This document shows, piece after piece, positions 1 through 64,000 of a stretch of 64,000 bases of DNA. The stretch's first letter is position 1; every line of letters starts with the position of its first letter. Both the position numbers and the translations under genes were made by a program. Below the pieces are notes generated by a model. It worked only from the letters and a program-made list of their open reading frames with translations, was not told the DNA's origin and did not search any database. The DNA comes from Fibrobacterota bacterium (GTDB lineage: Bacteria; Fibrobacterota; Fibrobacteria; UBA11236): the NCBI GenBank assembly GCA_028287505.1, contig JAQBPN010000085.1, positions 1-64,000 on the forward strand, read 5' to 3'.

Positions 1-95
1 GCGGCCAAGGCGCTATGCAGAGCCGTGATCATGACGCTCAATTCACGGAGCGGCCGGAAAAAAAGCCCCGAGTACCATGAGAAGGCCCCCAGGGT

Positions 96-968
96 TCACA
101 GGGACACGCTATCCCTGAAGAAAAAATAGGCCCCGGCGAAATAGAGGATGGCCAAGGACAATTCCGTCAGACCGGAAATGACCGGGAAGAACACCGAGTA
201 GTAGCGGACGTTCTTGTACCATTCCACCTTGGTGGTCAGGTTGATCTCGTCGAACTTGCGGATCTGCTCCTTCACCTTCCCGAAGATGCGCACGATGTGG
301 ATGCCTGCCAGGCTTTCCTGCATGATGGAATTCAGCTCCGCCAACAGGCCGCGGATGTAGGTGTTGTTCTTGCGGACCTTTTCCCGGAAGATGGAGGTGG
401 TCAGGATCATGAACGGCAGCACGGCCAGGGAGGCCAAAGCCAGCTTCCAATCCAGGAAGAACATGAAGCCCACGGCGTAGGCGATCATGAGGATGGCTCC
501 CAACAATTCGATCAGCCCTTCCGTAAACATGCTGCTCAGGGAATCGATGTCGTTGCCGAGCCGGGTCATGAGACGGCCCACCGGGGTGCGATGGAAGAAG
601 TCCATGCTGAACCCCTGGAGCCGGGCGAAGATTTGCACCCGCAACTGGTGGATGATCGAAAGTCCGAGCTTCTGGCTCGCCACGGCGCGCAGATATTCCA
701 GGGCGCCGGACAATAGCACCAGCCCGACCAAGGCGAGCATGAAGGGAGTGATGCCTTCGAGATTCTTGTTCCTGATGGGCCCGTCGATCATGTCTTTGAG
801 GATGCGCGGTTGCAACACCGGCAGGATTTCCGAAGTGATCAGGAAAAAGAAGGCGATGAATGCGGTGAGCTTATGGCCCTTGGCCAGAGAGATGAGCCGC
901 AGCCAAAGGTTGCGGTCCAGGAACCGCGCCACCTTGTCCTCGCTGAGATATTCTTTCCGTTCAGCCAT
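96..968 (-). CDS. ABC exporter transmembrane subunit, interrupted by in-frame TGA
   Basis: This is the N-terminal membrane half of a type I ABC exporter subunit (290 codons to the stop). It carries the usual hydrophobic helices and the motif RTPVGRLMTRLGND near residues 125-138, typical of the intracellular loop of MsbA/BmrA-type exporters. It starts one base after the stop of the full-length ABC gene at 970-2841, so the two probably form a heterodimer. The reading frame ends at TGA (96-98). However, the same frame continues open to the window edge and still reads like the family (SGLFFRPLRELS at about 67-32). The nucleotide-binding domain would lie outside the window. The stop is therefore a nonsense mutation or a sequencing error, not a natural end. 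Substrate is unknown. Confidence 0.8.
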   Translation of the reverse strand: MAERKEYLSEDKVARFLDRNLWLRLISLAKGHKLTAFIAFFFLITSEILPVLQPRILKDMIDGPIRNKNLEGITPFMLALVGLVLLSGALEYLRAVASQKLGLSIIHQLRVQIFARLQGFSMDFFHRTPVGRLMTRLGNDIDSLSSMFTEGLIELLGAILMIAYAVGFMFFLDWKLALASLAVLPFMILTTSIFREKVRKNNTYIRGLLAELNSIMQESLAGIHIVRIFGKVKEQIRKFDEINLTTKVEWYKNVRYYSVFFPVISGLTELSLAILYFAGAYFFFRDSVSL

Positions 969-969
969 A

Positions 970-2841
970 TTAGTCTAGCTCCAAAGCCGAGCTCAGCCGT
1001 TGTTTTTCCCACACCGAGGCATAAGCCCCGCCCAGGCGCAGGAGCTCCGCGTGGGTGCCCTGTTCCAGGATTTTCCCGTCCGCCAGGAAGATGATGTTGT
1101 CGCAACCCATCACAGCGGAATAGCGGTGGGAAACGATCAGCACCGTGCGGCCCTCGAAGCGCTTGCGAAGCTGCCCGAGCACGAGGGTTTCCGTTTCCGT
1201 GTCCAGGGCCGAAAGCGTATCGTCCAGGCCCAGCACGGGGGAATTGGCAAGCAGGGCCCTGGCCAGGCCCACGCGCTGCCTTTGGCCGCCACTGAGATTG
1301 ATCCCTTTTTCGCCGAGCATGGAATCATAACCCTGGGGGAATTGCCCCAGGTCCCGGGACAAAGCGGACCACTCGGCCGCCTCGTCCATGGAATGGACGG
1401 ACAATTCTCCCCGTCCCATTTCGATATTGTTGCGGATGCTGGTCGAGAAGAGAAAGCCATCCTGGGGGGCGTAGGTGAAATAACGGATCCACTCGGAGTC
1501 TTGCAGGCTTTCCCGCGGTGAACCGTTCAGGAACAAGGTCCCGGGCGGGGGAGGGTAGATGCCGCAAAGGATATGCATCAAAGTCGTTTTGCCCGACCCG
1601 GTTGGACCGACTATTCCCAAAGAGGTTCCGGCGGGGATATTTAAAGAAACGCCTTCCAGGACCGGCCGCGAAGGAGCTTTGACCTTTGTCCCGGGCCCGG
1701 CGTCTTTTGCGTCTTTGGCAGCGTCGGCGCTTGCATAGACAAAGGAAAGGTTCTTCAACTCCAGGCTGCGTAAGGGCTCGATAGCTTTCTTCTTGCCGGA
1801 ATCCGGATCCTGGCCGTTCCGGCCCTGGAGTCGCTCTTCCGGCTTCGCCGTTTCCGGTTCCACCAGAAAGGATTTCCTCAGGGTGGCCAACCTGTCGATG
1901 GATACGTTCGCCCGCTGGATCATGCTGGCGACCCACCCAAGCCCCACCAGGGGAAATTGCAGCCGCAAGATATACAGGATAGCGGCCGAAAGGGTTCCCA
2001 GGCTGATTTCATCCCGGATGACCATCCTCCCGCCCACCCAGGAAACCAGCACCAGGCCGATGGCCCCCAGCGCGCCGATGGCGGGCCAGATGATGGAATT
2101 GGAATAAGCCACCTTCAGGGACGAGTCCCTCAGGTCCCGGGACGTACTCGTCAGCTTGGCGGAGAACTCATGCTGCTTGCCATAGGACTTGACCACCTGG
2201 ATTCCGGAAATGGTGTCTTGCAGAAATGAATTGAGTGAGGAAAGATTTTTCTGGATCCCTCCGAACAGTCCGTACATGCGCTTGAGGAAAAAGTTCGCCA
2301 GCAAAGGCATCATCAGCGAGGGAAGCAGGCCCAGCCACATCAAATGCGGATTGAGCTTCCAGATGCAGAAGGTGGTGTAGACGAGCAGGCATCCCATGCG
2401 TGCCAGATGCAGGATGACCGGTCCGGCCATGTCCCGGATGCGATCCAGATCGTTGGTGGCCCGGGACATGATATCGCCGATGGAATGTTGATCGAAAAAC
2501 CGCTTGGGTTGAAGCATCAGGCCGGCGAAAAGATCCCGCCGAAGTTCATACTCGATGGTGCGGGAACTCCTGATCACCCAGAGGCGTTGGAAATAAAGGA
2601 GCAAACCGCTTATCAATGTGGAAGCCAGGATCGCGGCCAGGGGCCACATCACCGCGGGAAAATCCTTGCCTGCCTGGAGAGTGTCGAGAATGACCTTGAC
2701 CATCCAAGGGGAAACCTGATCCAGGCCGGTGGAAACAAGCACGAATATCCAACCCGCCAGGATGAATCCCTTTTGCCGCACGAGGTAGGGGCGCAGGAAC
2801 GCGAACCGGGAATTTGTTTTGGAAGGCGCCGCAGAGGTCAA
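970..2841 (-). CDS. Heterodimeric ABC exporter subunit, membrane plus ATPase domains
   Basis: This 623-residue protein has six predicted membrane helices in the first 320 residues and a C-terminal ATP-binding domain. The Walker A (GPTGSGKTT), Q-loop (APQDGFLF), signature (LSGGQRQRVGLARA) and H-loop (VSHR) are present. The Walker B segment reads VLGLDDTLSALD, with Asp where canonical ATPases have the catalytic Glu. That is the mark of the degenerate-site partner in heterodimeric exporters such as TM287/288 or BmrCD. A low-complexity stretch (about residues 335-390) precedes the ATPase domain. The start is a TTG without an obvious ribosome-binding site. The frame stays open upstream without an ATG, so the true N-terminus is uncertain. 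It is followed at once by the partner gene. Substrate cannot be told. Confidence 0.92.
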   Translation of the reverse strand: MTSAAPSKTNSRFAFLRPYLVRQKGFILAGWIFVLVSTGLDQVSPWMVKVILDTLQAGKDFPAVMWPLAAILASTLISGLLLYFQRLWVIRSSRTIEYELRRDLFAGLMLQPKRFFDQHSIGDIMSRATNDLDRIRDMAGPVILHLARMGCLLVYTTFCIWKLNPHLMWLGLLPSLMMPLLANFFLKRMYGLFGGIQKNLSSLNSFLQDTISGIQVVKSYGKQHEFSAKLTSTSRDLRDSSLKVAYSNSIIWPAIGALGAIGLVLVSWVGGRMVIRDEISLGTLSAAILYILRLQFPLVGLGWVASMIQRANVSIDRLATLRKSFLVEPETAKPEERLQGRNGQDPDSGKKKAIEPLRSLELKNLSFVYASADAAKDAKDAGPGTKVKAPSRPVLEGVSLNIPAGTSLGIVGPTGSGKTTLMHILCGIYPPPPGTLFLNGSPRESLQDSEWIRYFTYAPQDGFLFSTSIRNNIEMGRGELSVHSMDEAAEWSALSRDLGQFPQGYDSMLGEKGINLSGGQRQRVGLARALLANSPVLGLDDTLSALDTETETLVLGQLRKRFEGRTVLIVSHRYSAVMGCDNIIFLADGKILEQGTHAELLRLGGAYASVWEKQRLSSALELD

Positions 2842-3022
2842 TGCGGGAGACGGCTGGATGGGGGATTGGGTAGCGGTGGCGATGGTCTGGCCTCGTAAAG
2901 GTCCGAGGCGGGGAAGATTTCCTCCGGCTTACGGGCCCGGAGGAAAATTTCATAAAGAATGCCCGGCCTGGAAAGAGGGCGCTTGTCGACTCCGGGAAGG
3001 CCCGGTTACCAGGTGGAAAGGA

Positions 3023-3193
3023 CTACTTGAAAATGTGCTTATCCATCCAAAAGGATGAGACATCCCGATGGATCTCTAGGGCGATCTGGAGATTGATAAG
3101 ATCATCCTTCGTAATCGCGAAATCCCGGTCCGGGCGCCCCTTTAGGAAAGGGATCTTGTCCTTGATGGCTTCGTGACGCGAGGCGTTCTTCAT
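3023..3193 (-). CDS. Small hypothetical protein, coupled to upstream small frame
   Basis: A 56-codon frame starts with ATG and ends at TAG. Its start overlaps the stop of the 74-codon frame at 3190-3414 in an ATGA arrangement, the usual sign of translational coupling. The product is charged and likely helical (KGRPDRDFAITKDDLINLQ, then FWMDKHIF at the end). I recognise no family. Two coupled tiny genes beside a tRNA suggest a toxin-antitoxin-like pair, but no motif proves it, and a chance overlap cannot be excluded. Confidence 0.35.
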   Translation of the reverse strand: MKNASRHEAIKDKIPFLKGRPDRDFAITKDDLINLQIALEIHRDVSSFWMDKHIFK

Positions 3194-3414
3194 AATTCAC
3201 CCACTCCTTCATCTCCAGGCCTGATTCCATTGAGTGCGGGCGCGACTTCGAGATCGAATCTGCAGCCACCCCTGTACACCATCTCAGCGGGTCGACCTGT
3301 CTCTAAACTACTCGGTATTGTTTCGAAAAGCTTTAACATTTGTTGGATATTTTTTGGCCTTTTGAGTCCTAAAATTATTGTCCTTCTTTTCCATTCCGGA
3401 ATGCCACAACTCAT
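3190..3414 (-). CDS. Small hypothetical protein, first of a coupled pair
   Basis: A 74-codon frame begins ATG AGT TGT (product MSCGIPEWKRR...) and ends in TGA overlapping the next small gene. The 5' half is noticeably AT-richer than neighbouring genes and uses codons such as ATA, AAT and TTA that are rare nearby, which hints at acquired DNA. No conserved domain is recognised. It is the only sizeable frame on this strand between the ABC exporter genes and the tRNA. Confidence 0.3.
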   Translation of the reverse strand: MSCGIPEWKRRTIILGLKRPKNIQQMLKLFETIPSSLETGRPAEMVYRGGCRFDLEVAPALNGIRPGDEGVGEL

Positions 3415-3515
3415 GGAGCCCCCGGTAACTATTGACGATCATAAGACCCGGACCGATCCCTTGTCCGTACCTGATTTTCGGAAGATTCGATTTTTTTCGG
3501 GATCGGATTGAACCG

Positions 3516-3544
3516 TTGACCCGGTACGCAAAGATTTTTATCCT
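3516..3544 (+). promoter_or_regulatory. Sigma-70-type promoter of tRNA-Gln
   Basis: TTGACC (3516-3521) and TATCCT (3539-3544) are separated by exactly 17 bases. The predicted start lies a few bases before the tRNA 5' end at 3556. Spacing and position fit a housekeeping promoter for the tRNA. Confidence 0.7.
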
Positions 3545-3555
3545 TACAAAACCGG

Positions 3556-3629
3556 TGGGATGTCGTCCAATGGCAGGACGCCAGATTCTGGTTCTGGCTA
3601 TTGAGGTTCGAATCCTTGCATCCCAACCA
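3556..3629 (+). tRNA. tRNA-Gln (anticodon CUG), CCA encoded
   Basis: A 74-base cloverleaf can be drawn. The acceptor stem TGGGATG pairs with CATCCCA, followed by discriminator A and an encoded CCA at 3627-3629. The D arm is GTCC/GGAC. The anticodon stem CCAGA/TCTGG carries the loop TTCTGGT, giving anticodon CTG. The T arm holds the TTCGAAT loop. It has its own promoter upstream and an intrinsic terminator 26 bases downstream. Confidence 0.95.
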
Positions 3630-3655
3630 AACTTCCCGGCCTTAAAAAGCCGATG

Positions 3656-3691
3656 AAAAATGGCCTTTCCTTCAGGAAAGGCCATTTTTTT
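3656..3691. terminator. Intrinsic terminator after tRNA-Gln
   Basis: The stem TGGCCTTTCC / GGAAAGGCCA (10 bp, loop TTCA) is preceded by five A and followed by seven T. It ends the tRNA transcript on the plus strand; the A-run could let it work on the minus strand as well. Confidence 0.9.
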
Positions 3692-3737
3692 GTCCCTTTC
3701 CCATGCCCCGGACGGGCCAGGTGGTATGATCCTGGGG

Positions 3738-5261
3738 ATGGATACCATGGGCGCGGCATTGTGGGATCTCTATGAAAACCAAAAGGTTAAGGGTCTAATC
3801 ACGCCCATGCGCCAAACCTTGTCCAAACTGGAGAAGTCCGGACAGGCCGATCACCGCTGGTTCAACGCCATGGGTGAATTGGCCGTGCATGACAAGAATC
3901 ACAGCGTAGCGGCGCGTTTTTTCCGGCAGGCCATGGATGAGAAACCCATGCCGGAATATGAACTCAATCTGGGAAACGCCCTCTTTTATGCGGGCGATTT
4001 CCAGGGAGCCAAAACGAGATTGGGCGCCTACCTGCAAAAGTATCCCGGAGACGTGCACGGCCTGATAGACCTGGCCAACTGCCATCTGAAGCTGCTGGAG
4101 TTGGACAAGGTCAAAGATCTTTGCAATGCCGGCTTGGGCCAAAAAGCCGCCAAGGCCCCGCTTTGGAACTGCCTTGGCCAGGTTTCGTTTCTGGAAGGTA
4201 ACCATGGACAGGCCTGGGACTACTTCGACAAAGCGTACGCAGAAGCTCCCGAATATACCGATGCTCTTTTCAATCGCGGCAACACGGCTTACAGGTTGGG
4301 CCGCATCGAAGAGGCCTTGCGGGACTTCAGTCTGTGCGTGCGCAAGGACGAAAACTACGAAGCCGCTTTGCTCAACATGGCCATCGTCCGGTTGGAACGC
4401 GGGGACTTCGCCGAGGGCAAAGTCAACGTGGGCCGGGTGCTGAAATTGAATCCGGACAACGTGGAGGCCCGCCATGTTCTGGGACGGCTCTGCTTGGCCG
4501 GAAAGGAATTCCGCGGGGCGCGTGACGCCTTCCACGATACCTTGAAATATGATGAGAACCATGTCCCCACATTGCTCGCGTTGGCCAAGCTCCACATCCA
4601 GGAGGCGGAGCAGGAAGAAGCCGGCGCCGTATTGAAGCGATTGCTCGCGAAGAAATCCATGAGCCCCGAAGAGACTCTCGCGACCCTGACCTTGATGATG
4701 GAAATGGGGGAGAACGTTCGTTGCGTGCAATACCTGCAGGCCTTGGACGATAGGGCGCTCGATCCTCCGCTCCGCAAAATCCTGGTGCTCGGTTTGTGGA
4801 AGACAGGCAAGACCAAGGATGCCATCCGCCAACTCGAATCGGTCCTTTCCAGCGAGGGCGAAACAGCAGGCACTCTCACCCTGCTCGGGCGAATGCTGGT
4901 CCAGAGCGGCGCGGAGCCGTTGGCCGAAAGCCGCTATCAAAAAGCTCTAGAGATGGACCCGGCGGCGCAAGGCGCCGCATTCGAACTGGCCCGCATCTTC
5001 ATGGGAAGGAACGAAGGCCAAAAAGCGATTACGGTCCTGGAGCGCCTGCTGCTCAGCCTGCCCGGCGATCCCGATTGCTTCTACAACCTTGCGTGTTGCC
5101 ACGCGCGAAACCGGAATTTCGACGATAGCCTCCATTACCTCAAACAGGCGTTGGAGAACGGCTTCCAGGACATCGACAAGATTAACGCTGACGAGGACCT
5201 CACCTATATAAGACAATTGAAGGAGTACAACCAACTCGCGGGTGAGACGGGCTTAATCTAG
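3738..5261 (+). CDS. TPR repeat protein
   Basis: About 507 residues made almost entirely of tetratricopeptide repeats. Examples are the repeats around YELNLGNALFYAGDFQGAK, TDALFNRGNTAYRLGRIEEAL and PDCFYNLACCHARNRNFDDSL. No signal peptide or membrane segment is seen, so it is probably a cytoplasmic scaffold. Three in-frame ATGs compete (3726, 3738, 3747); 3738 is chosen provisionally and none has a clear Shine-Dalgarno. The frame also stays open back into the tRNA terminator, which is clearly not coding. The next gene begins 15 bases after the stop and is probably co-transcribed. Partner and process are unknown. Confidence 0.85.
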   Translation: MDTMGAALWDLYENQKVKGLITPMRQTLSKLEKSGQADHRWFNAMGELAVHDKNHSVAARFFRQAMDEKPMPEYELNLGNALFYAGDFQGAKTRLGAYLQKYPGDVHGLIDLANCHLKLLELDKVKDLCNAGLGQKAAKAPLWNCLGQVSFLEGNHGQAWDYFDKAYAEAPEYTDALFNRGNTAYRLGRIEEALRDFSLCVRKDENYEAALLNMAIVRLERGDFAEGKVNVGRVLKLNPDNVEARHVLGRLCLAGKEFRGARDAFHDTLKYDENHVPTLLALAKLHIQEAEQEEAGAVLKRLLAKKSMSPEETLATLTLMMEMGENVRCVQYLQALDDRALDPPLRKILVLGLWKTGKTKDAIRQLESVLSSEGETAGTLTLLGRMLVQSGAEPLAESRYQKALEMDPAAQGAAFELARIFMGRNEGQKAITVLERLLLSLPGDPDCFYNLACCHARNRNFDDSLHYLKQALENGFQDIDKINADEDLTYIRQLKEYNQLAGETGLI

Positions 5262-5276
5262 CAGAGGAGAGCCGGC

Positions 5277-6707
5277 ATGAAAACGGTTCAGGATTGGGGA
5301 TTCATTTCCAAAGAGCAGGGCTTGGTCAAGCCGAAGCTGCAAGACAACAAGATCTTCCACGCGCTGACCACCGCATACGAGAACAACCAGCAGCAGGAAA
5401 TCTACGGCGCCACCGAGAACATCGTGCGCCGCGAGAAGGAAAACTGCGAGATGGCTCTCAGCGATCTCAAGAAGCTGGCCGGAAGCAAAAGCGATCCGGA
5501 CGGAACCTTGAAACTCGTTATGGACCATTACCAGCAACGTCTTTCCGTCGCTCGAGAGAAGGAGGAGAAGATCAACCATCTCTCCGAAGACTCGCGCAAG
5601 ATGCTGGAAGAATACAAGAAGCGGACCCAGGAACTCGCCGACGTCAAGCGGAACCTGATGGAGTCCCAGAGCAAACTGCGCGAGCTGGCCAAGAACACGG
5701 AGAAGCTGCTCAAGAAGGAGGAGGAACTGCGTTTCATCGAAACCAACCTCCGCACCGAGCTCGACAAGAACAAGCGCAATATCATCAATGGCCTCTATGA
5801 GATTGTGACGGACCTCTCCGATCAGGTTCCCGAAGCGGCGATTGTCGCTACCCAGTTATCTTCCCCACGCCCGGAAGCGGTTCGGCCGGAACCCATAGCG
5901 GCCCGTCCCATGGCTCCGGCGATGCCGGAAAAGCCCGTCGCTGAAAAAGTCATTCCCGTGATCCCGGCGCACGAACCCATTCTCCAGGAGCCGGAAGCCA
6001 AAGAGGCGGCCCGTCCATTCACCGAAGGTCTCTTCCGGAAGGCGGCCAACCCCCTTGCCGTCGAAGAATCCATTTTCGGCAAGTCTCTTCCCATCCCGGC
6101 GGAATCAGTTTGGACCCGGGACAAGGCAGCGCCTGTCGGCCCGAATTTCGTTATCGGCCAAGCCTCGCCTCCCGCCGCGCAGCCGGTCCCAGGTCCGATT
6201 GGAGTCCGGGACGGCGGAATGGTGGACAAGGCGGCCAGGCTGAAAATGTTCGAGCCCGGAAAATCCCTTTGCAACAAATCCATGGTGAAAACGCCGGAAG
6301 GAGAGGTCATTTCCGAGTACTTCTACTCCCCGTTGCATCCCAAGGAAGGCCGGCATTACATCTTCAACTCCCTGTACGCCATTTGGAGCCTGCTTTCCCT
6401 TAAAGCCAGGGATGAGGAGGCGTTCCAGGACCGCATCGAGACCGTATTTACCGATCTGCTCAGCCGCCTGGAGCATAGCCAGAACATCCATCTGGAAAGC
6501 TTCCTCAGCGAGGAGATCAACCGGGACGTGCTGGGGCGGGTTCTGGCAGCCCCCAGAAGCGAGCGTTCCAATATGGTCGAATCGGTAGCCCACCGGTTGC
6601 TCAACCGCATCGAATCGGTAGGACCCGGCAGGGCCGGCCTAATCGATCATCAGTTCCGCCACCTGCCCAGGCCGGACTTCCCCCCGCGCAATGGATTGAC
6701 GGCCTGA
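5277..6707 (+). CDS. Hypothetical coiled-coil protein with conserved C-terminal domain
   Basis: This 476-residue protein is not recognised. The N-terminal 60 residues look folded. Residues about 60-175 are a charged heptad-rich coiled coil (EKEEKINHLSEDSRKMLEEY and following). Residues about 190-310 are Pro/Ala-rich linker. Residues about 325-470 form a second, probably helical domain (SEYFYSPLHPKEGRHYIFNS onward). No signal peptide is seen. The gene has a purine-rich ribosome-binding site (GAGGAGA, 5264-5268 region) and follows the TPR gene closely, so the two products may act together. An intrinsic terminator follows at 6766. Confidence 0.8.
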   Translation: MKTVQDWGFISKEQGLVKPKLQDNKIFHALTTAYENNQQQEIYGATENIVRREKENCEMALSDLKKLAGSKSDPDGTLKLVMDHYQQRLSVAREKEEKINHLSEDSRKMLEEYKKRTQELADVKRNLMESQSKLRELAKNTEKLLKKEEELRFIETNLRTELDKNKRNIINGLYEIVTDLSDQVPEAAIVATQLSSPRPEAVRPEPIAARPMAPAMPEKPVAEKVIPVIPAHEPILQEPEAKEAARPFTEGLFRKAANPLAVEESIFGKSLPIPAESVWTRDKAAPVGPNFVIGQASPPAAQPVPGPIGVRDGGMVDKAARLKMFEPGKSLCNKSMVKTPEGEVISEYFYSPLHPKEGRHYIFNSLYAIWSLLSLKARDEEAFQDRIETVFTDLLSRLEHSQNIHLESFLSEEINRDVLGRVLAAPRSERSNMVESVAHRLLNRIESVGPGRAGLIDHQFRHLPRPDFPPRNGLTA

Positions 6708-6765
6708 TTCCTGGGTAGACCCAACCGGGTCCGCACCGCCAGCCTTCCTTGGCCTCCGGATTGTG

Positions 6766-6801
6766 AAAGAAAAGACCCCGCATCAGCGGGGTCTTTTCTT
6801 T
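6766..6801. terminator. Bidirectional intrinsic terminator
   Basis: The stem AAAGACCCCGC / GCGGGGTCTTT has an ATCA loop, is flanked by an A-rich stretch on the left and TTTTCTTTT on the right. It lies between the convergent coiled-coil gene and the ERF gene, and can serve both. Confidence 0.9.
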
Positions 6802-6816
6802 TGGGGCCCTTGGAGT

Positions 6817-7692
6817 TTAAAAGGGGAGGGCTTCCGCCTCCGACAGGGCGGGGGATACGTACCCGCCTTCAGCCAACCGGATGGACTCGACATCCTTCCA
6901 ACGACCGTTGGTTTTGTACCGGATAACCACTTCCTGGCCGGCATTTTTGGCATCCATGGCCAGGTCGGCGTAGGCCGGGTTGAAGGTGGTAAAGAAGCCA
7001 TTGCTCCGGGTTTCGATGCTATAGCGCGTATAAGTGGACCCGTCCTTTTTTGGGCCGCTTTTGCTTTGGATATCCAAAATGACGTCCCGGGCGGGATTTT
7101 CATATTGGATTTTGCCTGGCGACTGGGCCAGGGGAGTGGGGGATACCGAAACCCCTTCGAATTGGGGAAGCGGGGTGGAGGATTGGGCTTCGCTTGGAGA
7201 CCGTTCTGGAGCCGTCTGGACGGTTTTTTCACCCACGGCGGTCCGTTCCTTCTTGTCAGAGTCCTCATCCCTTTCGGGGTCATCCCCGGTGCTTATAAGG
7301 AAATTTTTGGAGATGAAGTACTTCATGGCACCGGTTATGGCCTTATAAATTGCCTTATCGCCGGAATCTTCTCCGCATCCCGAGCCGAAAACCTCCGCGG
7401 TTTCACCGGATGCGCCATCCCAGAAGGTATGCTTGGTTCGGACAAAAACGAGATTTACCGGGCTTCCGTCCCGAGTCCGCTTCCCGGTTTCCTTGAATTC
7501 CATGCTTTCAATGCTCGTAAATACGAAAATCCCATGTTCTGCCAGCTTGGTGCGAACCGCATCCAGGATATCCGATTCCTTGGCGTAGTCGTAGTTGAAG
7601 AAATTGTTCCTTCCCTTTTTTTCCACCCAGCGGGTCTCCGCCATGACCTGAGCCAATTTTGCGACCAGAGAAGTTGCTTCTTTCTTGTCCAT
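6817..7692 (-). CDS. ERF-family single-strand annealing protein
   Basis: This 291-residue protein matches the ERF family of phage-type single-strand annealing recombinases. The N-terminal domain (about residues 1-150) has the family signature: NFFNYDYAKESDILDAVR, then GSGCGEDSGDKAIYKAITGA and STGDDPERD. A charged, Pro/Ser-rich linker follows (about 150-205). A compact C-terminal domain (about 210-280) may bind nucleic acid and ends in an acidic SEAEALPF tail. The ATG at 7692 is preferred over an upstream ATG at 7752 because the longer start would run through the palindrome at 7710-7729. ERF proteins usually sit in prophages, but no phage structural gene is present here. A remnant or a domesticated gene is possible. 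Confidence 0.88.
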   Translation of the reverse strand: MDKKEATSLVAKLAQVMAETRWVEKKGRNNFFNYDYAKESDILDAVRTKLAEHGIFVFTSIESMEFKETGKRTRDGSPVNLVFVRTKHTFWDGASGETAEVFGSGCGEDSGDKAIYKAITGAMKYFISKNFLISTGDDPERDEDSDKKERTAVGEKTVQTAPERSPSEAQSSTPLPQFEGVSVSPTPLAQSPGKIQYENPARDVILDIQSKSGPKKDGSTYTRYSIETRSNGFFTTFNPAYADLAMDAKNAGQEVVIRYKTNGRWKDVESIRLAEGGYVSPALSEAEALPF

Positions 7693-7709
7693 TTTTATCC
7701 CCGTCCATA

Positions 7710-7729
7710 ACCTGCTCACCTGAGCAGGT
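7710..7729. promoter_or_regulatory. 20-bp palindrome, candidate operator of the ERF gene
   Basis: ACCTGCTCACCTGAGCAGGT is a perfect 9+2+9 inverted repeat. Its edge is 17 bases upstream of the ERF start codon, where a repressor could block transcription. A partial relative (ACCT, 3 bases, AGGT) occurs at 8444-8454 in front of the small DRR gene. The cognate regulator is not identified; the ribbon-helix-helix-like protein at 8216-8425 is a possible candidate. Confidence 0.55.
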
Positions 7730-7812
7730 ACAATCAACAAGTTACAAACCAACCTAATCCGAATCTACAGTTCCTCAAGTTTGTAGGGTTCAAAACCGGT
7801 GGTTGCATGCGT

Positions 7813-7828
7813 TGTTTCCCGTGAAACA
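7813..7828. promoter_or_regulatory. parS-like ParB binding site
   Basis: TGTTTCCCGTGAAACA differs from the near-universal chromosomal parS palindrome TGTTTCACGTGAAACA at one base. The palindrome extends to 20 bp with flanking GT...AC. parS sites are bound by ParB and nucleate chromosome or plasmid segregation complexes. No parA or parB gene lies in the window. Confidence 0.65.
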
Positions 7829-7833
7829 ACATT

Positions 7834-8006
7834 CTATTCACAGATTATTCGGATTTATAAACACTCCATGACTCAAGAAACGCTGACCCATAAGGTTATT
7901 TGATCCTATTCAAAAGCAAGATTCGATGGTAAAAGGGTTTCTATATAGTTCGCATAAGATATATTATGTAAACTAAAGAATGGATTTGGATTCCGCCTGT
8001 GAATAG
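7834..8006. repeat. Inverted pair of CTATTCACAG boxes
   Basis: CTATTCACAG at 7834-7843 recurs as its exact reverse complement at 7997-8006, 153 bases away. Each contains CTATTCACA, one mismatch from the DnaA box TTATNCACA. Both lie in the AT-rich region beside the parS-like site. Confidence 0.4.
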
Positions 8007-8215
8007 TTTACCCTGGCATAACTTTATCAAGTCAACGAATTGTCCTTAAAAGTGATCCGATAACATCTTGATTTCAATTGAGATAAGGAGATGGCTCTGG
8101 ATTGCAGATCCATCCCTCTGTCCCGTAAAAGCGAGTGCTTGTGATAAGCAAGGCTTTTATCCGCCTGTTGTGTATGTGATGTATATTTGAGGCGGGATTG
8201 GAGGAGAACCACTCT

Positions 8216-8425
8216 ATGGAGAACTCAAAAAAGCGCCGCAATGTCTACATGGGGCAGGAGTATTTGGACCTGGAAGCCATTGCGGTCAATGAGCGTAAAC
8301 GTTCAGGCCGGGACGTCCGCGTTTCAGACCTGATACGTCGGGCTTGCCGCGAGTATAAAGAAAATTACTGGCGCAATATCGTTCGGGATACGGACAAAAA
8401 ATCGCTTCTGGGGGGAGACAATTAA
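8216..8425 (+). CDS. Ribbon-helix-helix-like small protein
   Basis: A 69-residue basic protein. The segment YMGQEYLDLEAIAVNERKR followed by VRVSDLIRRACREY resembles CopG/Arc-type ribbon-helix-helix DNA-binding proteins (strand, helix with conserved Leu/Ala, then a VSxLIR helix). The ATG at 8216 has a GGAGGAG Shine-Dalgarno about nine bases upstream, so it is preferred over an upstream TTG at 8198. It lies directly downstream of the AT-rich regulatory region and may regulate nearby genes, but that is inference. Confidence 0.65.
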   Translation: MENSKKRRNVYMGQEYLDLEAIAVNERKRSGRDVRVSDLIRRACREYKENYWRNIVRDTDKKSLLGGDN

Positions 8426-8461
8426 ATAATTTATCATTTGTTCACCTGCGAGGTACCAACT

Positions 8462-8659
8462 ATGCTGAGAGAACAAATGTCGCTCCGGAGTTTCAAAGGC
8501 GGTTCGTGGGATTTGCGCAAGGATGATCGCCGCAAGCAAGAGCAGACGATTGGCTTTCCGGACCGCCGGGCAAATGATCGCAGGAACATCACCCAGGCCG
8601 ACGACACGGCAAGCGTGGATATGCTCCAGTGGGTGAACAAGTCCTCTCTGGATGAATAA
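8462..8659 (+). CDS. Small DRR-repeat protein, function unknown
   Basis: A 65-residue protein with three repeats of the type DRR (KDDRRKQEQ, FPDRRANDRRN) in its middle. No fold is recognised; the Arg-rich repeats could contact nucleic acid or acidic ligands. The ATG at 8462 has GAGG eight bases upstream. Its 3' end overlaps the start of the PHP gene by eight bases, so the two are probably co-translated. Confidence 0.6.
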   Translation: MLREQMSLRSFKGGSWDLRKDDRRKQEQTIGFPDRRANDRRNITQADDTASVDMLQWVNKSSLDE

Positions 8660-10199
8660 GTTTTTTCCTTTCCTTCTCCCCTACGCCGAAACCCATTACA
8701 AGTTCAAGCTGCCTTGGTCGCCGCTTCATAAGAAGTGGCCGGAAATATTCCTGGATGGTCCCAGCTTTTGCATTCCCGGAGTCACTCCCATCTATTATCT
8801 GGCGGTCAAGGACGCCGATTTCTTTCCCGTGCGCATACGGGAAATCGAGATCCTAATCCAGGGCGAAGGGCAATCCCGCAAGCTCAACCTTTCTCTGGAC
8901 TTGCAGGTTTCCGAGAATCTTCTTTTTCTCCCCCTATCCATCGACTTTTCCGGATTGCATGGAAGACTGTCTTTGAACGGACGGATAACCGTTGAGAAGC
9001 CCAATGGAGTGGTCCGGACATTTCTGAACAGCAACTTTCCGGGTATCTCCCCTTCCCCGCTCCTGTTGCACCTGCTTTCTTCTCCGCTTCCCTACCCTGC
9101 CGGTTGGCATGGCGGGGAATTGCACTGCCATTCGGACTATTCCAATGACCCGGTGGAGTATGGCGCCCCATTGGCTGTCCTGCAAGAAGCCGGCAAGGCA
9201 CTTGGCATGGGGTACGTGGTATGCACCGATCACTCCTACGATTTCTACTACGACAAGAAACGATATATGGAGCGCATCGACCCGGAGACCAACTTTCAGG
9301 CCTATCGGAAGGATGCCCTGGACCTCAACCAGGCCAATGCGCTCGATGGAACCGTTCTGATCCCCGGAGAAGAGGTTTCCTGTGGAAATCACTTGGGAGA
9401 AAACGTCCATCTCCTGGTTGCCGGGCACGAAAAGTTCCTACCGGGCCTGGGAGATGGCGGCCGACGTTGGTTGAACAACAAACCTGACATGCGGGTTGAC
9501 GAAATTCTGGAACGCCTTGGAGACGTCCCTTGCTTTGCGGCCCATCCCCGGACCCGCGTTGGCGCCCTGGAACGGTTCATATTCCGGCGGGGAATGTGGC
9601 ATGAGAAGGATTTGAATTCGACGGCCGGCGGCCGATCCGTGGATGGCTTGCAGTTCTGGAACGGGCACCGGGGCGGGGATTATTCCGACGGTAGGGATTT
9701 CTGGATCAGCCAGCTCCTGGCCGGGAGGCGCATCTCCCCCATCGGCGCCAACGATGCCCATGGAGATTTGAACCGGAACATCGGCGTGAAAACACCCCTG
9801 TTCTCCCTGTACCAGAACCGAAACCATGTTTTCGGTCATGTGCGGACCGTGGTCCGGGCCCGGGAGAAAACCATCGCCGGCATCCAGGCCGGGCTGGCAT
9901 CCGGCAAAACCTTCAGCACCGACGGACCCTTTCTCAATCTGGAGGAAGAGAATGGCGGAATCCGTTTGCTGGGAAAAAGCATTCCCGATTTCGGCGGGTT
10001 CTCCAAAATAACGATCTTTTCCGGTAAGCGCGGGGAAGGCAAGGAACGCTCCGTGCGCGCATGGACCTGGGAAGGCGAAACGGGCCCCTTGGACGTTTCC
10101 GAACCGATCGAAATTCCCGCGGGAGCCTCCTATCTCCGCGCCGAAGCCCGCACAACCGGGAAGCGCTTCGCATTGACCGCCCCGGTTTACCTTTCCTGA
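8652..10199 (+). CDS. PHP-domain metal-dependent phosphoesterase family protein
   Basis: This 515-residue protein has an N-terminal beta-rich region (about 1-145) and a PHP domain. The PHP metal-ligand motifs are visible: ELHCHSDYSND, CTDHSYDFYYD, PGEEVSCG, CFAAHPRT and GANDAHGDLNRN. This pattern resembles the CehA/McbA group of PHP hydrolases. A beta-sandwich-like C-terminus follows (about 435-515). No signal peptide is obvious, so it is likely cytoplasmic. It overlaps the DRR gene. The substrate cannot be predicted. Confidence 0.85.
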   Translation: MNKFFPFLLPYAETHYKFKLPWSPLHKKWPEIFLDGPSFCIPGVTPIYYLAVKDADFFPVRIREIEILIQGEGQSRKLNLSLDLQVSENLLFLPLSIDFSGLHGRLSLNGRITVEKPNGVVRTFLNSNFPGISPSPLLLHLLSSPLPYPAGWHGGELHCHSDYSNDPVEYGAPLAVLQEAGKALGMGYVVCTDHSYDFYYDKKRYMERIDPETNFQAYRKDALDLNQANALDGTVLIPGEEVSCGNHLGENVHLLVAGHEKFLPGLGDGGRRWLNNKPDMRVDEILERLGDVPCFAAHPRTRVGALERFIFRRGMWHEKDLNSTAGGRSVDGLQFWNGHRGGDYSDGRDFWISQLLAGRRISPIGANDAHGDLNRNIGVKTPLFSLYQNRNHVFGHVRTVVRAREKTIAGIQAGLASGKTFSTDGPFLNLEEENGGIRLLGKSIPDFGGFSKITIFSGKRGEGKERSVRAWTWEGETGPLDVSEPIEIPAGASYLRAEARTTGKRFALTAPVYLS

Positions 10200-10206
10200 G
10201 GCCGGC

Positions 10207-10683
10207 TCAATACCCCAATCCGGACCGACGCACATGGGTAAGGGATTTATCCTCCGCCTGGAGAATATGCCCATCCACCACTTCGGCGAAAATGAGTTCA
10301 TGATCGCCGGGAGTGAAGGTGGAACGGACTTCGCACTCCAAAGCGGCCAGCGCGCTGGGAAAGATGATGCTTCCCCGCGGACTGGCGTACCACTCCAATC
10401 CCGAGAAGGGATCCCCTATCGAATCCGGATTCCAGAACGGCTTCATGATGCCGCCGTTTTTCTGCCCAACCACATTGATGCAGAAGCGCCCATGGGATTT
10501 GATCAAATCGTAGCAGGGCCGCCCTGGCCGGATGGCTATCTGGATCATCAATGGCGAGAAGGAGACCTGCTGTATCCAGGATCCCAGATACCCTTCTTTT
10601 CTATCCTGCTGCGCGGCGGTTACAATGAACAGGCCCGAAGGAATTTTCCCTACGGCGGCGGCAAGCGTTGAAACGTCTTCCAT
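10207..10683 (-). CDS. Flavin reductase-like FMN-binding protein
   Basis: This 158-residue protein fits the flavin reductase-like/flavoredoxin family: the N-terminal IPSGLFIVTA, the SWIQQVSFSPLMIQIAI segment that lines the flavin site, then FCINVVG and HELIFAEV. Such proteins bind FMN and pass electrons between NAD(P)H or redox partners and flavin. The ATG at 10683 is preferred over an upstream in-frame ATG at 10725 because of an AGAGGATGGGA Shine-Dalgarno region. It converges on the PHP gene with seven bases between stops. Partner unknown. Confidence 0.85.
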   Translation of the reverse strand: MEDVSTLAAAVGKIPSGLFIVTAAQQDRKEGYLGSWIQQVSFSPLMIQIAIRPGRPCYDLIKSHGRFCINVVGQKNGGIMKPFWNPDSIGDPFSGLEWYASPRGSIIFPSALAALECEVRSTFTPGDHELIFAEVVDGHILQAEDKSLTHVRRSGLGY

Positions 10684-11053
10684 TCTTTCCCATCCTCTGA
10701 CCGATGCCTGAAACCGGCCCGGCATGTTCCATTTTTTTGTGGCCTACGCAAAAAATATCAACCCGGAATCAAATTCCGCCAAGGCTTCTTAAGCACGGCG
10801 CCCAAATGGTCCGGGATTTAGCCCTTCGATCACGCTTTTGAGCCTGTCCTCTACCGCCTTTTGGGCCTGATTTCCGGATTTTTTTACTAAATTAACCCCT
10901 TGGAGCCGACAGTCCGATTTAAGACGACCTCGCGCCGGAAGTTCCGGCGCTCCCAGTTACCGGCATCGCCATTCATTGGCATGCGGGCCTGGTAAATCTT
11001 GAAAGGATATCCGCCTTTCCATATCATTGGTTTTCAAGTCAAGCCGGAGAAAC
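10684..11053. other. Intergenic region upstream of the pdh operon
   Basis: About 370 bases between the divergent flavin-reductase gene and pdhA. A perfect 9+1+9 palindrome lies at 10932-10950, and an AT-rich tract (ATTTTTTTACTAAATTAA) near 10880-10898 may hold a promoter. A GGAG ribosome-binding site precedes pdhA. Nothing else is recognised. Confidence 0.5.
10932..10950. promoter_or_regulatory. 19-bp palindrome upstream of pdhA
   Basis: GCGCCGGAA, one base, TTCCGGCGC: a perfect inverted repeat about 100 bases before the pdhA start. It may be an operator or form a leader hairpin; no T-run follows, so it is not a standard terminator. Confidence 0.4.
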
Positions 11054-12055
11054 ATGGCAAGCGTTAAAAAAGAGATGCAGTCCTTGTCCAAGGAAAAAAT
11101 GGTCGAAATCCTAGAGAAGATGTTGGTCATCCGCTATTTTGAGGAAGCCAGTATCAAGGCCTACCAGCAAAAGAAAATCGCCGGCTTCCTGCATACCTAT
11201 ATCGGGCAGGAAGCGGTGGGCGTGGGGACACTGGCCCATAAGCTTCCCCAGGACTCCGTCGTAACCACCTACCGCTGTCATGGCCTCGCCTTGGCCCTGG
11301 GCATGCCTCCCCGCGACGGGATGGCGGAGCTGTTCGGCAAGGTCACGGGATGCGCCCGCGGTAAAGGCGGCTCCATGCATTTCTTCTCAAAGGCCCACAA
11401 TTTCCTGGGCGGCCATGGGATTGTAGGTGGCCAGTTCGGAATCGGCATCGGCGCCGCGTTCAAATCGAACTACGATGAGGACAATGCCGTCAGCTTCATC
11501 TTCTTCGGCGACGGAGCCACGGTCCAGGGCACTTTGCATGAGACCATGAACCTCGCCGCCCTCTGGGACCTCCCCGCCATTTTCATCTGCGAAGACAATC
11601 AATACGGAATGGGCACAGCCAACGCCCGCGCCATCGCCAATACGGATATCGCCTCCAAGGCGGAAGCCTACGGAATGAAGGGCTACACCATCAACGGCAT
11701 GGATCTGAATGAGGTCCACGGCCGCATGGGCGAGATTGTGAAGGAGGTGCGCGCCACGCGCCGTCCCGTTCTCATCCATATGAAGACCTACCGTTATACG
11801 GGCCACTCTGTTTCCGATGCCGGCCTGTACCGCAGCAAAGAGGAAGTGGACGCCTACAAGCTCAAGGATCCCATCCTCGCCATCAGTCGGGAAATGGTTG
11901 AAGCCAAGGTGATCTCGGAAGACGAATTCAAGACCTTGCAGAAGAAGACGAAAGCCAGCATCCAGGAAGCTTTGGATTTCGCGGAAGAAAGCCCCGAGCC
12001 GCCCCTGGAAGAGCTGACGCAGCACGTATACATGGATGATGTGGGGAACGCCTGA
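11054..12055 (+). CDS. pdhA: Pyruvate dehydrogenase E1 component alpha subunit
   Basis: This 333-residue protein is the thiamine-diphosphate-binding alpha subunit of E1, which decarboxylates pyruvate and passes the acetyl unit to the lipoyl arm of E2. Family landmarks include HTYIGQEAVGVG, the phosphorylation-loop-type RCHGLALALG, GKGGSMHFF and the ThDP motif GDGATVQGTLHETMNLAALW, ending with CEDNQYGMGT. The ATG at 11054 has GGAG a few bases upstream. The stop overlaps the pdhB start by one base (TGATG), showing coupled translation with the beta subunit. Confidence 0.96.
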   Translation: MASVKKEMQSLSKEKMVEILEKMLVIRYFEEASIKAYQQKKIAGFLHTYIGQEAVGVGTLAHKLPQDSVVTTYRCHGLALALGMPPRDGMAELFGKVTGCARGKGGSMHFFSKAHNFLGGHGIVGGQFGIGIGAAFKSNYDEDNAVSFIFFGDGATVQGTLHETMNLAALWDLPAIFICEDNQYGMGTANARAIANTDIASKAEAYGMKGYTINGMDLNEVHGRMGEIVKEVRATRRPVLIHMKTYRYTGHSVSDAGLYRSKEEVDAYKLKDPILAISREMVEAKVISEDEFKTLQKKTKASIQEALDFAEESPEPPLEELTQHVYMDDVGNA

Positions 12056-13035
12056 TGCCGATGATTGAAATGAGAGAGGCCCTGAACCAGGCGCTCAAGG
12101 AAGAAATGACCCGGGACGAGAAGGTTTTCATCCTGGGCGAAGAGGTGGCCGAGTTCAACGGCGCCTACAAGGTGACCAAAGGCCTGCTGGACCATTTCGG
12201 TCCCAAGCGCGTCATCGATACCCCGATATCCGAGTCCGGGTTCACCGGCCTGGCGGTGGGCGCCGCCATGATGGGCCTCCGGCCCGTGGTCGAGTTCATG
12301 AGCTTCAACTTTTCCCTGGTTGCGATCGATCAGATCATCTCCAACGCGGCCAAGATGTATTACATGTCCGGCGGCCTGTACAATATCCCCATGGTGATGC
12401 GCGGTCCCAACGGCGCCGGCCCCCGGGTTTCATCCCAGCATTCGCACAATATGGAATCCGTGTACGCGCATTTTCCGGGCCTGCGCGTGATGGCCCCCTC
12501 CACCCCATTGGACGCCAAGGGCATGCTGAAAGCGGCCATCCGCTGCAATGACCCCGTGGTATTCCTGGAGAATGAATTGGCGTATAACCTGAAGGAAGAG
12601 GTTCCGGAAGGCGATTACATCATTCCTATCGGCAAGGGCGATATCAAGCGCGAGGGCACCGATGTCACCATCATCGCATGGTCGCGCATGATGTCCCTGG
12701 CGAAAACCGCGGCGGAAGAACTGGCCAAGGAAGGCATCAACGTCGAGCTCCTCGACCCTCGCACCTTGAAACCCCTGGACATGCCCCTTATCGCCGAGTC
12801 GGTCAAGAAGACCAATCGCGTGGTGGTTGTCGAAGAAGGCCATCACTTTTCCAGCCTGGGCGCCCAGGTCGCCGAGTCCGTCTATTCGAACCTGTTCGAC
12901 TATCTGGACTCGCCCATCGCAAGGGTTTACCAGAGCGAAAACCCTATGCCCTATGCGGCAAACCTGGAAGCGGCCACCTTGCCTTCGGTCGAAAAGATCA
13001 TCCAGGCCGTCAAGCAAGTCACTTACCGGAATTAA
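12055..13035 (+). CDS. pdhB: Pyruvate dehydrogenase E1 component beta subunit
   Basis: This 326-residue protein is the beta subunit of the two-subunit E1. Visible family features are FILGEEVAEFNGAYKVTKGL, DTPISESGFTGLAVGAAMMG, FNFSLVAIDQIISNAAKM and the transketolase C-terminal domain with LLDPRTLKPLD and VVVEEGHHFSSLGAQ. It pairs with PdhA in an alpha2beta2 enzyme. It overlaps pdhA by one base, and 174 bases separate it from pdhC. Confidence 0.96.
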   Translation: MPMIEMREALNQALKEEMTRDEKVFILGEEVAEFNGAYKVTKGLLDHFGPKRVIDTPISESGFTGLAVGAAMMGLRPVVEFMSFNFSLVAIDQIISNAAKMYYMSGGLYNIPMVMRGPNGAGPRVSSQHSHNMESVYAHFPGLRVMAPSTPLDAKGMLKAAIRCNDPVVFLENELAYNLKEEVPEGDYIIPIGKGDIKREGTDVTIIAWSRMMSLAKTAAEELAKEGINVELLDPRTLKPLDMPLIAESVKKTNRVVVVEEGHHFSSLGAQVAESVYSNLFDYLDSPIARVYQSENPMPYAANLEAATLPSVEKIIQAVKQVTYRN

Positions 13036-13209
13036 TTGAATTCTATTTTGTTCCAATAAAGACCTGATTTTTTCCGGCCGGGCGATTTGGACGGAGCAGG
13101 GTCCGGCCGCCAAGCCGCCCGAGGAGCTGTACGGGAGTACTGCGACGAGGGCAATGACGCGGACGGGCCCTGATCTGGCCAAAGCGCCTGGCCAAATGGG
13201 AGTAGAGAA

Positions 13210-14553
13210 ATGCCTACGAGTATGTTGATGCCGAGTTTGAGCCCGACCATGGAAGAGGGCGTATTGGCCAAGTGGTTGGTCAAAGAAGGCGATTACATCA
13301 AACCCGGTGTGATGCTTTGCAGCGTCGAAACCGACAAGACCACCGTCGACTACGAAAGCCTCGATGAAGGCTTCCTTCGCAAAATCATCGTTCCCGGCGG
13401 TTCCCCGGCCAAAGTGAACCAACTGATCGCCGTGCTTTCCGATGAGAAGGACGAGGATATCACCGCCTATCTGGAAAAGGCCCTGAAAAAGAGCCAGGAC
13501 ATGGTCGCTTCCAAAGGAGGAAAGCCCGCCGTGGCCGCCGCTCCCGCTGCGGCCTCCAATGGCGCTGGCCCCTCCTCAGCCACCTATGCCCCCTCCCGTC
13601 CCACGTCGGCGGTGGCGGTAGCTCCCGAACCTGTCGTAGCCTCCGGGTCCGAAGGCCGCGTGAAGGCCTCTCCCCTCGCCCGGAAAATGGCGGAAGATGC
13701 CGGCATCGCCCTGCAAGGAGTTTCCGGCAGCGGGCCCAACGGCCGCATCATCCGCCGGGATATCGAGAATTACAAACCGGAGCCGGTCAAGGCCGCTCCC
13801 GCAGGCAAGCCGGCTTCCGGCAAGACGGAAGGGCCGGTCCAACGCCCTCTCTTCGGTTCCCTGGCTCCCATTCTCCAGACCCAGGATATTCCGCTCAACA
13901 TGATGCGGAAGACCATCGGCAAGCGTCTGCTGGACTCCACCCAGAGCATGCCCACCTTTTACGTGACCATGAAAGTGGAGATGGGCGCCGTCAACTCTTT
14001 GCGGGCCCAATTGAACCGCAGCCCCGGTTACAAGATCAGCGTCAACGATATCATCACCAAGGCGACGGCTTTCGCATTGCGCGAATTTCCCACCGTGAAT
14101 TCTTCCTATCACGGGGACTTCATCCGCCAGAACGCCAACATCGACGTATGCATCGCGGTTTCCATCGACGGGGGTCTGATCACCCCCATCGTCCGCGACG
14201 TGGATCAGAAGGGCCTGGGGCTCATTTCCACCGAAATCAAGCAACTGGTTTCCAAGGCGAAAGCGGGCAAACTGGCTCCGGATGAATACCAGGGTGGGAC
14301 GTTCACGATATCCAATCTGGGCATGTACGGCGTGGAGGAATTCACCGCCATCATCAATCCGCCCCAAGCCGCCATCCTGGCGGTGGGCGGCATCCAACAG
14401 GAAGTCTACCTCCAGGACGGGGAAGCCAAAGCGCGCGACGTGATGAAGTTGACCCTGACGTCCGATCACCGGGTAATTGACGGAGCCCTGGCGGCCCAAT
14501 TCCTCTCGGGCCTCAAGTCCCTGCTGGAAAATCCCATGTGGCTCATGCTCTAG
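13210..14553 (+). CDS. pdhC: Dihydrolipoamide acetyltransferase E2
   Basis: A 447-residue E2 with the standard order of domains. One lipoyl domain occupies residues 1-80, with the lipoylated Lys at about 43 in ETDKTT. An Ala/Pro-rich linker follows. The peripheral subunit-binding domain lies near 145-185 (KASPLARKMAEDAGI...GRIIRRDI). The catalytic acetyltransferase domain runs from about 215 to 447, with the active-site His420 and Asp424 in DHRVIDG. It forms the core of the complex and transfers acetyl groups to CoA. A Shine-Dalgarno-like GGGAGTAGAG precedes the ATG. A terminator follows at 14622, before lpd. Confidence 0.96.
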   Translation: MPTSMLMPSLSPTMEEGVLAKWLVKEGDYIKPGVMLCSVETDKTTVDYESLDEGFLRKIIVPGGSPAKVNQLIAVLSDEKDEDITAYLEKALKKSQDMVASKGGKPAVAAAPAAASNGAGPSSATYAPSRPTSAVAVAPEPVVASGSEGRVKASPLARKMAEDAGIALQGVSGSGPNGRIIRRDIENYKPEPVKAAPAGKPASGKTEGPVQRPLFGSLAPILQTQDIPLNMMRKTIGKRLLDSTQSMPTFYVTMKVEMGAVNSLRAQLNRSPGYKISVNDIITKATAFALREFPTVNSSYHGDFIRQNANIDVCIAVSIDGGLITPIVRDVDQKGLGLISTEIKQLVSKAKAGKLAPDEYQGGTFTISNLGMYGVEEFTAIINPPQAAILAVGGIQQEVYLQDGEAKARDVMKLTLTSDHRVIDGALAAQFLSGLKSLLENPMWLML

Positions 14554-14621
14554 GCGAATCGTCGCCGGATAGCGTAAGCCATTCGGCCGCTTTCCTTTCC
14601 GTAATTCACATGAGAAATGAC

Positions 14622-14655
14622 AATGGACGCGCTTACCCCGCGTCCATTTTTCTTT
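14622..14655 (+). terminator. Intrinsic terminator after pdhC
   Basis: AATGGACGCG pairs with CGCGTCCATT around a short loop and is followed by TTTCTTTT. It separates pdhC from lpd, so lpd may have its own promoter or depend on readthrough. Confidence 0.8.
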
Positions 14656-14758
14656 TCCGGATCCGTTCCAGGACGGCCCGGAAACGGAGACGGCTTACCA
14701 TGGCGCCCGGGGTTATCTAGATTTCCGGAAAAAGACTGAAGTAAACGAGGAGACAACT

Positions 14759-16162
14759 TTGGAATCGACTTATGACATCGTGGTAATCGGAAGCGGTCCC
14801 GGCGGTTACGTGGCCGCCATCAAGGGAGCCCAGGCCGGAAAGAAAGTCGCCCTGATCGAAAAATCCGAGCTGGGAGGCATCTGCCTGAACTGGGGCTGCA
14901 TCCCCACCAAGGCCCTCCTGAAAAGCGCCGAGGTAGCCGGCTATCTCAAGCATGCCGATGCCTATGGATTGTCGGCGGAAAACGTCACCATCCACTATCC
15001 CAAAATCATCGACCGTTCGCGGGACGTCGCCAAGCAGAACAGCAATGGTGTCCAGTTCCTGATGAAGAAAAACAAAATCGACGTCGTGGTCGGGACCGCG
15101 AAGCTGGTGGCCAAGGGCCTCATAGAAGTGACGGACCCCAAGGGCGCGCGCCAGAACCTGAACGCCAAGGACATCATCATCGCCACCGGCGCCTCCGCGC
15201 GCTCCTTTCCCCAATACCCCATCGACGGAACCAACTTCATCACCTACCGCCATGCCCTGGAAATGAAGGATCAGCCCAAGAAGCTGCTCATCATCGGCGC
15301 GGGCGCCATCGGCGTCGAGTTCGCGTACTACTTCAATAGCCTGGGGACGGAAGTCCACCTGGTGGAAATGCTGCCGCAGTTGTTGCCTATCGAGGACGAG
15401 GAAATCTCCAAGGTACTGCTGGGCTCCTTCAAGAAGCAGGGCATCAATTGCTATGTCGGCACCAAGGTCGGGGACGTCAAGGCTTCCAAACCCGGCGTCA
15501 TCGACGCCAAGCTTCTGGACGCAGCCAACAAGGAAACCGCCCTTACCGTGGATCGGGTGCTGGTGGCCGTGGGCATGCTCCCCAACACCAAGGATCTGGG
15601 CCTGGAACAGGTGGGTGTAAAGCTGGACGAGCGCGGCTTCATCAAGGTGGACGCATTCCAGGAAACCTCGGTCAAGGGCATCTACGCCATCGGGGACGTG
15701 TCCGGCAAACAACTGCTCGCCCATAAAGCGTCCGCGGAAGGCGAAGTCGCCGTCGCACGCATCCTGGGCGCGGCCAAGCACGGATTGGACTATGGCCAGA
15801 TTCCCGGCGCCACGTATTGCCAGCCCCAGGTGGCCTCCATCGGGCTCACCGAAAAAGCCTGCAAGGAGAAGAATATCGCGGTCAAGATCGGCCGCTTTCC
15901 CTTCTCGGCCAGCGGCAAGGCCCGCGCCATCGGCAAGACAGAGGGCATGGTCAAGCTGATCTTCGGAGCCAAGTTCGGCGAACTTCTGGGCGCCCACATC
16001 ATCGGAAGCGAAGCCACGGAAATGCTGGCGGAGCTGGGCGTGGCCATGAAGCTGGAGACCACTTATGAGGAAATCATGCACACCGTGCATGCCCACCCCA
16101 CCCTGTCGGAAGCCGTGATGGAAGCCGCCATGGACAGCCAGGGCGCGGCGGTGCATATTTGA
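14759..16162 (+). CDS. lpdA: Dihydrolipoamide dehydrogenase E3
   Basis: This 467-residue flavoenzyme reoxidises dihydrolipoamide with NAD+. It has an N-terminal FAD motif (VIGSGPGGYVAA) and the redox-active disulfide Cys42/Cys47 in GGICLNWGCIP. The NAD-binding motif is GAGAIGVEFAYYF, and the FAD motif 2 is YAIGDVSG. The C-terminal active-site His lies in HAHPTLSEA. The start is TTG, supported by GAGGAG six bases upstream; no ATG fits. It supplies E3 to the pyruvate dehydrogenase complex encoded just upstream and perhaps to other 2-oxoacid dehydrogenases. Confidence 0.96.
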   Translation: MESTYDIVVIGSGPGGYVAAIKGAQAGKKVALIEKSELGGICLNWGCIPTKALLKSAEVAGYLKHADAYGLSAENVTIHYPKIIDRSRDVAKQNSNGVQFLMKKNKIDVVVGTAKLVAKGLIEVTDPKGARQNLNAKDIIIATGASARSFPQYPIDGTNFITYRHALEMKDQPKKLLIIGAGAIGVEFAYYFNSLGTEVHLVEMLPQLLPIEDEEISKVLLGSFKKQGINCYVGTKVGDVKASKPGVIDAKLLDAANKETALTVDRVLVAVGMLPNTKDLGLEQVGVKLDERGFIKVDAFQETSVKGIYAIGDVSGKQLLAHKASAEGEVAVARILGAAKHGLDYGQIPGATYCQPQVASIGLTEKACKEKNIAVKIGRFPFSASGKARAIGKTEGMVKLIFGAKFGELLGAHIIGSEATEMLAELGVAMKLETTYEEIMHTVHAHPTLSEAVMEAAMDSQGAAVHI

Positions 16163-16227
16163 AATCAAGGAACCACTCTTTATCAAAGCCTGAGCATTAG
16201 GGATATATTGGAGGGCGTAGCCAGCAT

Positions 16228-16372
16228 CTCGTCGGGCGTCGGGCGTCGGGCGTCGGGCGCGAAAAGCCAAAACCCGGAGGGTTGGCTTTTCGCAGCAGCA
16301 GGGGCGCATCCTACTCCGCCTATTGCTGCTTTTTTCTTAACGCCCGATGCCCGACGCCCGACGCCCGACGAG
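16228..16372. repeat. 145-bp nested palindromic element with GTCGGGC tandem arms
   Basis: The left arm (16228-16259) contains four tandem GTCGGGC units. The right arm (16341-16372) is its inverse, with four GCCCGAC/T units, matching 31 of 32 bases. Between them sits a second hairpin, GCGAAAAGCCAA / TTGGCTTTTCGC (16259-16270 and 16282-16293). The whole region can fold into one long stem with an internal hairpin. It resembles an intergenic repeat family or BIME-like element rather than a plain terminator. Confidence 0.8.
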
Positions 16373-16435
16373 GCGATTCCAAAATGTTCCCTGTATCAAA
16401 CTTCACCGCCCACCCCCTAGAGATCTTTCTCCTCC

Positions 16436-17194
16436 TTGTCACACAGCATCCGAACTCTCCGCCATACCGATGTGCCTCCGGAATCCATCCCAACCGGAGA
16501 GCAATTGCTCGATCGCGCCTCCAGGCCTTACCTGGCCTGGGTCCCTGCCGGCAAATCCATCGTGCTCGGAAACTCACAGGATGCGGAAAAGGAATTGAAC
16601 GTGGAAAACGTCCGCCAGGATGGGGTTCCCGTTTTCAAGCGCATGAGCGGCGGCGGCGCCGTGCTCTTGTCGCCCGGCTGCGTTTGCGTCGGGTTGCGCT
16701 TCGCCAAGGACCCGGCGCTGTCCATCCACGATTATTTCGCCCAGGGATCCGCCGTTATCAGCGAAGTGGCGGCCGAGAAGCTCGGGTTGGAACTGCGCCT
16801 GAGGGGCACCTCCGATCTGGCCTGCCTGGGACCCTTGGGAATGTCGGCAAGCCTGGGGGAGAAGCTGGCCGAATCCGCCGGAAATAGCAATAGCCCGGAA
16901 GGGACGCTGGAGCGGAAGGTAGCGGGCTGCGCCCTGTACATGCCGCGGGACTTCGTCCTGTACCTGGTGTCCATCCTGGTCGATCCGGATTTCGGGGATA
17001 TGGAAAAGTACCTTGCCCATCCCTCCAAGGAGCCCGGATACAGGGGCGGCAGGACGCATAGGGATTTCCTGGCCGGGCTGGGCCCCCTTTCCGGAAAACC
17101 CCTGCAACCGGCCGATATGGCCGCTTGGCTGCAACAAAAAATCCCGGCATCGCCGGGATTGGTTTTGGATTGGGAGCTTTGCCGGGATAGGTAA
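16436..17194 (+). CDS. Lipoate-protein ligase family protein
   Basis: This protein of about 252 residues has the biotin/lipoate ligase catalytic fold. RMSGGGAVLLSPGCV is the lipoyl-AMP binding glycine motif, and ERKVAGCAL holds the expected catalytic Lys (normally KxxGxA). It probably attaches lipoate or octanoate to lipoyl domains such as PdhC, consistent with its place after lpd. It lacks the C-terminal accessory domain of E. coli LplA, so it could be LplA, LipM or a related octanoyltransferase. The start is uncertain: a TTG at 16436 without a good ribosome-binding site is the furthest upstream option, as an in-frame TAG lies at 16418. A GTG at 16472 is an alternative. Its 3' end contains a terminator for the opposite strand. 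Confidence 0.85.
   Translation: MSHSIRTLRHTDVPPESIPTGEQLLDRASRPYLAWVPAGKSIVLGNSQDAEKELNVENVRQDGVPVFKRMSGGGAVLLSPGCVCVGLRFAKDPALSIHDYFAQGSAVISEVAAEKLGLELRLRGTSDLACLGPLGMSASLGEKLAESAGNSNSPEGTLERKVAGCALYMPRDFVLYLVSILVDPDFGDMEKYLAHPSKEPGYRGGRTHRDFLAGLGPLSGKPLQPADMAAWLQQKIPASPGLVLDWELCRDR
17134..17160 (-). terminator. Intrinsic terminator of the Gld-type operon, inside lipoate ligase gene
   Basis: AATCCCGGC / GCCGGGATT with an ATC loop, followed on the minus strand by TTTTTG. It lies 90 bases beyond the stop of the DUF4340 gene and within the last 20 codons of the convergent lipoate ligase gene. Confidence 0.75.
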
Positions 17195-17249
17195 CCGGTA
17201 GGCGGGGTCTCCCCCGCCCTGGGCGGTCGGAATGGCTGTGGAAATCCGC

Positions 17250-18377
17250 CTATGGCTTGGGGGCCGGCGCCACAACCTGGGGTTTTGCGACTGGCGCGGC
17301 GGGAACCTTTGCTTTCGCCGCACCGGGCAATGCGCCTTTGGGCGATCCGGCCGCGGCACCCGCGTGGGCGCTTGGAGAGGCCGCTTCGATCTTGATGGCC
17401 TCGGCAGGATGGGCGGAGTCCGCCTTCGCAACCGGAGGGGCTTCCAGCAATTCGAAAGGCTTTTTCTTGAAGCTGTCGAAGCGCCAGGCGGAAAGCTTGA
17501 TGAGATCCTTGCGCGCGGGATGCTGGGTGTAGGCGTAGCCGCTGATGGTTTTGCCGGCTTTCAGCTCGTGGACCGTTCCGTTCTTCAGGCCTATCTTCAC
17601 GTATACCGCGGGAGAATCCAGTTTCACCTTGGCCACATTGGTATCATTCGCGGTCACGAACTCATCGATGCTCATTTCGGCGAAGCGGGTGGCCATCTCG
17701 GTGGCGACGGCATTCTTCACGCGGTTGCTATCCTGCGGCGCGAGCATTTTCCAGGTAGAGTCGGTTACGGCTTCCAATTTGTAGTTGTAGGTCAGGCCGG
17801 TGGAATCCTTCCAGGCGGCCTCCACGAACTTGACATCCTTGGAAGTCGCGCTGAACAGTTTGCGATCCTTCCAATCATCGTCCTTGGTGGCTATCTCCCA
17901 GGTGAAATTGCCCGGCGAGCGATAGACTTCCGGCTTGGATTCCCATTTCCAGTAGGTCGAACTGTAGTCCGCCCCGGAGGTCTTGCCGATCACCACTTGC
18001 GCCAGGGTTTTTCCGGAACCATCCTGGATGGTCACATGCTTGGCTTCGTTTGAATCCAGGCCGTACTCGGCCAGACGGGCGGAACTGGTCGAAACGAGTT
18101 CCTTGTTCTGCAGGCTGAAGATATCGGTCATCACTTTGTTGATTTTGGAAGTATCCACGGAAAAGGCATCCTTGGCCACGACCCACTTGCCGTCCTTCTT
18201 TTGCAGGGCGGAAGTATCCGGCTTCTTGACGACGCGGAAGACCGTTACGCCGGCCTTGTAGGCGCTGTCGAGCACGGGAGCATCCTTGCTTATGGAATTC
18301 TCGTTGCTGCGTTTCTTGAACAGGATACCCGCCAACAATGCCAAGGCGGCGAGCAGAACAATCAGGGTCCTCTTCAT
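17250..18377 (-). CDS. DUF4340-like membrane-anchored protein
   Basis: A 375-residue protein with an N-terminal membrane anchor or signal (residues about 3-20) and repeated DUF4340-type beta-rich modules (for example LAEYGLDSNEAKHVTIQDGSG). An Ala/Pro/Lys-rich tail runs from about residue 315 to the end. DUF4340 proteins usually accompany Gldg-family ABC transporters, as here. The start overlaps the stop of the preceding gene in an ATGA. Probably a periplasm-facing accessory of the ABC system; biochemical role unknown. Confidence 0.85.
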   Translation of the reverse strand: MKRTLIVLLAALALLAGILFKKRSNENSISKDAPVLDSAYKAGVTVFRVVKKPDTSALQKKDGKWVVAKDAFSVDTSKINKVMTDIFSLQNKELVSTSSARLAEYGLDSNEAKHVTIQDGSGKTLAQVVIGKTSGADYSSTYWKWESKPEVYRSPGNFTWEIATKDDDWKDRKLFSATSKDVKFVEAAWKDSTGLTYNYKLEAVTDSTWKMLAPQDSNRVKNAVATEMATRFAEMSIDEFVTANDTNVAKVKLDSPAVYVKIGLKNGTVHELKAGKTISGYAYTQHPARKDLIKLSAWRFDSFKKKPFELLEAPPVAKADSAHPAEAIKIEAASPSAHAGAAAGSPKGALPGAAKAKVPAAPVAKPQVVAPAPKP

Positions 18378-20008
18378 GCCATTGCCTCCTTCTTTTTTCT
18401 GCGGATGCCGATAACCACCCCCGCGCCCAGCAGCAGCAAGGGTGCGACCACCATGTTCAGCAGCAGGATGTAGGGCTTCTTGGTTTTCTTAGCTTCCAGG
18501 ATGGGCGAATTCGCGATTTCCCGGCTGCGGATGGTAATCAGGTCCGGATCCAGGGCGAGTTGATCGAAACTGTTCAGAACCAGATGGAGATTGGCCACCG
18601 CGTTGGTGTAGCCCACGTAGAAATCCGTGGCGAACAGAGCGTTGCCCACCACCAGGATCCGGCTTTCCTTCTGGGAAACGCGCAGCACGCCGGCGGTATC
18701 CGGCTTCTGGGTGCTGTCGCCGGCGGGAGCGGGGCGGTTCTCATAGAAGGAATGGAACTTGCCCGACTTGAGGACGACCAGGTTCTGGGTATGCTGTTTG
18801 ACTGGCAGGTATTCCTTCATGTCCCGGGGGAGCAGGAAAAAGTTGTTGGCTTCTTCCCAGGAACCCGGGGTGGATTGCGCCAGTATCTCCACCTTGGTGG
18901 AGTCCTTGCGGCTGGTATCTATTTCCACCGAAGAAGCCCATGGCAGGCTCACGGCTCCGAGCTTGGAAGTGATGGGGCTGTCGGAATTCAAACCATCCCC
19001 CTGCACGATGATCCAATAGGGATACGGCGACGGGAAGAAGGAGTTGCCGAAGCGGACGAACTGATAATTCCGATCTTCGAGCACCACGTTCTTCTTCACC
19101 GCAAGGCCGTAATGGGCCAATAGGTCTTCGTAGCCGTTATGGGAAGCGGTTCCGTTGATGCCCATGCCCAGACTCATGTCCACGCCGGGAGCCAGGAACA
19201 TGACCGATTTGCCTTTCATCAGGAATTGATCGATCCGGAACTTCTCCTGTTCGGTAATATGGGAAGGAGCCGCCACCAGCAAAAGGTCCACGGTTTCCGG
19301 AATGGGACCGGTTAGGGGATCCAGCTTCTCGAGCTTGTAGAGCTTCTCCGCCTCTTCTTTCAAGGTCGGGAAATTCTCATCGAATCCGCTCGTGGTCTTG
19401 GGCTGCGGACCGGGAAGGGTCATTGAGAGCTTGGCCCCCTGGCCGCCTTCCAGGATGCCGATGGTCTTGATGGATCCGGTCAGCTTCTTCAGCTTGACGA
19501 CCAAATCGTATTCGAAGGATTCCAGATTCTGCAGAACGGGAATCACTTCCTTCTTATCGCCGTAGGTCATGGCCAGGCCGAAGAAGCCCTTCTTGATCTG
19601 GAGTCCCTCCGAACTTTGTTCCTGCAGCTGCACTTCCTGGATGCCCAGGGAGGTGGCGGATTGGCGCTTGGTCTCGCTCTCGCCCGGATCCTCGAACACC
19701 AAAGTGATCTTGCCGTTGGCTTGGGCCTCGAACTCGCGCAGGAGATCCACCACGTGGGTGCGGATTTGCAGGAACTGGGTGGGCAGGTCCTTGGACATGA
19801 CGACCTTGACCGTGACCAGATCCGGCAGGGAGCGGATGGTATTCAGGGAGGCTTTGCTCAGGGTGAATTGCTTGCCCGAGGTGAGATCCAGGCGGCGATG
19901 GAAGAACATCTCGCTGGTAAGGCCCACTACCGCCAGGATCACCACCAAGGTGAGGATTCCCAGATAGGCGTTGGCGCGGCTGCTCAGTTTCTTTGAATTC
20001 ATGGCCAT
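18374..20008 (-). CDS. Gldg-family ABC transporter auxiliary protein
   Basis: A 544-residue protein with one N-terminal membrane helix (about 17-35) and one near the C-terminus (about 510-532) around a large extracytoplasmic domain. The segment RLDLTSGKQFTLSKASLNTI is typical of Gldg-family auxiliary proteins, named from Flavobacterium GldG. The family also occurs in non-gliding bacteria, so gliding should not be inferred. GGAG lies seven bases before the ATG. It lies between the permease and DUF4340 genes, with four-base spacing or overlap on each side. Confidence 0.88.
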   Translation of the reverse strand: MAMNSKKLSSRANAYLGILTLVVILAVVGLTSEMFFHRRLDLTSGKQFTLSKASLNTIRSLPDLVTVKVVMSKDLPTQFLQIRTHVVDLLREFEAQANGKITLVFEDPGESETKRQSATSLGIQEVQLQEQSSEGLQIKKGFFGLAMTYGDKKEVIPVLQNLESFEYDLVVKLKKLTGSIKTIGILEGGQGAKLSMTLPGPQPKTTSGFDENFPTLKEEAEKLYKLEKLDPLTGPIPETVDLLLVAAPSHITEQEKFRIDQFLMKGKSVMFLAPGVDMSLGMGINGTASHNGYEDLLAHYGLAVKKNVVLEDRNYQFVRFGNSFFPSPYPYWIIVQGDGLNSDSPITSKLGAVSLPWASSVEIDTSRKDSTKVEILAQSTPGSWEEANNFFLLPRDMKEYLPVKQHTQNLVVLKSGKFHSFYENRPAPAGDSTQKPDTAGVLRVSQKESRILVVGNALFATDFYVGYTNAVANLHLVLNSFDQLALDPDLITIRSREIANSPILEAKKTKKPYILLLNMVVAPLLLLGAGVVIGIRRKKKEAMA

Positions 20009-20011
20009 GGA

Positions 20012-20734
20012 TTATCTCCACTTCCTGGCTTCGATGTTCTTGACGTTCAGATAGAGGAACAGGGCGATCACGGAAGCGTAGTAGACCACGTCCCGGGAAT
20101 CGATGACGCCCCTCGTCACATTGTTGAAATGGCTGAGCAGGCTCACGTATTCGCAAACGGCCACGATGGAACCGAGAGCGTTGAGCCAGACCGGCGCGAT
20201 GCCGACCAGCAACAGCACGAAGATGGCCGCCAGGGAAATGATGAACGCGACCACCTGGTTTTCCGTCAGGGAACTGATGTAGAGCCCGATGGCCAGATAC
20301 GCCGATCCCAGGAAAAGAGCGCCCACATACGAGCCGATGATGACTCCGAGGTCCGGCTTGCCCAGATACATCAGGGAAACCGGGATGGTCATGGAAAAGG
20401 CCAGGGTGATGGCCAGGAAGGCGAAAGCCGCCAGGAACTTGCCGGCCACGATTTGCCATTCCTTCATGGGCATGGTCAACAGCAACTCCACCGTCCCCAT
20501 CTTCTTCTCTTCGGCCCACAGGCGCATGGTGATTGCCGGGACGAAGAACAGGAAGACCCAGGGCATAGCGGCGAAATACCCGCGCATGGTGACCTGGCCT
20601 TGGCGGAAGAAGTCCTGGACGAAAAAGAAAAAGGCGTTGGAGACCAGGAGATAGAAGATGATGAATACGAAGCCGATGGGAGACGAGAAATAGCTCCTCA
20701 GCTCCTTCTTGAATATTGCGATAGCGTTCTTCAT
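20012..20734 (-). CDS. ABC-2 type permease, GldF-like
   Basis: A 241-residue integral membrane protein with about six hydrophobic helices. It has the family start FKKELRSYFSSPIGFVFI and the motif MRLWAEEKKMGTVELLLTMP. It is the permease partner of the ATPase encoded immediately upstream. The ATG at 20734 has GAGGGG seven bases upstream and lies three bases after the ATPase stop, so earlier in-frame starts inside the ATPase gene are rejected. Substrate unknown. Confidence 0.9.
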   Translation of the reverse strand: MKNAIAIFKKELRSYFSSPIGFVFIIFYLLVSNAFFFFVQDFFRQGQVTMRGYFAAMPWVFLFFVPAITMRLWAEEKKMGTVELLLTMPMKEWQIVAGKFLAAFAFLAITLAFSMTIPVSLMYLGKPDLGVIIGSYVGALFLGSAYLAIGLYISSLTENQVVAFIISLAAIFVLLLVGIAPVWLNALGSIVAVCEYVSLLSHFNNVTRGVIDSRDVVYYASVIALFLYLNVKNIEARKWR

Positions 20735-20736
20735 GC

Positions 20737-21660
20737 TTAACCCCTCGTCAGTTTCGCGAAAACGTCCTCGAGGCTGGCGGTCTCGGCTTTGAGCTCGGAC
20801 ACCAGCCAATCCTTTTCCACGGCCAGCTTGAACAGGTCCAGGGAGACGTCCCGCTGGTCCGCACCTTGCACCGCCAGACGCACAAAACCGTCCCGGGCGT
20901 CGGAAATCTTCTCCGCCTTCTTCACGAAAGGCGCCGAAGCCAACTGACCTTGCACATCCGATCCCTTCACGGTCACGTATACCGTGGTGCCGGATGAGCG
21001 GGACATGAGCTCCCTGGGGGTGCCCTGGGCGACGATATGGCCGTTATTGATGATGAGTACCCGGTCGCTGGTGGCTTCCACCTCGGACAGAATGTGGGTG
21101 GAATGGATGACCGTCTTTTCCTGCCCCAGATTGTTGATCAGGCTGAGAATGTCCCGGATCTGGTTCGGATCCAGGCCCGAAGTGGGTTCGTCCAGGATCA
21201 GGACCGCCGGATCGTGGATCAGGGCCTGGGCCAGCCCTACGCGCTGGCGATACCCCTTGGACAGGTGGCCGATCAGCTTGTGGGTCACCTTGCCCAGGTC
21301 GCAATCCGAAATCACCTTTTCCACGGCGCCCTTGCGCTTATCCGAAGCCACTCCGCGGACTTCCGCCGAGAAGGTCAGGTAGGTGGTCACGTCCATATCG
21401 TGGTAGAGCGGGCAGCTTTCCGGCAGATAGCCGATTTGCTCTTTAACCTTCAAAGGCTGATCAAAGGTATCGTGTCCGTTGATGCTGGCCCTTCCCGCGG
21501 TGGCGGAAATGAAGCAGGTCAGGATTTTCATGGTGGTGGTCTTGCCGGCCCCATTGGGTCCCAGCAGCCCCACCACCTCGCCCCGGTTGATGTGGAACGA
21601 GATGTTGTCTATGGCGGTGGATTGGCCATAACGCTTGGTAAGGCCTTCGACATGAATCAT
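20737..21660 (-). CDS. ABC transporter ATP-binding protein, GldA-like
   Basis: A 308-residue ATPase with Walker A (GPNGAGKTT), signature (LSKGYRQRVGLAQAL), Walker B (AVLILDEPTSGLD) and H-loop (IHSTH). A C-terminal extension (about 220-308) is typical of ABC-2 and GldA-type ATPases. The ATG at 21660 is preceded by AAAGG. It is the first gene of a four-gene minus-strand operon (ATPase, permease, Gldg protein, DUF4340 protein). Confidence 0.92.
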   Translation of the reverse strand: MIHVEGLTKRYGQSTAIDNISFHINRGEVVGLLGPNGAGKTTTMKILTCFISATAGRASINGHDTFDQPLKVKEQIGYLPESCPLYHDMDVTTYLTFSAEVRGVASDKRKGAVEKVISDCDLGKVTHKLIGHLSKGYRQRVGLAQALIHDPAVLILDEPTSGLDPNQIRDILSLINNLGQEKTVIHSTHILSEVEATSDRVLIINNGHIVAQGTPRELMSRSSGTTVYVTVKGSDVQGQLASAPFVKKAEKISDARDGFVRLAVQGADQRDVSLDLFKLAVEKDWLVSELKAETASLEDVFAKLTRG

Positions 21661-21860
21661 GCTCAACCTTTCACGTTTTATCCAGGATCCCCTGATTGGG
21701 GAACCCCTCAAAATCGCGTAGGAATTTACTATGGCGGTAAGCGAAAATCAAGCGAACGGGGCGATTTTTACGCTCCGACCGTACTCCCGAGGTTACCCGC
21801 CGCATGCCGCGGTCGGCGCCGCCGGGCGCAGGACTCCGCGACGTGTTAAGGCCATGGGTT

Positions 21861-21895
21861 GAAAAGAAAAGGGACGGTCTACGGGACCGTCCCTT
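21861..21895 (-). terminator. Intrinsic terminator of ssrA
   Basis: AAGGGACGGTC / GACCGTCCCTT with a five-base loop, followed on the minus strand by TTCTTTTC. It lies 60 bases past the tmRNA 3' end. Confidence 0.85.
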
Positions 21896-21955
21896 AGGCA
21901 CTAGTGGTTTACTAATACCTGTTTGCCCCGCCGAAGGTGGGCGGCGGGGCGGAAG

Positions 21956-22323
21956 TGGTGGAGGCGGCGGGAATCGAACCCGCGTCCGAAATTAACTTGC
22001 CGGTCGCTCCTACATGCTTTTTTCCTGATTTGATTCTCGCTACCCGGAGCACCCAAGGAATCGGTTCTCCTGATCGCTAGCCTGGATTTTCTCAGCCTCC
22101 CCGCCCAGACATCGGGGAGACCCAGCCTCAGAGTATTCCAATTCGTCGGCCTTTAAGGCGGCGACCGACGAACCGAGGTCACCTAGCTATTAACTAGGCA
22201 GCCATTGCATAAGAATATGATTCTTCTGCATTTGTTTTTTTTCCGGTTTTTTTACGAGGCCAACCAGAATCCTCGGCATGCAACTATCGACTCATCCAAT
22301 CCCGTCGAAACCTTGGCGCCCCC
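21956..22323 (-). ncRNA. ssrA: tmRNA, tag AEESYSYAMAA
   Basis: A 368-base tmRNA that rescues stalled ribosomes. The 5' end GGGGGCG pairs with CGCCTCC near the 3' end, which is followed by A and an encoded CCA. The conserved 5' motif GGTTTCGACGGG and the T-arm GGGTTCGATTCCC are present. After a short A-rich stretch, the resume codon GCA opens the tag A-E-E-S-Y-S-Y-A-M-A-A and ends at TAG. The flagellin gene lies only 30 bases upstream on the same strand. Confidence 0.96.
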
Positions 22324-22353
22324 TTGGGTTGTGAACCCTCTAAGATACCAATT

Positions 22354-23178
22354 TCACTGTAAAAGCGCGAGGATATGGGTCTTTGACAGCTGGTTGAACT
22401 GGCTGATGGCCGAAGTCTGGGCGTTCTGGAGGATATCGTTACGCACCTTTTCCGTCAGAGCCTGGGCATAATCCAGATCTTCCACGTTGGAGAGGCCCTG
22501 GGTGAGGTTGACCTGCTGAGTCTCGTTTCCGGAAGCGGCATATTCCAGCCGGTTGGTAAGCGCCCCCTGGGAGGCCCGGGTATCATTCACCTTCCGCATG
22601 GCTGCGTCAATGGAAGCCATGGCGCTAAGGGCCGAAGCCGGATCAAGCAAGGATGCAGGCCCGGTCCCCAATGCGTTCAGGGAAAGGTCCGAAGCCGTCA
22701 AGGTAATGGAATCCCCCGGATCGGCGCCCGATTGGATATTGCCCGTCCCATCGGCAAGAGCACCGGTGCCGTCCAGCAGGTTTTGTCCGTTGAAGTCCGT
22801 GGATTTGGAGATCCGGTCGATTTCCTGTGAAAGCGATTGGAACTCCTTGTCCAGGGCGTCCCGCTGATCCTGGCCATATGCGCCGTTGGCGCTCTGAACG
22901 GCCAATTCCTGTTGTCTCTGAAGCATTTCACCGATGGACCCGGCGCTGCCGTCCGCGATGGACATGGCGCTCATGCCCGCGTAGATGTTCTCGGAAGCGC
23001 TCCGGTATGCCCTAATCTGCTTCTCGAATTCCCTGGCTATGGACAGGCCCGCGGCATCGTCCGAAGCCCTGTTGATGCGCTTGCCGGTGGCCAATTGCTC
23101 GAGGACCTTGGCTTTGTCCTTGCCGGTCTGGCTGTACTTTTGCGCGAGTTGATCGTTAAGACGTTTTTCTATCCGCAT
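22354..23178 (-). CDS. Flagellin
   Basis: A 274-residue flagellin. The N-terminal D0/D1 helices include LATGKRINRASDDAAGLSIA, and the C-terminal helices include LTEKVRNDILQNAQTSAISQ. Only a short central segment separates them, so the variable surface domains of longer flagellins are missing and the filament would be smooth. The ATG at 23178 has AAGGA nine bases upstream. The gene has a sigma-28-like promoter and a possible CsrA-controlled leader. No other flagellar structural gene is in the window. The family name is clear; assigning fliC rather than a paralogue is not possible. Confidence 0.93.
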   Translation of the reverse strand: MRIEKRLNDQLAQKYSQTGKDKAKVLEQLATGKRINRASDDAAGLSIAREFEKQIRAYRSASENIYAGMSAMSIADGSAGSIGEMLQRQQELAVQSANGAYGQDQRDALDKEFQSLSQEIDRISKSTDFNGQNLLDGTGALADGTGNIQSGADPGDSITLTASDLSLNALGTGPASLLDPASALSAMASIDAAMRKVNDTRASQGALTNRLEYAASGNETQQVNLTQGLSNVEDLDYAQALTEKVRNDILQNAQTSAISQFNQLSKTHILALLQ

Positions 23179-23185
23179 TGGCCCC

Positions 23186-23222
23186 AATCCTTTGTGGACC
23201 GTTCACGCATCCTTGCGAACGG
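23186..23222 (-). promoter_or_regulatory. Flagellin leader with two CsrA-like sites
   Basis: On the minus strand, CCGTTCGCA and TGC-gt-GAACGG form a hairpin (23199-23222) whose four-base loop is AGGA, within CAAGGATG, close to the CsrA consensus. A second AAGGA (23188-23192) is the Shine-Dalgarno itself. This is the same layout as the CsrA-repressed hag leader of Bacillus subtilis. Regulation is inferred; csrA and fliW are not in the window. Confidence 0.5.
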
Positions 23223-23239
23223 AGCGACTCCCGTGATCT

Positions 23240-23266
23240 ATATCGGCGGCATCCGGAAATACTTGA
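23240..23266 (-). promoter_or_regulatory. Sigma-28 (FliA)-like promoter of flagellin
   Basis: On the minus strand TCAA, 15 bases, GCCGATAT. The consensus is TAAA, 15 bases, GCCGATAA. Eleven of twelve... scored strictly, ten of twelve positions agree and the spacing is exact. The predicted start lies about 55 bases before the flagellin ATG. Confidence 0.75.
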
Positions 23267-23330
23267 GACCTATTTTTTAATTTTACCCATCATAAATCGC
23301 CATTACTTCCAGTTTCCCAAAGGAGCTTCC

Positions 23331-24170
23331 CTGAATCCCCTCCCCTACAAAGCCTTGGCCCTGGATTTGGATGGCACCCTGCTGGACGCGAATGGTCTGC
23401 TGCCTGCCGGTACGGCGGCCATTCTCCGCACCCTTTCCGACATCGGAGTGCGCATCGTCCTGGCCTCGGGGCGCATGACCGCACGGGTTCTCCCTTACGC
23501 GCGGCAGTTGGGCATCCCCCTGGGCCTGGTCACCTACAACGGTGCCGAAATCCTGGAAGGGGGCCCTGATTCCTGGAATGCCGTTTCCACCCGTGGAATC
23601 TCCTCGGCCACTCGCGACGCGGTTTTCACACTGTGCCGCGCGCAAGGGGTTTTCCTGAATGTCTATGCGGCAGGTCAACTTTACGGGTACCATCCCGACG
23701 GGGACTTCACCTGGTCCAGGCACTATGAAACCAACTCCGGTGCCGTTTACGCGGGCAAGCACGCCAGCCTGGACGACCTCCCCCGCGAAGACATCGCCAA
23801 GCTGCTCGTCATCGGAGACGTCGGGAAGCGCGAGCGTCTCTTCGAAGCCTGGTCTCCCCTGCTCTCCGGCCATTGCGCGCTCACCAAATCCAATCCCGAA
23901 TACCTGGAGTTCCTTGCCAGTGGCGTATCGAAGGGTTCGTCCCTGGAAATCTGGTTGGAGCGGAAAGCCATCGATCACCGGGAGCTGCTCGCGTTCGGCG
24001 ATGCGGAGAACGATTTGGAAATGTTGCGGTTGGCAGGGCTGGGAATCGCCATGGCCAATGCCACTCCCGGATTGCGGGCCGTCTATCGGCGCGTCTCCCG
24101 CTGGACCCATGAAGAAGAAGGCGTGGCCAGGGAATTGACCGCCCTGTTCGGCCTTGCGCCTGCGCCCTGA
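23331..24170 (+). CDS. Cof-type HAD superfamily hydrolase
   Basis: A phosphatase of about 280 residues with all four HAD motifs: nucleophile DLDGTLLD, then LASGRMTA, the Lys in SKGSSLEIWLE, and FGDAENDLEML. The cap domain between motifs II and III is of the Cof type, typical of sugar-phosphate or cofactor phosphatases. No ATG, GTG or TTG lies close enough to the DLDGT strand. A CTG at 23331, five bases after AAAGGAG, is the best start and gives the usual N-terminal length. An upstream TTG at 23178 would run through the flagellin promoter. Substrate unknown. Confidence 0.85.
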   Translation: MNPLPYKALALDLDGTLLDANGLLPAGTAAILRTLSDIGVRIVLASGRMTARVLPYARQLGIPLGLVTYNGAEILEGGPDSWNAVSTRGISSATRDAVFTLCRAQGVFLNVYAAGQLYGYHPDGDFTWSRHYETNSGAVYAGKHASLDDLPREDIAKLLVIGDVGKRERLFEAWSPLLSGHCALTKSNPEYLEFLASGVSKGSSLEIWLERKAIDHRELLAFGDAENDLEMLRLAGLGIAMANATPGLRAVYRRVSRWTHEEEGVARELTALFGLAPAP

Positions 24171-24188
24171 ATCGCGCTCCGGCCTCCG

Positions 24189-25730
24189 TTAGGGAAAGGG
24201 CGACATTTCCCTGTCCAGACTACGGTAATGCACCGCTTCCGCCACGTGTTGCTCCCGGATCACCGGGCTTGCCTCCAAATCCGCGATGGTGCGTCCCACC
24301 TTGAGAATGCGATCGAAGGCGCGCGCCGAGAGTCCCAGGGTTTCCACCGCCTGGCGGATCAGCTTTTGGGTCCCCGCGTTCAGGACGCAGTGTTTCCGCA
24401 ATTGCGCCCCCGACATGAAAGCGTTGCAGAAGATCCCCGGGCCGCCGTCGCCTTGGAACCGGACCCATTGGATCCGCCTCGCCAACCTTACCCTTTCCCG
24501 GATGATTGCGGAGGATTCTCCGGATCTGGATTCCACCAATTGCGCGAACTCAAGGCTGGGCAATTCCAGATGCATATCGATGCGATCCAGCAAAGGTCCG
24601 GAAAGCCGGGCGCGATAGCGCATGATTTCCTCCATGCGGCACACGCATCGACGGTTGCGGTCCATCAGGAAGCCGCAGGGACACGGATTCATGGCGGCCC
24701 CCAGCATCATCCTGCATGGGTAAGCGATGGTTTGCGCGGATCGCGAAATGGTCACGGTTCCTTCTTCCAGTGGTTGGCGCAGACCTTCGATCACGTCGCG
24801 GTGGTATTCGGGGAGCTCATCAAGGAACAGCACCCCGTTGTGCGCCAAGCTCACTTCGCCCGGCCGAGACCATCCGGTACCTCCCACCAGCGCCTGCAGG
24901 CTTATGGAGTGATGGGGCGATCGGAATGGACGCCGGGTCGGAAAACTGTGCCCGGATTTCATCAAGCCCGCCACGCTGTAAACCCGGGTGGTTTCCAACG
25001 CCTCTTCCTCGCTCATGTCCGGAAGGATGGAGGGCAGTCGGCGGGCCAGCAGGGTTTTGCCGCACCCGGGGCTGCCCACCAGGAGAAAGTTGTGCGCGCC
25101 CGCCGCCGCCACCTCCAAGGCGCGTTTTGCGTGGGCTTGCCCCTTCACTTCGGAGAAGTCCAAACCATCTCCCTCCGGGGGCGGCTTCCAGGGTCCCCGT
25201 CTTCCCTGCTTCGGGAATTTCCGGGTCCGCAAAAAGTCCAGGGTCTCGAGAAGATTCCCTGCCCCGAACACCCCCACCCCTTCCACCAAGGCCGCTTCAT
25301 CCCTGTTTCCCAGCGGCACCACCAACCCCGTCAAAGCGGATTGCTTGGCGTAGATGGCTGCGGAGAGCACGCCCCGAACGGGACGGATGGCTCCATCCAG
25401 GGACAACTCGCCCAGGAAAAGAAACCCTTCGAGAGGCAATGGTTCCAGTTGGCCCGAGGCCAGCAGGATTCCAATCGCCAAGGAAAGATCGAATGCGGTA
25501 CCCTCTTTCCTGATCCCTCCCGGCGCGAGATTCACTGTGATGCGCTTGCTGGGCACGGTGAATCCCGAATTCTTCAGGGCCGCGAAGACCCGTTCCCGGG
25601 CCTCTTTGACCGCGGAGTCCGGTAATCCCACCATTGTGAACCCCGGGAGACCGGGAGCGATATCCACCTCCACGGTGATGGGATAGACATCGATGCCGGC
25701 GAGCGCGCAGGTGGTGATCACGGAAAGCAT
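24189..25730 (-). CDS. comM: ComM/YifB-family AAA+ ATPase
   Basis: A 513-residue Mg-chelatase-like protein. The N-terminal Lon-protease-like domain (MLSVITTCALAGIDVYPITVEVDIAPG... start) precedes a AAA+ domain with Walker A GSPGCGKTLLA and Walker B FLDELPEY. A zinc-type cluster (CPCGF, RRCVCR) lies near residue 355. A C-terminal Mg_chelatase_C domain ends with the LSARAFDRILKVGRTIADLE helix. In Vibrio, ComM is a branch-migration helicase used in natural transformation. It starts seven bases after the second spoVG gene, so the two are probably one transcript. Confidence 0.92.
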   Translation of the reverse strand: MLSVITTCALAGIDVYPITVEVDIAPGLPGFTMVGLPDSAVKEARERVFAALKNSGFTVPSKRITVNLAPGGIRKEGTAFDLSLAIGILLASGQLEPLPLEGFLFLGELSLDGAIRPVRGVLSAAIYAKQSALTGLVVPLGNRDEAALVEGVGVFGAGNLLETLDFLRTRKFPKQGRRGPWKPPPEGDGLDFSEVKGQAHAKRALEVAAAGAHNFLLVGSPGCGKTLLARRLPSILPDMSEEEALETTRVYSVAGLMKSGHSFPTRRPFRSPHHSISLQALVGGTGWSRPGEVSLAHNGVLFLDELPEYHRDVIEGLRQPLEEGTVTISRSAQTIAYPCRMMLGAAMNPCPCGFLMDRNRRCVCRMEEIMRYRARLSGPLLDRIDMHLELPSLEFAQLVESRSGESSAIIRERVRLARRIQWVRFQGDGGPGIFCNAFMSGAQLRKHCVLNAGTQKLIRQAVETLGLSARAFDRILKVGRTIADLEASPVIREQHVAEAVHYRSLDREMSPFP

Positions 25731-25737
25731 GCGTCCC

Positions 25738-26031
25738 CTATCCGAAAAGGGAAACCGGGGTTGCGAGCAGGTGTTTGTATGCCTGCAATATCTCCGTCTG
25801 GAGTTCTTTGCGGAAACGCATGGACAGGGCCTCAAAGGCGCGCTGGGGAGAACCGGTCGACAGTCCCGGAAAGGCCAGGAAGAGACCGTAGCGGCCGCGC
25901 AGGATTTTGATACCCCGCAAGGAAAGGCTGCCGTTCAGGACCACCGCCGCGGTCGCGATGACCTTTGCTTCCGGATGGGTGTTGGGTTCAATTTGGATCG
26001 AGGTGATTTCCATTTTCTTCTTTTCGTTCAT
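25738..26031 (-). CDS. SpoVG-family protein, divergent copy
   Basis: A 97-residue protein recognisable as SpoVG by MEITSIQIEPN at the start and GIKILRGRYGLFLAFPG in the core (canonical SpoVG has IRVIDGxxGLFVAMP). SpoVG proteins are small nucleic-acid-binding regulators. An internal ATG (26013) is an alternative start. It is the second of two neighbouring SpoVG genes and is more divergent, especially in the C-terminal half. It runs seven bases ahead of comM. Confidence 0.82.
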   Translation of the reverse strand: MNEKKKMEITSIQIEPNTHPEAKVIATAAVVLNGSLSLRGIKILRGRYGLFLAFPGLSTGSPQRAFEALSMRFRKELQTEILQAYKHLLATPVSLFG

Positions 26032-26040
26032 TCATTATGA

Positions 26041-26060
26041 AAAAGGCTCCCGCGCCTTTT
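26041..26060 (-). terminator. Small hairpin between the two spoVG genes
   Basis: AAAAGGC / GCCTTTT with a six-base loop, followed on the minus strand by TCAT. It sits ten bases before the downstream spoVG start, so it may act as a weak attenuator or mask that start. Confidence 0.4.
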
Positions 26061-26103
26061 CCGGGACTATGCGTCCACGGCCGGGACCCGGGAGCCGACG
26101 CTT

Positions 26104-26137
26104 CGCGGACGGAACGGAATCATCCGCTCCGTCCGCG
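26104..26137. other. Strong hairpin after the first spoVG gene
   Basis: CGCGGACGGA / TCCGTCCGCG is a perfect 10-bp stem with partial pairing inside the loop, seven bases past the spoVG stop. No T-run follows, so it is more likely a processing or stability element than an intrinsic terminator. Confidence 0.5.
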
Positions 26138-26143
26138 TTCGAA

Positions 26144-26431
26144 TCAGGCCGCGGCCGCCAAGCGATATTCGCTCAGGATCTTCTCGGACATGTATTCATG
26201 CAGGGATTTGGTGATGGGGAAACAGAAGTTGTAGCCCTTGCCCTCCTTCTTGTTGTATTCCCGGGGGAACGAAACGAAGAGTCCGAATTTCCCTTTCACC
26301 ACGCGGATGCTGTTGATCACGAACTGTTCGTTCAGGACCACGCGGACGAAGGCCTCGAGAGGGTTGTCCGCTTTCTTGTTGCGAAGAGGGTGGACGTTGA
26401 TTTCTGTGATTTCGATTCCTTTGACGGACAT
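26144..26431 (-). CDS. spoVG: SpoVG-family protein
   Basis: A 95-residue SpoVG. The core SIRVVKGKFGLFVSFPREYN and the C-terminal ITKSLHEYMSEKILSEY match the family closely. The start at 26431 has AAGGAG six bases upstream; ATGs at 26434 and 26449 are alternatives. SpoVG is a small DNA/RNA-binding regulator, first known from Bacillus sporulation and also found in non-sporulating bacteria. This copy is the more canonical of the pair. Confidence 0.88.
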   Translation of the reverse strand: MSVKGIEITEINVHPLRNKKADNPLEAFVRVVLNEQFVINSIRVVKGKFGLFVSFPREYNKKEGKGYNFCFPITKSLHEYMSEKILSEYRLAAAA

Positions 26432-26745
26432 CATTGACTCCTTGGTCATTGCTTGGCCGGTCGCCCTGAAGAGCTTCCGATCCGGTTCATAAACCATCCC
26501 GGCGCCTGGCCGGCCTTGACCGACCGTCCCTTGCGGGGCGGCGGCATCGGGCTCCAGACTGGATACCTTGGATGGTCGGAATGAAAGGAACGCAAAGAGG
26601 GTGCCAAATGCGGAACGGAAGGAAATCGGCGTCCCGGCCCCTTTCAGGGGCCGCGTTTCAGCCCGGGTCCGGGACCCAAATGCAATCGAAGGAAGTCAGG
26701 TGAAGAAAGGTGAAGGTCCGTGCATGAAGCGGCGCAATCGCCGCT
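26432..26745. other. Intergenic region upstream of spoVG
   Basis: About 310 bases. Hairpins are seen at 26636-26652 (GGCCCCT/AGGGGCC) and at 26725-26748 (TGAAGCGGCG/CGCCGCTTCA). The latter spans the stop codon of the next gene and may end its transcript, although it lacks a T-run. The spoVG promoter should be here but cannot be picked out. Confidence 0.4.
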
Positions 26746-27675
26746 TCACCAGGTCCAGTATTTTTTCCGGGCGATATCCTGAAGGGTCCAAGTGGCCCCA
26801 TCCGCCAGAATGGCCAACACTATGGGATGCAGTCCGGACGCGGAGATCCAGAACTCGGACCGCCGCCCGTTCTCCCTGTCCACGGTAACGTACCAGGTGT
26901 CCATATCGCGAATGGCCGTGGTCCTGGAGCGGACCGATATGGTCGCGAAGCGTGGACGCGTGGTCATTTTTCCCTCGCCTCCCCAGTCCTGCAACCAAAC
27001 CTCCTCGCGGTAACCTGCGCGTTGCGGCAGGGCCCGCAGGTAGACGAAGAGCATTTCTTCCGTATACACCGGCCAGCGGGAAAGAACGGTATCCAGGGCG
27101 GATTCCCCTCCGCTGGAGACGATGCGCAAGCGCGGCGGTGTGACGCGGCAGTCCAGGGAGCGATGTGAAACCCCCGGCCAGCTTTGCAAAGACTGATCCT
27201 GCCTCAGGAGGCGGAACGCCTCCTTGCGCGGCATCTTGATAGCGGTCTCGGAGGAAAAAGGGATTCCGTCCTCTTCTCCGGACACGGAAACGAGGGCATT
27301 GAGGATTTCCAACTCGTCCTTGCCCGTGGATTTGCGATCCGCCAGGCCGTTGGAGCGCAGGAACATCCTTTCGGTCACCAGTTTGCCGCGGCATTCCGAT
27401 TCCCCGGTCTTTCCGCTTCGTCTGACCGAATAAGTCAGCACCTCCGCGGTCCCATCGTTCCAATCCACGGCGCGCGCAAAGGCTGTATCAGGTTTTGGAA
27501 CCATTCCCGGCTTGGTCTCGTTCTCCTTCGCGTCGGGTTCCTTTTTCTCCTTCTCGGGCGGAGCTTCAACGGCCGGGGCCGTTTTACCCTGGTCCTTCTC
27601 CATGTGGCCTGCCGGTGCCGGAGGAGATCCCCAGACCAGAGAAGCCGAAAAAAACAGGATGGGAAGGGAGCGCAT
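26746..27675 (-). CDS. Exported DUF3108-like protein
   Basis: A protein of about 309 residues with a signal peptide (MRSLPILFFSASLVWGSP) and then a Lys/Glu/Pro-rich linker (about 25-70). The rest is a beta-rich domain resembling DUF3108: GKLVTERMFLRSNG, MLFVYLRALPQRAGY, WYVTVDRENGRRSEFWIS and a C-terminal HPIVLAILADGATW. DUF3108 proteins are periplasmic and uncharacterised. The ATG at 27675 is chosen because it places the signal peptide at the N-terminus. Confidence 0.7.
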   Translation of the reverse strand: MRSLPILFFSASLVWGSPPAPAGHMEKDQGKTAPAVEAPPEKEKKEPDAKENETKPGMVPKPDTAFARAVDWNDGTAEVLTYSVRRSGKTGESECRGKLVTERMFLRSNGLADRKSTGKDELEILNALVSVSGEEDGIPFSSETAIKMPRKEAFRLLRQDQSLQSWPGVSHRSLDCRVTPPRLRIVSSGGESALDTVLSRWPVYTEEMLFVYLRALPQRAGYREEVWLQDWGGEGKMTTRPRFATISVRSRTTAIRDMDTWYVTVDRENGRRSEFWISASGLHPIVLAILADGATWTLQDIARKKYWTW

Positions 27676-27771
27676 GACGCAGCGATTATAAGACATCTTC
27701 GGCCTCACGGGCGAGGGCAAAGCATGCCGAAGAGATGCCTGAGGGCGGATGGGATGGAGGCAAAGGCGGGC

Positions 27772-27797
27772 AAAAAAAAATCCGGCGAAAGCCGGAT
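27772..27797 (-). terminator. Intrinsic terminator of flgM
   Basis: On the minus strand TCCGGC, TTTC, GCCGGA followed by nine T. It lies about 45 bases past the flgM stop. Confidence 0.85.
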
Positions 27798-27842
27798 CCA
27801 ATGTGTGGACAAAAGCGGGCTCGGCTTGCGCCCATCCCGGGG

Positions 27843-28148
27843 CTACTTATCGAAACCGAATTCCTTCATCAACCTGTCGGCCAGCTTGTCTTCGAAGTCG
27901 GGCGAGTTGAAATAACCGGAAGCGATCTTTTCCTTCGCTTCCTGGACCTTCTCGGCGCGCACGTCCGGCAAGGCATCCACATGGCGGGCAATGGACTCGG
28001 TAGAAGAGGAGGAGAGCTCCTTGGCCTTCTTGGAGAGGGACACGGAATCGCCCTTGGCGGTCTTTTCCGTTTTCTCCGGGCTTTTCCCGCCATTGGCGAC
28101 CTTCTGCAGGTCCATACCGAATATTTGGGAGATTCTATCGATTTTCAT
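27843..28148 (-). CDS. flgM: FlgM-like anti-sigma-28 factor
   Basis: A 101-residue protein with FlgM features: a disordered Lys/Ser-rich N-terminus, VSLSKKAKEL in the middle, and the C-terminal sigma-binding helices with RAEKVQEAKEKIASGYFNSP and DKLADRLMKEF. FlgM holds sigma-28 inactive until the flagellar hook is complete and FlgM is exported. The gene has GAGGAAG before its ATG, its own sigma-28-like promoter and a terminator, so it seems monocistronic. This fits the sigma-28-like promoter of the flagellin gene. Confidence 0.85.
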   Translation of the reverse strand: MKIDRISQIFGMDLQKVANGGKSPEKTEKTAKGDSVSLSKKAKELSSSSTESIARHVDALPDVRAEKVQEAKEKIASGYFNSPDFEDKLADRLMKEFGFDK

Positions 28149-28169
28149 TCCATCTTCCTCTATTCCTTA

Positions 28170-28196
28170 TTATCGGATGATGGAGAGCGGAACTTA
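28170..28196 (-). promoter_or_regulatory. Sigma-28-like promoter of flgM
   Basis: On the minus strand TAAG, 15 bases, TCCGATAA, against the consensus TAAA, 15 bases, GCCGATAA. Ten of twelve positions agree with exact spacing. It would give a leader of about 15 bases including the ribosome-binding site. Confidence 0.65.
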
Positions 28197-28247
28197 AATG
28201 TTTTTTAAGGAAAAGAATGATCCAGGGTCCGGGGCCCCTCAAAAAAC

Positions 28248-28577
28248 TCAACGCGATGCCAATTCCTCTTCATTATCAACGATCTCGAATAACCGGTCGA
28301 TGGAGGTCATTTCGAAAAGGTCATAGATGTCGTCCGAAAGCCGCATCAGGACCAATTGGCCCCCGGCCGCCTTCAGGTCCTGATGGCAGGTAATCAGCAT
28401 GCCCACGCCGGAGCTGTCGATGAATCCCACATCTTGCATGTTGGCGACAAGGAACAACTTCTTTTCGGAAATCGCCTTCTGGATGGCCGCGCGGAAGTGG
28501 GAGACTTCGCTTCCCTTGATATGCCCGCTGATGTCTAGCACGTTCCACTTGCCGCTGGTTCGCAACTTAATGTCCAT
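28248..28577 (-). CDS. STAS-domain anti-anti-sigma factor-like protein
   Basis: A 109-residue single STAS domain. The conserved loop DVGFIDSSGVGML carries Ser55/Ser56 at the place where SpoIIAA-type proteins are phosphorylated by an anti-sigma kinase. Such proteins switch partner proteins by phosphorylation. The start overlaps the end of the PilS-like kinase gene by 11 bases, which suggests coupled expression. No RsbW/SpoIIAB-type kinase is in the window. Confidence 0.9.
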   Translation of the reverse strand: MDIKLRTSGKWNVLDISGHIKGSEVSHFRAAIQKAISEKKLFLVANMQDVGFIDSSGVGMLITCHQDLKAAGGQLVLMRLSDDIYDLFEMTSIDRLFEIVDNEEELASR

Positions 28578-30291
28578 TCTTCCTCGATCCGATGCCGTGC
28601 TGGTTCAGGGGCAGGCTGACTGTGACGGTGGTTCCCGTCCCGATTACGGAGTTCAAAGTAATATTTCCTTCCAATGCTTGCACATAGTGCAGTGAGGTGG
28701 CCAACCCAAGCCCCGTGCCGTTGGGCTTGTTGGTATAGAAGGGTTCGAAAGCCCTGGCGGCTTCCTCCCGCCCCATCCCCCTGCCGTTGTCCCCGACCTG
28801 AAGAACCACCTTTTGGCCTTCAGCCCTGGCATCCAGGTCCAGGACGCCTTTCCCCTCAGGCAAGGCCTGGAGAGCGTTCAGGACGATGTTCAACAGCACC
28901 TGGACAATGATGTCCGGATCGCTGAAAAACCGAATATCCCCATTTTCTATAAATTGCCGGACATTTACAAGTTCCTTGTGGAAGGCCGGATCCTTTTCAA
29001 GCATGAACTGGATTTTCTTGAAAATCTCGGCGATTGAAACCTCGCGATTGGAGGGCGACCGGTCCCTGGCATAGTCCAGCATCCCCGTCAGGATGCGGTT
29101 CAACCTGGCCGATTCCGTGACGATCAGGCTGATCAGTTTGCGATCGGAGTCGCTCTGAACCACCGCATCCCGCAGTAATTGGGCCGACCCGCTGATGCTG
29201 GCCAACGGGTTCCGGATTTCATGGGCGATGCGGGCGGACATGGCGCCCAGGGCCGCCATCCGTTCCGACCGGAGAAGCGTGCGGGCCATTTTCCGTTCTT
29301 CCGTGAAATCAATCAACAGGAGCACGCACCCAAAGTACCTGCCGTTCCGGCTCAAAGTCTTTATCTGGATATGCAAAGGGACGTGCGAAGGCGTTTCCAC
29401 TTCCAGCTCCGTGTAGGGAAAAAGTTCCCGGAGCTGCTCCATTTCCCCCAGGATATCCCCCTGAAGCAAGCTCTTCAGCGTTTCCCGCAGTCCCATGCCG
29501 GGTTCCAAAGCCATCCCCAGCCATTCTTCGCTGGGACGGTTTTTCAGTTTGAGCAGCCCTTCCGAGTCGAAGAAGAGCAGACCGGTGGGCAAATCGTTCA
29601 TCACCGATTCGGCGCTGAACTGGTACAGTTCCTTGGCTCTTTGCGTGCCTTCCAATTCCCGACGCGCCGCCAGCAATCGCACGGAGAGCAGGGAGGAAAG
29701 CAGGGCGACCATGAAAAAGAGGGTGGTATACAGGAAGAAGCGCACTTGCACGGTTTCCACCAGCAACCGCGGAAGTCCGATGTCCAAGATGTCCGGCAGA
29801 CCCAGATGCAGCAGGCCCGCATAACCGAACACCACTCCGGCCAGGGCCGCCGTAAGGAATGAACCGGCATAGCGGAAGAAGAACCCGGCGCTGAGGATGG
29901 TCAGGATGAAAAGCAGGCCATAGTCGGATAGATATCCATCGTTGGAAAAGAAGATGGCGCCTTCCACGAGCACTTCCACCAGGAACTGGAAAAACAGGAG
30001 GAAACCCACGGGAGACGTCCGGCTGGAGCGATTGGAGAAAAACCAGGTGGCCAGGTAAAGTATGGTGGACAGACCGTAGATCAGCACCAGGCCGCGGGCC
30101 AGGGATTCCTTGTCGAAGGTGAGCGCCGTCCAGAAAAGGACCGCGAACATGGCGACGCGGGAAGCCACCACCGCGAGGATATCCAGACCGGCATCCTCGG
30201 AAAAGGCGATGGCATAGGAGCCGCGCGGCCGGGCCCGCGCGGATTCGCTTTTTATCAACAGGTCCCCCACTGGAGGGTCGGAGTCGGCCAA
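28567..30291 (-). CDS. pilS: PilS-like sensor histidine kinase
   Basis: A 574-residue kinase. About six membrane helices fill residues 30-215, followed by a PAS-like domain (about 225-340). The phosphoacceptor domain has RIAHEIRNPLASISGSAQLL. The ATPase domain has the N-box (LLNIVLNALQALPEG) and G-boxes (DNGRGMGREEAARAFEPFYT and GTGLGL). This layout and the NtrB-type HisKA domain match PilS, which controls pilin transcription with PilR. It follows pilB, pilT and pilC, which supports the name, but pilR is not in the window. Confidence 0.82.
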   Translation of the reverse strand: MADSDPPVGDLLIKSESARARPRGSYAIAFSEDAGLDILAVVASRVAMFAVLFWTALTFDKESLARGLVLIYGLSTILYLATWFFSNRSSRTSPVGFLLFFQFLVEVLVEGAIFFSNDGYLSDYGLLFILTILSAGFFFRYAGSFLTAALAGVVFGYAGLLHLGLPDILDIGLPRLLVETVQVRFFLYTTLFFMVALLSSLLSVRLLAARRELEGTQRAKELYQFSAESVMNDLPTGLLFFDSEGLLKLKNRPSEEWLGMALEPGMGLRETLKSLLQGDILGEMEQLRELFPYTELEVETPSHVPLHIQIKTLSRNGRYFGCVLLLIDFTEERKMARTLLRSERMAALGAMSARIAHEIRNPLASISGSAQLLRDAVVQSDSDRKLISLIVTESARLNRILTGMLDYARDRSPSNREVSIAEIFKKIQFMLEKDPAFHKELVNVRQFIENGDIRFFSDPDIIVQVLLNIVLNALQALPEGKGVLDLDARAEGQKVVLQVGDNGRGMGREEAARAFEPFYTNKPNGTGLGLATSLHYVQALEGNITLNSVIGTGTTVTVSLPLNQHGIGSRKNGH

Positions 30292-30341
30292 GGCGGGACC
30301 CGGCTATCCCACGGTTCCGGGTACCTGCGCCGCGGCGGCGG

Positions 30342-31541
30342 TCATCCGACAGTCCCTGCCATCTCGAACATGGGCAGATACATGGCGACCAGCACGCCGC
30401 CGATGATCGAGCCCAGTACCACGATGACAAGCGGTTCGATCATGGAAGTCAGGGCTTCCACTGCGGCATCCACTTCATCGTCGTAGAAGTCCGAGATTTT
30501 GATGAGCATTTCGGAAAGACCGCCCGTGCGCTCGCCCACGGCGATCATCTGGATCACCATGGGAGGGAATACGCCCGTGGCCTTGAGCGGATCGGCGATG
30601 GTCTGTCCGCCCGAGATGCTTTCCAACGTCTTGTAGATGCCGATTTCCAGGACCTTGTTGCCCGAAGTCTTTGCGGTCACCTGCAGGGCGTCGATGATGG
30701 AAACGCCGGAGTTGAGAAGAGTGCCGAGCGTCCGGGTGAATCTGGAAATACAGGATTTGCGTTCCAGATCGCCGAGCACGGGGGTATTGAGGAGGATCTG
30801 ATCGATCTTCAGCTTTCCCTTGTCGGTCTTGTTGTAACGGAACAGGGAGAAAAGCGCCAAGCCGATGCCGGCGATGATGGCCAGGATCCAGCCGCGGATG
30901 AATTCGCTGATGCCCATGACGATGCGCGTGGGCAACGGGAGTTTGGCGTTGCCTTCCTGGAACATGTTCGCGAAGATGGGCACGACGAACACCATCAGGA
31001 TGGCGACCGCGGCCATGGCCACGATGGCGACGATGACGGGATAGGTCATGGCTCCCTTGATCTTGCGGCGGAGGGCGTCCGCCTTTTCCTGGTATTCGGC
31101 AAGACGCAATAGGATGGTATCCAGGATACCGCCGGCCTCGCCCGCCGCGATCATCTGGCAATAGAGTTCGGAGAAAATCTTCTTGTGCTTGGAAAGCGAA
31201 TCCGCGAGGGTACCGCCGCCCTGGATGTCCGTCGCCACCTGCATGATGGCCTGTTTCAGCACCTCATGTTCGGTCTGTTCGGAAAGGATGTCCAGACACT
31301 GGATCAACGGCAGGCCGGCCGAAGTCATGGCCGAGAATTGCCGCGTGAAGCGCGCCATCACCTTGAGGGGCACGCCCCCGCCGATGTTGATCTTCCAGTC
31401 CATGGGCTTGCGCTTGATGGACATGGCCCGGATGCGCTTCTTGCGCAGCAGGACTTCCGCGTCCCCCTTGTTGGAGGCCTCCACCTCGCCCGCCACTTCC
31501 TTGCCTTGGGCGGTCTTGCCTTTGTAGAGCCACTTGGACAT
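30342..31541 (-). CDS. pilC: Type IV pilus inner-membrane platform protein
   Basis: This 399-residue protein has two GspF/PilC domains (about 65-190 and 270-390), three membrane segments and the family motifs FTRQFSAMTSAGLPL and FTRTLGTLLNSGVSI. It forms the inner-membrane platform on which PilB and PilT drive pilus extension and retraction. The ATG has an AGGTAGG ribosome-binding site. Genes on both sides are pil genes in the same direction. Confidence 0.95.
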   Translation of the reverse strand: MSKWLYKGKTAQGKEVAGEVEASNKGDAEVLLRKKRIRAMSIKRKPMDWKINIGGGVPLKVMARFTRQFSAMTSAGLPLIQCLDILSEQTEHEVLKQAIMQVATDIQGGGTLADSLSKHKKIFSELYCQMIAAGEAGGILDTILLRLAEYQEKADALRRKIKGAMTYPVIVAIVAMAAVAILMVFVVPIFANMFQEGNAKLPLPTRIVMGISEFIRGWILAIIAGIGLALFSLFRYNKTDKGKLKIDQILLNTPVLGDLERKSCISRFTRTLGTLLNSGVSIIDALQVTAKTSGNKVLEIGIYKTLESISGGQTIADPLKATGVFPPMVIQMIAVGERTGGLSEMLIKISDFYDDEVDAAVEALTSMIEPLVIVVLGSIIGGVLVAMYLPMFEMAGTVG

Positions 31542-31567
31542 GAGACCTACCTATTCTGCGCTGTCGA

Positions 31568-31620
31568 AGTTTTTTCAATCTTCAATTTTGGATTTTGCAT
31601 TTTGCCTTTTGAATTCTATC
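31568..31620. repeat. Low-complexity AT tract between pilT and pilC
   Basis: Imperfect repetition of TTCAATTTTG/TTTTGCATTTTGCC units in the 95-base pilT-pilC gap. It is the only AT-rich stretch of this kind in the pil cluster. Function unknown. Confidence 0.4.
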
Positions 31621-31636
31621 CGATTGAACTATCCGG

Positions 31637-32704
31637 CTAGTTCTTGAAATTCGCCGCCAACAGCCTTTCGAAATGCTCCGGATCCGGGGAACGGGCCAAC
31701 GCATCGGTGCGTTCCACCTTCCGGGTCTGCACCAGTTCCACCAATTTCGCGTTCATGGTATTCATTCCGAATTTCTGTCCGGCTTCGATGGAACTCTGGA
31801 TCTGATGGACCTTGTCGTCCCGGATCATGGCGCGTATGCCCGTGGTCATCACCATGACCTCCCAGGCCAGGGTCCGTCCGCCGCCTATCTTGGGCACCAG
31901 CGCCTGGCTGATCACGCCTTGCAGGACGAAGGACAATTGCGTCCGGATCTGGGATTTCTCGCCCGCGGGAAACGCGTCCACGATGCGGTTGATGGTCTGG
32001 GCGGCGGAATTGGTATGCAGGGTGGCCAGGGTCAAATGCCCGGTTTCCGCGATCGACAATGCGGCTTCCATGGTTTCCGTATCGCGCATTTCCCCGATCA
32101 GCACCACGTCCGGATCCTGGCGCAGGGCCACCCGCAACGCGGACGCGAAGGTTTCCGTGTCCGATTTCACCTCGCGCTGGTTCACGATGCACTTCTTGTG
32201 CTTGTGCACGAATTCGATGGGATCCTCCACGGTGAGGATATGGCCTTCCAATTCCGAGTTGAGCTTGTCCACCATGGCCGCCAATGTGGTCGATTTGCCG
32301 GAGCCGGTGGGACCGGTGACCAGCACCAGCCCCGAGGGCCGGTCAATCAGATCCGAGAAGGCGCGCGGCAATCCCAGGGATTCCAGGGACTGGATTTCAT
32401 AGGGAATCAGGCGGATGGCCATGGCCACGCAGCCCCTCTGCAAAAACACATTGGCGCGGAAACGGGCCAGGTTCGCGACGCCGAAGGAAAAATCGTATTC
32501 CTTCTTATTCTCGAAATTCTTGCGCTGGCCCTCGTTCATCACGCCGTAGGCCAGGCGGAGGCAATCCTCCGGGCTCAAGGGATCCGTCATCATGGGCCGC
32601 AGGTTTCCATGCACGCGGAACAGCGGGGGCTTGCTGGTGGTGATATGGAGATCGGAAGCGCCCATCTCCACCATCTTGCTCAAGAGTTCCTGAATGCTTA
32701 CCAT
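31637..32704 (-). CDS. pilT: Twitching motility retraction ATPase
   Basis: A 355-residue hexameric ATPase that powers pilus retraction. It shows Walker A (GPTGSGKSTT), the Asp box (TVEDPIEFVH), Walker B (VLIGEMRD) and the His box (HLTLATLHTNSAAQTINRI). It also has the PilT-type C-terminus with IRDDKVHQIQSSIE. GGAG precedes the ATG. pilB lies immediately upstream and pilC downstream. Confidence 0.96.
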   Translation of the reverse strand: MVSIQELLSKMVEMGASDLHITTSKPPLFRVHGNLRPMMTDPLSPEDCLRLAYGVMNEGQRKNFENKKEYDFSFGVANLARFRANVFLQRGCVAMAIRLIPYEIQSLESLGLPRAFSDLIDRPSGLVLVTGPTGSGKSTTLAAMVDKLNSELEGHILTVEDPIEFVHKHKKCIVNQREVKSDTETFASALRVALRQDPDVVLIGEMRDTETMEAALSIAETGHLTLATLHTNSAAQTINRIVDAFPAGEKSQIRTQLSFVLQGVISQALVPKIGGGRTLAWEVMVMTTGIRAMIRDDKVHQIQSSIEAGQKFGMNTMNAKLVELVQTRKVERTDALARSPDPEHFERLLAANFKN

Positions 32705-32774
32705 GGCGCGGCTCCGGAGGGTGATGATTGGGCCCGAAAGGGGCGGATTCCCAAGATTCTCAAAATAGATAATA

Positions 32775-34574
32775 TCATATTTTGGTGGATTTGATCACCT
32801 CTTGCGCGGTGGTGATGCCCGCTTTCAGCTTTTCCAGGGCATTCATGCGGAGGTTCATCACTCCTTCAGCGATGGAAACCTTTTCGATTTCATCCGGCGT
32901 GGCCCTGTCCACGATCAGTTTCCGGATCGCGTCCGTTATCGGGAGCACCTGGTGGATGGCTATGCGCCCCTTGAACCCGGTTCCCGCGCACACCGTGCAG
33001 CCGGCTCCCTTGTAGAAGGTGATCCCCTTGGCTTCCTGATCGGTGATCTCGAGCAGGCGCAGCTCTTCCACGCTGGGATGGTCCTCGGTCTTGCACTCTT
33101 TGCAGATCCTGCGCACCAGGCGCTGGGCGATGACCAACCTCACCGAGGTGGCGATCAGGAAGGGTTCGATGCCCATGTCCGCCATGCGGGTGATGGTGCT
33201 GGGGGCATCGTTGGTGTGCAGGGTGCTCAATACCAAATGGCCGGTAAGCGCGGCTTTGGTGGCGATCTGGGCCGTTTCCAGATCGCGGATCTCGCCCACC
33301 ATGATGATGTCCGGATCCTGGCGCAGAAACGATTTCAGGGCCGCCGCGAACGTCAGTCCGATATCCCCGTTAACGGCCACCTGGTTGATACCTTCCAGGT
33401 TGTACTCCACCGGATCTTCCGCCGTCATGATATTGGTGTCGGGGGTGTTGATGGAGGATAGCGCGGAATACAGGGTGGTGGACTTGCCCGAACCCGTAGG
33501 CCCGGTAACCAGAATCATGCCGAAAGGCGAGTTCAGGGACTCCTTGAAATCCTGGAGGCTTTTCTCCGAGAAACCCATCTTGCTCATGTCCAGGTTCAGA
33601 TTGCTCTGATCCAGGATACGCATCACCACCTTTTCCCCCCAAATGGTGGGGAGCACGCTGACGCGCAGGTCGATTTTCTTCATGCCCAGGGAGAGCTTGA
33701 TGCGGCCGTCCTGGGGCAGCCGGCGCTCGGCGATATCCAGGTTGGCCATGATTTTCAGGCGTGAGACAATCGCTCCTTTGAGCTTGTAAGGCAGGGTGGT
33801 CTGTTCGATCAGCGTACCGTCCATGCGGTAGCGCACCCGCACGGATTTTTCATAGGTCTCGATGTGGATATCGGAGGCCCGCACTTTCACCGCATCGTTC
33901 AACACCTTGTTGACCAGGCGGATCAGGGGCGCCTCCATGAGGTTGTAATCGGTGCTGGCGTCGTCCTCGGTCGTGTCCTGGACTATTTCCAGGTTGCTGT
34001 CCTCCACGTCCTGCAGGATGCCGTCGAACCCGGTGGTGCTGATCGACGTGATGTAGTATTTCTCGATAGCCTTCTTGACCTGGGATTCCGGGGCCATCCA
34101 GACGCGCACATTGCAGCCGGTCAGGAATTTGATGGCATCCACGACGAATATGTTTTTGGGGTCGCCGATGACCACGTGGATGATGCGTTCTTCTTTTTGG
34201 ACGGGAATCACCCCGTATTTGATGGCCATCTCCTCCGGAATCAGGGAAACGATGGCGGAAGGCAATTCCATTTCGCTCAGGTTGACCACCTGGGTATTGA
34301 TCTGGGCCGCCAATTGCCAGACGATGTCGTCCACGGATGCGATGGCTCCCACGGACACCAGGTTTTCCCCCAGACTGCGTCCGTTTTCCAGCTGGCCCTT
34401 AAGGGCGTTCTGTAGCTGGTCCTGGGTGACCACCCCGTCCCTGAGGAGTATTTCGCCTAATTTTTCTGACAAAGGAAGCGGTGCCTTTCTTAGGGAAGTG
34501 TCCGCCTTCCCCAAAAGCCTTTTTTTCGACGTTTTTTGTGTATATTGTAATCCTGATCCACCCAAAGAATCCAC
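32775..34574 (-). CDS. pilB: Type IV pilus assembly ATPase
   Basis: A protein of up to 599 residues that powers pilus extension. The N-terminal MshE-type domain (about 35-180) contains LGEILLRDGVVTQDQL. The ATPase domain has Walker A (GPTGSGKSTT), AEDPVEY, Walker B (IIMVGEIRD) and HLVLSTLHTNDAP. The zinc-binding tetracysteine is present as CKEC and CTVC near residues 510-545. The annotated start is a GTG without a clear ribosome-binding site, only 13 bases from the divergent tlpA-like start. The first 25 residues are low-complexity, so the true start may be further in (for example TTG at 34514). Confidence 0.94.
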   Translation of the reverse strand: MDSLGGSGLQYTQKTSKKRLLGKADTSLRKAPLPLSEKLGEILLRDGVVTQDQLQNALKGQLENGRSLGENLVSVGAIASVDDIVWQLAAQINTQVVNLSEMELPSAIVSLIPEEMAIKYGVIPVQKEERIIHVVIGDPKNIFVVDAIKFLTGCNVRVWMAPESQVKKAIEKYYITSISTTGFDGILQDVEDSNLEIVQDTTEDDASTDYNLMEAPLIRLVNKVLNDAVKVRASDIHIETYEKSVRVRYRMDGTLIEQTTLPYKLKGAIVSRLKIMANLDIAERRLPQDGRIKLSLGMKKIDLRVSVLPTIWGEKVVMRILDQSNLNLDMSKMGFSEKSLQDFKESLNSPFGMILVTGPTGSGKSTTLYSALSSINTPDTNIMTAEDPVEYNLEGINQVAVNGDIGLTFAAALKSFLRQDPDIIMVGEIRDLETAQIATKAALTGHLVLSTLHTNDAPSTITRMADMGIEPFLIATSVRLVIAQRLVRRICKECKTEDHPSVEELRLLEITDQEAKGITFYKGAGCTVCAGTGFKGRIAIHQVLPITDAIRKLIVDRATPDEIEKVSIAEGVMNLRMNALEKLKAGITTAQEVIKSTKI

Positions 34575-34587
34575 ACCGGGAATCCAT

Positions 34588-35121
34588 TTGCAAAAGCCGG
34601 TTTACCAATTTCTTACCTCCGCGGGCTTTGCCCCGGTCGTATTAGCCCTATTGGCCGGTTCTTTACTGCTCTCCGCCTGCCAGGAAAAGCGCCCGATTTC
34701 GGGCAAAGTGCCCACTGTGGCCCTTAAAAGCTATTCGGGAGAGACCTTCACCCTGGCCGGAGACGACAAGGAAGTGACCTTGCTGGTGTTCTGGGCTACC
34801 TGGTGCCAACCCTGCCTGATGGAAGTGCCCACCCTGGTAAAGCTTCATGAAAAATACCGCGACCGGAATTTCCGGGTGGTTTCCATCAATGTGGACGATC
34901 CCGAGGGGCAAAAAGTGAAATCCATCGCCCGGGACTTCGGAATCAACTATCCGGTTCTCATCGGCAACGAGGATATCATGAAGCAGTTCGGCGGGATCGT
35001 GGCCCTGCCTACCTCATTTCTCATCGGCCGGGACGGCCGGATCCGCGAAAAGCTCCAAGGGTTGCAACCGGAAGAAGAGTTGGAACACATGGTAACCGAG
35101 GCGCTTAGCCCGGCCGGATGA
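34588..35121 (+). CDS. TlpA/ResA-like thioredoxin-fold lipoprotein
   Basis: About 177 residues. A hydrophobic signal ends in the lipobox LLSAC, so the mature protein is a lipid-anchored periplasmic thioredoxin. The redox motif is WCQPC in LLVFWATWCQPCLMEVP, and the cis-Pro loop is ALPTSFLI. TlpA/ResA proteins reduce disulfides, often during cytochrome c maturation, though no such genes are adjacent. No ATG is available; TTG at 34588 is the best start. The frame is open far upstream only because it runs antisense to pilB. Confidence 0.87.
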   Translation: MQKPVYQFLTSAGFAPVVLALLAGSLLLSACQEKRPISGKVPTVALKSYSGETFTLAGDDKEVTLLVFWATWCQPCLMEVPTLVKLHEKYRDRNFRVVSINVDDPEGQKVKSIARDFGINYPVLIGNEDIMKQFGGIVALPTSFLIGRDGRIREKLQGLQPEEELEHMVTEALSPAG

Positions 35122-35246
35122 AGCCACCGGTCCACCGCTTGTAGCAACCCGTTTGCGGATGGAATGGTAAGATTCCGCCCGATCTTTGTTATCTTTGCAA
35201 ATACGCCGGGGCACCCAACGCTCCATCAACCATTGGAAACCTGATT

Positions 35247-36691
35247 ATGGGAAAAAACCTCTACCACAAGGTCTTCGACAAGCATGCCGTCGGACAATTG
35301 TCTTCCGGTCAATACCAGCTTTTCATCGGACTGCATCTCATCCATGAGGTCACCTCGCCTCAAGCCTTCTCCATGCTCAAGCAGAGGGGGCTCAAGGTCC
35401 GCTTTCCCAAGCGCACCTTCGCCACCGTGGATCATATCATTCCCACCGAAAGCCGCGAGCGCCAACGGCCGCTCCGGGACGTTCTTGCGGAAGAAATGCT
35501 GGTGGCCATCGAGGACAACACCAAGTCGAACGGCATCGAATTCTTCGGCGAGGGCTCCGGCAATCAGGGCGTGGTCCATATCATCGGACCGGAATTGGGA
35601 TTGACCCAGCCCGGCCAGACCATCGCCTGCGGCGACAGCCATACTTCCACGCACGGCGCGTTCGGATCGCTCGCCTTCGGGATAGGCACCTCCCAGGTGG
35701 CCGATATCCTGGCCACCCAGACCATGAGCATGTCCAAGCTCAAAGTGCGGCGGATCAATGTAACCGGTAAGTTACGCCCTGGCGTCTACGCCAAGGACGT
35801 CATCCTGGCCATCATCAACAAACTGGGCGTGAACGGCGGCGTGGGCTACGCTTACGAATACGCCGGCCCGGTCATCTCCGCCTTCTCCATGGAAGAGCGC
35901 ATGACCCTGTGCAACATGTCCATCGAAGGCGGCGCCCGCATCGGCTACGTCAACCCGGATGAAAAGACCTTCGACTATCTCAAGGGACGCAAGTACTCCC
36001 CCACCGGCGCGGAATGGGACAAAGCCCTGGCCTATTGGAAAAGCATCGCCTCGGATGCGGATGCCCAATTCGACGACATCGTCGAACTCGACGGTTCGGC
36101 GCTGGAACCCTTCGTGACCTGGGGGATCACCCCGGCGCAATCCCTTCCCGTAACGCGCGCCATTCCGGCCGTGGAGTCCTTCCCTTCCGACGAGCGCCCC
36201 CTCATCCGGGAAGCCTTGGAATACATGTCGCTGGAAGAAGGCCAGACCATCTCCGGCATCCCCGTGGACGTGGTCTTCATCGGCTCCTGCACCAACGGGC
36301 GTCTTTCCGATCTCCAGGAGGTGGCGCGCCTGGTCACGGGCCGCAAGGTCTCCCCTAAGGTGAAAGCCCTGATCGTTCCCGGTTCCATGGAAGTACAACG
36401 CCAGGCAGAGGCCCTGGGGCTGAAGGAAATCTTCCAGGCCGCGGGATTCCAATGGCGCGAGCCCGGATGCTCCATGTGCCTGGCCATGAATCCGGACAAA
36501 CTCCAGGGGCGCCAGATCTGCGCCTCCACTTCAAACCGTAATTTCAAGGGCCGGCAAGGCTCGTCTTCCGGACGCACCTTGCTGATGAGCCCGGCCATGG
36601 CCGCCGCCGCCGCCATCGAAGGCAAGGTATCGGACGCCCGGGTCGTGTTCGCCTACGCAGATGCCCCCGTCGGGGCCGGCAAGGAAAAAAC

Positions 36692-36695
<4 letters not shown>
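35247..36695 (+). CDS. leuC: 3-isopropylmalate dehydratase large subunit
   Basis: This 482-residue aconitase-superfamily enzyme isomerises 2-isopropylmalate to 3-isopropylmalate in leucine synthesis with LeuD. The 4Fe-4S cluster Cys residues are in FIGSCTNGR and GCSMC. Other landmarks are [20 protein letters not shown] and [18 protein letters not shown]. It overlaps leuD by four bases (ATGA). leuA and leuB are not in the window. Confidence 0.97.
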
Positions 36696-37315
<620 letters not shown>

Positions 37316-37325
37316 GGCGAAACGG

Positions 37326-38819
37326 ATGCCCGCACGCACACCGGTCACCCAGGCTCTGCTCCGCAAGTACTCCCAGGTCTTCCCCGTCGGCTCCGCCGGC
37401 ATTAAGCATACCGATCGCCTGATCGCCCGGCGCCAGGCCCATCTCAAGGAACTGGACGGCTTCGCCGTGTTTTCCGGCGTATTCCGCGAGCCCGGAAGCG
37501 AGCATATCTGGATCATGAGCGGCTTGCGCATCTTCCAGGAACCGGCCCTGATCCATCTCACCGGCATCAATCAACCCAAAGTGATCCTGGTGCTGAATCC
37601 CAAGGGCAAAGGAAAAGAGAAAGAAGTCCTTTTCATTTCCAAAAAGGATCCGGCCAAGGAGTTCTGGGACGGCGTCCGCTTCGGGTACCCGAAGGATCCG
37701 ACCCCGGAAGGCAAACGCGATCTTCAAGAGTTGCAGGCTCTGACCGGCATCCAGGACGTGCGCCCTTTCGAGGAGTTTCCGGAATACTTCCAGTCCCTGG
37801 TCAAGTCCGCCCCGAAACCTTTCGGTTACGGGTTCTACCATTCCTACAACCCCAAGGTCGAGGGCGGGAAGAAAATCATCCGGACCAAGACCGATTACAA
37901 TTGGGAATTCAAGGAACAGCTGGAAAAGCTGGCCCGGAAATCCGGACGCAAAGACTTCGAGATCCGCAGTTGCGTGGACCTGCATTTCCGCCTGCGCCTG
38001 CCCCTGGAGCCGGAACAGATCAAGGATGCCGATATCGCCGTGCACCATACCGGCGAGGCTTTCGCGGAAACCCTGGCGGCCATGAAGACTTTCGACAACG
38101 AGAATGAACTCTCGGCCCATCTGGAATACGGCATGAAGAAGCGCAGCGCGTCGGGCCTGAGCTTCCCCAACATCGTGGCTTCCGGCAAGAACGCCACCAT
38201 CCTGCATTATCTCAAGAACGACGAACCCATCGCTCCGGGCTCCCTGGTGCTGCTGGACTTCGGCGTGCGCTACGGCACCATGCACGCGGATATCACCCGC
38301 ACCGTGCCCCACAACGGCAAGTACAATCCCCTGCAGGCCCTGTTATACGGGATCGTCCTGGACGCCAACAAAGAAACCCAGCGCAACGCGCACCCGGGCG
38401 AAACCATCCGCAATCTGAACAAGAAGACCTGGCAGTTCCTGGAAGAGCAGTTGCAAGCGCGCTTCTTTTCACGGGGCGGCAAGGCCATGCGCTCCTATAT
38501 GGGCCAGCCGCATGGCGTGTCCCATTTGATGGGCGAACAGGAACACGACGGAGATCCCCACCGCATTTACCAGGACTATCCCCTCCAGATAGGCTGGCAG
38601 ATCTCCAACGAACCGGGGCTTTACGGCCACTTCGCCGTGACCCTGGACGGGCGCAAATACTCGGAATGGATAGGCATACGGGTGGAGGACGATTTGCTGA
38701 TTACCAAGGCCGGCTGCCGCAACCTGTGCGCCGAGGTACCCAAGGAAATCGGCGAATTGGAAGCCCTTTTGGCGGGGCATCGGCCGGCGGGACGCCCTGC
38801 GGTAAATCCCCGGGCCTGA
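37326..38819 (+). CDS. M24-family Xaa-Pro aminopeptidase-like protein
   Basis: A 497-residue metallopeptidase. The N-terminal aminopeptidase-P-type domain (about 1-180) precedes a pita-bread catalytic domain with all five metal ligands visible: Asp in LLDFGVRYG and MHADITRT, His in GVSHLMG, and Glu in NEPGLY and RVEDD. It should release N-terminal residues that precede proline. It follows leuD by ten bases. Confidence 0.92.
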   Translation: MPARTPVTQALLRKYSQVFPVGSAGIKHTDRLIARRQAHLKELDGFAVFSGVFREPGSEHIWIMSGLRIFQEPALIHLTGINQPKVILVLNPKGKGKEKEVLFISKKDPAKEFWDGVRFGYPKDPTPEGKRDLQELQALTGIQDVRPFEEFPEYFQSLVKSAPKPFGYGFYHSYNPKVEGGKKIIRTKTDYNWEFKEQLEKLARKSGRKDFEIRSCVDLHFRLRLPLEPEQIKDADIAVHHTGEAFAETLAAMKTFDNENELSAHLEYGMKKRSASGLSFPNIVASGKNATILHYLKNDEPIAPGSLVLLDFGVRYGTMHADITRTVPHNGKYNPLQALLYGIVLDANKETQRNAHPGETIRNLNKKTWQFLEEQLQARFFSRGGKAMRSYMGQPHGVSHLMGEQEHDGDPHRIYQDYPLQIGWQISNEPGLYGHFAVTLDGRKYSEWIGIRVEDDLLITKAGCRNLCAEVPKEIGELEALLAGHRPAGRPAVNPRA

Positions 38820-38872
38820 CGATATCATTTATATTTAATTGGCCAAAGAAAACCTTAAGTCAACGGCGGAAC

Positions 38873-39589
38873 ATGAGCGACGATAAGAACAAAGATCCCA
38901 AGGCAAAGCCTCCCGCCTCTGCGGCCTCCCCCACGCCCCCGGTCGCCGGCGCCGCGCAACCGGCCAAGAAACCCGCTCCGGCGGCGCCTGCCAAGCCCGC
39001 AGCCCTGGACGGAGCCAAGGACGTGAAACCGCCCTCAGCCATTCCCAGGGCGCCCAAGCCCGCCAAGGACCCCCTGAAGGAAGCCGACCTCTATCCTTCC
39101 GAGGACGAGGACGCTGAAGAAGAGGATGAGGACGGCGCGGAACCCCTCTTCGGCGACGAAGGCGGCCTGGAAGAAGAGGCTGTCCTGGAAACCACCCTGG
39201 GTACCACCGACACGTCCGAGCGCATCATCCTTGTCGTGGACGAGGAAGGACAGCGCCGCAACGAAACCGTCGCCATCATCAGCCAGATCCTGCCGAATGC
39301 GGTCATCGAAGTGGCCAACGATCCGGAAGAAGCCCTGGGCATGATGGAAGAAGGCGATTTCGATACCTTCGTGGTGAATTTCCTGATGCCCGGGTACAGC
39401 AGCTCGCCCTTCGTCAAGGCCGTGGCCAACCATCCCGAGCATCCCCTGCTCATCGGTTTCGCGGCCGACAAGATGTCCGATGCCGTGGATCCGAAAAAGG
39501 GCCTGAAAATCATTCCTCTCAAGCGCCTCTTCGACCTGGATACCAGCAACGCGACGGAAACCCCCGAAGGCGAAGCCGCCGAAGAGTAA
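38873..39589 (+). CDS. Pseudo-receiver protein with disordered N-terminus
   Basis: A 238-residue protein. Residues 1-75 are Ala/Pro/Lys-rich and probably disordered, and residues about 75-110 are strongly acidic. Residues about 120-235 look like a response-regulator receiver (IILVVDEEGQRR start, then FDTFVVNFLMPGYSSSP). The phosphoacceptor position is Asn169 in VVNFLMPG where receivers have Asp, so it is probably not phosphorylated in the usual way. No output domain follows. A terminator lies 27 bases past the stop. Confidence 0.78.
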   Translation: MSDDKNKDPKAKPPASAASPTPPVAGAAQPAKKPAPAAPAKPAALDGAKDVKPPSAIPRAPKPAKDPLKEADLYPSEDEDAEEEDEDGAEPLFGDEGGLEEEAVLETTLGTTDTSERIILVVDEEGQRRNETVAIISQILPNAVIEVANDPEEALGMMEEGDFDTFVVNFLMPGYSSSPFVKAVANHPEHPLLIGFAADKMSDAVDPKKGLKIIPLKRLFDLDTSNATETPEGEAAEE

Positions 39590-39615
39590 TCTCCGAAAGG
39601 AAAACAGGCTCCAAC

Positions 39616-39648
39616 AAAAAACGCCGCCCCATCGGGAGCGGCGTTTTT
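39616..39648. terminator. Bidirectional intrinsic terminator
   Basis: CGCCGC(CCC) pairs with (GGG)AGCGGCG, with an A-run on the left and TTTTT on the right. It lies between convergent genes, the pseudo-receiver gene and a TPR gene. Confidence 0.85.
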
Positions 39649-39670
39649 CATTTCCATCCGTCAGGACCGG

Positions 39671-41062
39671 CTAAGGAGGGGTTCCCTGGAGCAGTCCGGC
39701 CAGCTTGGCGCTTTCCTTGTTTCCCCCGAAGGCTTCCTGGGCCAAGGCGTTCACCTTCAGATTGTATGGATCGTCGCTCTTGGCCTGCAGCAACTGGGAC
39801 CGGGCCTGTTCCTTGTCCCCGCGGAACAGCGCCAGCTTGGCCTTCAACAGATGCGCCTCGGTCTTGCGATGCTTGGCCACCAGCAGGTGATCCAGGATTT
39901 TTTCGCAAGAGGAGTATTTGGCCATGGCATAGTCCAACTGGGCCTCTTCCCACAGGGCTTCCTTGGCCATGGAACCGCAGGACATCCGCTTGAGGCGTAT
40001 CAGGGACTTCTCCGAAGCGGAGAAAAAGCCCAGCTTGCGATGCAGGCGGGCGTCCAGAAGCAGGTTGCCGGGATTCCCCGGGTTGCGGGACTCGCCGAAG
40101 GCGACAACGCGGCGCGCTTTGGCGGGCTTGGCGGTGGAGATATAGTATTCGACCAGGCGGGACATCAGTTCATAGGACTTGGGGAACCGGCTGATTCCTT
40201 CCAGCCATACCGCTTCCGCGCTTTCCCATCTGCGGTCCAGGAAGAGCGCTTCCCCCCATTGCAGGTAGATGATTTCCTCGGCCTGGATTTCGTTACGTCC
40301 CGCCGATAGCATGCGCGCGGCTTCCCCGTATTGGTTGGTGCCCATCAGGCACAGACCCAGGACGCGGGAATAGCGGGCGTTGTTGGGCTCGGCGCCATGG
40401 GCCAGGTTTGCGTAGACCAGGCCTTCCTTGAACTTGCCGACCTGGATGAGGCAGCGGGCGTAATCGTAATCCAGTTCCGGAAATCCGAATCCCGCCAGGG
40501 CGGTATCGTCACCGCGTGCGCGCAGCAGGTATTCCAGATGGTAGCGCGCGCGTTCCGCCTGCCCGGCGTCCAGGTACAGCGTGGCCAGGCGGGCCCGCAG
40601 GTCGTCCTGTTCCGGCGTGATGCGCAGCGCGTGTTCCAGGTACGCCGCGCCCTTCAGGGACTGGCCGGCGGTGAGGTAGAACTGGCCCAGCAATCCGTTG
40701 ATATCCTCGTCTTCGGGATTCTGGGTCTTGGCTTCCAGCAATGCCTTTTCGCCTTTGCCCCATTCTCCGGACATGGAATAGCACGAGCCTATCAGCGCCA
40801 AGAGGGAGGCATCGTTGGGCAGCACCTGGCGGATCTTTTCGAACTCCTTGGCCGCGGCGGTGAACTCCTGCATCTGGAACAGGTAATAGCCCAGGTCCCA
40901 GCGGGAGTTCAGAGTGACCCGATCCTCGTAGCTCATCTTGGTGGCGCCATTGGGGAGATATTCGATGACGGCGGGGGTTTCCGCAGCCGGGTAAATCAAG
41001 GCGCCGGAAACCGCCAGAGCGGCGAAGGCGAAGGTTCGGAGGAGTATACGCGAGAGGACCAT
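39671..41062 (-). CDS. Exported TPR repeat protein
   Basis: A 463-residue protein with an N-terminal signal or anchor (ILLRTFAFAALAVSGALIYPA) and tandem TPRs over most of its length (for example SRWDLGYYLFQMQEFTAAAK, NGLLGQFYLTAGQSLKGAAY and NARYSRVLGLCLMGTNQYGEA). Probably periplasmic. No enzymatic domain is seen and the partner is unknown. Confidence 0.85.
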   Translation of the reverse strand: MVLSRILLRTFAFAALAVSGALIYPAAETPAVIEYLPNGATKMSYEDRVTLNSRWDLGYYLFQMQEFTAAAKEFEKIRQVLPNDASLLALIGSCYSMSGEWGKGEKALLEAKTQNPEDEDINGLLGQFYLTAGQSLKGAAYLEHALRITPEQDDLRARLATLYLDAGQAERARYHLEYLLRARGDDTALAGFGFPELDYDYARCLIQVGKFKEGLVYANLAHGAEPNNARYSRVLGLCLMGTNQYGEAARMLSAGRNEIQAEEIIYLQWGEALFLDRRWESAEAVWLEGISRFPKSYELMSRLVEYYISTAKPAKARRVVAFGESRNPGNPGNLLLDARLHRKLGFFSASEKSLIRLKRMSCGSMAKEALWEEAQLDYAMAKYSSCEKILDHLLVAKHRKTEAHLLKAKLALFRGDKEQARSQLLQAKSDDPYNLKVNALAQEAFGGNKESAKLAGLLQGTPP

Positions 41063-41120
41063 ATAAAGTCATTCTAGGTGGAGGCGGCAAAACCTGTCGA
41101 GAAGGAAATATAGGGGGAAA

Positions 41121-41214
41121 GCGGGGACAGCGAATGTCCCGATAAATTCTCAAATACTTAAAAATCAATGACTTATATCAAAATAAGGAGGCGAAGCAGG
41201 ACCTGTCCGCCCCA
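41121..41214. repeat. REP-like or miniature mobile element remnant
   Basis: GGGGACAG (41123-41130) begins a small hairpin (GGGACA/TGTCCC). After an AT-rich core (CTCAAATACTTAAAAATCAA...), CTGTCC-GCCCC (41204-41214) forms the inverted counterpart. Flanks of this kind recur next to REP-associated (Y1) transposase genes. No transposase is present, so this would be a solo remnant. Confidence 0.4.
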
Positions 41215-41260
41215 TCTTCGCCATTCAGGCAGGCCTAGGTGTGAAAAACGGGGTAAAATG

Positions 41261-41289
41261 AAAAGGCGGCCCCATACATCGGGCCGCCT
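41261..41289 (-). terminator. Intrinsic terminator after the flavoprotein-like gene
   Basis: AGGCGGCCC / GGGCCGCCT with an eight-base loop, followed on the minus strand by TTTCATTTT. It lies 30 bases past the stop of the 41319-43166 gene. Confidence 0.8.
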
Positions 41290-41318
41290 AAGTCACTGAT
41301 TTGAATGGAAATATATCC

Positions 41319-43166
41319 TCAAGTGGAGGCGGTTGCGGCCTGGAGGCTGGGGGCCTGCCCCATCTTCTCGTTGGCGGTTTTCCAAAGCTCGGCCAGGCGA
41401 TTGCCCTGCTTGGACATGGTCTCTTTAAGGGAGGCAAGGTTTTCACCCGGATAAGGGCGGGATTCCACGAAGGCTCGGTAGTATTCCAGGCCATCTTCGA
41501 GATTGGCTTTGAACACGGCCAGGTAGGCGAACGCCTTGGCGTCCCCCGCGGAAAGCTTATCCACCAGCTTGCCATAGTAATCCACCGACATCACCAGATC
41601 CTTGGAAAACATGTGAGGGCGATCGGCGGGCACCAGGGATCGGCCCCGGCCATAGATATGGTTCACCATTTCCCGCAAGGTATACAGTCTGTCGAAATAG
41701 GCGATGTTGGGGCCCGGGCATACCGATACGGGATTCTCGGCCTTGATGATGCCGAGGTTGATCAAGGCGCCGTTTCCGAGCTGATCGCAGATGCAGCTTT
41801 TCTGGTACACGGCCTGAACCTTCTGATCCGCCGTGTTCGAAGGAGGCGCGGTTTCCAGGCCCATGGCCGTAAGCTTCATGCCCTGGTATTCCTTGGAGGC
41901 CGTGCAGATGGGCTTTTCCGTGAACTCCGTATTGGACACCAGGAACTTTTTCGGACAGGGCGAACCGGGCTTGCCGCCGTCGATCTGCTTTTTGGTCCAT
42001 TGCTCCGAAGTGGAGTTGCGGAGGTTATTGAAGACAACGCCCAGCGGCGACACGTCGCTGAGATACAGGTCCTCTTCCTTGGCGGCCGCCAACTGCTGGC
42101 GCGTGCCGTTATCCAGGGCCGTGGCCTCCGGAACCAGCAGGAACGGGCTGGCCCAGCCGGTGGCATCGATGCCGTAATAATCCATCAGACGTTGCACTTC
42201 CGCATGGTTGCCGATACCGCCCTGGGCGGTGACGGGAATATCCCTATTGCGGGCGACGGCGGGATAGGTCCGGCCTTTCTTCTCGTACCAGGAATTGATC
42301 ATGGGTTCGAAGATTTCCGGGAACTTGGCGCGGTTGTCCTTGAACTCCTGCAGGATGGGGCCCATCAGGTAGCCGTCCGAGGCGAAGGCATGGCCGCCGC
42401 AGTTGAGGCCGGATTCGATGCGGAACTCCCGCACTTCGATGCCTTTCTTGGCGATGAACTTGCCCTGGATCATGCTGGAGCGATAGTCCGAGACCTTCAG
42501 GATCACGCCCTTCTTCGCCGGACCGTCGTCGGTGCGGTAGAAGTCCGGAAAGCTCTCCATGTAGCCATACAGGGTGGGATTGATGCCGGCTGAAAACACG
42601 ATATCGGCCCGGATGGTGGACATGGCGAAACCGCGCAGGGCGGACTTGGCATCCGCATGCTCCATGCTCATCAGGTGGCCTTCCCTATCATAGGTGAGCC
42701 TGTCGAGCTTGGTCATGATATTGCAATCGATTTTCCCGGGTACGATGGCCTGGGTCAGGTCGATTTCCAACTGGCGCTTTTGCGGCCCTTCCAGGGTTCC
42801 CAGGTAGGTCTGGTACATTTTCCGGACCGGGGAGGTATCCGGCAAGAGCTCGAAATACTTGATCTTGTCGTTGCCGGCTTCGAAGGGCAAGGCGCGGATT
42901 TCCTCGATTTGCCCTTTAACTATCACATCGATCATGTTCAGATACGCAGTGATGCGGCGCGCCCGGGCGTCCGGCTGGGAGGCGGTTACGGCCTCGAAGG
43001 GCAGCCCATACTGGGCCGCATAGTGCTTGCGGATCCGCTCGATGAGGAGATCATCCACCAGGGATAAAACGGAGGAGATTCCGAACTTGGCGACACGCAA
43101 GGGAGTGTCGATCGTGAATCCGGTTCCCATGATGGGGATATGCAGATAATGATGAGTCTTGTACAT
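41319..43166 (-). CDS. Predicted TIM-barrel flavoprotein with Cys-rich C-terminal region
   Basis: A 615-residue cytoplasmic protein that I cannot name. The motifs PIMGTGFTIDTPLRVAKFGI, ESGLNCGGHAFASDG and PVTAQGGIGNHAEVQRLMDY recall nitronate monooxygenase-type FMN barrels (EAGGH and AAGGIG motifs), although an insertion enlarges the barrel. The C-terminal third has clustered cysteines (GSPCPKK, PICTAS, SCICDQLG, VCPGPN) that could hold an iron-sulfur cluster or zinc. It is flanked by terminators and probably monocistronic. A flavin- and metal-dependent oxidoreductase is the best guess. Confidence 0.6.
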   Translation of the reverse strand: MYKTHHYLHIPIMGTGFTIDTPLRVAKFGISSVLSLVDDLLIERIRKHYAAQYGLPFEAVTASQPDARARRITAYLNMIDVIVKGQIEEIRALPFEAGNDKIKYFELLPDTSPVRKMYQTYLGTLEGPQKRQLEIDLTQAIVPGKIDCNIMTKLDRLTYDREGHLMSMEHADAKSALRGFAMSTIRADIVFSAGINPTLYGYMESFPDFYRTDDGPAKKGVILKVSDYRSSMIQGKFIAKKGIEVREFRIESGLNCGGHAFASDGYLMGPILQEFKDNRAKFPEIFEPMINSWYEKKGRTYPAVARNRDIPVTAQGGIGNHAEVQRLMDYYGIDATGWASPFLLVPEATALDNGTRQQLAAAKEEDLYLSDVSPLGVVFNNLRNSTSEQWTKKQIDGGKPGSPCPKKFLVSNTEFTEKPICTASKEYQGMKLTAMGLETAPPSNTADQKVQAVYQKSCICDQLGNGALINLGIIKAENPVSVCPGPNIAYFDRLYTLREMVNHIYGRGRSLVPADRPHMFSKDLVMSVDYYGKLVDKLSAGDAKAFAYLAVFKANLEDGLEYYRAFVESRPYPGENLASLKETMSKQGNRLAELWKTANEKMGQAPSLQAATAST

Positions 43167-43306
43167 GCCTACCTGACGATAAGTTGCATGGATAGTTTAT
43201 TAAAAAAATCGGCTCCCAGGTTCCTGAACCTTGTAAAATGATGTCAGAATGGGGATATTACCCTGAATTCCACAGGTAAAAAAGTATGTAAGGCCCCAAA
43301 AAGAGC

Positions 43307-44887
43307 CTAATTGCCGGTGTGGAATTTTGAGAAGGTCACTTTGGGGAAGTTCTTCTCCATCAGGGTCATGCGGTATTCGTTGGGACAGAGGTAGACCAGA
43401 TTGCCTCCCTTATCCATGGCCAGGTCATGCATGTTCTGGGATTTGAACTCCTGGACAGCCACCGCCTCCCCGGTAACCCATCGGGCCATGGTGATCGGCG
43501 CCGATTCCAGGCGGCAGCGCGCATTGTATTCCTCTTCCAGCCGGAACTTGATGACATCGAATTGCAGGACGCCCACCACTCCCAGAACCGGAATGGGACT
43601 GTTGACGGGAGAGAAAAGCTGGGTGGCCCCCTCTTCGGAAAGCTGCTTGAGGCCCTGGGTCAGTTGTTTGCTCTTGAGAGGATCTTCCAGGTAGACCCGG
43701 GAGAAGTGTTCCGGCGCGAAATCCGGGATTCCCATGAACTTCAGGTTCTCGGTTTCCGAAATGGTATCGCTGATATTGTACAGGCCGGGATCGTGGATGC
43801 CGATGATATCGCCCGCGTAGGCCTCGTCCACGACCGTCTTGTCGTTGGCGAGGAAGGTGGAAGGAGCGGCCAGGCGGACCTGCCTCCCGGTGCGGCAATG
43901 GATCACCTTGGCTCCGCGGAGGAATTTGCCGGAACAGACGCGCATGAATGCGATCCTGTCCCGGTGCTTGGGATCCGTATTCGCCTGGATTTTGAAGACG
44001 AAACCCGTGAAATTGGATTCGGTGGCTTCCACCATCCGCTGCTCCGCCTGTCTGGCCATGGGCGAAGGCGCATAGGCGACGAAACTGTCCAGGAGATGCT
44101 TGACCCCGAAGTTGTTGATGCCCGAGCCAAAATAGACCGGGGACAACTCGCCGCGCAGGTACTTTTCATGGTTGAACGGCTCCATGGCGCCATGGACCAG
44201 CTCCGCCTGCTCGCGGAACTCGGCCAGGTACCTGGGATGGAACCATTCGTCCAGACGAGGATCGTCCAGGCCGTCCACCTTGCGCATCTCCCCTTCCGGT
44301 ACATCGGGATTGAAGAGATGCACGTTATCGTTCGCGAAAGAATACACTCCCTGGAAGAACTTGCCGTTGCCGATGGGCATGGTCATGGGCGAGCATTTCA
44401 GGCCGAGGACGCGTTCCACTTCGTCCATCAAGGCCACCGGATCCAGGGCGTCCCGGTCCATCTTGTTGATGAAGACGGTAACCGGGCACTTGCGGAGGCT
44501 GCAGACTTCCATGAGCTTGATGGTCTGGGGCTCCACGCCTTTGGCCGCATCCAGCAGCACCAGGACGGAATCCACGGCGGTGAGGGCCCGGTAGGTGTCC
44601 TCGGAGAAGTCCTGATGGCCCGGCGTGTCCACCAGATTGATCTGGCAGCCCTGATAGGGAAAGCTCAGCACGGACGAGGATACGGAAATGCCGCGCTGCT
44701 GCTCGATCTTCATCCAATCCGAGGTAGTGAATTTCTTGTTGGCCTTGGCGCGCACGTGGCCGGCCTCGCGAATGACCTTTCCGTACCACAGGAACTTCTC
44801 GGTAATGGTGGTTTTGCCCGCGTCAGGATGGCTGACGATGGCGAAAGTACGGCGCTTTAGGATTTCCTGGGTCATTTCCGCGGTCAT
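43307..44887 (-). CDS. prfC: Peptide chain release factor 3
   Basis: About 526 residues. This GTPase recycles RF1/RF2 from the ribosome after termination. The G-domain motifs are SHPDAGKTT (G1), QRGISVSSSV (G2), DTPGH (G3) and NKMD (G4). The middle domain II and a C-terminal RF3 domain (PVLGVVGVLQFDVIKFRLEEEY) confirm RF3 over EF-G. Starts at 44887 and 44875 are both possible. It is divergent from the M3 peptidase gene. Confidence 0.95.
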   Translation of the reverse strand: MTAEMTQEILKRRTFAIVSHPDAGKTTITEKFLWYGKVIREAGHVRAKANKKFTTSDWMKIEQQRGISVSSSVLSFPYQGCQINLVDTPGHQDFSEDTYRALTAVDSVLVLLDAAKGVEPQTIKLMEVCSLRKCPVTVFINKMDRDALDPVALMDEVERVLGLKCSPMTMPIGNGKFFQGVYSFANDNVHLFNPDVPEGEMRKVDGLDDPRLDEWFHPRYLAEFREQAELVHGAMEPFNHEKYLRGELSPVYFGSGINNFGVKHLLDSFVAYAPSPMARQAEQRMVEATESNFTGFVFKIQANTDPKHRDRIAFMRVCSGKFLRGAKVIHCRTGRQVRLAAPSTFLANDKTVVDEAYAGDIIGIHDPGLYNISDTISETENLKFMGIPDFAPEHFSRVYLEDPLKSKQLTQGLKQLSEEGATQLFSPVNSPIPVLGVVGVLQFDVIKFRLEEEYNARCRLESAPITMARWVTGEAVAVQEFKSQNMHDLAMDKGGNLVYLCPNEYRMTLMEKNFPKVTFSKFHTGN

Positions 44888-45066
44888 GTCGTTCCGGAAT
44901 TCGGGTGAAGGTGGTAAAAGTAGCAACCCGCGGGAGGATTGGCCGGATTGGGCCCGGGAATGGGTCCGCGACCGCAAATTCCCCGGGACCAGGTGCCGTC
45001 TTTTTTAAATTAAAGGAAACGGGTCCCGGCGCATGCGCGTGGGTGGATACCGGAAAGGGAACCGGC

Positions 45067-46875
45067 ATGGTCGTATCGGGATCGGAACAGCAAGGCGCTT
45101 CGGGGAAGCCCGCGGGAAAGAACATACCGGCCTGGATGACCAAGGTGCCGCGGCCCAGCGCCGAATTTCCCCGGCGCTTCATCGCAGCCGATGCGGATCT
45201 TTCCGGATGGCCGGGCATCAAGCCCTACCTGGAGGAATTGAACCGCCGCTTCCTCCCGGACCGTGAATCCCTCCTGCAATGGATCCAGGACTACGCGGAA
45301 CTCGGCGATGCCGTCCACGAAGAAGGCTCGCGCCTGTACATCGGGATGACCTGCTTCACCCAGGACGATGAAAAACAGAAAGCCTACCTGGATTTCATCG
45401 AAACGGTTGAGCCCGCCATGGCGCCGGTCATCGATGAGTTGAACAAGAAAGCCATCGCCCACCCGGATGCGCGCACCTTGCCCAAGGAAGAATACGGACA
45501 ATGGCTGGAAGCGCTGATCATCAGCGTGGAATTGTTCACCGACGCGAACATCCCGTTGCATACCGAGATTTCCAAGCTGGCCCAGACCTACCAGAAGATT
45601 TGCGGCGACATGACCGTGGACTGGAACGGGGAAACCAAAACCCTCAGCCAGCTCACCCCGTTCCTGCAGGCCAGCGATCGGTCCGTGCGCGAAAAGGCCT
45701 GGATGAAAATGGCGGAGCGGCGGATCAAGGACAAGCAGAGGCTCGAGGATTTGTTCGATGAGTTGTTCGTGTTGCGCAACCAGGTGGCCCGGAACCTGGG
45801 GTTGAAGGACTTCGTCGCCTACAGCTTCAAGGCCAATCACCGCACCGACTACTCCCCCCAGGATTGTTTCCAGTTCCACGCCAGCGTGGAGAAGTCCGTG
45901 GTGCCCACCTTCCGGCGCGCCCTGGATTACCGCAAGGAGAAGCTGGGCCTGAGCGAATTGCGGCCCTGGGACCTTGGTTGCGACCCGCTGGGACGGCCTC
46001 CCCTGAAGCCCTTCCAGGAGGCGTCCCGCCTGGTGGAAGGCGTCGGAAAGATTTTCGCGCGCATGGATCCGGAACTGCACGGCTTCTTCCGCACCATGAC
46101 GGACAAGAGCCTGATGGATTTGGAAAACCGCATCGGCAAGGCTCCCGGCGGCTACCAATGCAGCCTTAATGAAGTCCGCCTCCCGTTCATCTTCATGAAC
46201 GCGGTGGGCCTGAACGAGGACGTCTTCACCCTGCTGCATGAGAGCGGCCACGCCTTCCACCTTTTCTATACGCGCGGCATGTCCCTGGGATTCAACCGCA
46301 GCGCTCCCATGGAATTCAGCGAAGTGGCCTCCATGGCCATGGAGCGCCTGGGTTCCCGCTACCTGGACGAGTTCTACTCGCCGGAAGAGCGCAAGCGCGC
46401 CATCCAGACGGAAGACGAGGAAGTGTTCCGGCTCCTGCCGTGGGTGGCCACCGTGGACGCCTTCCAGCATTGGCTCTATACCCATCCGGGCCATACCCAG
46501 GCGGAGCGCAAGAACGTCTGGCTGGGATTGGACAAGCGCTTCGGGTCCAATCTGGATTGGTCCGGCCTGGAAGAGTTCCGGGCCAATTCCTGGCATCGGC
46601 AATTGCACATTTTCGAGGTGCCGTTCTATTACATCGAGTACGGTATCGCCCAACTGGGAGCCCTGCAAGTCTGGTTGAAATCCCTGCGGGACGAAAAATC
46701 GGCCCTGGCGGATTACAAGCGCGGACTCAGCCTGGGCGGAACCCGCGGCCTGCGGGAATTGTTCGAAGGCGGCGGACTCAAGTTCGACATGCGCGAAGAG
46801 GCCATCCGTCCCCTGGTGGAAAAGGTCCGCGAGGAATGGGAAGCCGCCGTTGGAAAGGACGGAGCCCATGGATAA
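45067..46875 (+). CDS. M3-family oligoendopeptidase
   Basis: A 602-residue zinc metallopeptidase with the M3 signature HESGHAFH (His391, Glu392, His395) and the third ligand region EFSEVASMAMERLG. It has the PepF/M3 helical domain at its N-terminus. It cleaves short peptides, probably in the cytoplasm. The start at 45067 has GGAAAGGGA upstream; an in-frame ATG at 44905 would overlap the divergent prfC promoter region. It overlaps the following M20 peptidase gene by eight bases, suggesting a peptide-degradation operon. Confidence 0.92.
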   Translation: MVVSGSEQQGASGKPAGKNIPAWMTKVPRPSAEFPRRFIAADADLSGWPGIKPYLEELNRRFLPDRESLLQWIQDYAELGDAVHEEGSRLYIGMTCFTQDDEKQKAYLDFIETVEPAMAPVIDELNKKAIAHPDARTLPKEEYGQWLEALIISVELFTDANIPLHTEISKLAQTYQKICGDMTVDWNGETKTLSQLTPFLQASDRSVREKAWMKMAERRIKDKQRLEDLFDELFVLRNQVARNLGLKDFVAYSFKANHRTDYSPQDCFQFHASVEKSVVPTFRRALDYRKEKLGLSELRPWDLGCDPLGRPPLKPFQEASRLVEGVGKIFARMDPELHGFFRTMTDKSLMDLENRIGKAPGGYQCSLNEVRLPFIFMNAVGLNEDVFTLLHESGHAFHLFYTRGMSLGFNRSAPMEFSEVASMAMERLGSRYLDEFYSPEERKRAIQTEDEEVFRLLPWVATVDAFQHWLYTHPGHTQAERKNVWLGLDKRFGSNLDWSGLEEFRANSWHRQLHIFEVPFYYIEYGIAQLGALQVWLKSLRDEKSALADYKRGLSLGGTRGLRELFEGGGLKFDMREEAIRPLVEKVREEWEAAVGKDGAHG

Positions 46876-48331
46876 GCCGAAGCAGGACAAGTGGGATTCC
46901 GGCCGCGAAGCGGCCCTGGCCCGCTATCAGGCCGATCAGCAGAAGCATCTTGCCGACCTGATTCGTTTGACGAAAATCCCCAGCGTCAGTTTCGACGGAT
47001 TCGATCCCAAGGAAGTGGAACGCTCCGCGGAATGCACCCAGGGCATCCTGGAAGCCGCCGGATTCGAGAACGTGGAAATCATGCGCGTGCCCGGGACCCA
47101 CCCCTATGTCTATGGCGATTGGCTCAAGCGCCCGGGCGCTCCCACCGTGCTCCTGTATGCGCACCACGATGTGCAGCCGCCCTTGCGGGAGGAACTGTGG
47201 AAGACGCCGCCCTTCGAGGCGGTGGAAAAGGACGGGCGCCTGTTCGCGCGCGGCATCGCGGACGACAAAGCGGGCGTGCTCATCCACGCGGCCAGCGTGG
47301 CGGCCTGGCTGGAAACCGCCGGCACGTTGCCCGTGAACGTCAAGGTGATCATAGAAGGCGAAGAGGAAATCGGATCGACCCATCTGGGCGCCTTCCTGGA
47401 GAAATACCGCCATCGGCTCCAGGCGGATTGCGTGGTCTTGACCGATTGCAGCAACTTCGACACCGGGTTGCCCAGCCTCACGACCACTTTGCGCGGCCTC
47501 ATCAGCATGGACGTGACGGTAACGGCGCTGGACCATCCTCTGCACTCCGGCATGTGGGGCGGACCCATTCCCGATCCCGTCCAGGGCCTTGCGAAAATCC
47601 TGGCCAAGCTCTCGGACGAATCCGGCCGGGTGGCGGTCCCGGGCATCTGGGACGACGTGATCCCTCCCAGCGCGGCGGAGATGGAAGACATGCGCAAGCT
47701 GGGCATGGAAGACAAGGTGTTCCGCGAACAGGCCGGTATCGGCCCCGGGGTGGAATTGTTCGCCCATGGACCCGGTCTCTTGGCGAAGATGTGGCGCGAG
47801 CCGTCCATCGCCGTGAACTCGATCCAGGCCGGCGGGAAGAAAATCGCCGGCAACGTGATCATGGATTCCGCCTGGGCGCGCTTGGGGCTGCGCCTGGTGC
47901 CGAACATGGATCATGCCAAGGCCATGAGCCTGCTAAAGGGATTCATCGAAGCCAATTGCCCTTGGGGACTCAAGGTGGAAGTGATCCCGGAACAAGGGGC
48001 CAACCCGTGGATGACCAAGCCCGATCATCCCGTCTTTTCCGTGGCCAAGAAATCCCTGGGCCGGGGCTATGGCCGCGAAGCCGTCATGATCGGGTGCGGA
48101 GGCACGATCCCCTTCGTGGATAGCTTCACGCGCGTGCTCGGGGACATTCCCGCCCTGCTGGTGGGCATCGAGGATCCCTACACCAACGCCCACTCCGAAA
48201 ACGAATCCCTGGGGCTTGCGGATTTCCACAGCTCCGTGCGGAGCCAGATCCATTTCTTCGCGGACCTGGCCGCGGCCGCCGAGGCCGATCCCGGTTTCTG
48301 GGCGGGCAAAAAGAAGACATCGCCGGTTTGA
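46868..48331 (+). CDS. M20-family dipeptidase
   Basis: A 487-residue di-zinc peptidase. Its metal-binding motifs are YAHHDVQPP, GIADDKAG, the catalytic EGEEEIGS and TDCSNFD, and a dimerisation lid domain lies at about 200-370 (TTLRGLISMDVTVTALDHPL). It matches the M20 group of non-specific dipeptidases. The ATG at 46868 has GGAG upstream and overlaps the M3 gene. The ThiO gene overlaps its stop in turn (TTGA). Confidence 0.92.
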   Translation: MDKPKQDKWDSGREAALARYQADQQKHLADLIRLTKIPSVSFDGFDPKEVERSAECTQGILEAAGFENVEIMRVPGTHPYVYGDWLKRPGAPTVLLYAHHDVQPPLREELWKTPPFEAVEKDGRLFARGIADDKAGVLIHAASVAAWLETAGTLPVNVKVIIEGEEEIGSTHLGAFLEKYRHRLQADCVVLTDCSNFDTGLPSLTTTLRGLISMDVTVTALDHPLHSGMWGGPIPDPVQGLAKILAKLSDESGRVAVPGIWDDVIPPSAAEMEDMRKLGMEDKVFREQAGIGPGVELFAHGPGLLAKMWREPSIAVNSIQAGGKKIAGNVIMDSAWARLGLRLVPNMDHAKAMSLLKGFIEANCPWGLKVEVIPEQGANPWMTKPDHPVFSVAKKSLGRGYGREAVMIGCGGTIPFVDSFTRVLGDIPALLVGIEDPYTNAHSENESLGLADFHSSVRSQIHFFADLAAAAEADPGFWAGKKKTSPV

Positions 48332-49458
48332 CTCCCGTATTCGACCTGGTAGTCGCCGGCGCAGGCGTAATGGGTCTGGCCTGCGCCTTGGAAGAGGCGC
48401 GGCGCGGCGCCAGGGTCGGCGTATTCGATCCGGCCGCCACCCAGGCCCAAGCTTCCCATGCCGCGGCCGGGATCCTGGTCACCCGCGACGCCCACGTGTT
48501 CTCTTCCCCCTTCCGGGAATTCTATGTCCGCTCCATCCGCCAATACCCCGAGTGGCTGGCGGCCTTGACGGCCTCGGCGGGCCGGGAAGTCCCGTTGCAT
48601 AAGGGCGGCGACTACCTGATTTTCGACTTGGACGATCCCGCGGCCCGGGATCGCCTGGAGGCAAAATCGCGGCAACTGGATCGCGAACGGTCGCTTGCCT
48701 TCACGGTAACGGATACTCTGCCAAAGCACCTGCAAGCCCACAGCCCCTTGGCCAAGGTGAGGGTTTTCCACTTTCCCGAGGAAGCCTACGTCCAGAACCG
48801 CGAATTGCTTGCCGCCCTGCGGCTGGCCTGCGAAAAAGCCGGAGTGGTATTCCGGATCGGAAACCCGGCGCGGGCCTGGGAATATGCGGAGGGAACCACG
48901 CGTCTGACGTTTTCCGAGGACCGCTGGGAGGCGCGGCGGGTATTGCTGGCTGCGGGCGCCTGGAGTTTCCAGGCGCTGGAACATCTCGGCATTACCGCCC
49001 CCATGGTGCCCGTCAAAGGGCAAATGATCCGCATCCGGAACTTCCATGGCTTGGAGAGTATGATCCATTTCAACGACAACCTGTATCTGGTGCCCCGGGG
49101 AGACAGCCTGGTGGTGGGCGCGACCACGGAGCCCGGAAATTGGAGCGAAGGTTTCGACGGCGTCGGCGAGGCTTACGTGGAAACCCATTTGCGCCGGTTC
49201 CTGCCGGAAGTCTCCCGGGAACCGTTGGAAACCTGGTCAGGGCTGCGTCCGCGCACGCGCGATCGGCTTCCCTGGATGGGTTGGCTGGACCAGGAACGGG
49301 GTTGGGCCATATGCACCGGGCATTACAAATGCGGCATCAGCATGGCCCCCTTGGCGGCGCAATGCCTGTCGAAATTGTTGCATGGGGAAAAAGCACCCTT
49401 CGACCTCTCCCCCTTCAATCCGTGGCGCAAGCAGGGGTTGGGGAAAGTCCGGGTCTAG
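48328..49458 (+). CDS. thiO: ThiO-like glycine oxidase / FAD-dependent amine oxidase
   Basis: A 376-residue DAO-family flavoprotein with the FAD motif VAGAGVMGLACALEEARRG, the ASHAAAGIL segment and the C-terminal GLRPRTRDRLPWMG...CTGHYKCGISMAP typical of ThiO. ThiO oxidises glycine to dehydroglycine for the thiazole of thiamine. No other thiamine gene is nearby, so another D-amino-acid or imino-acid role is possible. The start is TTG at 48328, sharing bases with the TGA of the peptidase gene. Confidence 0.8.
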   Translation: MTPVFDLVVAGAGVMGLACALEEARRGARVGVFDPAATQAQASHAAAGILVTRDAHVFSSPFREFYVRSIRQYPEWLAALTASAGREVPLHKGGDYLIFDLDDPAARDRLEAKSRQLDRERSLAFTVTDTLPKHLQAHSPLAKVRVFHFPEEAYVQNRELLAALRLACEKAGVVFRIGNPARAWEYAEGTTRLTFSEDRWEARRVLLAAGAWSFQALEHLGITAPMVPVKGQMIRIRNFHGLESMIHFNDNLYLVPRGDSLVVGATTEPGNWSEGFDGVGEAYVETHLRRFLPEVSREPLETWSGLRPRTRDRLPWMGWLDQERGWAICTGHYKCGISMAPLAAQCLSKLLHGEKAPFDLSPFNPWRKQGLGKVRV

Positions 49459-49491
49459 CCCGGAACAAGGGCCCCGGGCGGGGTCCTTCTC

Positions 49492-51822
49492 TCAGAAGAA
49501 CAGTTCGTAATTCGCGCCCACCATGAGGTGGCGCCGGTCGCCGTATTGGATCAGTTTTTCCCGCAGGCGGAAGGTCTGCTGCGGTCCCAGCACGTACTCC
49601 ACATTGGCGGCCAAGCCCAGGCTCAGGTCATTCGTCCCATTGTCCACGGGATATTGGCCCACCGATCCGGACAGATCCAGTTTCACCTGATTATCGAGGA
49701 TGGGCTGCAGGAATCCCATGGTCACGTTGTGGGTTGGTTTCTGGATGCCATTGTCGGAAAAGGTATAGGCCAGCCTGGGCAGGAAATCGATGCTGCGCAT
49801 TTTGTATTGCAGCATCGCATTGATGATATTGGTGCGGTTGATGGGAAAGTCCTGCGATGGATCTTCGGGATATTGCGATACTACCGCGTATTCGCTTTGG
49901 GTGAAGCTATAAAGCAGGGTGGTATGTAGTTTGGCATCTGACAATTGGAATTGGTGGTAGCCGCCCGTATTGAAATTCAGGAAGTTGGAGCTGAATTGAT
50001 GGGCATAGGTTCCATCGGGAGCGATATTGGACCGGCCCCCGCCTACCCAGAAACTGGGATTGTAAGGTCCGGGCGTGAAGCGCAGCTCGACTTTCAGGTT
50101 GCGCTGGGTCTGGGAATAGATCCCCAGGTCCTGGGCATAGTTCCCCAACTCCATGCCGACGGAAACGCGGTTATCCAGCACCAGCAGCTTTTGGATGAGA
50201 GTGAAGCCGTCGCCGGGGTTGCCGCCCAGGAAGGGGTTGCCTTCGCTGTGGTATTCGAGCCCGAGATGGGAATAGGTCAGCTCCGTTTCGGAAACGATTC
50301 CGGAAAAGGGAACCGAGGAAACGACTCCCGCCTCGTACGCGCTGTTGGAACCCAGGAAGCCGGGAACGTCCGTTCCGCCGGAAGTCTTGCTGCTGAGCAG
50401 GTACTGCCAGCCGCGGGTGGTGGCGTTGAAAATGAAAATATCCTCGTAGTTCTTGGGATCGAAAGAGACATCGAAGGTATCCTGGGAGAAGGCGCCCAGG
50501 GATTTGTCCCGGGTGTAAAGGCTCAATGCGGCGTTGCTGAACAACTGGATTTTGCCGTCCCAGATTCCCACGCGCAAATCGATCCCGGGGACCAGGTTCT
50601 CCGCGGGCCGGGTGCCATGCAGCAAAGTATTGGTGCGGAACCGGGCGTCGGAACCTACATCGTCGGAAGCCTTGAGGACGCTGAATCCCAGATCGAATTT
50701 GGGCCCGCCGCCCAGGCCCAGGCGGATGGCGGTCAGGGTCTGGGCGAAAGTGCCCGGCACCGTGTCGATGCGGGTCCCGTTGCCGGTATCGTATTTCACC
50801 AGGTAGGCGGGGATTTCGCGCCGGCTTTCCCCGCGCACCACGCGCAGGGAGCCCCATTGGGATTCACCGGTGGTAAGATTGAGCACGGCCTCTCCGCCGC
50901 GCACCCGGGTTCCGTTCAAGGACAGGGAGTTGTAGAGCGGGTAGACATCCCCCGCCTTCAGGGACACCCAGGGACCGTATTTCACGTTCGCGGTGACACG
51001 ATGGGCCGGTTGGCGGAAGCGGTCTTCATCGGTGCGGAGCAACACCTTGCCGTACGCCTCCACCTGTTTGTATTTGACGTTGTAGGCCGCTTCCGTGGCT
51101 CCTTCCAGCTCTTCGGAAACCGGCGTCTCGGGATCGCCCGTTATCAAAACCGAATCCGACCCGGGCTTCAGCTTGATCTCGCTTTGGGAAAGCACGCGGC
51201 CTTTCGCCTCTCCGTTCTTCCAATCGATTTTGGCCACCACCCGTCCGAACTGGCGGTAAGCGCCGTTGCGCACTTTGCGGACCGGCTCCGGGAGGCGGAC
51301 GAAGAAGCGGGCTTCCTGCTTTGCGATGATTTCCGTGCGCTCATTGAAGAGCAGCAAAGTCAGTTGATGCACGCCCGACTTGAGCCCGGTCAGCCTGGCG
51401 TTGAGCAGGCCTTCGTTCACGGACAAAGGGCTGGTATCGGGATAGCCATCCACGAGCAGGACCATGCTGGCGGGCTGGCTTTCCGGCAAAGCGCACAACA
51501 CGCGCAACTCCGGTTCATAGAAAACATCCCCGTCGATGGGGATGATGAAGCCGCCGGGAGAAGGCTCCGGAGCCAGGACTTCCGCGGGAACGGAATCGAT
51601 CTGGACGGCCTGCGCCTCAGGATTCTGGGCCTGGGTTTCTCCCATGCCCTTCGGGGCCGGCGTGGACGTATCCAGGGTGTCGCCCCCTTGCTCCCGGGCA
51701 TTGGATTGCGCCAGGGCGGCGCCGAGACAGGCGGCCAGAACCAAGGCAACGCCCCGTATGGTCCGCCAGGGAAACCGGGCTTCCCGATCCGTGTCCTGCC
51801 GCCCTTTAAAAGTTGGTTTCAT
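49492..51822 (-). CDS. Outer-membrane beta-barrel protein with Ig-like domain
   Basis: A 776-residue exported protein. The signal peptide is at about 22-39 (VALVLAACLGAALAQS). An Ala/Pro-rich spacer follows, then an Ig-like domain (about 105-185: MVLLVDGYPDTSPLSVNEGL...). The rest is a large beta-barrel with alternating hydrophobic strands. The C-terminus VGANYELFF ends in Phe, the usual beta-barrel insertion signal. It is the last gene of a four-gene minus-strand cassette and overlaps the FecR gene by 17 bases. No known porin or secretin family is recognised. Confidence 0.78.
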   Translation of the reverse strand: MKPTFKGRQDTDREARFPWRTIRGVALVLAACLGAALAQSNAREQGGDTLDTSTPAPKGMGETQAQNPEAQAVQIDSVPAEVLAPEPSPGGFIIPIDGDVFYEPELRVLCALPESQPASMVLLVDGYPDTSPLSVNEGLLNARLTGLKSGVHQLTLLLFNERTEIIAKQEARFFVRLPEPVRKVRNGAYRQFGRVVAKIDWKNGEAKGRVLSQSEIKLKPGSDSVLITGDPETPVSEELEGATEAAYNVKYKQVEAYGKVLLRTDEDRFRQPAHRVTANVKYGPWVSLKAGDVYPLYNSLSLNGTRVRGGEAVLNLTTGESQWGSLRVVRGESRREIPAYLVKYDTGNGTRIDTVPGTFAQTLTAIRLGLGGGPKFDLGFSVLKASDDVGSDARFRTNTLLHGTRPAENLVPGIDLRVGIWDGKIQLFSNAALSLYTRDKSLGAFSQDTFDVSFDPKNYEDIFIFNATTRGWQYLLSSKTSGGTDVPGFLGSNSAYEAGVVSSVPFSGIVSETELTYSHLGLEYHSEGNPFLGGNPGDGFTLIQKLLVLDNRVSVGMELGNYAQDLGIYSQTQRNLKVELRFTPGPYNPSFWVGGGRSNIAPDGTYAHQFSSNFLNFNTGGYHQFQLSDAKLHTTLLYSFTQSEYAVVSQYPEDPSQDFPINRTNIINAMLQYKMRSIDFLPRLAYTFSDNGIQKPTHNVTMGFLQPILDNQVKLDLSGSVGQYPVDNGTNDLSLGLAANVEYVLGPQQTFRLREKLIQYGDRRHLMVGANYELFF

Positions 51823-52513
51823 ATTCCACTTCCAAGGTGGTGAAGTCTTCCGTCTCCGGATTCACGAAATCCACTTCCAGGGTATTCTGCCGGAAGCCGA
51901 CCTGCTCCAACTCGGAATCCGTGGCATCGGAAACCTTGATGCCGTTCAAATCCGAGACCGCTTTCTGTCCGCTCCGAACCACGGCGGTCAAATCCTTGGG
52001 ACGATTGTAGACGGAAAGCTCCCCGTCCTGCACCAGGAAAATTCCCACGCCTTTCTCATCAGACTTGCAGGAGAACCGTCCCGCTAGGGCCGTGGCCTGG
52101 GTCTGGGCGTTTTCACATTGCACGGCCTCGCTCTTCTTCTTGAGGCCGAAGACCACTTCCCCCGCTTCCATATGGATCCGGCGCACGCGTTTATCCTTGG
52201 TCTTGACGCGCTTGAGGGTGAAAACGGACTTGGGCCGGATTTCCATGAACGCCTGATCGGGCAGCAACCGCAACACGGCTTTGCCATCGTTCCCGGACTC
52301 GATCTTGGACCCAGGCGCCACCAGATCGGAAGCCTGCAAATCCTTCTGCACCGCGGAATCCCCGGAAGTCACCTTCAAGTTCCCCTTGGCATACTTGACC
52401 ACGCCAAGAGCGGGAGGCGCTGAAATCGCGAGCATGGGCAAAGCCAAAATCGAAACCACAACCGCCAACCGCATCTTTAAACCTGCCCCCACGAACATCG
52501 ACCGGCTCTTCAT
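51806..52513 (-). CDS. Exported FecR-domain protein
   Basis: A 235-residue protein with a signal peptide (about 14-32: MRLAVVVSILALPMLAISA) and a FecR domain (GKAVLRLLPDQAFMEIRPKS, then IHMEAGEVVFGLKKKSE). It is not the TonB/sigma regulator type: no sigma factor or transducer is adjacent. FecR domains in this exported form are common in uncharacterised surface proteins. It overlaps the genes on both sides, so its product is probably made together with theirs. Confidence 0.85.
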   Translation of the reverse strand: MKSRSMFVGAGLKMRLAVVVSILALPMLAISAPPALGVVKYAKGNLKVTSGDSAVQKDLQASDLVAPGSKIESGNDGKAVLRLLPDQAFMEIRPKSVFTLKRVKTKDKRVRRIHMEAGEVVFGLKKKSEAVQCENAQTQATALAGRFSCKSDEKGVGIFLVQDGELSVYNRPKDLTAVVRSGQKAVSDLNGIKVSDATDSELEQVGFRQNTLEVDFVNPETEDFTTLEVEYETNF

Positions 52514-53781
52514 TGGAACCTCAACCGCGTGACGGAATGCCTGCTCTGGTGGAACTCGCGGGCAAGCCGCTCCAGGTCTTCAAGCGAATACGGATGCCCG
52601 TTCAGGCGGATCTGGCCTTTGGCGGGGAGCTTGCCCGCCCGCGATTGATCGAAGATTTCGAAATTGTCGCCCAGGATGATTTTGAGCGCGGCCATGACCC
52701 GCTTGGAATAATCGTCCCCGAACTTGATCTGGTCCTGCAGGGTTTTGATGTCGCTGATTTCAGAGGCCGGAATGGAGGAGCCCCCCTCCAGGCGTTCGTC
52801 CACCTTGAAGTAGAGCGGGTCCGAGTAGAGGTAATCGGATGTGGGTCCGCGCAGGATGGCCCGAGCCCTCCACACATAGGTCATCCCCGGTTCCAGTTGC
52901 GGCAGGCCGCTGGGATACGGTGTGGGCGAATCCTTGAAGATGCCGAACTTGGCGAACTCAAGGCCGTCCATTGCATCCTTGGGATTGGTTCCGGAGGGCA
53001 ATTCATACACGAAGATTTCGATCTTCGGCTGATCGGGAGGGTAATCGAATTCCACGGTGTTGAACAGTTCCGAAGCCACTTTGAATATCGGCGTGATGGT
53101 GTAGAGCGGAACGGGAGTGGGATTGGTGATTTTGGTCCCGGGATACAGGGCCTGGATCATCTTCACGAAACGCAGGCGGCCGATATTGCCGCCCAGGGAA
53201 TCCACCTGCACGGTAACGGAATTCTGAGCGATGCTGGAAACGTTTTCGCAGGTCAGACTGAACTTGAAAATCAGATCCATCTCCGGCGCCCCATGCCTGT
53301 CCAGGATGAGATTATAGAGCGGGCTGTTGGTGAACGCGGTGCCTCCCACTTGCCAGGGAAATTCGAAAACCTCGTTGGACCTGAGCGTAGTACCGATGGA
53401 CGCGGCGTCGATGGGTCCGCTGACCCGGTCGAACGCGACGATTTGCTCGCCTTGGTGATGGCCGCGGGAGGTATCCGCCACGATTTGCATGTGCAGCCTG
53501 AGACTGTTGGAATATGGCTGGTTGGCCAGGGCCGGGGACATGGTCAGGAAGAAAAGGGTCGGGGCATTCGCCTGATGTTCGGTATCGAACCAACTGGGAT
53601 CGAAATTGGTCACGGTATATTGCAGGCCCGGAGTGGTGACCGTCAGATTGGCGGCCACGGCGGCCGCGTCTTTGCTCACCTCCGGGCAGGCATCGACCAA
53701 GGAGCGGGCCGGCGCATTCCCCGCCAGGACGGCGATGCAGGCGGAGAGGAGCAGGAAAAACCTAGCTGTGCCCAAAGTCAT
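52510..53781 (-). CDS. Exported protein with FN3-like domain, unknown function
   Basis: A 423-residue protein with a signal peptide (TLGTARFFLLLSACIAVLAG). A beta-rich N-terminal half includes TPGLQYTVTNFDPSWFDTEH. A fibronectin-III-like segment lies near 245-330 (IEIFVYELPSGTNP...MTYVWRARA), followed by a helical C-terminus. ATG at 53781 has a GAGGGAGG just upstream; an earlier in-frame ATG at 53823 would push the signal peptide inward. Its stop overlaps the FecR gene start (ATGA). Family unknown. Confidence 0.75.
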   Translation of the reverse strand: MTLGTARFFLLLSACIAVLAGNAPARSLVDACPEVSKDAAAVAANLTVTTPGLQYTVTNFDPSWFDTEHQANAPTLFFLTMSPALANQPYSNSLRLHMQIVADTSRGHHQGEQIVAFDRVSGPIDAASIGTTLRSNEVFEFPWQVGGTAFTNSPLYNLILDRHGAPEMDLIFKFSLTCENVSSIAQNSVTVQVDSLGGNIGRLRFVKMIQALYPGTKITNPTPVPLYTITPIFKVASELFNTVEFDYPPDQPKIEIFVYELPSGTNPKDAMDGLEFAKFGIFKDSPTPYPSGLPQLEPGMTYVWRARAILRGPTSDYLYSDPLYFKVDERLEGGSSIPASEISDIKTLQDQIKFGDDYSKRVMAALKIILGDNFEIFDQSRAGKLPAKGQIRLNGHPYSLEDLERLAREFHQSRHSVTRLRFQ

Positions 53782-53901
53782 GCCTCCCTCTCCCGATGCC
53801 GAGGACGAATCATCCTTCGGCAAAAATGCCTTTTGTGCGGGCCCGAGTCCGTGTCCTGGATCACACTAGTGGAACCGGGAGCCGACAGACGGCAAAAGGT
53901 A

Positions 53902-55170
53902 CTAAAAAGGTTCGAAAAAATCGGTGGCGGAGGCGGCGGCGATCAAGGGGTAGGCCACGAAACTCACCGGAATGGAAAGCCGCAGTCGGGGCTCGGGTTC
54001 GGCATCGCCCAAGCGGACATTCTTGGGTAAGGCCGGGCCCGTGAAATGGAACCAGAAACCGGATCGCAGGTTTTCCGCCGCCTCCACCTTTCCGTTATGG
54101 CAGTATAGGTGGTAGAGAAGCTGCGCCATGCTCCGGCTGTTCAGGTCATGGGGAAATCCGTCTTCCAGGATGCGCTCCGCCATGCGCCAGCAGCGCGCCG
54201 CCCAGGCGGCGTCCCAGCCGAACCCCAACTCCCGCATCTCCCATCCCGAGGCCGCATAGGTGCTTAGCCCCGTGAGAACCAGACCGTACAACTCGAAGAC
54301 GTAAGGATCGTTGACGCCCGCGTCGAACGCATTCCGCAGGCAGGTTTCCGCGAATACGAAGTATCCCAGGTGATATTGGATATCGGCCAGTTCCAGCCAT
54401 CCTTGTCCGTTGCGGGGCGCGCCTTCCAATCCCCGGCTGTAGTATTTGCGGGCCTCTTCCCACTGCCCCTGCTCCTTGAGGAATTTCCCGTAGGCGATCT
54501 GGATCTCGAAGAGGGAGTCCTTCCAGGAAGACTTGTCCCGCAGGAAGCCCTCCCAATCCTCGTCGGACATCAGCATGCGCAGCAGGTATCCCTTGGCGGC
54601 ATTGGCCCATTTGTTCTTGGGATCCCCCTTGAGGATTTCATCTACCAGGCCATTGGCCTTGGTGAAATCCTTGCGGCCCAGATAAAGCGCGTACAGGTTC
54701 CTCCAGGCCACTTCTTCGCAATCGGAACCGGCCTTCAGGACGCCGCGCCATTCCTTTTCCGCATCGGCGGGAAAACCGGCGAGGAAAATCAAGAGCGCGC
54801 GATCCACCCGCAGGGTCGATCGCAGCTTGGGCGGAGCCTGGTGCGACAAGGATGCGATCTCCTCCCCCGCCTCCTGCACATGGCCGTCCAGGAGATTCCG
54901 GAGGGTTTGCAACAAGCGCCGTTCCTGGGCCGTCAGATTATGCAGTTGCCAATCGGATGTCTTGATCATGACCGCCGCCTGGGCGGAAGAGGCTTCCAGA
55001 AAGGGCCTCACGGCGACGGGACCCAAGGTGTCCGGATACGCCAGATAGAGTGGGACTTCCCGGGTTTCCCCGGCCTTGGTTTCCCCGGGCGCGTGCAACT
55101 CCAGATATTTGCATCCGCTGCCGGCCGCATACGCCCAAGCGCCGAGGAGCGCGTATACAGCCAATTTCAT
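53902..55170 (-). CDS. Exported TPR-like protein, unknown function
   Basis: A protein of about 422 residues with an N-terminal signal (MKLAVYALLGAWAYAAGSGC, possibly a non-canonical lipoprotein site). TPR-like helical pairs cover about 140-330 (for example RNLYALYLGRKDFTKANGLV and WLELADIQYHLGYFVFAETC). A short C-terminal beta segment follows. It is the first gene of the four-gene exported cassette, with 120 bases before the next gene. ATG at 55176 is an alternative start. Confidence 0.75.
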   Translation of the reverse strand: MKLAVYALLGAWAYAAGSGCKYLELHAPGETKAGETREVPLYLAYPDTLGPVAVRPFLEASSAQAAVMIKTSDWQLHNLTAQERRLLQTLRNLLDGHVQEAGEEIASLSHQAPPKLRSTLRVDRALLIFLAGFPADAEKEWRGVLKAGSDCEEVAWRNLYALYLGRKDFTKANGLVDEILKGDPKNKWANAAKGYLLRMLMSDEDWEGFLRDKSSWKDSLFEIQIAYGKFLKEQGQWEEARKYYSRGLEGAPRNGQGWLELADIQYHLGYFVFAETCLRNAFDAGVNDPYVFELYGLVLTGLSTYAASGWEMRELGFGWDAAWAARCWRMAERILEDGFPHDLNSRSMAQLLYHLYCHNGKVEAAENLRSGFWFHFTGPALPKNVRLGDAEPEPRLRLSIPVSFVAYPLIAAASATDFFEPF

Positions 55171-55308
55171 GCACACAAGTTAAAAGCAATAAGGCCGCCG
55201 GCAAAGCCCGTAAGCCTCTTCTTCGCGCGCGCCGGCCATTCCTTGCATCGGCCCGGTTTAGCCGCCGAAGCCAATTTTGTACCTTTTGCCGCAACCAAGA
55301 GGCGGCAG

Positions 55309-55875
55309 ATGGTTCTTACCGGTCGGGAAATTTTGAAGCAGATGGATTTGGGCAGCATCCACATCGCGCCCTTCACCCCGGCCAACCTGGGACCCAACTC
55401 CTACGACGTTTCCCTGAACCCCAAACTGCTTGTCTACGAGCTTCCCGCGGGCGCGCCTTTGGACATGAAAGAGGAAAACCCCACCCGCGGTCTGGTCATT
55501 CCGGAAGAAGGCCTGGTCTTGCAGCCCGGAACCCTTTACCTGGGGTGCAGCAATGAAACCGCGACCAGCAACCGTTTCGTGCCCATGTTCGAGGGGCGCA
55601 GCTCCATCGGCCGGCTGGGCATCAACACCCATATCACGGCGGGGTTCGGGGACGTGGGCTGGGGATACCTTCCAGATGAATCCGGAAACCTGATTTGCCA
55701 GTTCCCCACCTGGACCTTGGAAATCGAAGTGGTCCACCCCATCCGGGTCTATCCCAATGTCCGCATCGGGCAGGTCTATTTCATGATGCCCGAAGGCGAA
55801 ATCACCTATTACAAGGGCAAATACACCCAGCAACGCGAACCCCAAGCCAGCCGCCTCTTCCAAGACTTCAAGTAA
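55309..55875 (+). CDS. dcd: dCTP deaminase
   Basis: A 188-residue trimeric deaminase that turns dCTP into dUTP. The nucleotide-binding and catalytic loop FEGRSSIGRLGI and the dUTPase-like VYPNVRIGQVYF are clear, as is N-terminal NSYDVSLNPKL. ATG at 55309 is preceded by AAGAGG. The product supplies dUMP for thymidylate synthesis. It is divergent from the exported cassette. Confidence 0.95.
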   Translation: MVLTGREILKQMDLGSIHIAPFTPANLGPNSYDVSLNPKLLVYELPAGAPLDMKEENPTRGLVIPEEGLVLQPGTLYLGCSNETATSNRFVPMFEGRSSIGRLGINTHITAGFGDVGWGYLPDESGNLICQFPTWTLEIEVVHPIRVYPNVRIGQVYFMMPEGEITYYKGKYTQQREPQASRLFQDFK

Positions 55876-56088
55876 GACGGGGCTAGGCGACCGGTCCAGC
55901 CCCTCTTATGAATGCCGGGAAGCGGCATTGAATGGTTTTCAGGCGAGCCGTCCAGGCTCGCTGTTAGGTTAGACTGGCCGTCTGCCCCAGCCGCCCATTC
56001 CACCAACAATCTCCCCACAACTCTTATTTCCCCTCCCTCCATCGCATGAGCCTACGCAGGCATCCGCCCAGCACAGCCCCCACCGAAC

Positions 56089-56123
56089 CCCTTACGCGAG
56101 CCACCCCGTGGCTCGCGTAAGGG
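56089..56123. other. Perfect 16-bp hairpin
   Basis: CCCTTACGCGAGCCAC / GTGGCTCGCGTAAGGG with a CCC loop. No T-run follows on either strand, so it is not an intrinsic terminator. It lies about 215 bases past dcd. Confidence 0.7.
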
Positions 56124-56203
56124 AACGACACGGCGCATAGAACCTGGGAGGGACAAAGCGCCGCGTCGTATCTGGCATGCCATTAGCTTTGATTGAGAGT
56201 GAG

Positions 56204-56226
56204 CCCCATCTAGGGATGGGGTTTTT
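56204..56226 (+). terminator. Intrinsic terminator upstream of glnA
   Basis: CCCCATC, loop TAGG, GATGGGG, then TTTTT. It could end a dcd readthrough transcript or a small RNA, or act as an attenuator for a transcript entering glnA. Confidence 0.75.
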
Positions 56227-56303
56227 GGAAACCGGGATTTTGGCAGAATCTGCCTGAACCAGGAAAATGAGACAGAAAGAAGGAAATGGGGCGTAAAAAG
56301 GTG

Positions 56304-56329
56304 GATTCGAGAGTTAACAAATTCGAATC
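56304..56329. promoter_or_regulatory. Inverted repeat GATTCGA-N12-TCGAATC
   Basis: A perfect 7-bp inverted repeat with a 12-base spacer, about 200 bases before glnA; a candidate regulator site. The regulator is unknown. Confidence 0.35.
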
Positions 56330-56524
56330 GGACACCTACGCAAATGGGGTGAATGAAGGCCAAAAAATGACAAAGTTGTCCGGTTGTAAGATTGGATCAT
56401 TTTTTGTCATCGATTGTCGCTCAGAATCCTCCCGAACTTTTTTCTAATTTCCCCTAGTCATTTTTTAAAAGACTCGGGCTTTTTGAGGCCCGAACCACCA
56501 TCTTCAGGAGAAAGACAAGACGAT

Positions 56525-57925
56525 ATGACCCCAGCCGAAGTCATGAAACTGGCCAAAGACAATGGCGTCCAATATGTGGATCTGTTGTTCGGAGATATGT
56601 TCGGTCAATTGCAGCATTTCACCTTTCCGGTGAGCCGCCTTGACGATGAGATGTTCAAGGTCGGTATGGCCTTCGACGGCTCCTCCATCCGCGGATGGAA
56701 AGGCATCGAGGCTTCGGATATGATCATGAAGCCGGACCCGGCGTCCGCCTATCTCGATCCTTTCGTCGCCGCCCCGACCTTGGGCATGTACTGCGATATC
56801 ATCGAACCCCGCACCGGATTGCCCTACAACCGCGACCCGCGTTCGATCGCCAAGAAAGCCCTGGAATACCTGAAGACCACCGGCATCGGTGATCTGGCCT
56901 TCATGGGCCCCGAACCCGAGTTCTTCGTGTTCGACGGCATCCGCTACACCAGCGATCCCCGCCAGGGAAGCTACATCATCGAAACGGGCGAAGGCCCCTG
57001 GACCTCGGGCGCTGAAGGCAGCCTGGGCCACAAGGTTCCGTTCAAGGGCGGTTACGCTCCCGCGGCTCCCCAGGATACCCTGATGGATCTGCGCAATGAA
57101 ATGGTCACCAATCTGATCAAGATGGGGCTCACCCCGGAAATCCACCATCACGAAGTGGCCACGGGCCAATGCGAGATCGGCGTGAAGTTCGGCACGGTGA
57201 TTTCCGCCGGCGACCAGGTCCACAAGCTGAAGTACGTCGTCAAGAACACCGCCGCCAAGTACGGCAAGACGGCCACCTTCATGCCCAAGCCCATGTGGGG
57301 CGACAACGGTTCCGGCATGCACGTGCATACCTCGCTCTGGAAGGAAGGCAAGAACCTTTTTGCCGGCGACGGTTACGCCAACATGAGCAAGATGGCCCTG
57401 CATGCCATCGGCGGCATCATCAAGCACGGGAAGTCCATCCAGGTCTTCTCGAACTCCAGCGTGAACAGCTACCGCCGCCTGGTTCCGGGCTATGAAGCTC
57501 CCGTAAACCTGGCCTACTCGGCCACCAACCGTTCCTGCTCCATCCGCATTCCGCACGTGAACGGCGACAAGGCCCGCCGGTTTGAGTTCCGTTGCCCGGA
57601 CAGCTCCGGTTCCGCGTACTTGACCTTTGCGGCCATGGTTATGGCCATGATCGACGGCATCAAGAAGCAGATTGATCCGGGCGCCCCCGCGAACAAGAAC
57701 ATCTATGAGTTGCCGCCCGAAGAACTGGCGAACATCCCCTCCACCTCCAAGACCCTGGATGAGGCCCATGAAGCATTCGCGGCCGACAAGGAATGGGCTC
57801 TCGCCGGCGACGTTTTCGACGCCGACATGCTCGAGGCTTACCTTGGGTACAAGAAGGCCGCGGAAATCGAACCCCTGAAGCTCCGCCCGAACCCCTACGA
57901 GTTCGAGCTGTACTATCACGGCTGA
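56525..57925 (+). CDS. glnA: Glutamine synthetase, type I
   Basis: A 466-residue dodecameric enzyme that makes glutamine from glutamate and ammonia. Landmarks are the N-terminal MAFDGSSIRGWKGI latch loop, MGPEPEFFVFD, HHHEVATGQCEIG, MPKPMWGDNGSGMHVH, and the RIPHVNGDKARRFEFRCPD region. Tyr394 lies in KNIYELPPEE, the adenylylation site (Tyr397 in E. coli). The presence of this Tyr fits the glnE gene directly downstream. The next gene is separated by a terminator. A frame open upstream to 56414 is not supported by a start signal. Confidence 0.97.
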   Translation: MTPAEVMKLAKDNGVQYVDLLFGDMFGQLQHFTFPVSRLDDEMFKVGMAFDGSSIRGWKGIEASDMIMKPDPASAYLDPFVAAPTLGMYCDIIEPRTGLPYNRDPRSIAKKALEYLKTTGIGDLAFMGPEPEFFVFDGIRYTSDPRQGSYIIETGEGPWTSGAEGSLGHKVPFKGGYAPAAPQDTLMDLRNEMVTNLIKMGLTPEIHHHEVATGQCEIGVKFGTVISAGDQVHKLKYVVKNTAAKYGKTATFMPKPMWGDNGSGMHVHTSLWKEGKNLFAGDGYANMSKMALHAIGGIIKHGKSIQVFSNSSVNSYRRLVPGYEAPVNLAYSATNRSCSIRIPHVNGDKARRFEFRCPDSSGSAYLTFAAMVMAMIDGIKKQIDPGAPANKNIYELPPEELANIPSTSKTLDEAHEAFAADKEWALAGDVFDADMLEAYLGYKKAAEIEPLKLRPNPYEFELYYHG

Positions 57926-57966
57926 GATCGGTTTACCGGCCCAAGGTCGGTAAAATCGGAACCTTT

Positions 57967-57996
57967 AGGGCTCCCGGAGACGGGAGCCCTTTTTTT
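57967..57996 (+). terminator. Intrinsic terminator between glnA and glnE
   Basis: AGGGCTCCCG, loop GAGA, CGGGAGCCCT, then TTTTTT. It ends glnA, only 21 bases before the glnE start, so glnE depends on readthrough or an internal promoter. This would keep GlnE levels far below those of glutamine synthetase. Confidence 0.93.
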
Positions 57997-58016
57997 GTTG
58001 TTATTTTAAAGGATAC

Positions 58017-61000
58017 ATGGAGCACCTGACTCCCTCCGAGAAAAAAGCCCTTATCATCCAGAACGCCGCCGGATTCCCTCCCGGAGTGGTGGCGGATCAC
58101 GTCCGCCGCTTGGACTCGGACTATTTCAATGAGTTCTCTCCGGCGGAAATCGAAAGCCACCTGGCCCGCATCGCCGCCTTGACCAAGAACGAGCCGTTTT
58201 CCTTCGGATTCACCACCTTGGATCCCCAAAGTTGGGGGTTCACCGTGATCGGAGAGGATCTGCCGGGCTTTTTCGCCGCTCTTTCCGGATTGCTCGCCAG
58301 CTATGACTTCGACATCCGCCTGGGCAAGGTTTTCAGCTATGGCTCCGATTTGGGAGAGAAGGGCGGCGAAGCCGCGCCCGGCCGGGGCAAAATCATCGAC
58401 TACCTGGTGTTGGCGCACGCGCAACCCGGAATCCTCACGCCTGAGTTCCAAGCCGGGCTGCTGGCGGATTTGGGCCGCCTGATTGGGCTGCTTCGGGAGC
58501 GCAAGACCCAGGAATTGCGCGTCGATCTCTATCGCCGTATCGGCGCTTACCTGAGCCGGATAAGCGGCTCGGAGGTGGAAACCCGGCTTCCCTTGGAAAT
58601 CCAGGCCGAGACCGATGACAGCCATGCCATTCTCATCGTGCGCGGCGCCGATCGCAAGGCCCTGCTTTTCTCCTTGAGCAACGCGTTGGCCTTGCAGGGG
58701 GTTTCCATCCAAAAGCTGCTGACCCGCTCCGAAGGCCGCAGCTTCGAGGACCGGATCTACATCGCGGATTCCCAGGGCAGGCCCATCACCAACCCGCATG
58801 TCCTGGAGCACTTGAAGGTGGCCATCATCCTGATGGAGCGCTTCATGTCCACCCTGCCCCAGGCCTCGGACTATCCGGCCGCGGTGCAAACCTTCAACGA
58901 TTTCATCGACGCCTTGATGGACCGGACGGGGGGGACGCCCGATTTGCCGGTATTCGAGGACTTCACCTTCCTCTCTTCCCTGGCCAAGATCCTGGGCGCC
59001 GGAGCCTACCTGTGGGAGGAAATGACCAAGCTTCCCCTGGCCGAGGTCACTTCCTTTTTGCGCAGCCTGGACGACGAGAAACGTCCCGCCACGCGCCGGG
59101 AACTGGAAAACCGTCTCCGCGACGCGATGGACAGGGAGTCCGCCTATCCCGCGAAGGCCGCGGCTTTGAATCGCTTCAAGGATTTCCAGTTGTTCCGGCT
59201 GGAAGTGGTCCATCTGATCTATCACCAGAAGACCCTGCAGGAGTTTTCCGCCGAGATCAGCAATCTGGCCGAAGTGACCCTGAACGCGGCCATGGGGCTT
59301 GCCTATGGCAAGCTCATCCGCGACCACGGGGAGCCGCATGCGGCCGAGGGTCCCTGCGCTTATGGATTGTTCGCCCAAGGGAAACTGGGCGGGCGGGAAC
59401 TGGGTTATGCCTCCGATCTGGAAGTGCAACTCATCTACGCGGCCTCGGGGGAAACCCGCGGCGGCCCGGAACCCATCAGCCACGCGGAGTTCTTTTCCCG
59501 CCTGGTACAGGAAATGCGCAGCGCCATCGTTACCCGGAGCGAAGGCATCTTCGAACTGGACCTTCGTCTGCGGCCGCATGGGGACAGCGGACCATTGGCG
59601 TCCCAACTGGAAAGATGGATCGAGTATTACGATGAGGACGGCGGAGCGTTGGACTACGAACGCCAAGCCCTGCTCAAGCTGCGCCCCATCGCCGGCGGCC
59701 GGGAATTCACCGAAGCCGTGATGGCGGCCCGGGACTCTTTGGTATTCGGCACCCGGCCGGTGGCCATCGAGCATACCCTCACTCTCCGGGCCAAGCAGGT
59801 GGAACTGAAAGCCGCCCACGGCATCAACGCCAAATTCTCGCCGGGCGGCCTGGTGGAAGTGGAATACGCCGTGCAATTCCTGCAGCTCAGGCACGGCCGC
59901 CGCCATCCCGCCTTGCATGAACCGAACACGGAAGCCGCCCTGGAAGCCTTGTTGGAAGAGGACATCCTGGATCCGGCCGAGTTCGAGAAACTGTACCAGG
60001 GGTACGCCTTCCTGCGCCGCCTCATCAACGCCCTGCGCATGGTGCGCGGGCATTCGCGCGACCTGATCGCGCCCGCGCGGGGGACGGACGGGTTCCTGTA
60101 TCTGGCGAAACGCATGGGTTATCTGTCCACGACGCGTTACGAACCGGACGCCCAGTTGGATTGGGACTTGAAGCACGTGCTCCGTGACGTGCACGACATC
60201 TTCGCCCGGCGGTTCTTGGAATCCGGATATGCGCCCGCCGCCGGAGAACCCGCACCCGCCAATGGTACCACTGGAGGCAACGGCTCCCGTTCCGACGGAG
60301 AGGTCTCGATTACGGCCGCGTTTCTGGATCCCGACGCCTCTCCGGATCGTTTGCGGAAGGCTTTGGAAAGGCTGGGGGTTGAGAAAGCGTCTTCGGGTCC
60401 GGAGCTGGTGAAGAATATGCTCGCGCCCGTGCGGGAAAAAGGCATCCTTTGCGCCGCCCTGGTGGTGGCCGCGCCCAAATTGCGCGCGAGTCCGGACGCT
60501 GAGGCGGTCCTGAGGCATCTGGGGCAATACCTGGAAGCGGTCGCCGATCCGGATTATTTCGTCCGCCAATTGCTCAACCATCCTTATCTGAATGAAATCC
60601 TGATCAAAGCCTTCGGGCATAGCGAGTACCTGACCGACATCCTGCTCCAGCAGCCGGATTATCTGCTGGCCCTGGGGGATTCCCGGGCCCTGGAAAAGTC
60701 CAAGCTTCCGGCGGAATTCCGCGGGGAGATCGCCGAGGCGACGCAGGGCCGGGAGGATTTCGAAGAGGTCCTCGACATCCTCCGCGGCTACCGCAACCGG
60801 GAATATCTGCGCATCGGTCTGCGGGACATCTGGCTGGGCGAACATCTCCACAGGATTACGGCCGAGATCAGCCATCTCTCCAACGCCCTCATCGAGGCCG
60901 TGTTCGCGCATACCATGGCGCAAGCCGGAACTGCCGACGTGGGCGGGGGCGTCTCCGTCATCGCCCTGGGAAAGCTGGGCGGCAACGAACTCAACTACAG

Positions 61001-61856
61001 TTCGGACATCGATATCGTTTTCGTTTTCGATCCGGAGAAGGTGCCCAAGGACCGGCAGTCCGGATTGGATGAGTGGGCGCGCCTTTTCATCTCCGTCTTG
61101 AGCCGGCCCGGATCCCACGGGAAGATGTTCCGGGTGGACACCCAATTGCGCCCCTATGGCGGCCAGGGACCGTTGATCGCGTCCAAAGGCCACTACGACG
61201 AATATTTCCGGAGCGAGGCTTCCGGGTGGGAGATGCAGGCATGGCTCAAGGCCCGGCCGGTGGCGGGAAATCCGGAGCTGGGCCGGGAGGTGGCGCGTAA
61301 CGTGCAGGCGTTGGCGATCTCCCCGTCCAACCGGGAAAAGATCGAAAGCAGCATGAAAAAAGTGCGGCAGATGGGGCTGGACAAGCTCAAGCAGGAGAAC
61401 CGGCTTTCCACGGAAGTGAAGCTGGGGCCGGGCGGCATCCGCACCATCGAGTTCTACGTGCAGTATCTGCAAATCCAACACGGCCAAGCGCATCCGGAAT
61501 TGATTTCAGGCAATACCTTGGCGGTTTTGGGAAGGCTGTACCGGTATCGGCTGATCAGTCCCAACTACCATGAACTGTTGTCGAAGAGCTATGTCTTCCT
61601 GAGGCGCATCGAGCATGTCCTGCAATTGCAGGGACTGCAGCAGCGCCATCAGCTGCCCGCATCGCCGGAAGAGCTGGAAAAGCTGGCGAAGCGGATGGGA
61701 TACGAAGAGAGGCTCGGCGAGAGCGCTTCGGCCCAGTTCCGCGCGCGTTACCGCCGGCACATGCTTACCCTGCTGGAATTGTCCGGCACCCTATTCGGAT
61801 ATGAAACCAACAGGCCGGCGGGCGGAACGCCCAATGCGCCACAGGAGAATCCATGA
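58017..61856 (+). CDS. glnE: Glutamine synthetase adenylyltransferase with N-terminal ACT-like domains
   Basis: A 1279-residue protein. From about residue 330 it matches GlnE, which adds AMP to, and removes it from, glutamine synthetase. The first nucleotidyltransferase domain has GKLGGRELGYASDLEVQL (Asp467, Glu469). The second has GKLGGNELNYSSDIDIVF (Asp997, Asp999), with VDTQLRPYGGQGP downstream. E. coli GlnE is about 945 residues. The extra N-terminal 300 residues contain two ACT-like segments, near 70-105 (WGFTVIGEDLPGFFAALSG) and 205-260 (AILIVRGADRKALLFSLSNA), similar to GlnD-type sensors. A fused amino-acid sensor is inferred. AAAGGA precedes the ATG. It overlaps rsmG by four bases. 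Confidence 0.93.
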   Translation: MEHLTPSEKKALIIQNAAGFPPGVVADHVRRLDSDYFNEFSPAEIESHLARIAALTKNEPFSFGFTTLDPQSWGFTVIGEDLPGFFAALSGLLASYDFDIRLGKVFSYGSDLGEKGGEAAPGRGKIIDYLVLAHAQPGILTPEFQAGLLADLGRLIGLLRERKTQELRVDLYRRIGAYLSRISGSEVETRLPLEIQAETDDSHAILIVRGADRKALLFSLSNALALQGVSIQKLLTRSEGRSFEDRIYIADSQGRPITNPHVLEHLKVAIILMERFMSTLPQASDYPAAVQTFNDFIDALMDRTGGTPDLPVFEDFTFLSSLAKILGAGAYLWEEMTKLPLAEVTSFLRSLDDEKRPATRRELENRLRDAMDRESAYPAKAAALNRFKDFQLFRLEVVHLIYHQKTLQEFSAEISNLAEVTLNAAMGLAYGKLIRDHGEPHAAEGPCAYGLFAQGKLGGRELGYASDLEVQLIYAASGETRGGPEPISHAEFFSRLVQEMRSAIVTRSEGIFELDLRLRPHGDSGPLASQLERWIEYYDEDGGALDYERQALLKLRPIAGGREFTEAVMAARDSLVFGTRPVAIEHTLTLRAKQVELKAAHGINAKFSPGGLVEVEYAVQFLQLRHGRRHPALHEPNTEAALEALLEEDILDPAEFEKLYQGYAFLRRLINALRMVRGHSRDLIAPARGTDGFLYLAKRMGYLSTTRYEPDAQLDWDLKHVLRDVHDIFARRFLESGYAPAAGEPAPANGTTGGNGSRSDGEVSITAAFLDPDASPDRLRKALERLGVEKASSGPELVKNMLAPVREKGILCAALVVAAPKLRASPDAEAVLRHLGQYLEAVADPDYFVRQLLNHPYLNEILIKAFGHSEYLTDILLQQPDYLLALGDSRALEKSKLPAEFRGEIAEATQGREDFEEVLDILRGYRNREYLRIGLRDIWLGEHLHRITAEISHLSNALIEAVFAHTMAQAGTADVGGGVSVIALGKLGGNELNYSSDIDIVFVFDPEKVPKDRQSGLDEWARLFISVLSRPGSHGKMFRVDTQLRPYGGQGPLIASKGHYDEYFRSEASGWEMQAWLKARPVAGNPELGREVARNVQALAISPSNREKIESSMKKVRQMGLDKLKQENRLSTEVKLGPGGIRTIEFYVQYLQIQHGQAHPELISGNTLAVLGRLYRYRLISPNYHELLSKSYVFLRRIEHVLQLQGLQQRHQLPASPEELEKLAKRMGYEERLGESASAQFRARYRRHMLTLLELSGTLFGYETNRPAGGTPNAPQENP

Positions 61857-62671
61857 CACCTCGCAGACCGGGCGGCCCCAATCCGGGCGGATTCACCGGC
61901 AAGCCCATCCGCGGCAAACGCTTCCCTCCCCGGTCGCCTTCGATCGTGGACGTCAAGCCTTCGAAAATAGCCTTGGGCCAGTTGATGGCGCGGTACGGCG
62001 TCCATCTCCAGCCGCAAACCCTGGACCTGCTTTGGGCCTATCACGGCCTGCTCCGGGAGAACAACCATGATCAGGACCTGACGCGCCTGATAGGATTCGA
62101 CACCATCGCGCAAAGGCACTATGCGGATTGCATGATCCTGCATGGGCTGATGAAAGGCAAATGGCCCTCTCCCATGGTGGACGTGGGCACGGGGGCGGGA
62201 TTCCCCGGCATCATGATCAAACTCATGTCCCCTTCCACCCGAATCGTCCTGGCCGAGCCGCGGCCGCGGCGGGTGCAGTTCCTGGAGATGGTCATCAAGG
62301 AGCTTGGCCTCAAGGACATTTCCGTCTTCGGGCATAAGGTCACGTCCCGCAGCCTCACGCAGCCCTTCGCCGCCGCCATCACGCGCGCCTTCGAAACCGT
62401 GGAGCACACCCTGCCCCGCTTCGGAAGCTGCCTGCCGTTGGGCGGCAAGGCCATTTTCATGAAGGGTCCAAAGGCGGCCGAGGAGATGGCCGTTTTCCAG
62501 AGCGATGAATACCGCGTGGCGCGCAACCATGCCTATCGCATTCCCAACACCACCCAGGACCGGGTGCTCCTGATCCTGGAGCGCACCAAGGTTCCCGTCC
62601 TCGATCTTTCCCGTCCGGCCGATCCGGCCGAAGAAGCGGACATCCAACCGAGCGATCCCGAAGATGAGTAA
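61853..62671 (+). CDS. rsmG: 16S rRNA m7G527 methyltransferase
   Basis: A 272-residue protein. The Gly-rich SAM motif VDVGTGAGFPGIMIK and AEPRPRRVQFLEMVIKEL mark RsmG (GidB), which methylates G527 of 16S rRNA. The first 45 residues are a Pro/Gly/Arg-rich extension not seen in E. coli RsmG. The start overlaps the glnE stop (ATGA) and its end overlaps the pseudouridine synthase gene by eight bases. Confidence 0.92.
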   Translation: MTPRRPGGPNPGGFTGKPIRGKRFPPRSPSIVDVKPSKIALGQLMARYGVHLQPQTLDLLWAYHGLLRENNHDQDLTRLIGFDTIAQRHYADCMILHGLMKGKWPSPMVDVGTGAGFPGIMIKLMSPSTRIVLAEPRPRRVQFLEMVIKELGLKDISVFGHKVTSRSLTQPFAAAITRAFETVEHTLPRFGSCLPLGGKAIFMKGPKAAEEMAVFQSDEYRVARNHAYRIPNTTQDRVLLILERTKVPVLDLSRPADPAEEADIQPSDPEDE

Positions 62672-63413
62672 GCGCAGAGGCACATTGGCCGCGATGCTTT
62701 CGGATCAGGGATTCGGAAACCACAAGGACTGCCAGCGCCTGGTCCGCAACGGTTCCGTGGAATTGGGCCGCGAAGAAGGCGGCGCGCTCGTCTGGTCGGT
62801 CGCGGAGGATCCGGATGCGCAGATTGCGCCCGAGGGGCTCCACTTGAAAATCGGCGCCTTTCAGCTTCCCTGGCGGGAAAAACTCTACCTGGCCTTCCAT
62901 AAGCCGGCCGGCACCGAATGCAGCCATACGCCGTCCCATCATCAAAGCGTCTTTTCCTTTTTTCCCGAGCCTTTTCTCAAGCGCAAACTGGAAGCCGTGG
63001 GACGGCTGGACGCGGATACCACCGGCCTCCTCTTCCTCACCGATTCCGGCGTGTTCAACCATTTCCTCACCTCGCCGCGCAAACATGTGCCCAAGACCTA
63101 TCGGGTGGGAACCAAACACGCCATTTCACCCGAGCAGATCGCCAAGCTGACCGAGGGAGTGGATCTGCGCGGCGAAGATGGCAAGACCCTTCCGGCCACG
63201 GTGGCCCTGCTGGATGAAAAAAGCTGCGATCTGACCGTGGAAGAAGGCAAATACCATCAAGTCAAGCGCATGTTCGCGGCCGCGGGCAATCGCGTGGAAT
63301 CCATCCATCGCGTGGCGATAGGTGCAATCAAACTCGAAGACGCCCTGGCTTCCGGCCAGTGGCGCTGGCTCAATGAAACGGAACTTTCCGCATTGGGATT
63401 CAAGGAACCCTGA
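62664..63413 (+). CDS. rsuA: RsuA/RluB-family pseudouridine synthase
   Basis: A 249-residue protein with an N-terminal S4-like segment (about 1-60) and a synthase domain. The catalytic Asp is in AVGRLDADTTGLLFLT, followed by KTYRV and the conserved KYHQVKRMFAAAGNRV. Length and the S4-plus-synthase layout fit RsuA (16S Psi516), but RluB/E/F cannot be ruled out. It overlaps rsmG. Confidence 0.88.
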   Translation: MSKRRGTLAAMLSDQGFGNHKDCQRLVRNGSVELGREEGGALVWSVAEDPDAQIAPEGLHLKIGAFQLPWREKLYLAFHKPAGTECSHTPSHHQSVFSFFPEPFLKRKLEAVGRLDADTTGLLFLTDSGVFNHFLTSPRKHVPKTYRVGTKHAISPEQIAKLTEGVDLRGEDGKTLPATVALLDEKSCDLTVEEGKYHQVKRMFAAAGNRVESIHRVAIGAIKLEDALASGQWRWLNETELSALGFKEP

Positions 63414-63417
63414 TACC

Positions 63418-64000
63418 ATGATCAATCGCGACCCCGCCGCAACGCTCCCCAAAAAAGAAATGGATCCGGCCATCCGGCTTTTGCTGACCGCCAGGGAGGA
63501 TACCGGGCAACGCGCCCTGTTCATCCTGGCCGGGGACGGCGAACTGGCCGCCGGGTTCGCGCCCCGCTTCGCCGAGGTCGTCTGCCACAACGCCAATCAC
63601 ACCCTGCATACGGCCGCCCTGGCGACCGTGGAACGCCTGGGCCTGGCGAATGTCCGTTGCGTGCTGGGAGATCTCCCCTGCACCGATCGCGACGCGGAAG
63701 CCTTCCTGCCCGGGATCCGGTTCCCGGAAAACCATTTCGATCTGATCGGATTCCGGCTGGGCCGGGGCACCGCCCAACTCAACGCCGTATTGGTGGAAGC
63801 ATTCCGCCTGCTGGCGCCGGGCGGCAGCCTTATCGTTTCCGGGCACAACCAGGAAGGCATCAAAAGCTTCGCGAAACGGGGCGAAGGCCATTTCGGGAAC
63901 CTGGCCCTGCAAGGCATCAAGTCTTCCTGCCGGTTGCTGCGGTTCCGCAAGGAAAGCGAAGCGCCTCCCGAACCCATCGAGGACCCGCGCTACTTCTTTC
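63418..64000 (+). CDS. RsmC-like class I methyltransferase, partial
   Basis: The first 194 codons of a gene that runs off the window end. The visible part has a Rossmann-like start (RALFILAGDGELAAGFAP) and the segment FRLLAPGGSLIVSGHNQEGIKSFAKRGEGHFG. This resembles the N-terminal half of RsmC (16S m2G1207 methyltransferase), where a degenerate methyltransferase domain precedes the active one. It starts four bases after the pseudouridine synthase stop, adding to an RNA-modification operon. Confidence 0.75.
   Translation, partial: MINRDPAATLPKKEMDPAIRLLLTAREDTGQRALFILAGDGELAAGFAPRFAEVVCHNANHTLHTAALATVERLGLANVRCVLGDLPCTDRDAEAFLPGIRFPENHFDLIGFRLGRGTAQLNAVLVEAFRLLAPGGSLIVSGHNQEGIKSFAKRGEGHFGNLALQGIKSSCRLLRFRKESEAPPEPIEDPRYFF

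Follow-up and report, generated by a model that had tools for sequence, protein, structure and literature searches.

A predicted GlnE with reversed catalytic halves and a GlnD-type ACT pair in a Fibrobacterota bacterium

The window, i.e. the whole stretch of 64,000 nucleotides analysed here, contains an uninterrupted frame whose product is predicted from its sequence to be a bifunctional glutamine synthetase (GS) adenylyltransferase/deadenylylase, GlnE. Its two catalytic halves are assigned, by a domain tree and by diagnostic residues, to the reverse of the AR-AT order of E. coli, and they are preceded by two ACT domains that most resemble, in sequence and including the preceding helix, the C-terminal ACT pair of GlnD. 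We consider it fairly probable that this is a bifunctional enzyme of reversed order in which a GlnD-type ACT pair, most likely binding glutamine, gates the AT-type half directly. The features on which this reading is based are listed in the table.

Features of the glnA-glnE region (window coordinates)
Feature	Position	Strand	Basis or remark
glnA, type I glutamine synthetase, presumed GlnE substrate	56525..57925	+	NCBIfam GlnA, 594 bits
Intrinsic terminator, 10-bp stem and U7	57967..57997 (hairpin 57967-57990)	+	MFE -27.3, z -2.9
glnE, permuted ACT-ACT-AT-AR GlnE	58017..61856	+	1279 aa; open frame, profile matches, domain tree
Pre-ACT helices, residues 1-60	58017..58196	+	Model; in part common to the GlnD segment preceding its ACT pair
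ACT domain 1, residues 61-160	58197..58496	+	AF2 model, VIA structural matches
ACT domain 2, residues 194-278	58596..58850	+	Pfam ACT, AF2 model, conservation
AT-type nucleotidyltransferase half and GlnD_UR_UTase, residues 330-745	59004..60251	+	Domain tree, VIA structural matches
Motif GKLGGRELGYASDLE	59379..59423	+	G463 at the G697 (AT) position; carboxylates D467, E469
AR-type half, about residues 790-1279	60384..61853	+	Domain tree
Motif GKLGGNELNYSSDID	60969..61013	+	N993 at the N169 (AR) position; carboxylates D997, D999

Domain content and order of the halves

E. coli GlnE has 946 residues, and the window protein is thus longer by 333, close to the roughly 330 that an earlier sequence-only reading of this DNA had estimated. 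Pfam finds two GlnE domains (PF03710, 282.8 bits) and two GlnD_UR_UTase domains (PF08335), and the genome encodes no second GlnE. The best NCBIfam GlnE score, 463.4 bits, falls below the equivalog cut-off of 487, a shortfall that probably reflects the canonical order of the halves on which these models are built. The protein does not qualify as a GlnD: Pfam detects no HD domain, and in a tree that includes GlnD rows both nucleotidyltransferase halves fall with GlnE, set apart by a long branch with full support. Nor does this tree support the idea that the AT-type half is a uridylyltransferase derived from GlnD.

In E. coli, the AR half comes first and contains GGELNFSSDID (N169/D173/D175), and the AT half comes second and contains GWELGYSSDLD (G697/D701/D703). 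The contrast of N169 with G697 is reported to distinguish AR from AT (PMC4454073). Applied to the window protein, with ELGYASDLE in its first half and ELNYSSDID in its second, this rule makes the first half AT-type and the second AR-type, in agreement with the domain tree. Across our survey the position is Asn in all 140 AR-side domains and Gly in 84/84 regex-matched ACT-linked halves; canonical AT halves vary there, some having Asn, so that the residue by itself is no proof of half type. In a tree of 87 domains, the first half groups with other ACT-linked halves on the AT side (support 100), and the second clusters with E. coli AR (support 95-96). A collinear reading, in which the first half would be AR, is 209 log units worse (AU test, p ~1e-50); since the groups for this test were named after the first tree had been seen, the p-value should be taken as very strong rather than exact. 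When the tree is rooted with GlnD rows, the first split again separates AR-side from AT-side domains, with support of 82 for the AT side and 100 for the ACT-linked group, while the AR-side branch has a support of only 29, which makes this rooting weak. Structure comparison fails to tell AT from AR, as the AT-type half matches 1v4a and 3k7d with VIA Z scores of 40.8 and 40.0, respectively. By these assignments, it is the first half that would adenylylate GS.

The sequence-only reading had recognized two ACT-like segments in the extra N-terminus and had proposed structure prediction as a check. AlphaFold2, run on a 68-row alignment, yields two ACT folds (mean pLDDT 92.6, pTM 0.91), and their top structural matches include ACT proteins, namely aspartate kinase (Z 11.7), mycobacterial large GDH (Z 10.7) and threonine deaminase (Z 9.7). 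Pfam ACT scores 28.0 bits at residues 205-267 when the N-terminus is scanned alone (cut-off 27) and 22.9 bits, below the cut-off, on the whole protein; ACT_6 matches residues 76-100 weakly. A PDB sequence search with the N-terminus alone as the query returned chance matches only. The GlnD model TIGR01693 aligns residues 26-270 with GlnD 621-845 (E 4e-8), which is the entire GlnD ACT tandem, and profile matches to GlnD start within the pre-ACT segment. D212 in ACT domain 2 is invariant across 68 sequences, and the beta1-alpha1 loop of ACT domain 1 is variable (consensus DYPGEF, window EDLPGFF). Chance similarity is ruled out by the confident model, the structural matches and the conservation across 68 sequences. 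A model of residues 1-745 (pLDDT 92.3, pTM 0.88) places the ACT pair and the AT-type half in one confident unit.

The glnE gene directly follows glnA, in whose product the Tyr of NKNIYELPPEE aligns with the adenylylation Tyr of E. coli GlnA. The adjacency of glnE to the gene for its target, pointed out in the sequence-only reading, therefore stands, but does not amount to a simple operon, since an intrinsic terminator lies between the two genes; expression of glnE may rely on read-through or on a promoter of its own. Hairpins are also present at the glnA-glnE gap of seven relatives. On the other side, an ORF at 61853-62671 that on reading resembles an rsmG methyltransferase gene overlaps the glnE stop codon by 4 bases, which suggests translational coupling.

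Distribution of the ACT-ACT-AT module and of GlnD and PII

The architecture is not confined to this genome. The ACT extension is found on GlnE in 16/16 Fibrobacterota genomes having a true GlnE, and in several other phyla. Among the best 80 relatives from a pattern scan, which were chosen for their likeness to the window rather than as a census and some of which are cut by contig ends, frames and profiles give about 27 ACT-ACT-AT-AR proteins, 35 AR-ACT-ACT-AT proteins, 12 module-only genes and 6 canonical proteins without ACT. The first layout occurs in the window, other Fibrobacterota, Spirochaetes, Lentisphaerae and some deltaproteobacteria, and the second in Chloroflexi, Planctomycetes, KSB1, Acidobacteria and others. 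Eleven of the module-only genes are Nitrospira-type, with a divergent AR gene adjoining, i.e. a GlnE split into two divergent genes; the twelfth, from Tautonia, has no partner in its flank. In the eleven split loci, the AR-type frames are ~540-740 aa and the ACT-ACT-AT proteins ~760-840 aa long. In each of the three layouts, it is the AT-type half to which the ACT pair is linked. In samples of two other phyla, GlnE is mostly canonical. Thus, a survey of GlnE architectures, which the sequence-only reading had recommended, places ACT-GlnE in three layouts across several phyla; that reading had seen the ACT extension but had missed both the exchange of the AT and AR halves and this multi-phylum spread. 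Within the open-access literature searched, we found no paper that pairs GlnE with an ACT domain or describes such a layout.

The genome of the window encodes GlnD at full length (627.8 bits), together with two PII proteins whose T-loop carries Tyr51, one of them encoded next to an ammonium transporter gene. The sequence-only reading, which had asked whether glnD and glnB are present and had held that a conventional GlnD-PII cascade acting on this GlnE would speak against it, is therefore countered in part: the complete cascade is encoded and may act on this GlnE. Among 54 ACT-GlnE genomes searched, GlnD was found in 21 and not found in 33, which are mostly incomplete drafts but include three cases from the phylum of the window that are 93-98% complete and the isolate Anaerolinea thermolimosa, which has a protein of the AR-ACT-ACT-AT layout and likewise yielded no canonical PII. 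Seven of these 33 have no PII match and another six have only weak, atypical PII-like matches, in a search that left out the Tautonia genome. Three genomes that yielded neither GlnD nor canonical PII encode, next to glnE, a GS in which the target Tyr is present. It should be noted that GlnD can also go unmatched in genomes with canonical GlnE: it was found in 43/44 such genomes in a sample of a deltaproteobacterial phylum, and had no match in 11/26 in a Planctomycetes sample.

The state of PII Tyr51 is a mixed marker of GlnD loss. In three Chloroflexi without a GlnD match, Gly occupies the aligned position of the PII T-loop, so that the uridylylation site is gone, and the Tyr is kept in Spirochaetes and other Fibrobacterota. 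In three of the latter with ACT-GlnE, in which GlnD was not found, the contig that carries glnE also has PII genes a few kb away.

Direct sensing and its alternatives

In the GS adenylylation cascade, glutamine is sensed by GlnD and the signal is relayed via PII to GlnE. We propose that in the window protein the ACT pair, fused N-terminally to the transferase half, would bind glutamine, or else a nitrogen signal closely related to it, and that binding would directly shift AMP addition versus removal at the Tyr of the GlnA encoded by the neighbouring gene, presumably in favour of adenylylation. Such sensing is plausible in that a genuine ACT pair of the GlnD type is attached to the transferase half, and it is supported most strongly by relatives that have the module but yielded no GlnD and in some cases no PII either. 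Given the GlnD and two PII proteins of the window's organism, direct sensing would supplement the cascade there; in relatives lacking GlnD it would take the cascade's place. The earlier suggestion that the ACT domains let GlnE read amino acids itself thus fits the presence of the pair on the transferase half, and fits less well the GlnD and PII encoded alongside. A wider proposal is that these proteins form a separate, widespread GlnE lineage with a GlnD-type glutamine sensor in the AT half, a one-protein switch working without GlnD or PII, whose module has changed its place relative to the AR half, coming to precede it, to follow it or to stand as a separate gene; we regard this as evenly balanced between true and false.

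The choice of glutamine as the likeliest ligand is by analogy with GlnD. ACT pairs bind assorted amino acids, and the best structural matches of this one bind differing ligands, namely isoleucine (threonine deaminase) and arginine (CASTOR1); the variable loop of ACT domain 1 points the same way. The pair may then sense another effector (glutamate, another amino acid or a compound that is not an amino acid), or both ACT domains may jointly sense two ligands, but we consider this unlikely, since the enzyme targeted by GlnE makes glutamine and, in sequence, the pair is closest to that of GlnD, which is regarded as a glutamine sensor (PMC3173338). Less likely still is a role of the pair as a docking or dimerisation element, e.g. 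a PII-binding or oligomer interface, with regulation still passing through GlnD and PII. The cascade encoded in the window's genome would suit such a role, but the module is retained in genomes that yielded neither GlnD nor canonical PII.

The catalytic site of the ACT-linked half raises a different doubt. D-x-E replaces D-x-D in all 84 regex-matched ACT-linked halves, whereas canonical AT halves keep the Asp in 30/30, and this change of the second metal-binding residue could reduce transferase activity. That the half has a target other than GS, or is a dead regulatory domain, nevertheless appears improbable to us. The general nucleotidyltransferase motif tolerates Glu at the second carboxylate; D467, E469 and D515 are all invariant in 68 sequences, unlike in a dead domain; and against a new target, the GS Tyr is retained in a genome with a single GlnE. 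Direct gating of a presumably active AT-type half by the ACT pair remains the preferred reading.

Comparison with known GlnE and GlnD systems

An ACT-bearing GlnE in genomes without a detected GlnD, and sometimes without PII, suggests a circuit shorter than the textbook cascade and one that is directly testable. The swapped and split forms suggest that the halves need neither the order nor the tether seen in E. coli; they help to tell signalling within the molecule apart from mere tethering, and supply natural half-proteins to assay.

Canonical GlnE (GS-ATase of E. coli, NF008292; 1V4A, 3K7D) likewise consists of two homologous halves, each a nucleotidyltransferase with GlnD_UR_UTase, one AR-type and one AT-type, and shares the catalytic carboxylates and the GS target Tyr with the window system. 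The window protein differs from it in the reversed halves, the 333 additional residues with the ACT pair, D-x-E instead of D-x-D in the AT-type half, and a score below the NCBIfam equivalog cut-offs. GlnD (TIGR01693), the PII uridylyltransferase/uridylyl-removing enzyme, has the ACT pair and its preceding helix in common with the window protein, and its nucleotidyltransferase domain is a distant relation; the window protein, however, lacks the HD domain, carries the pair at the N-terminus rather than the C-terminus, and has nucleotidyltransferase halves of the GlnE side. The two other layouts found here are closer. The AR-ACT-ACT-AT proteins of Chloroflexi, Planctomycetes, KSB1 and others contain the same ACT-ACT-AT module with D-x-E, but keep the canonical AR-first order with the ACT pair in the centre, whereas the split GlnE of Nitrospira has the same module and AR-type half as the window protein, encoded by two separate, divergently transcribed genes.
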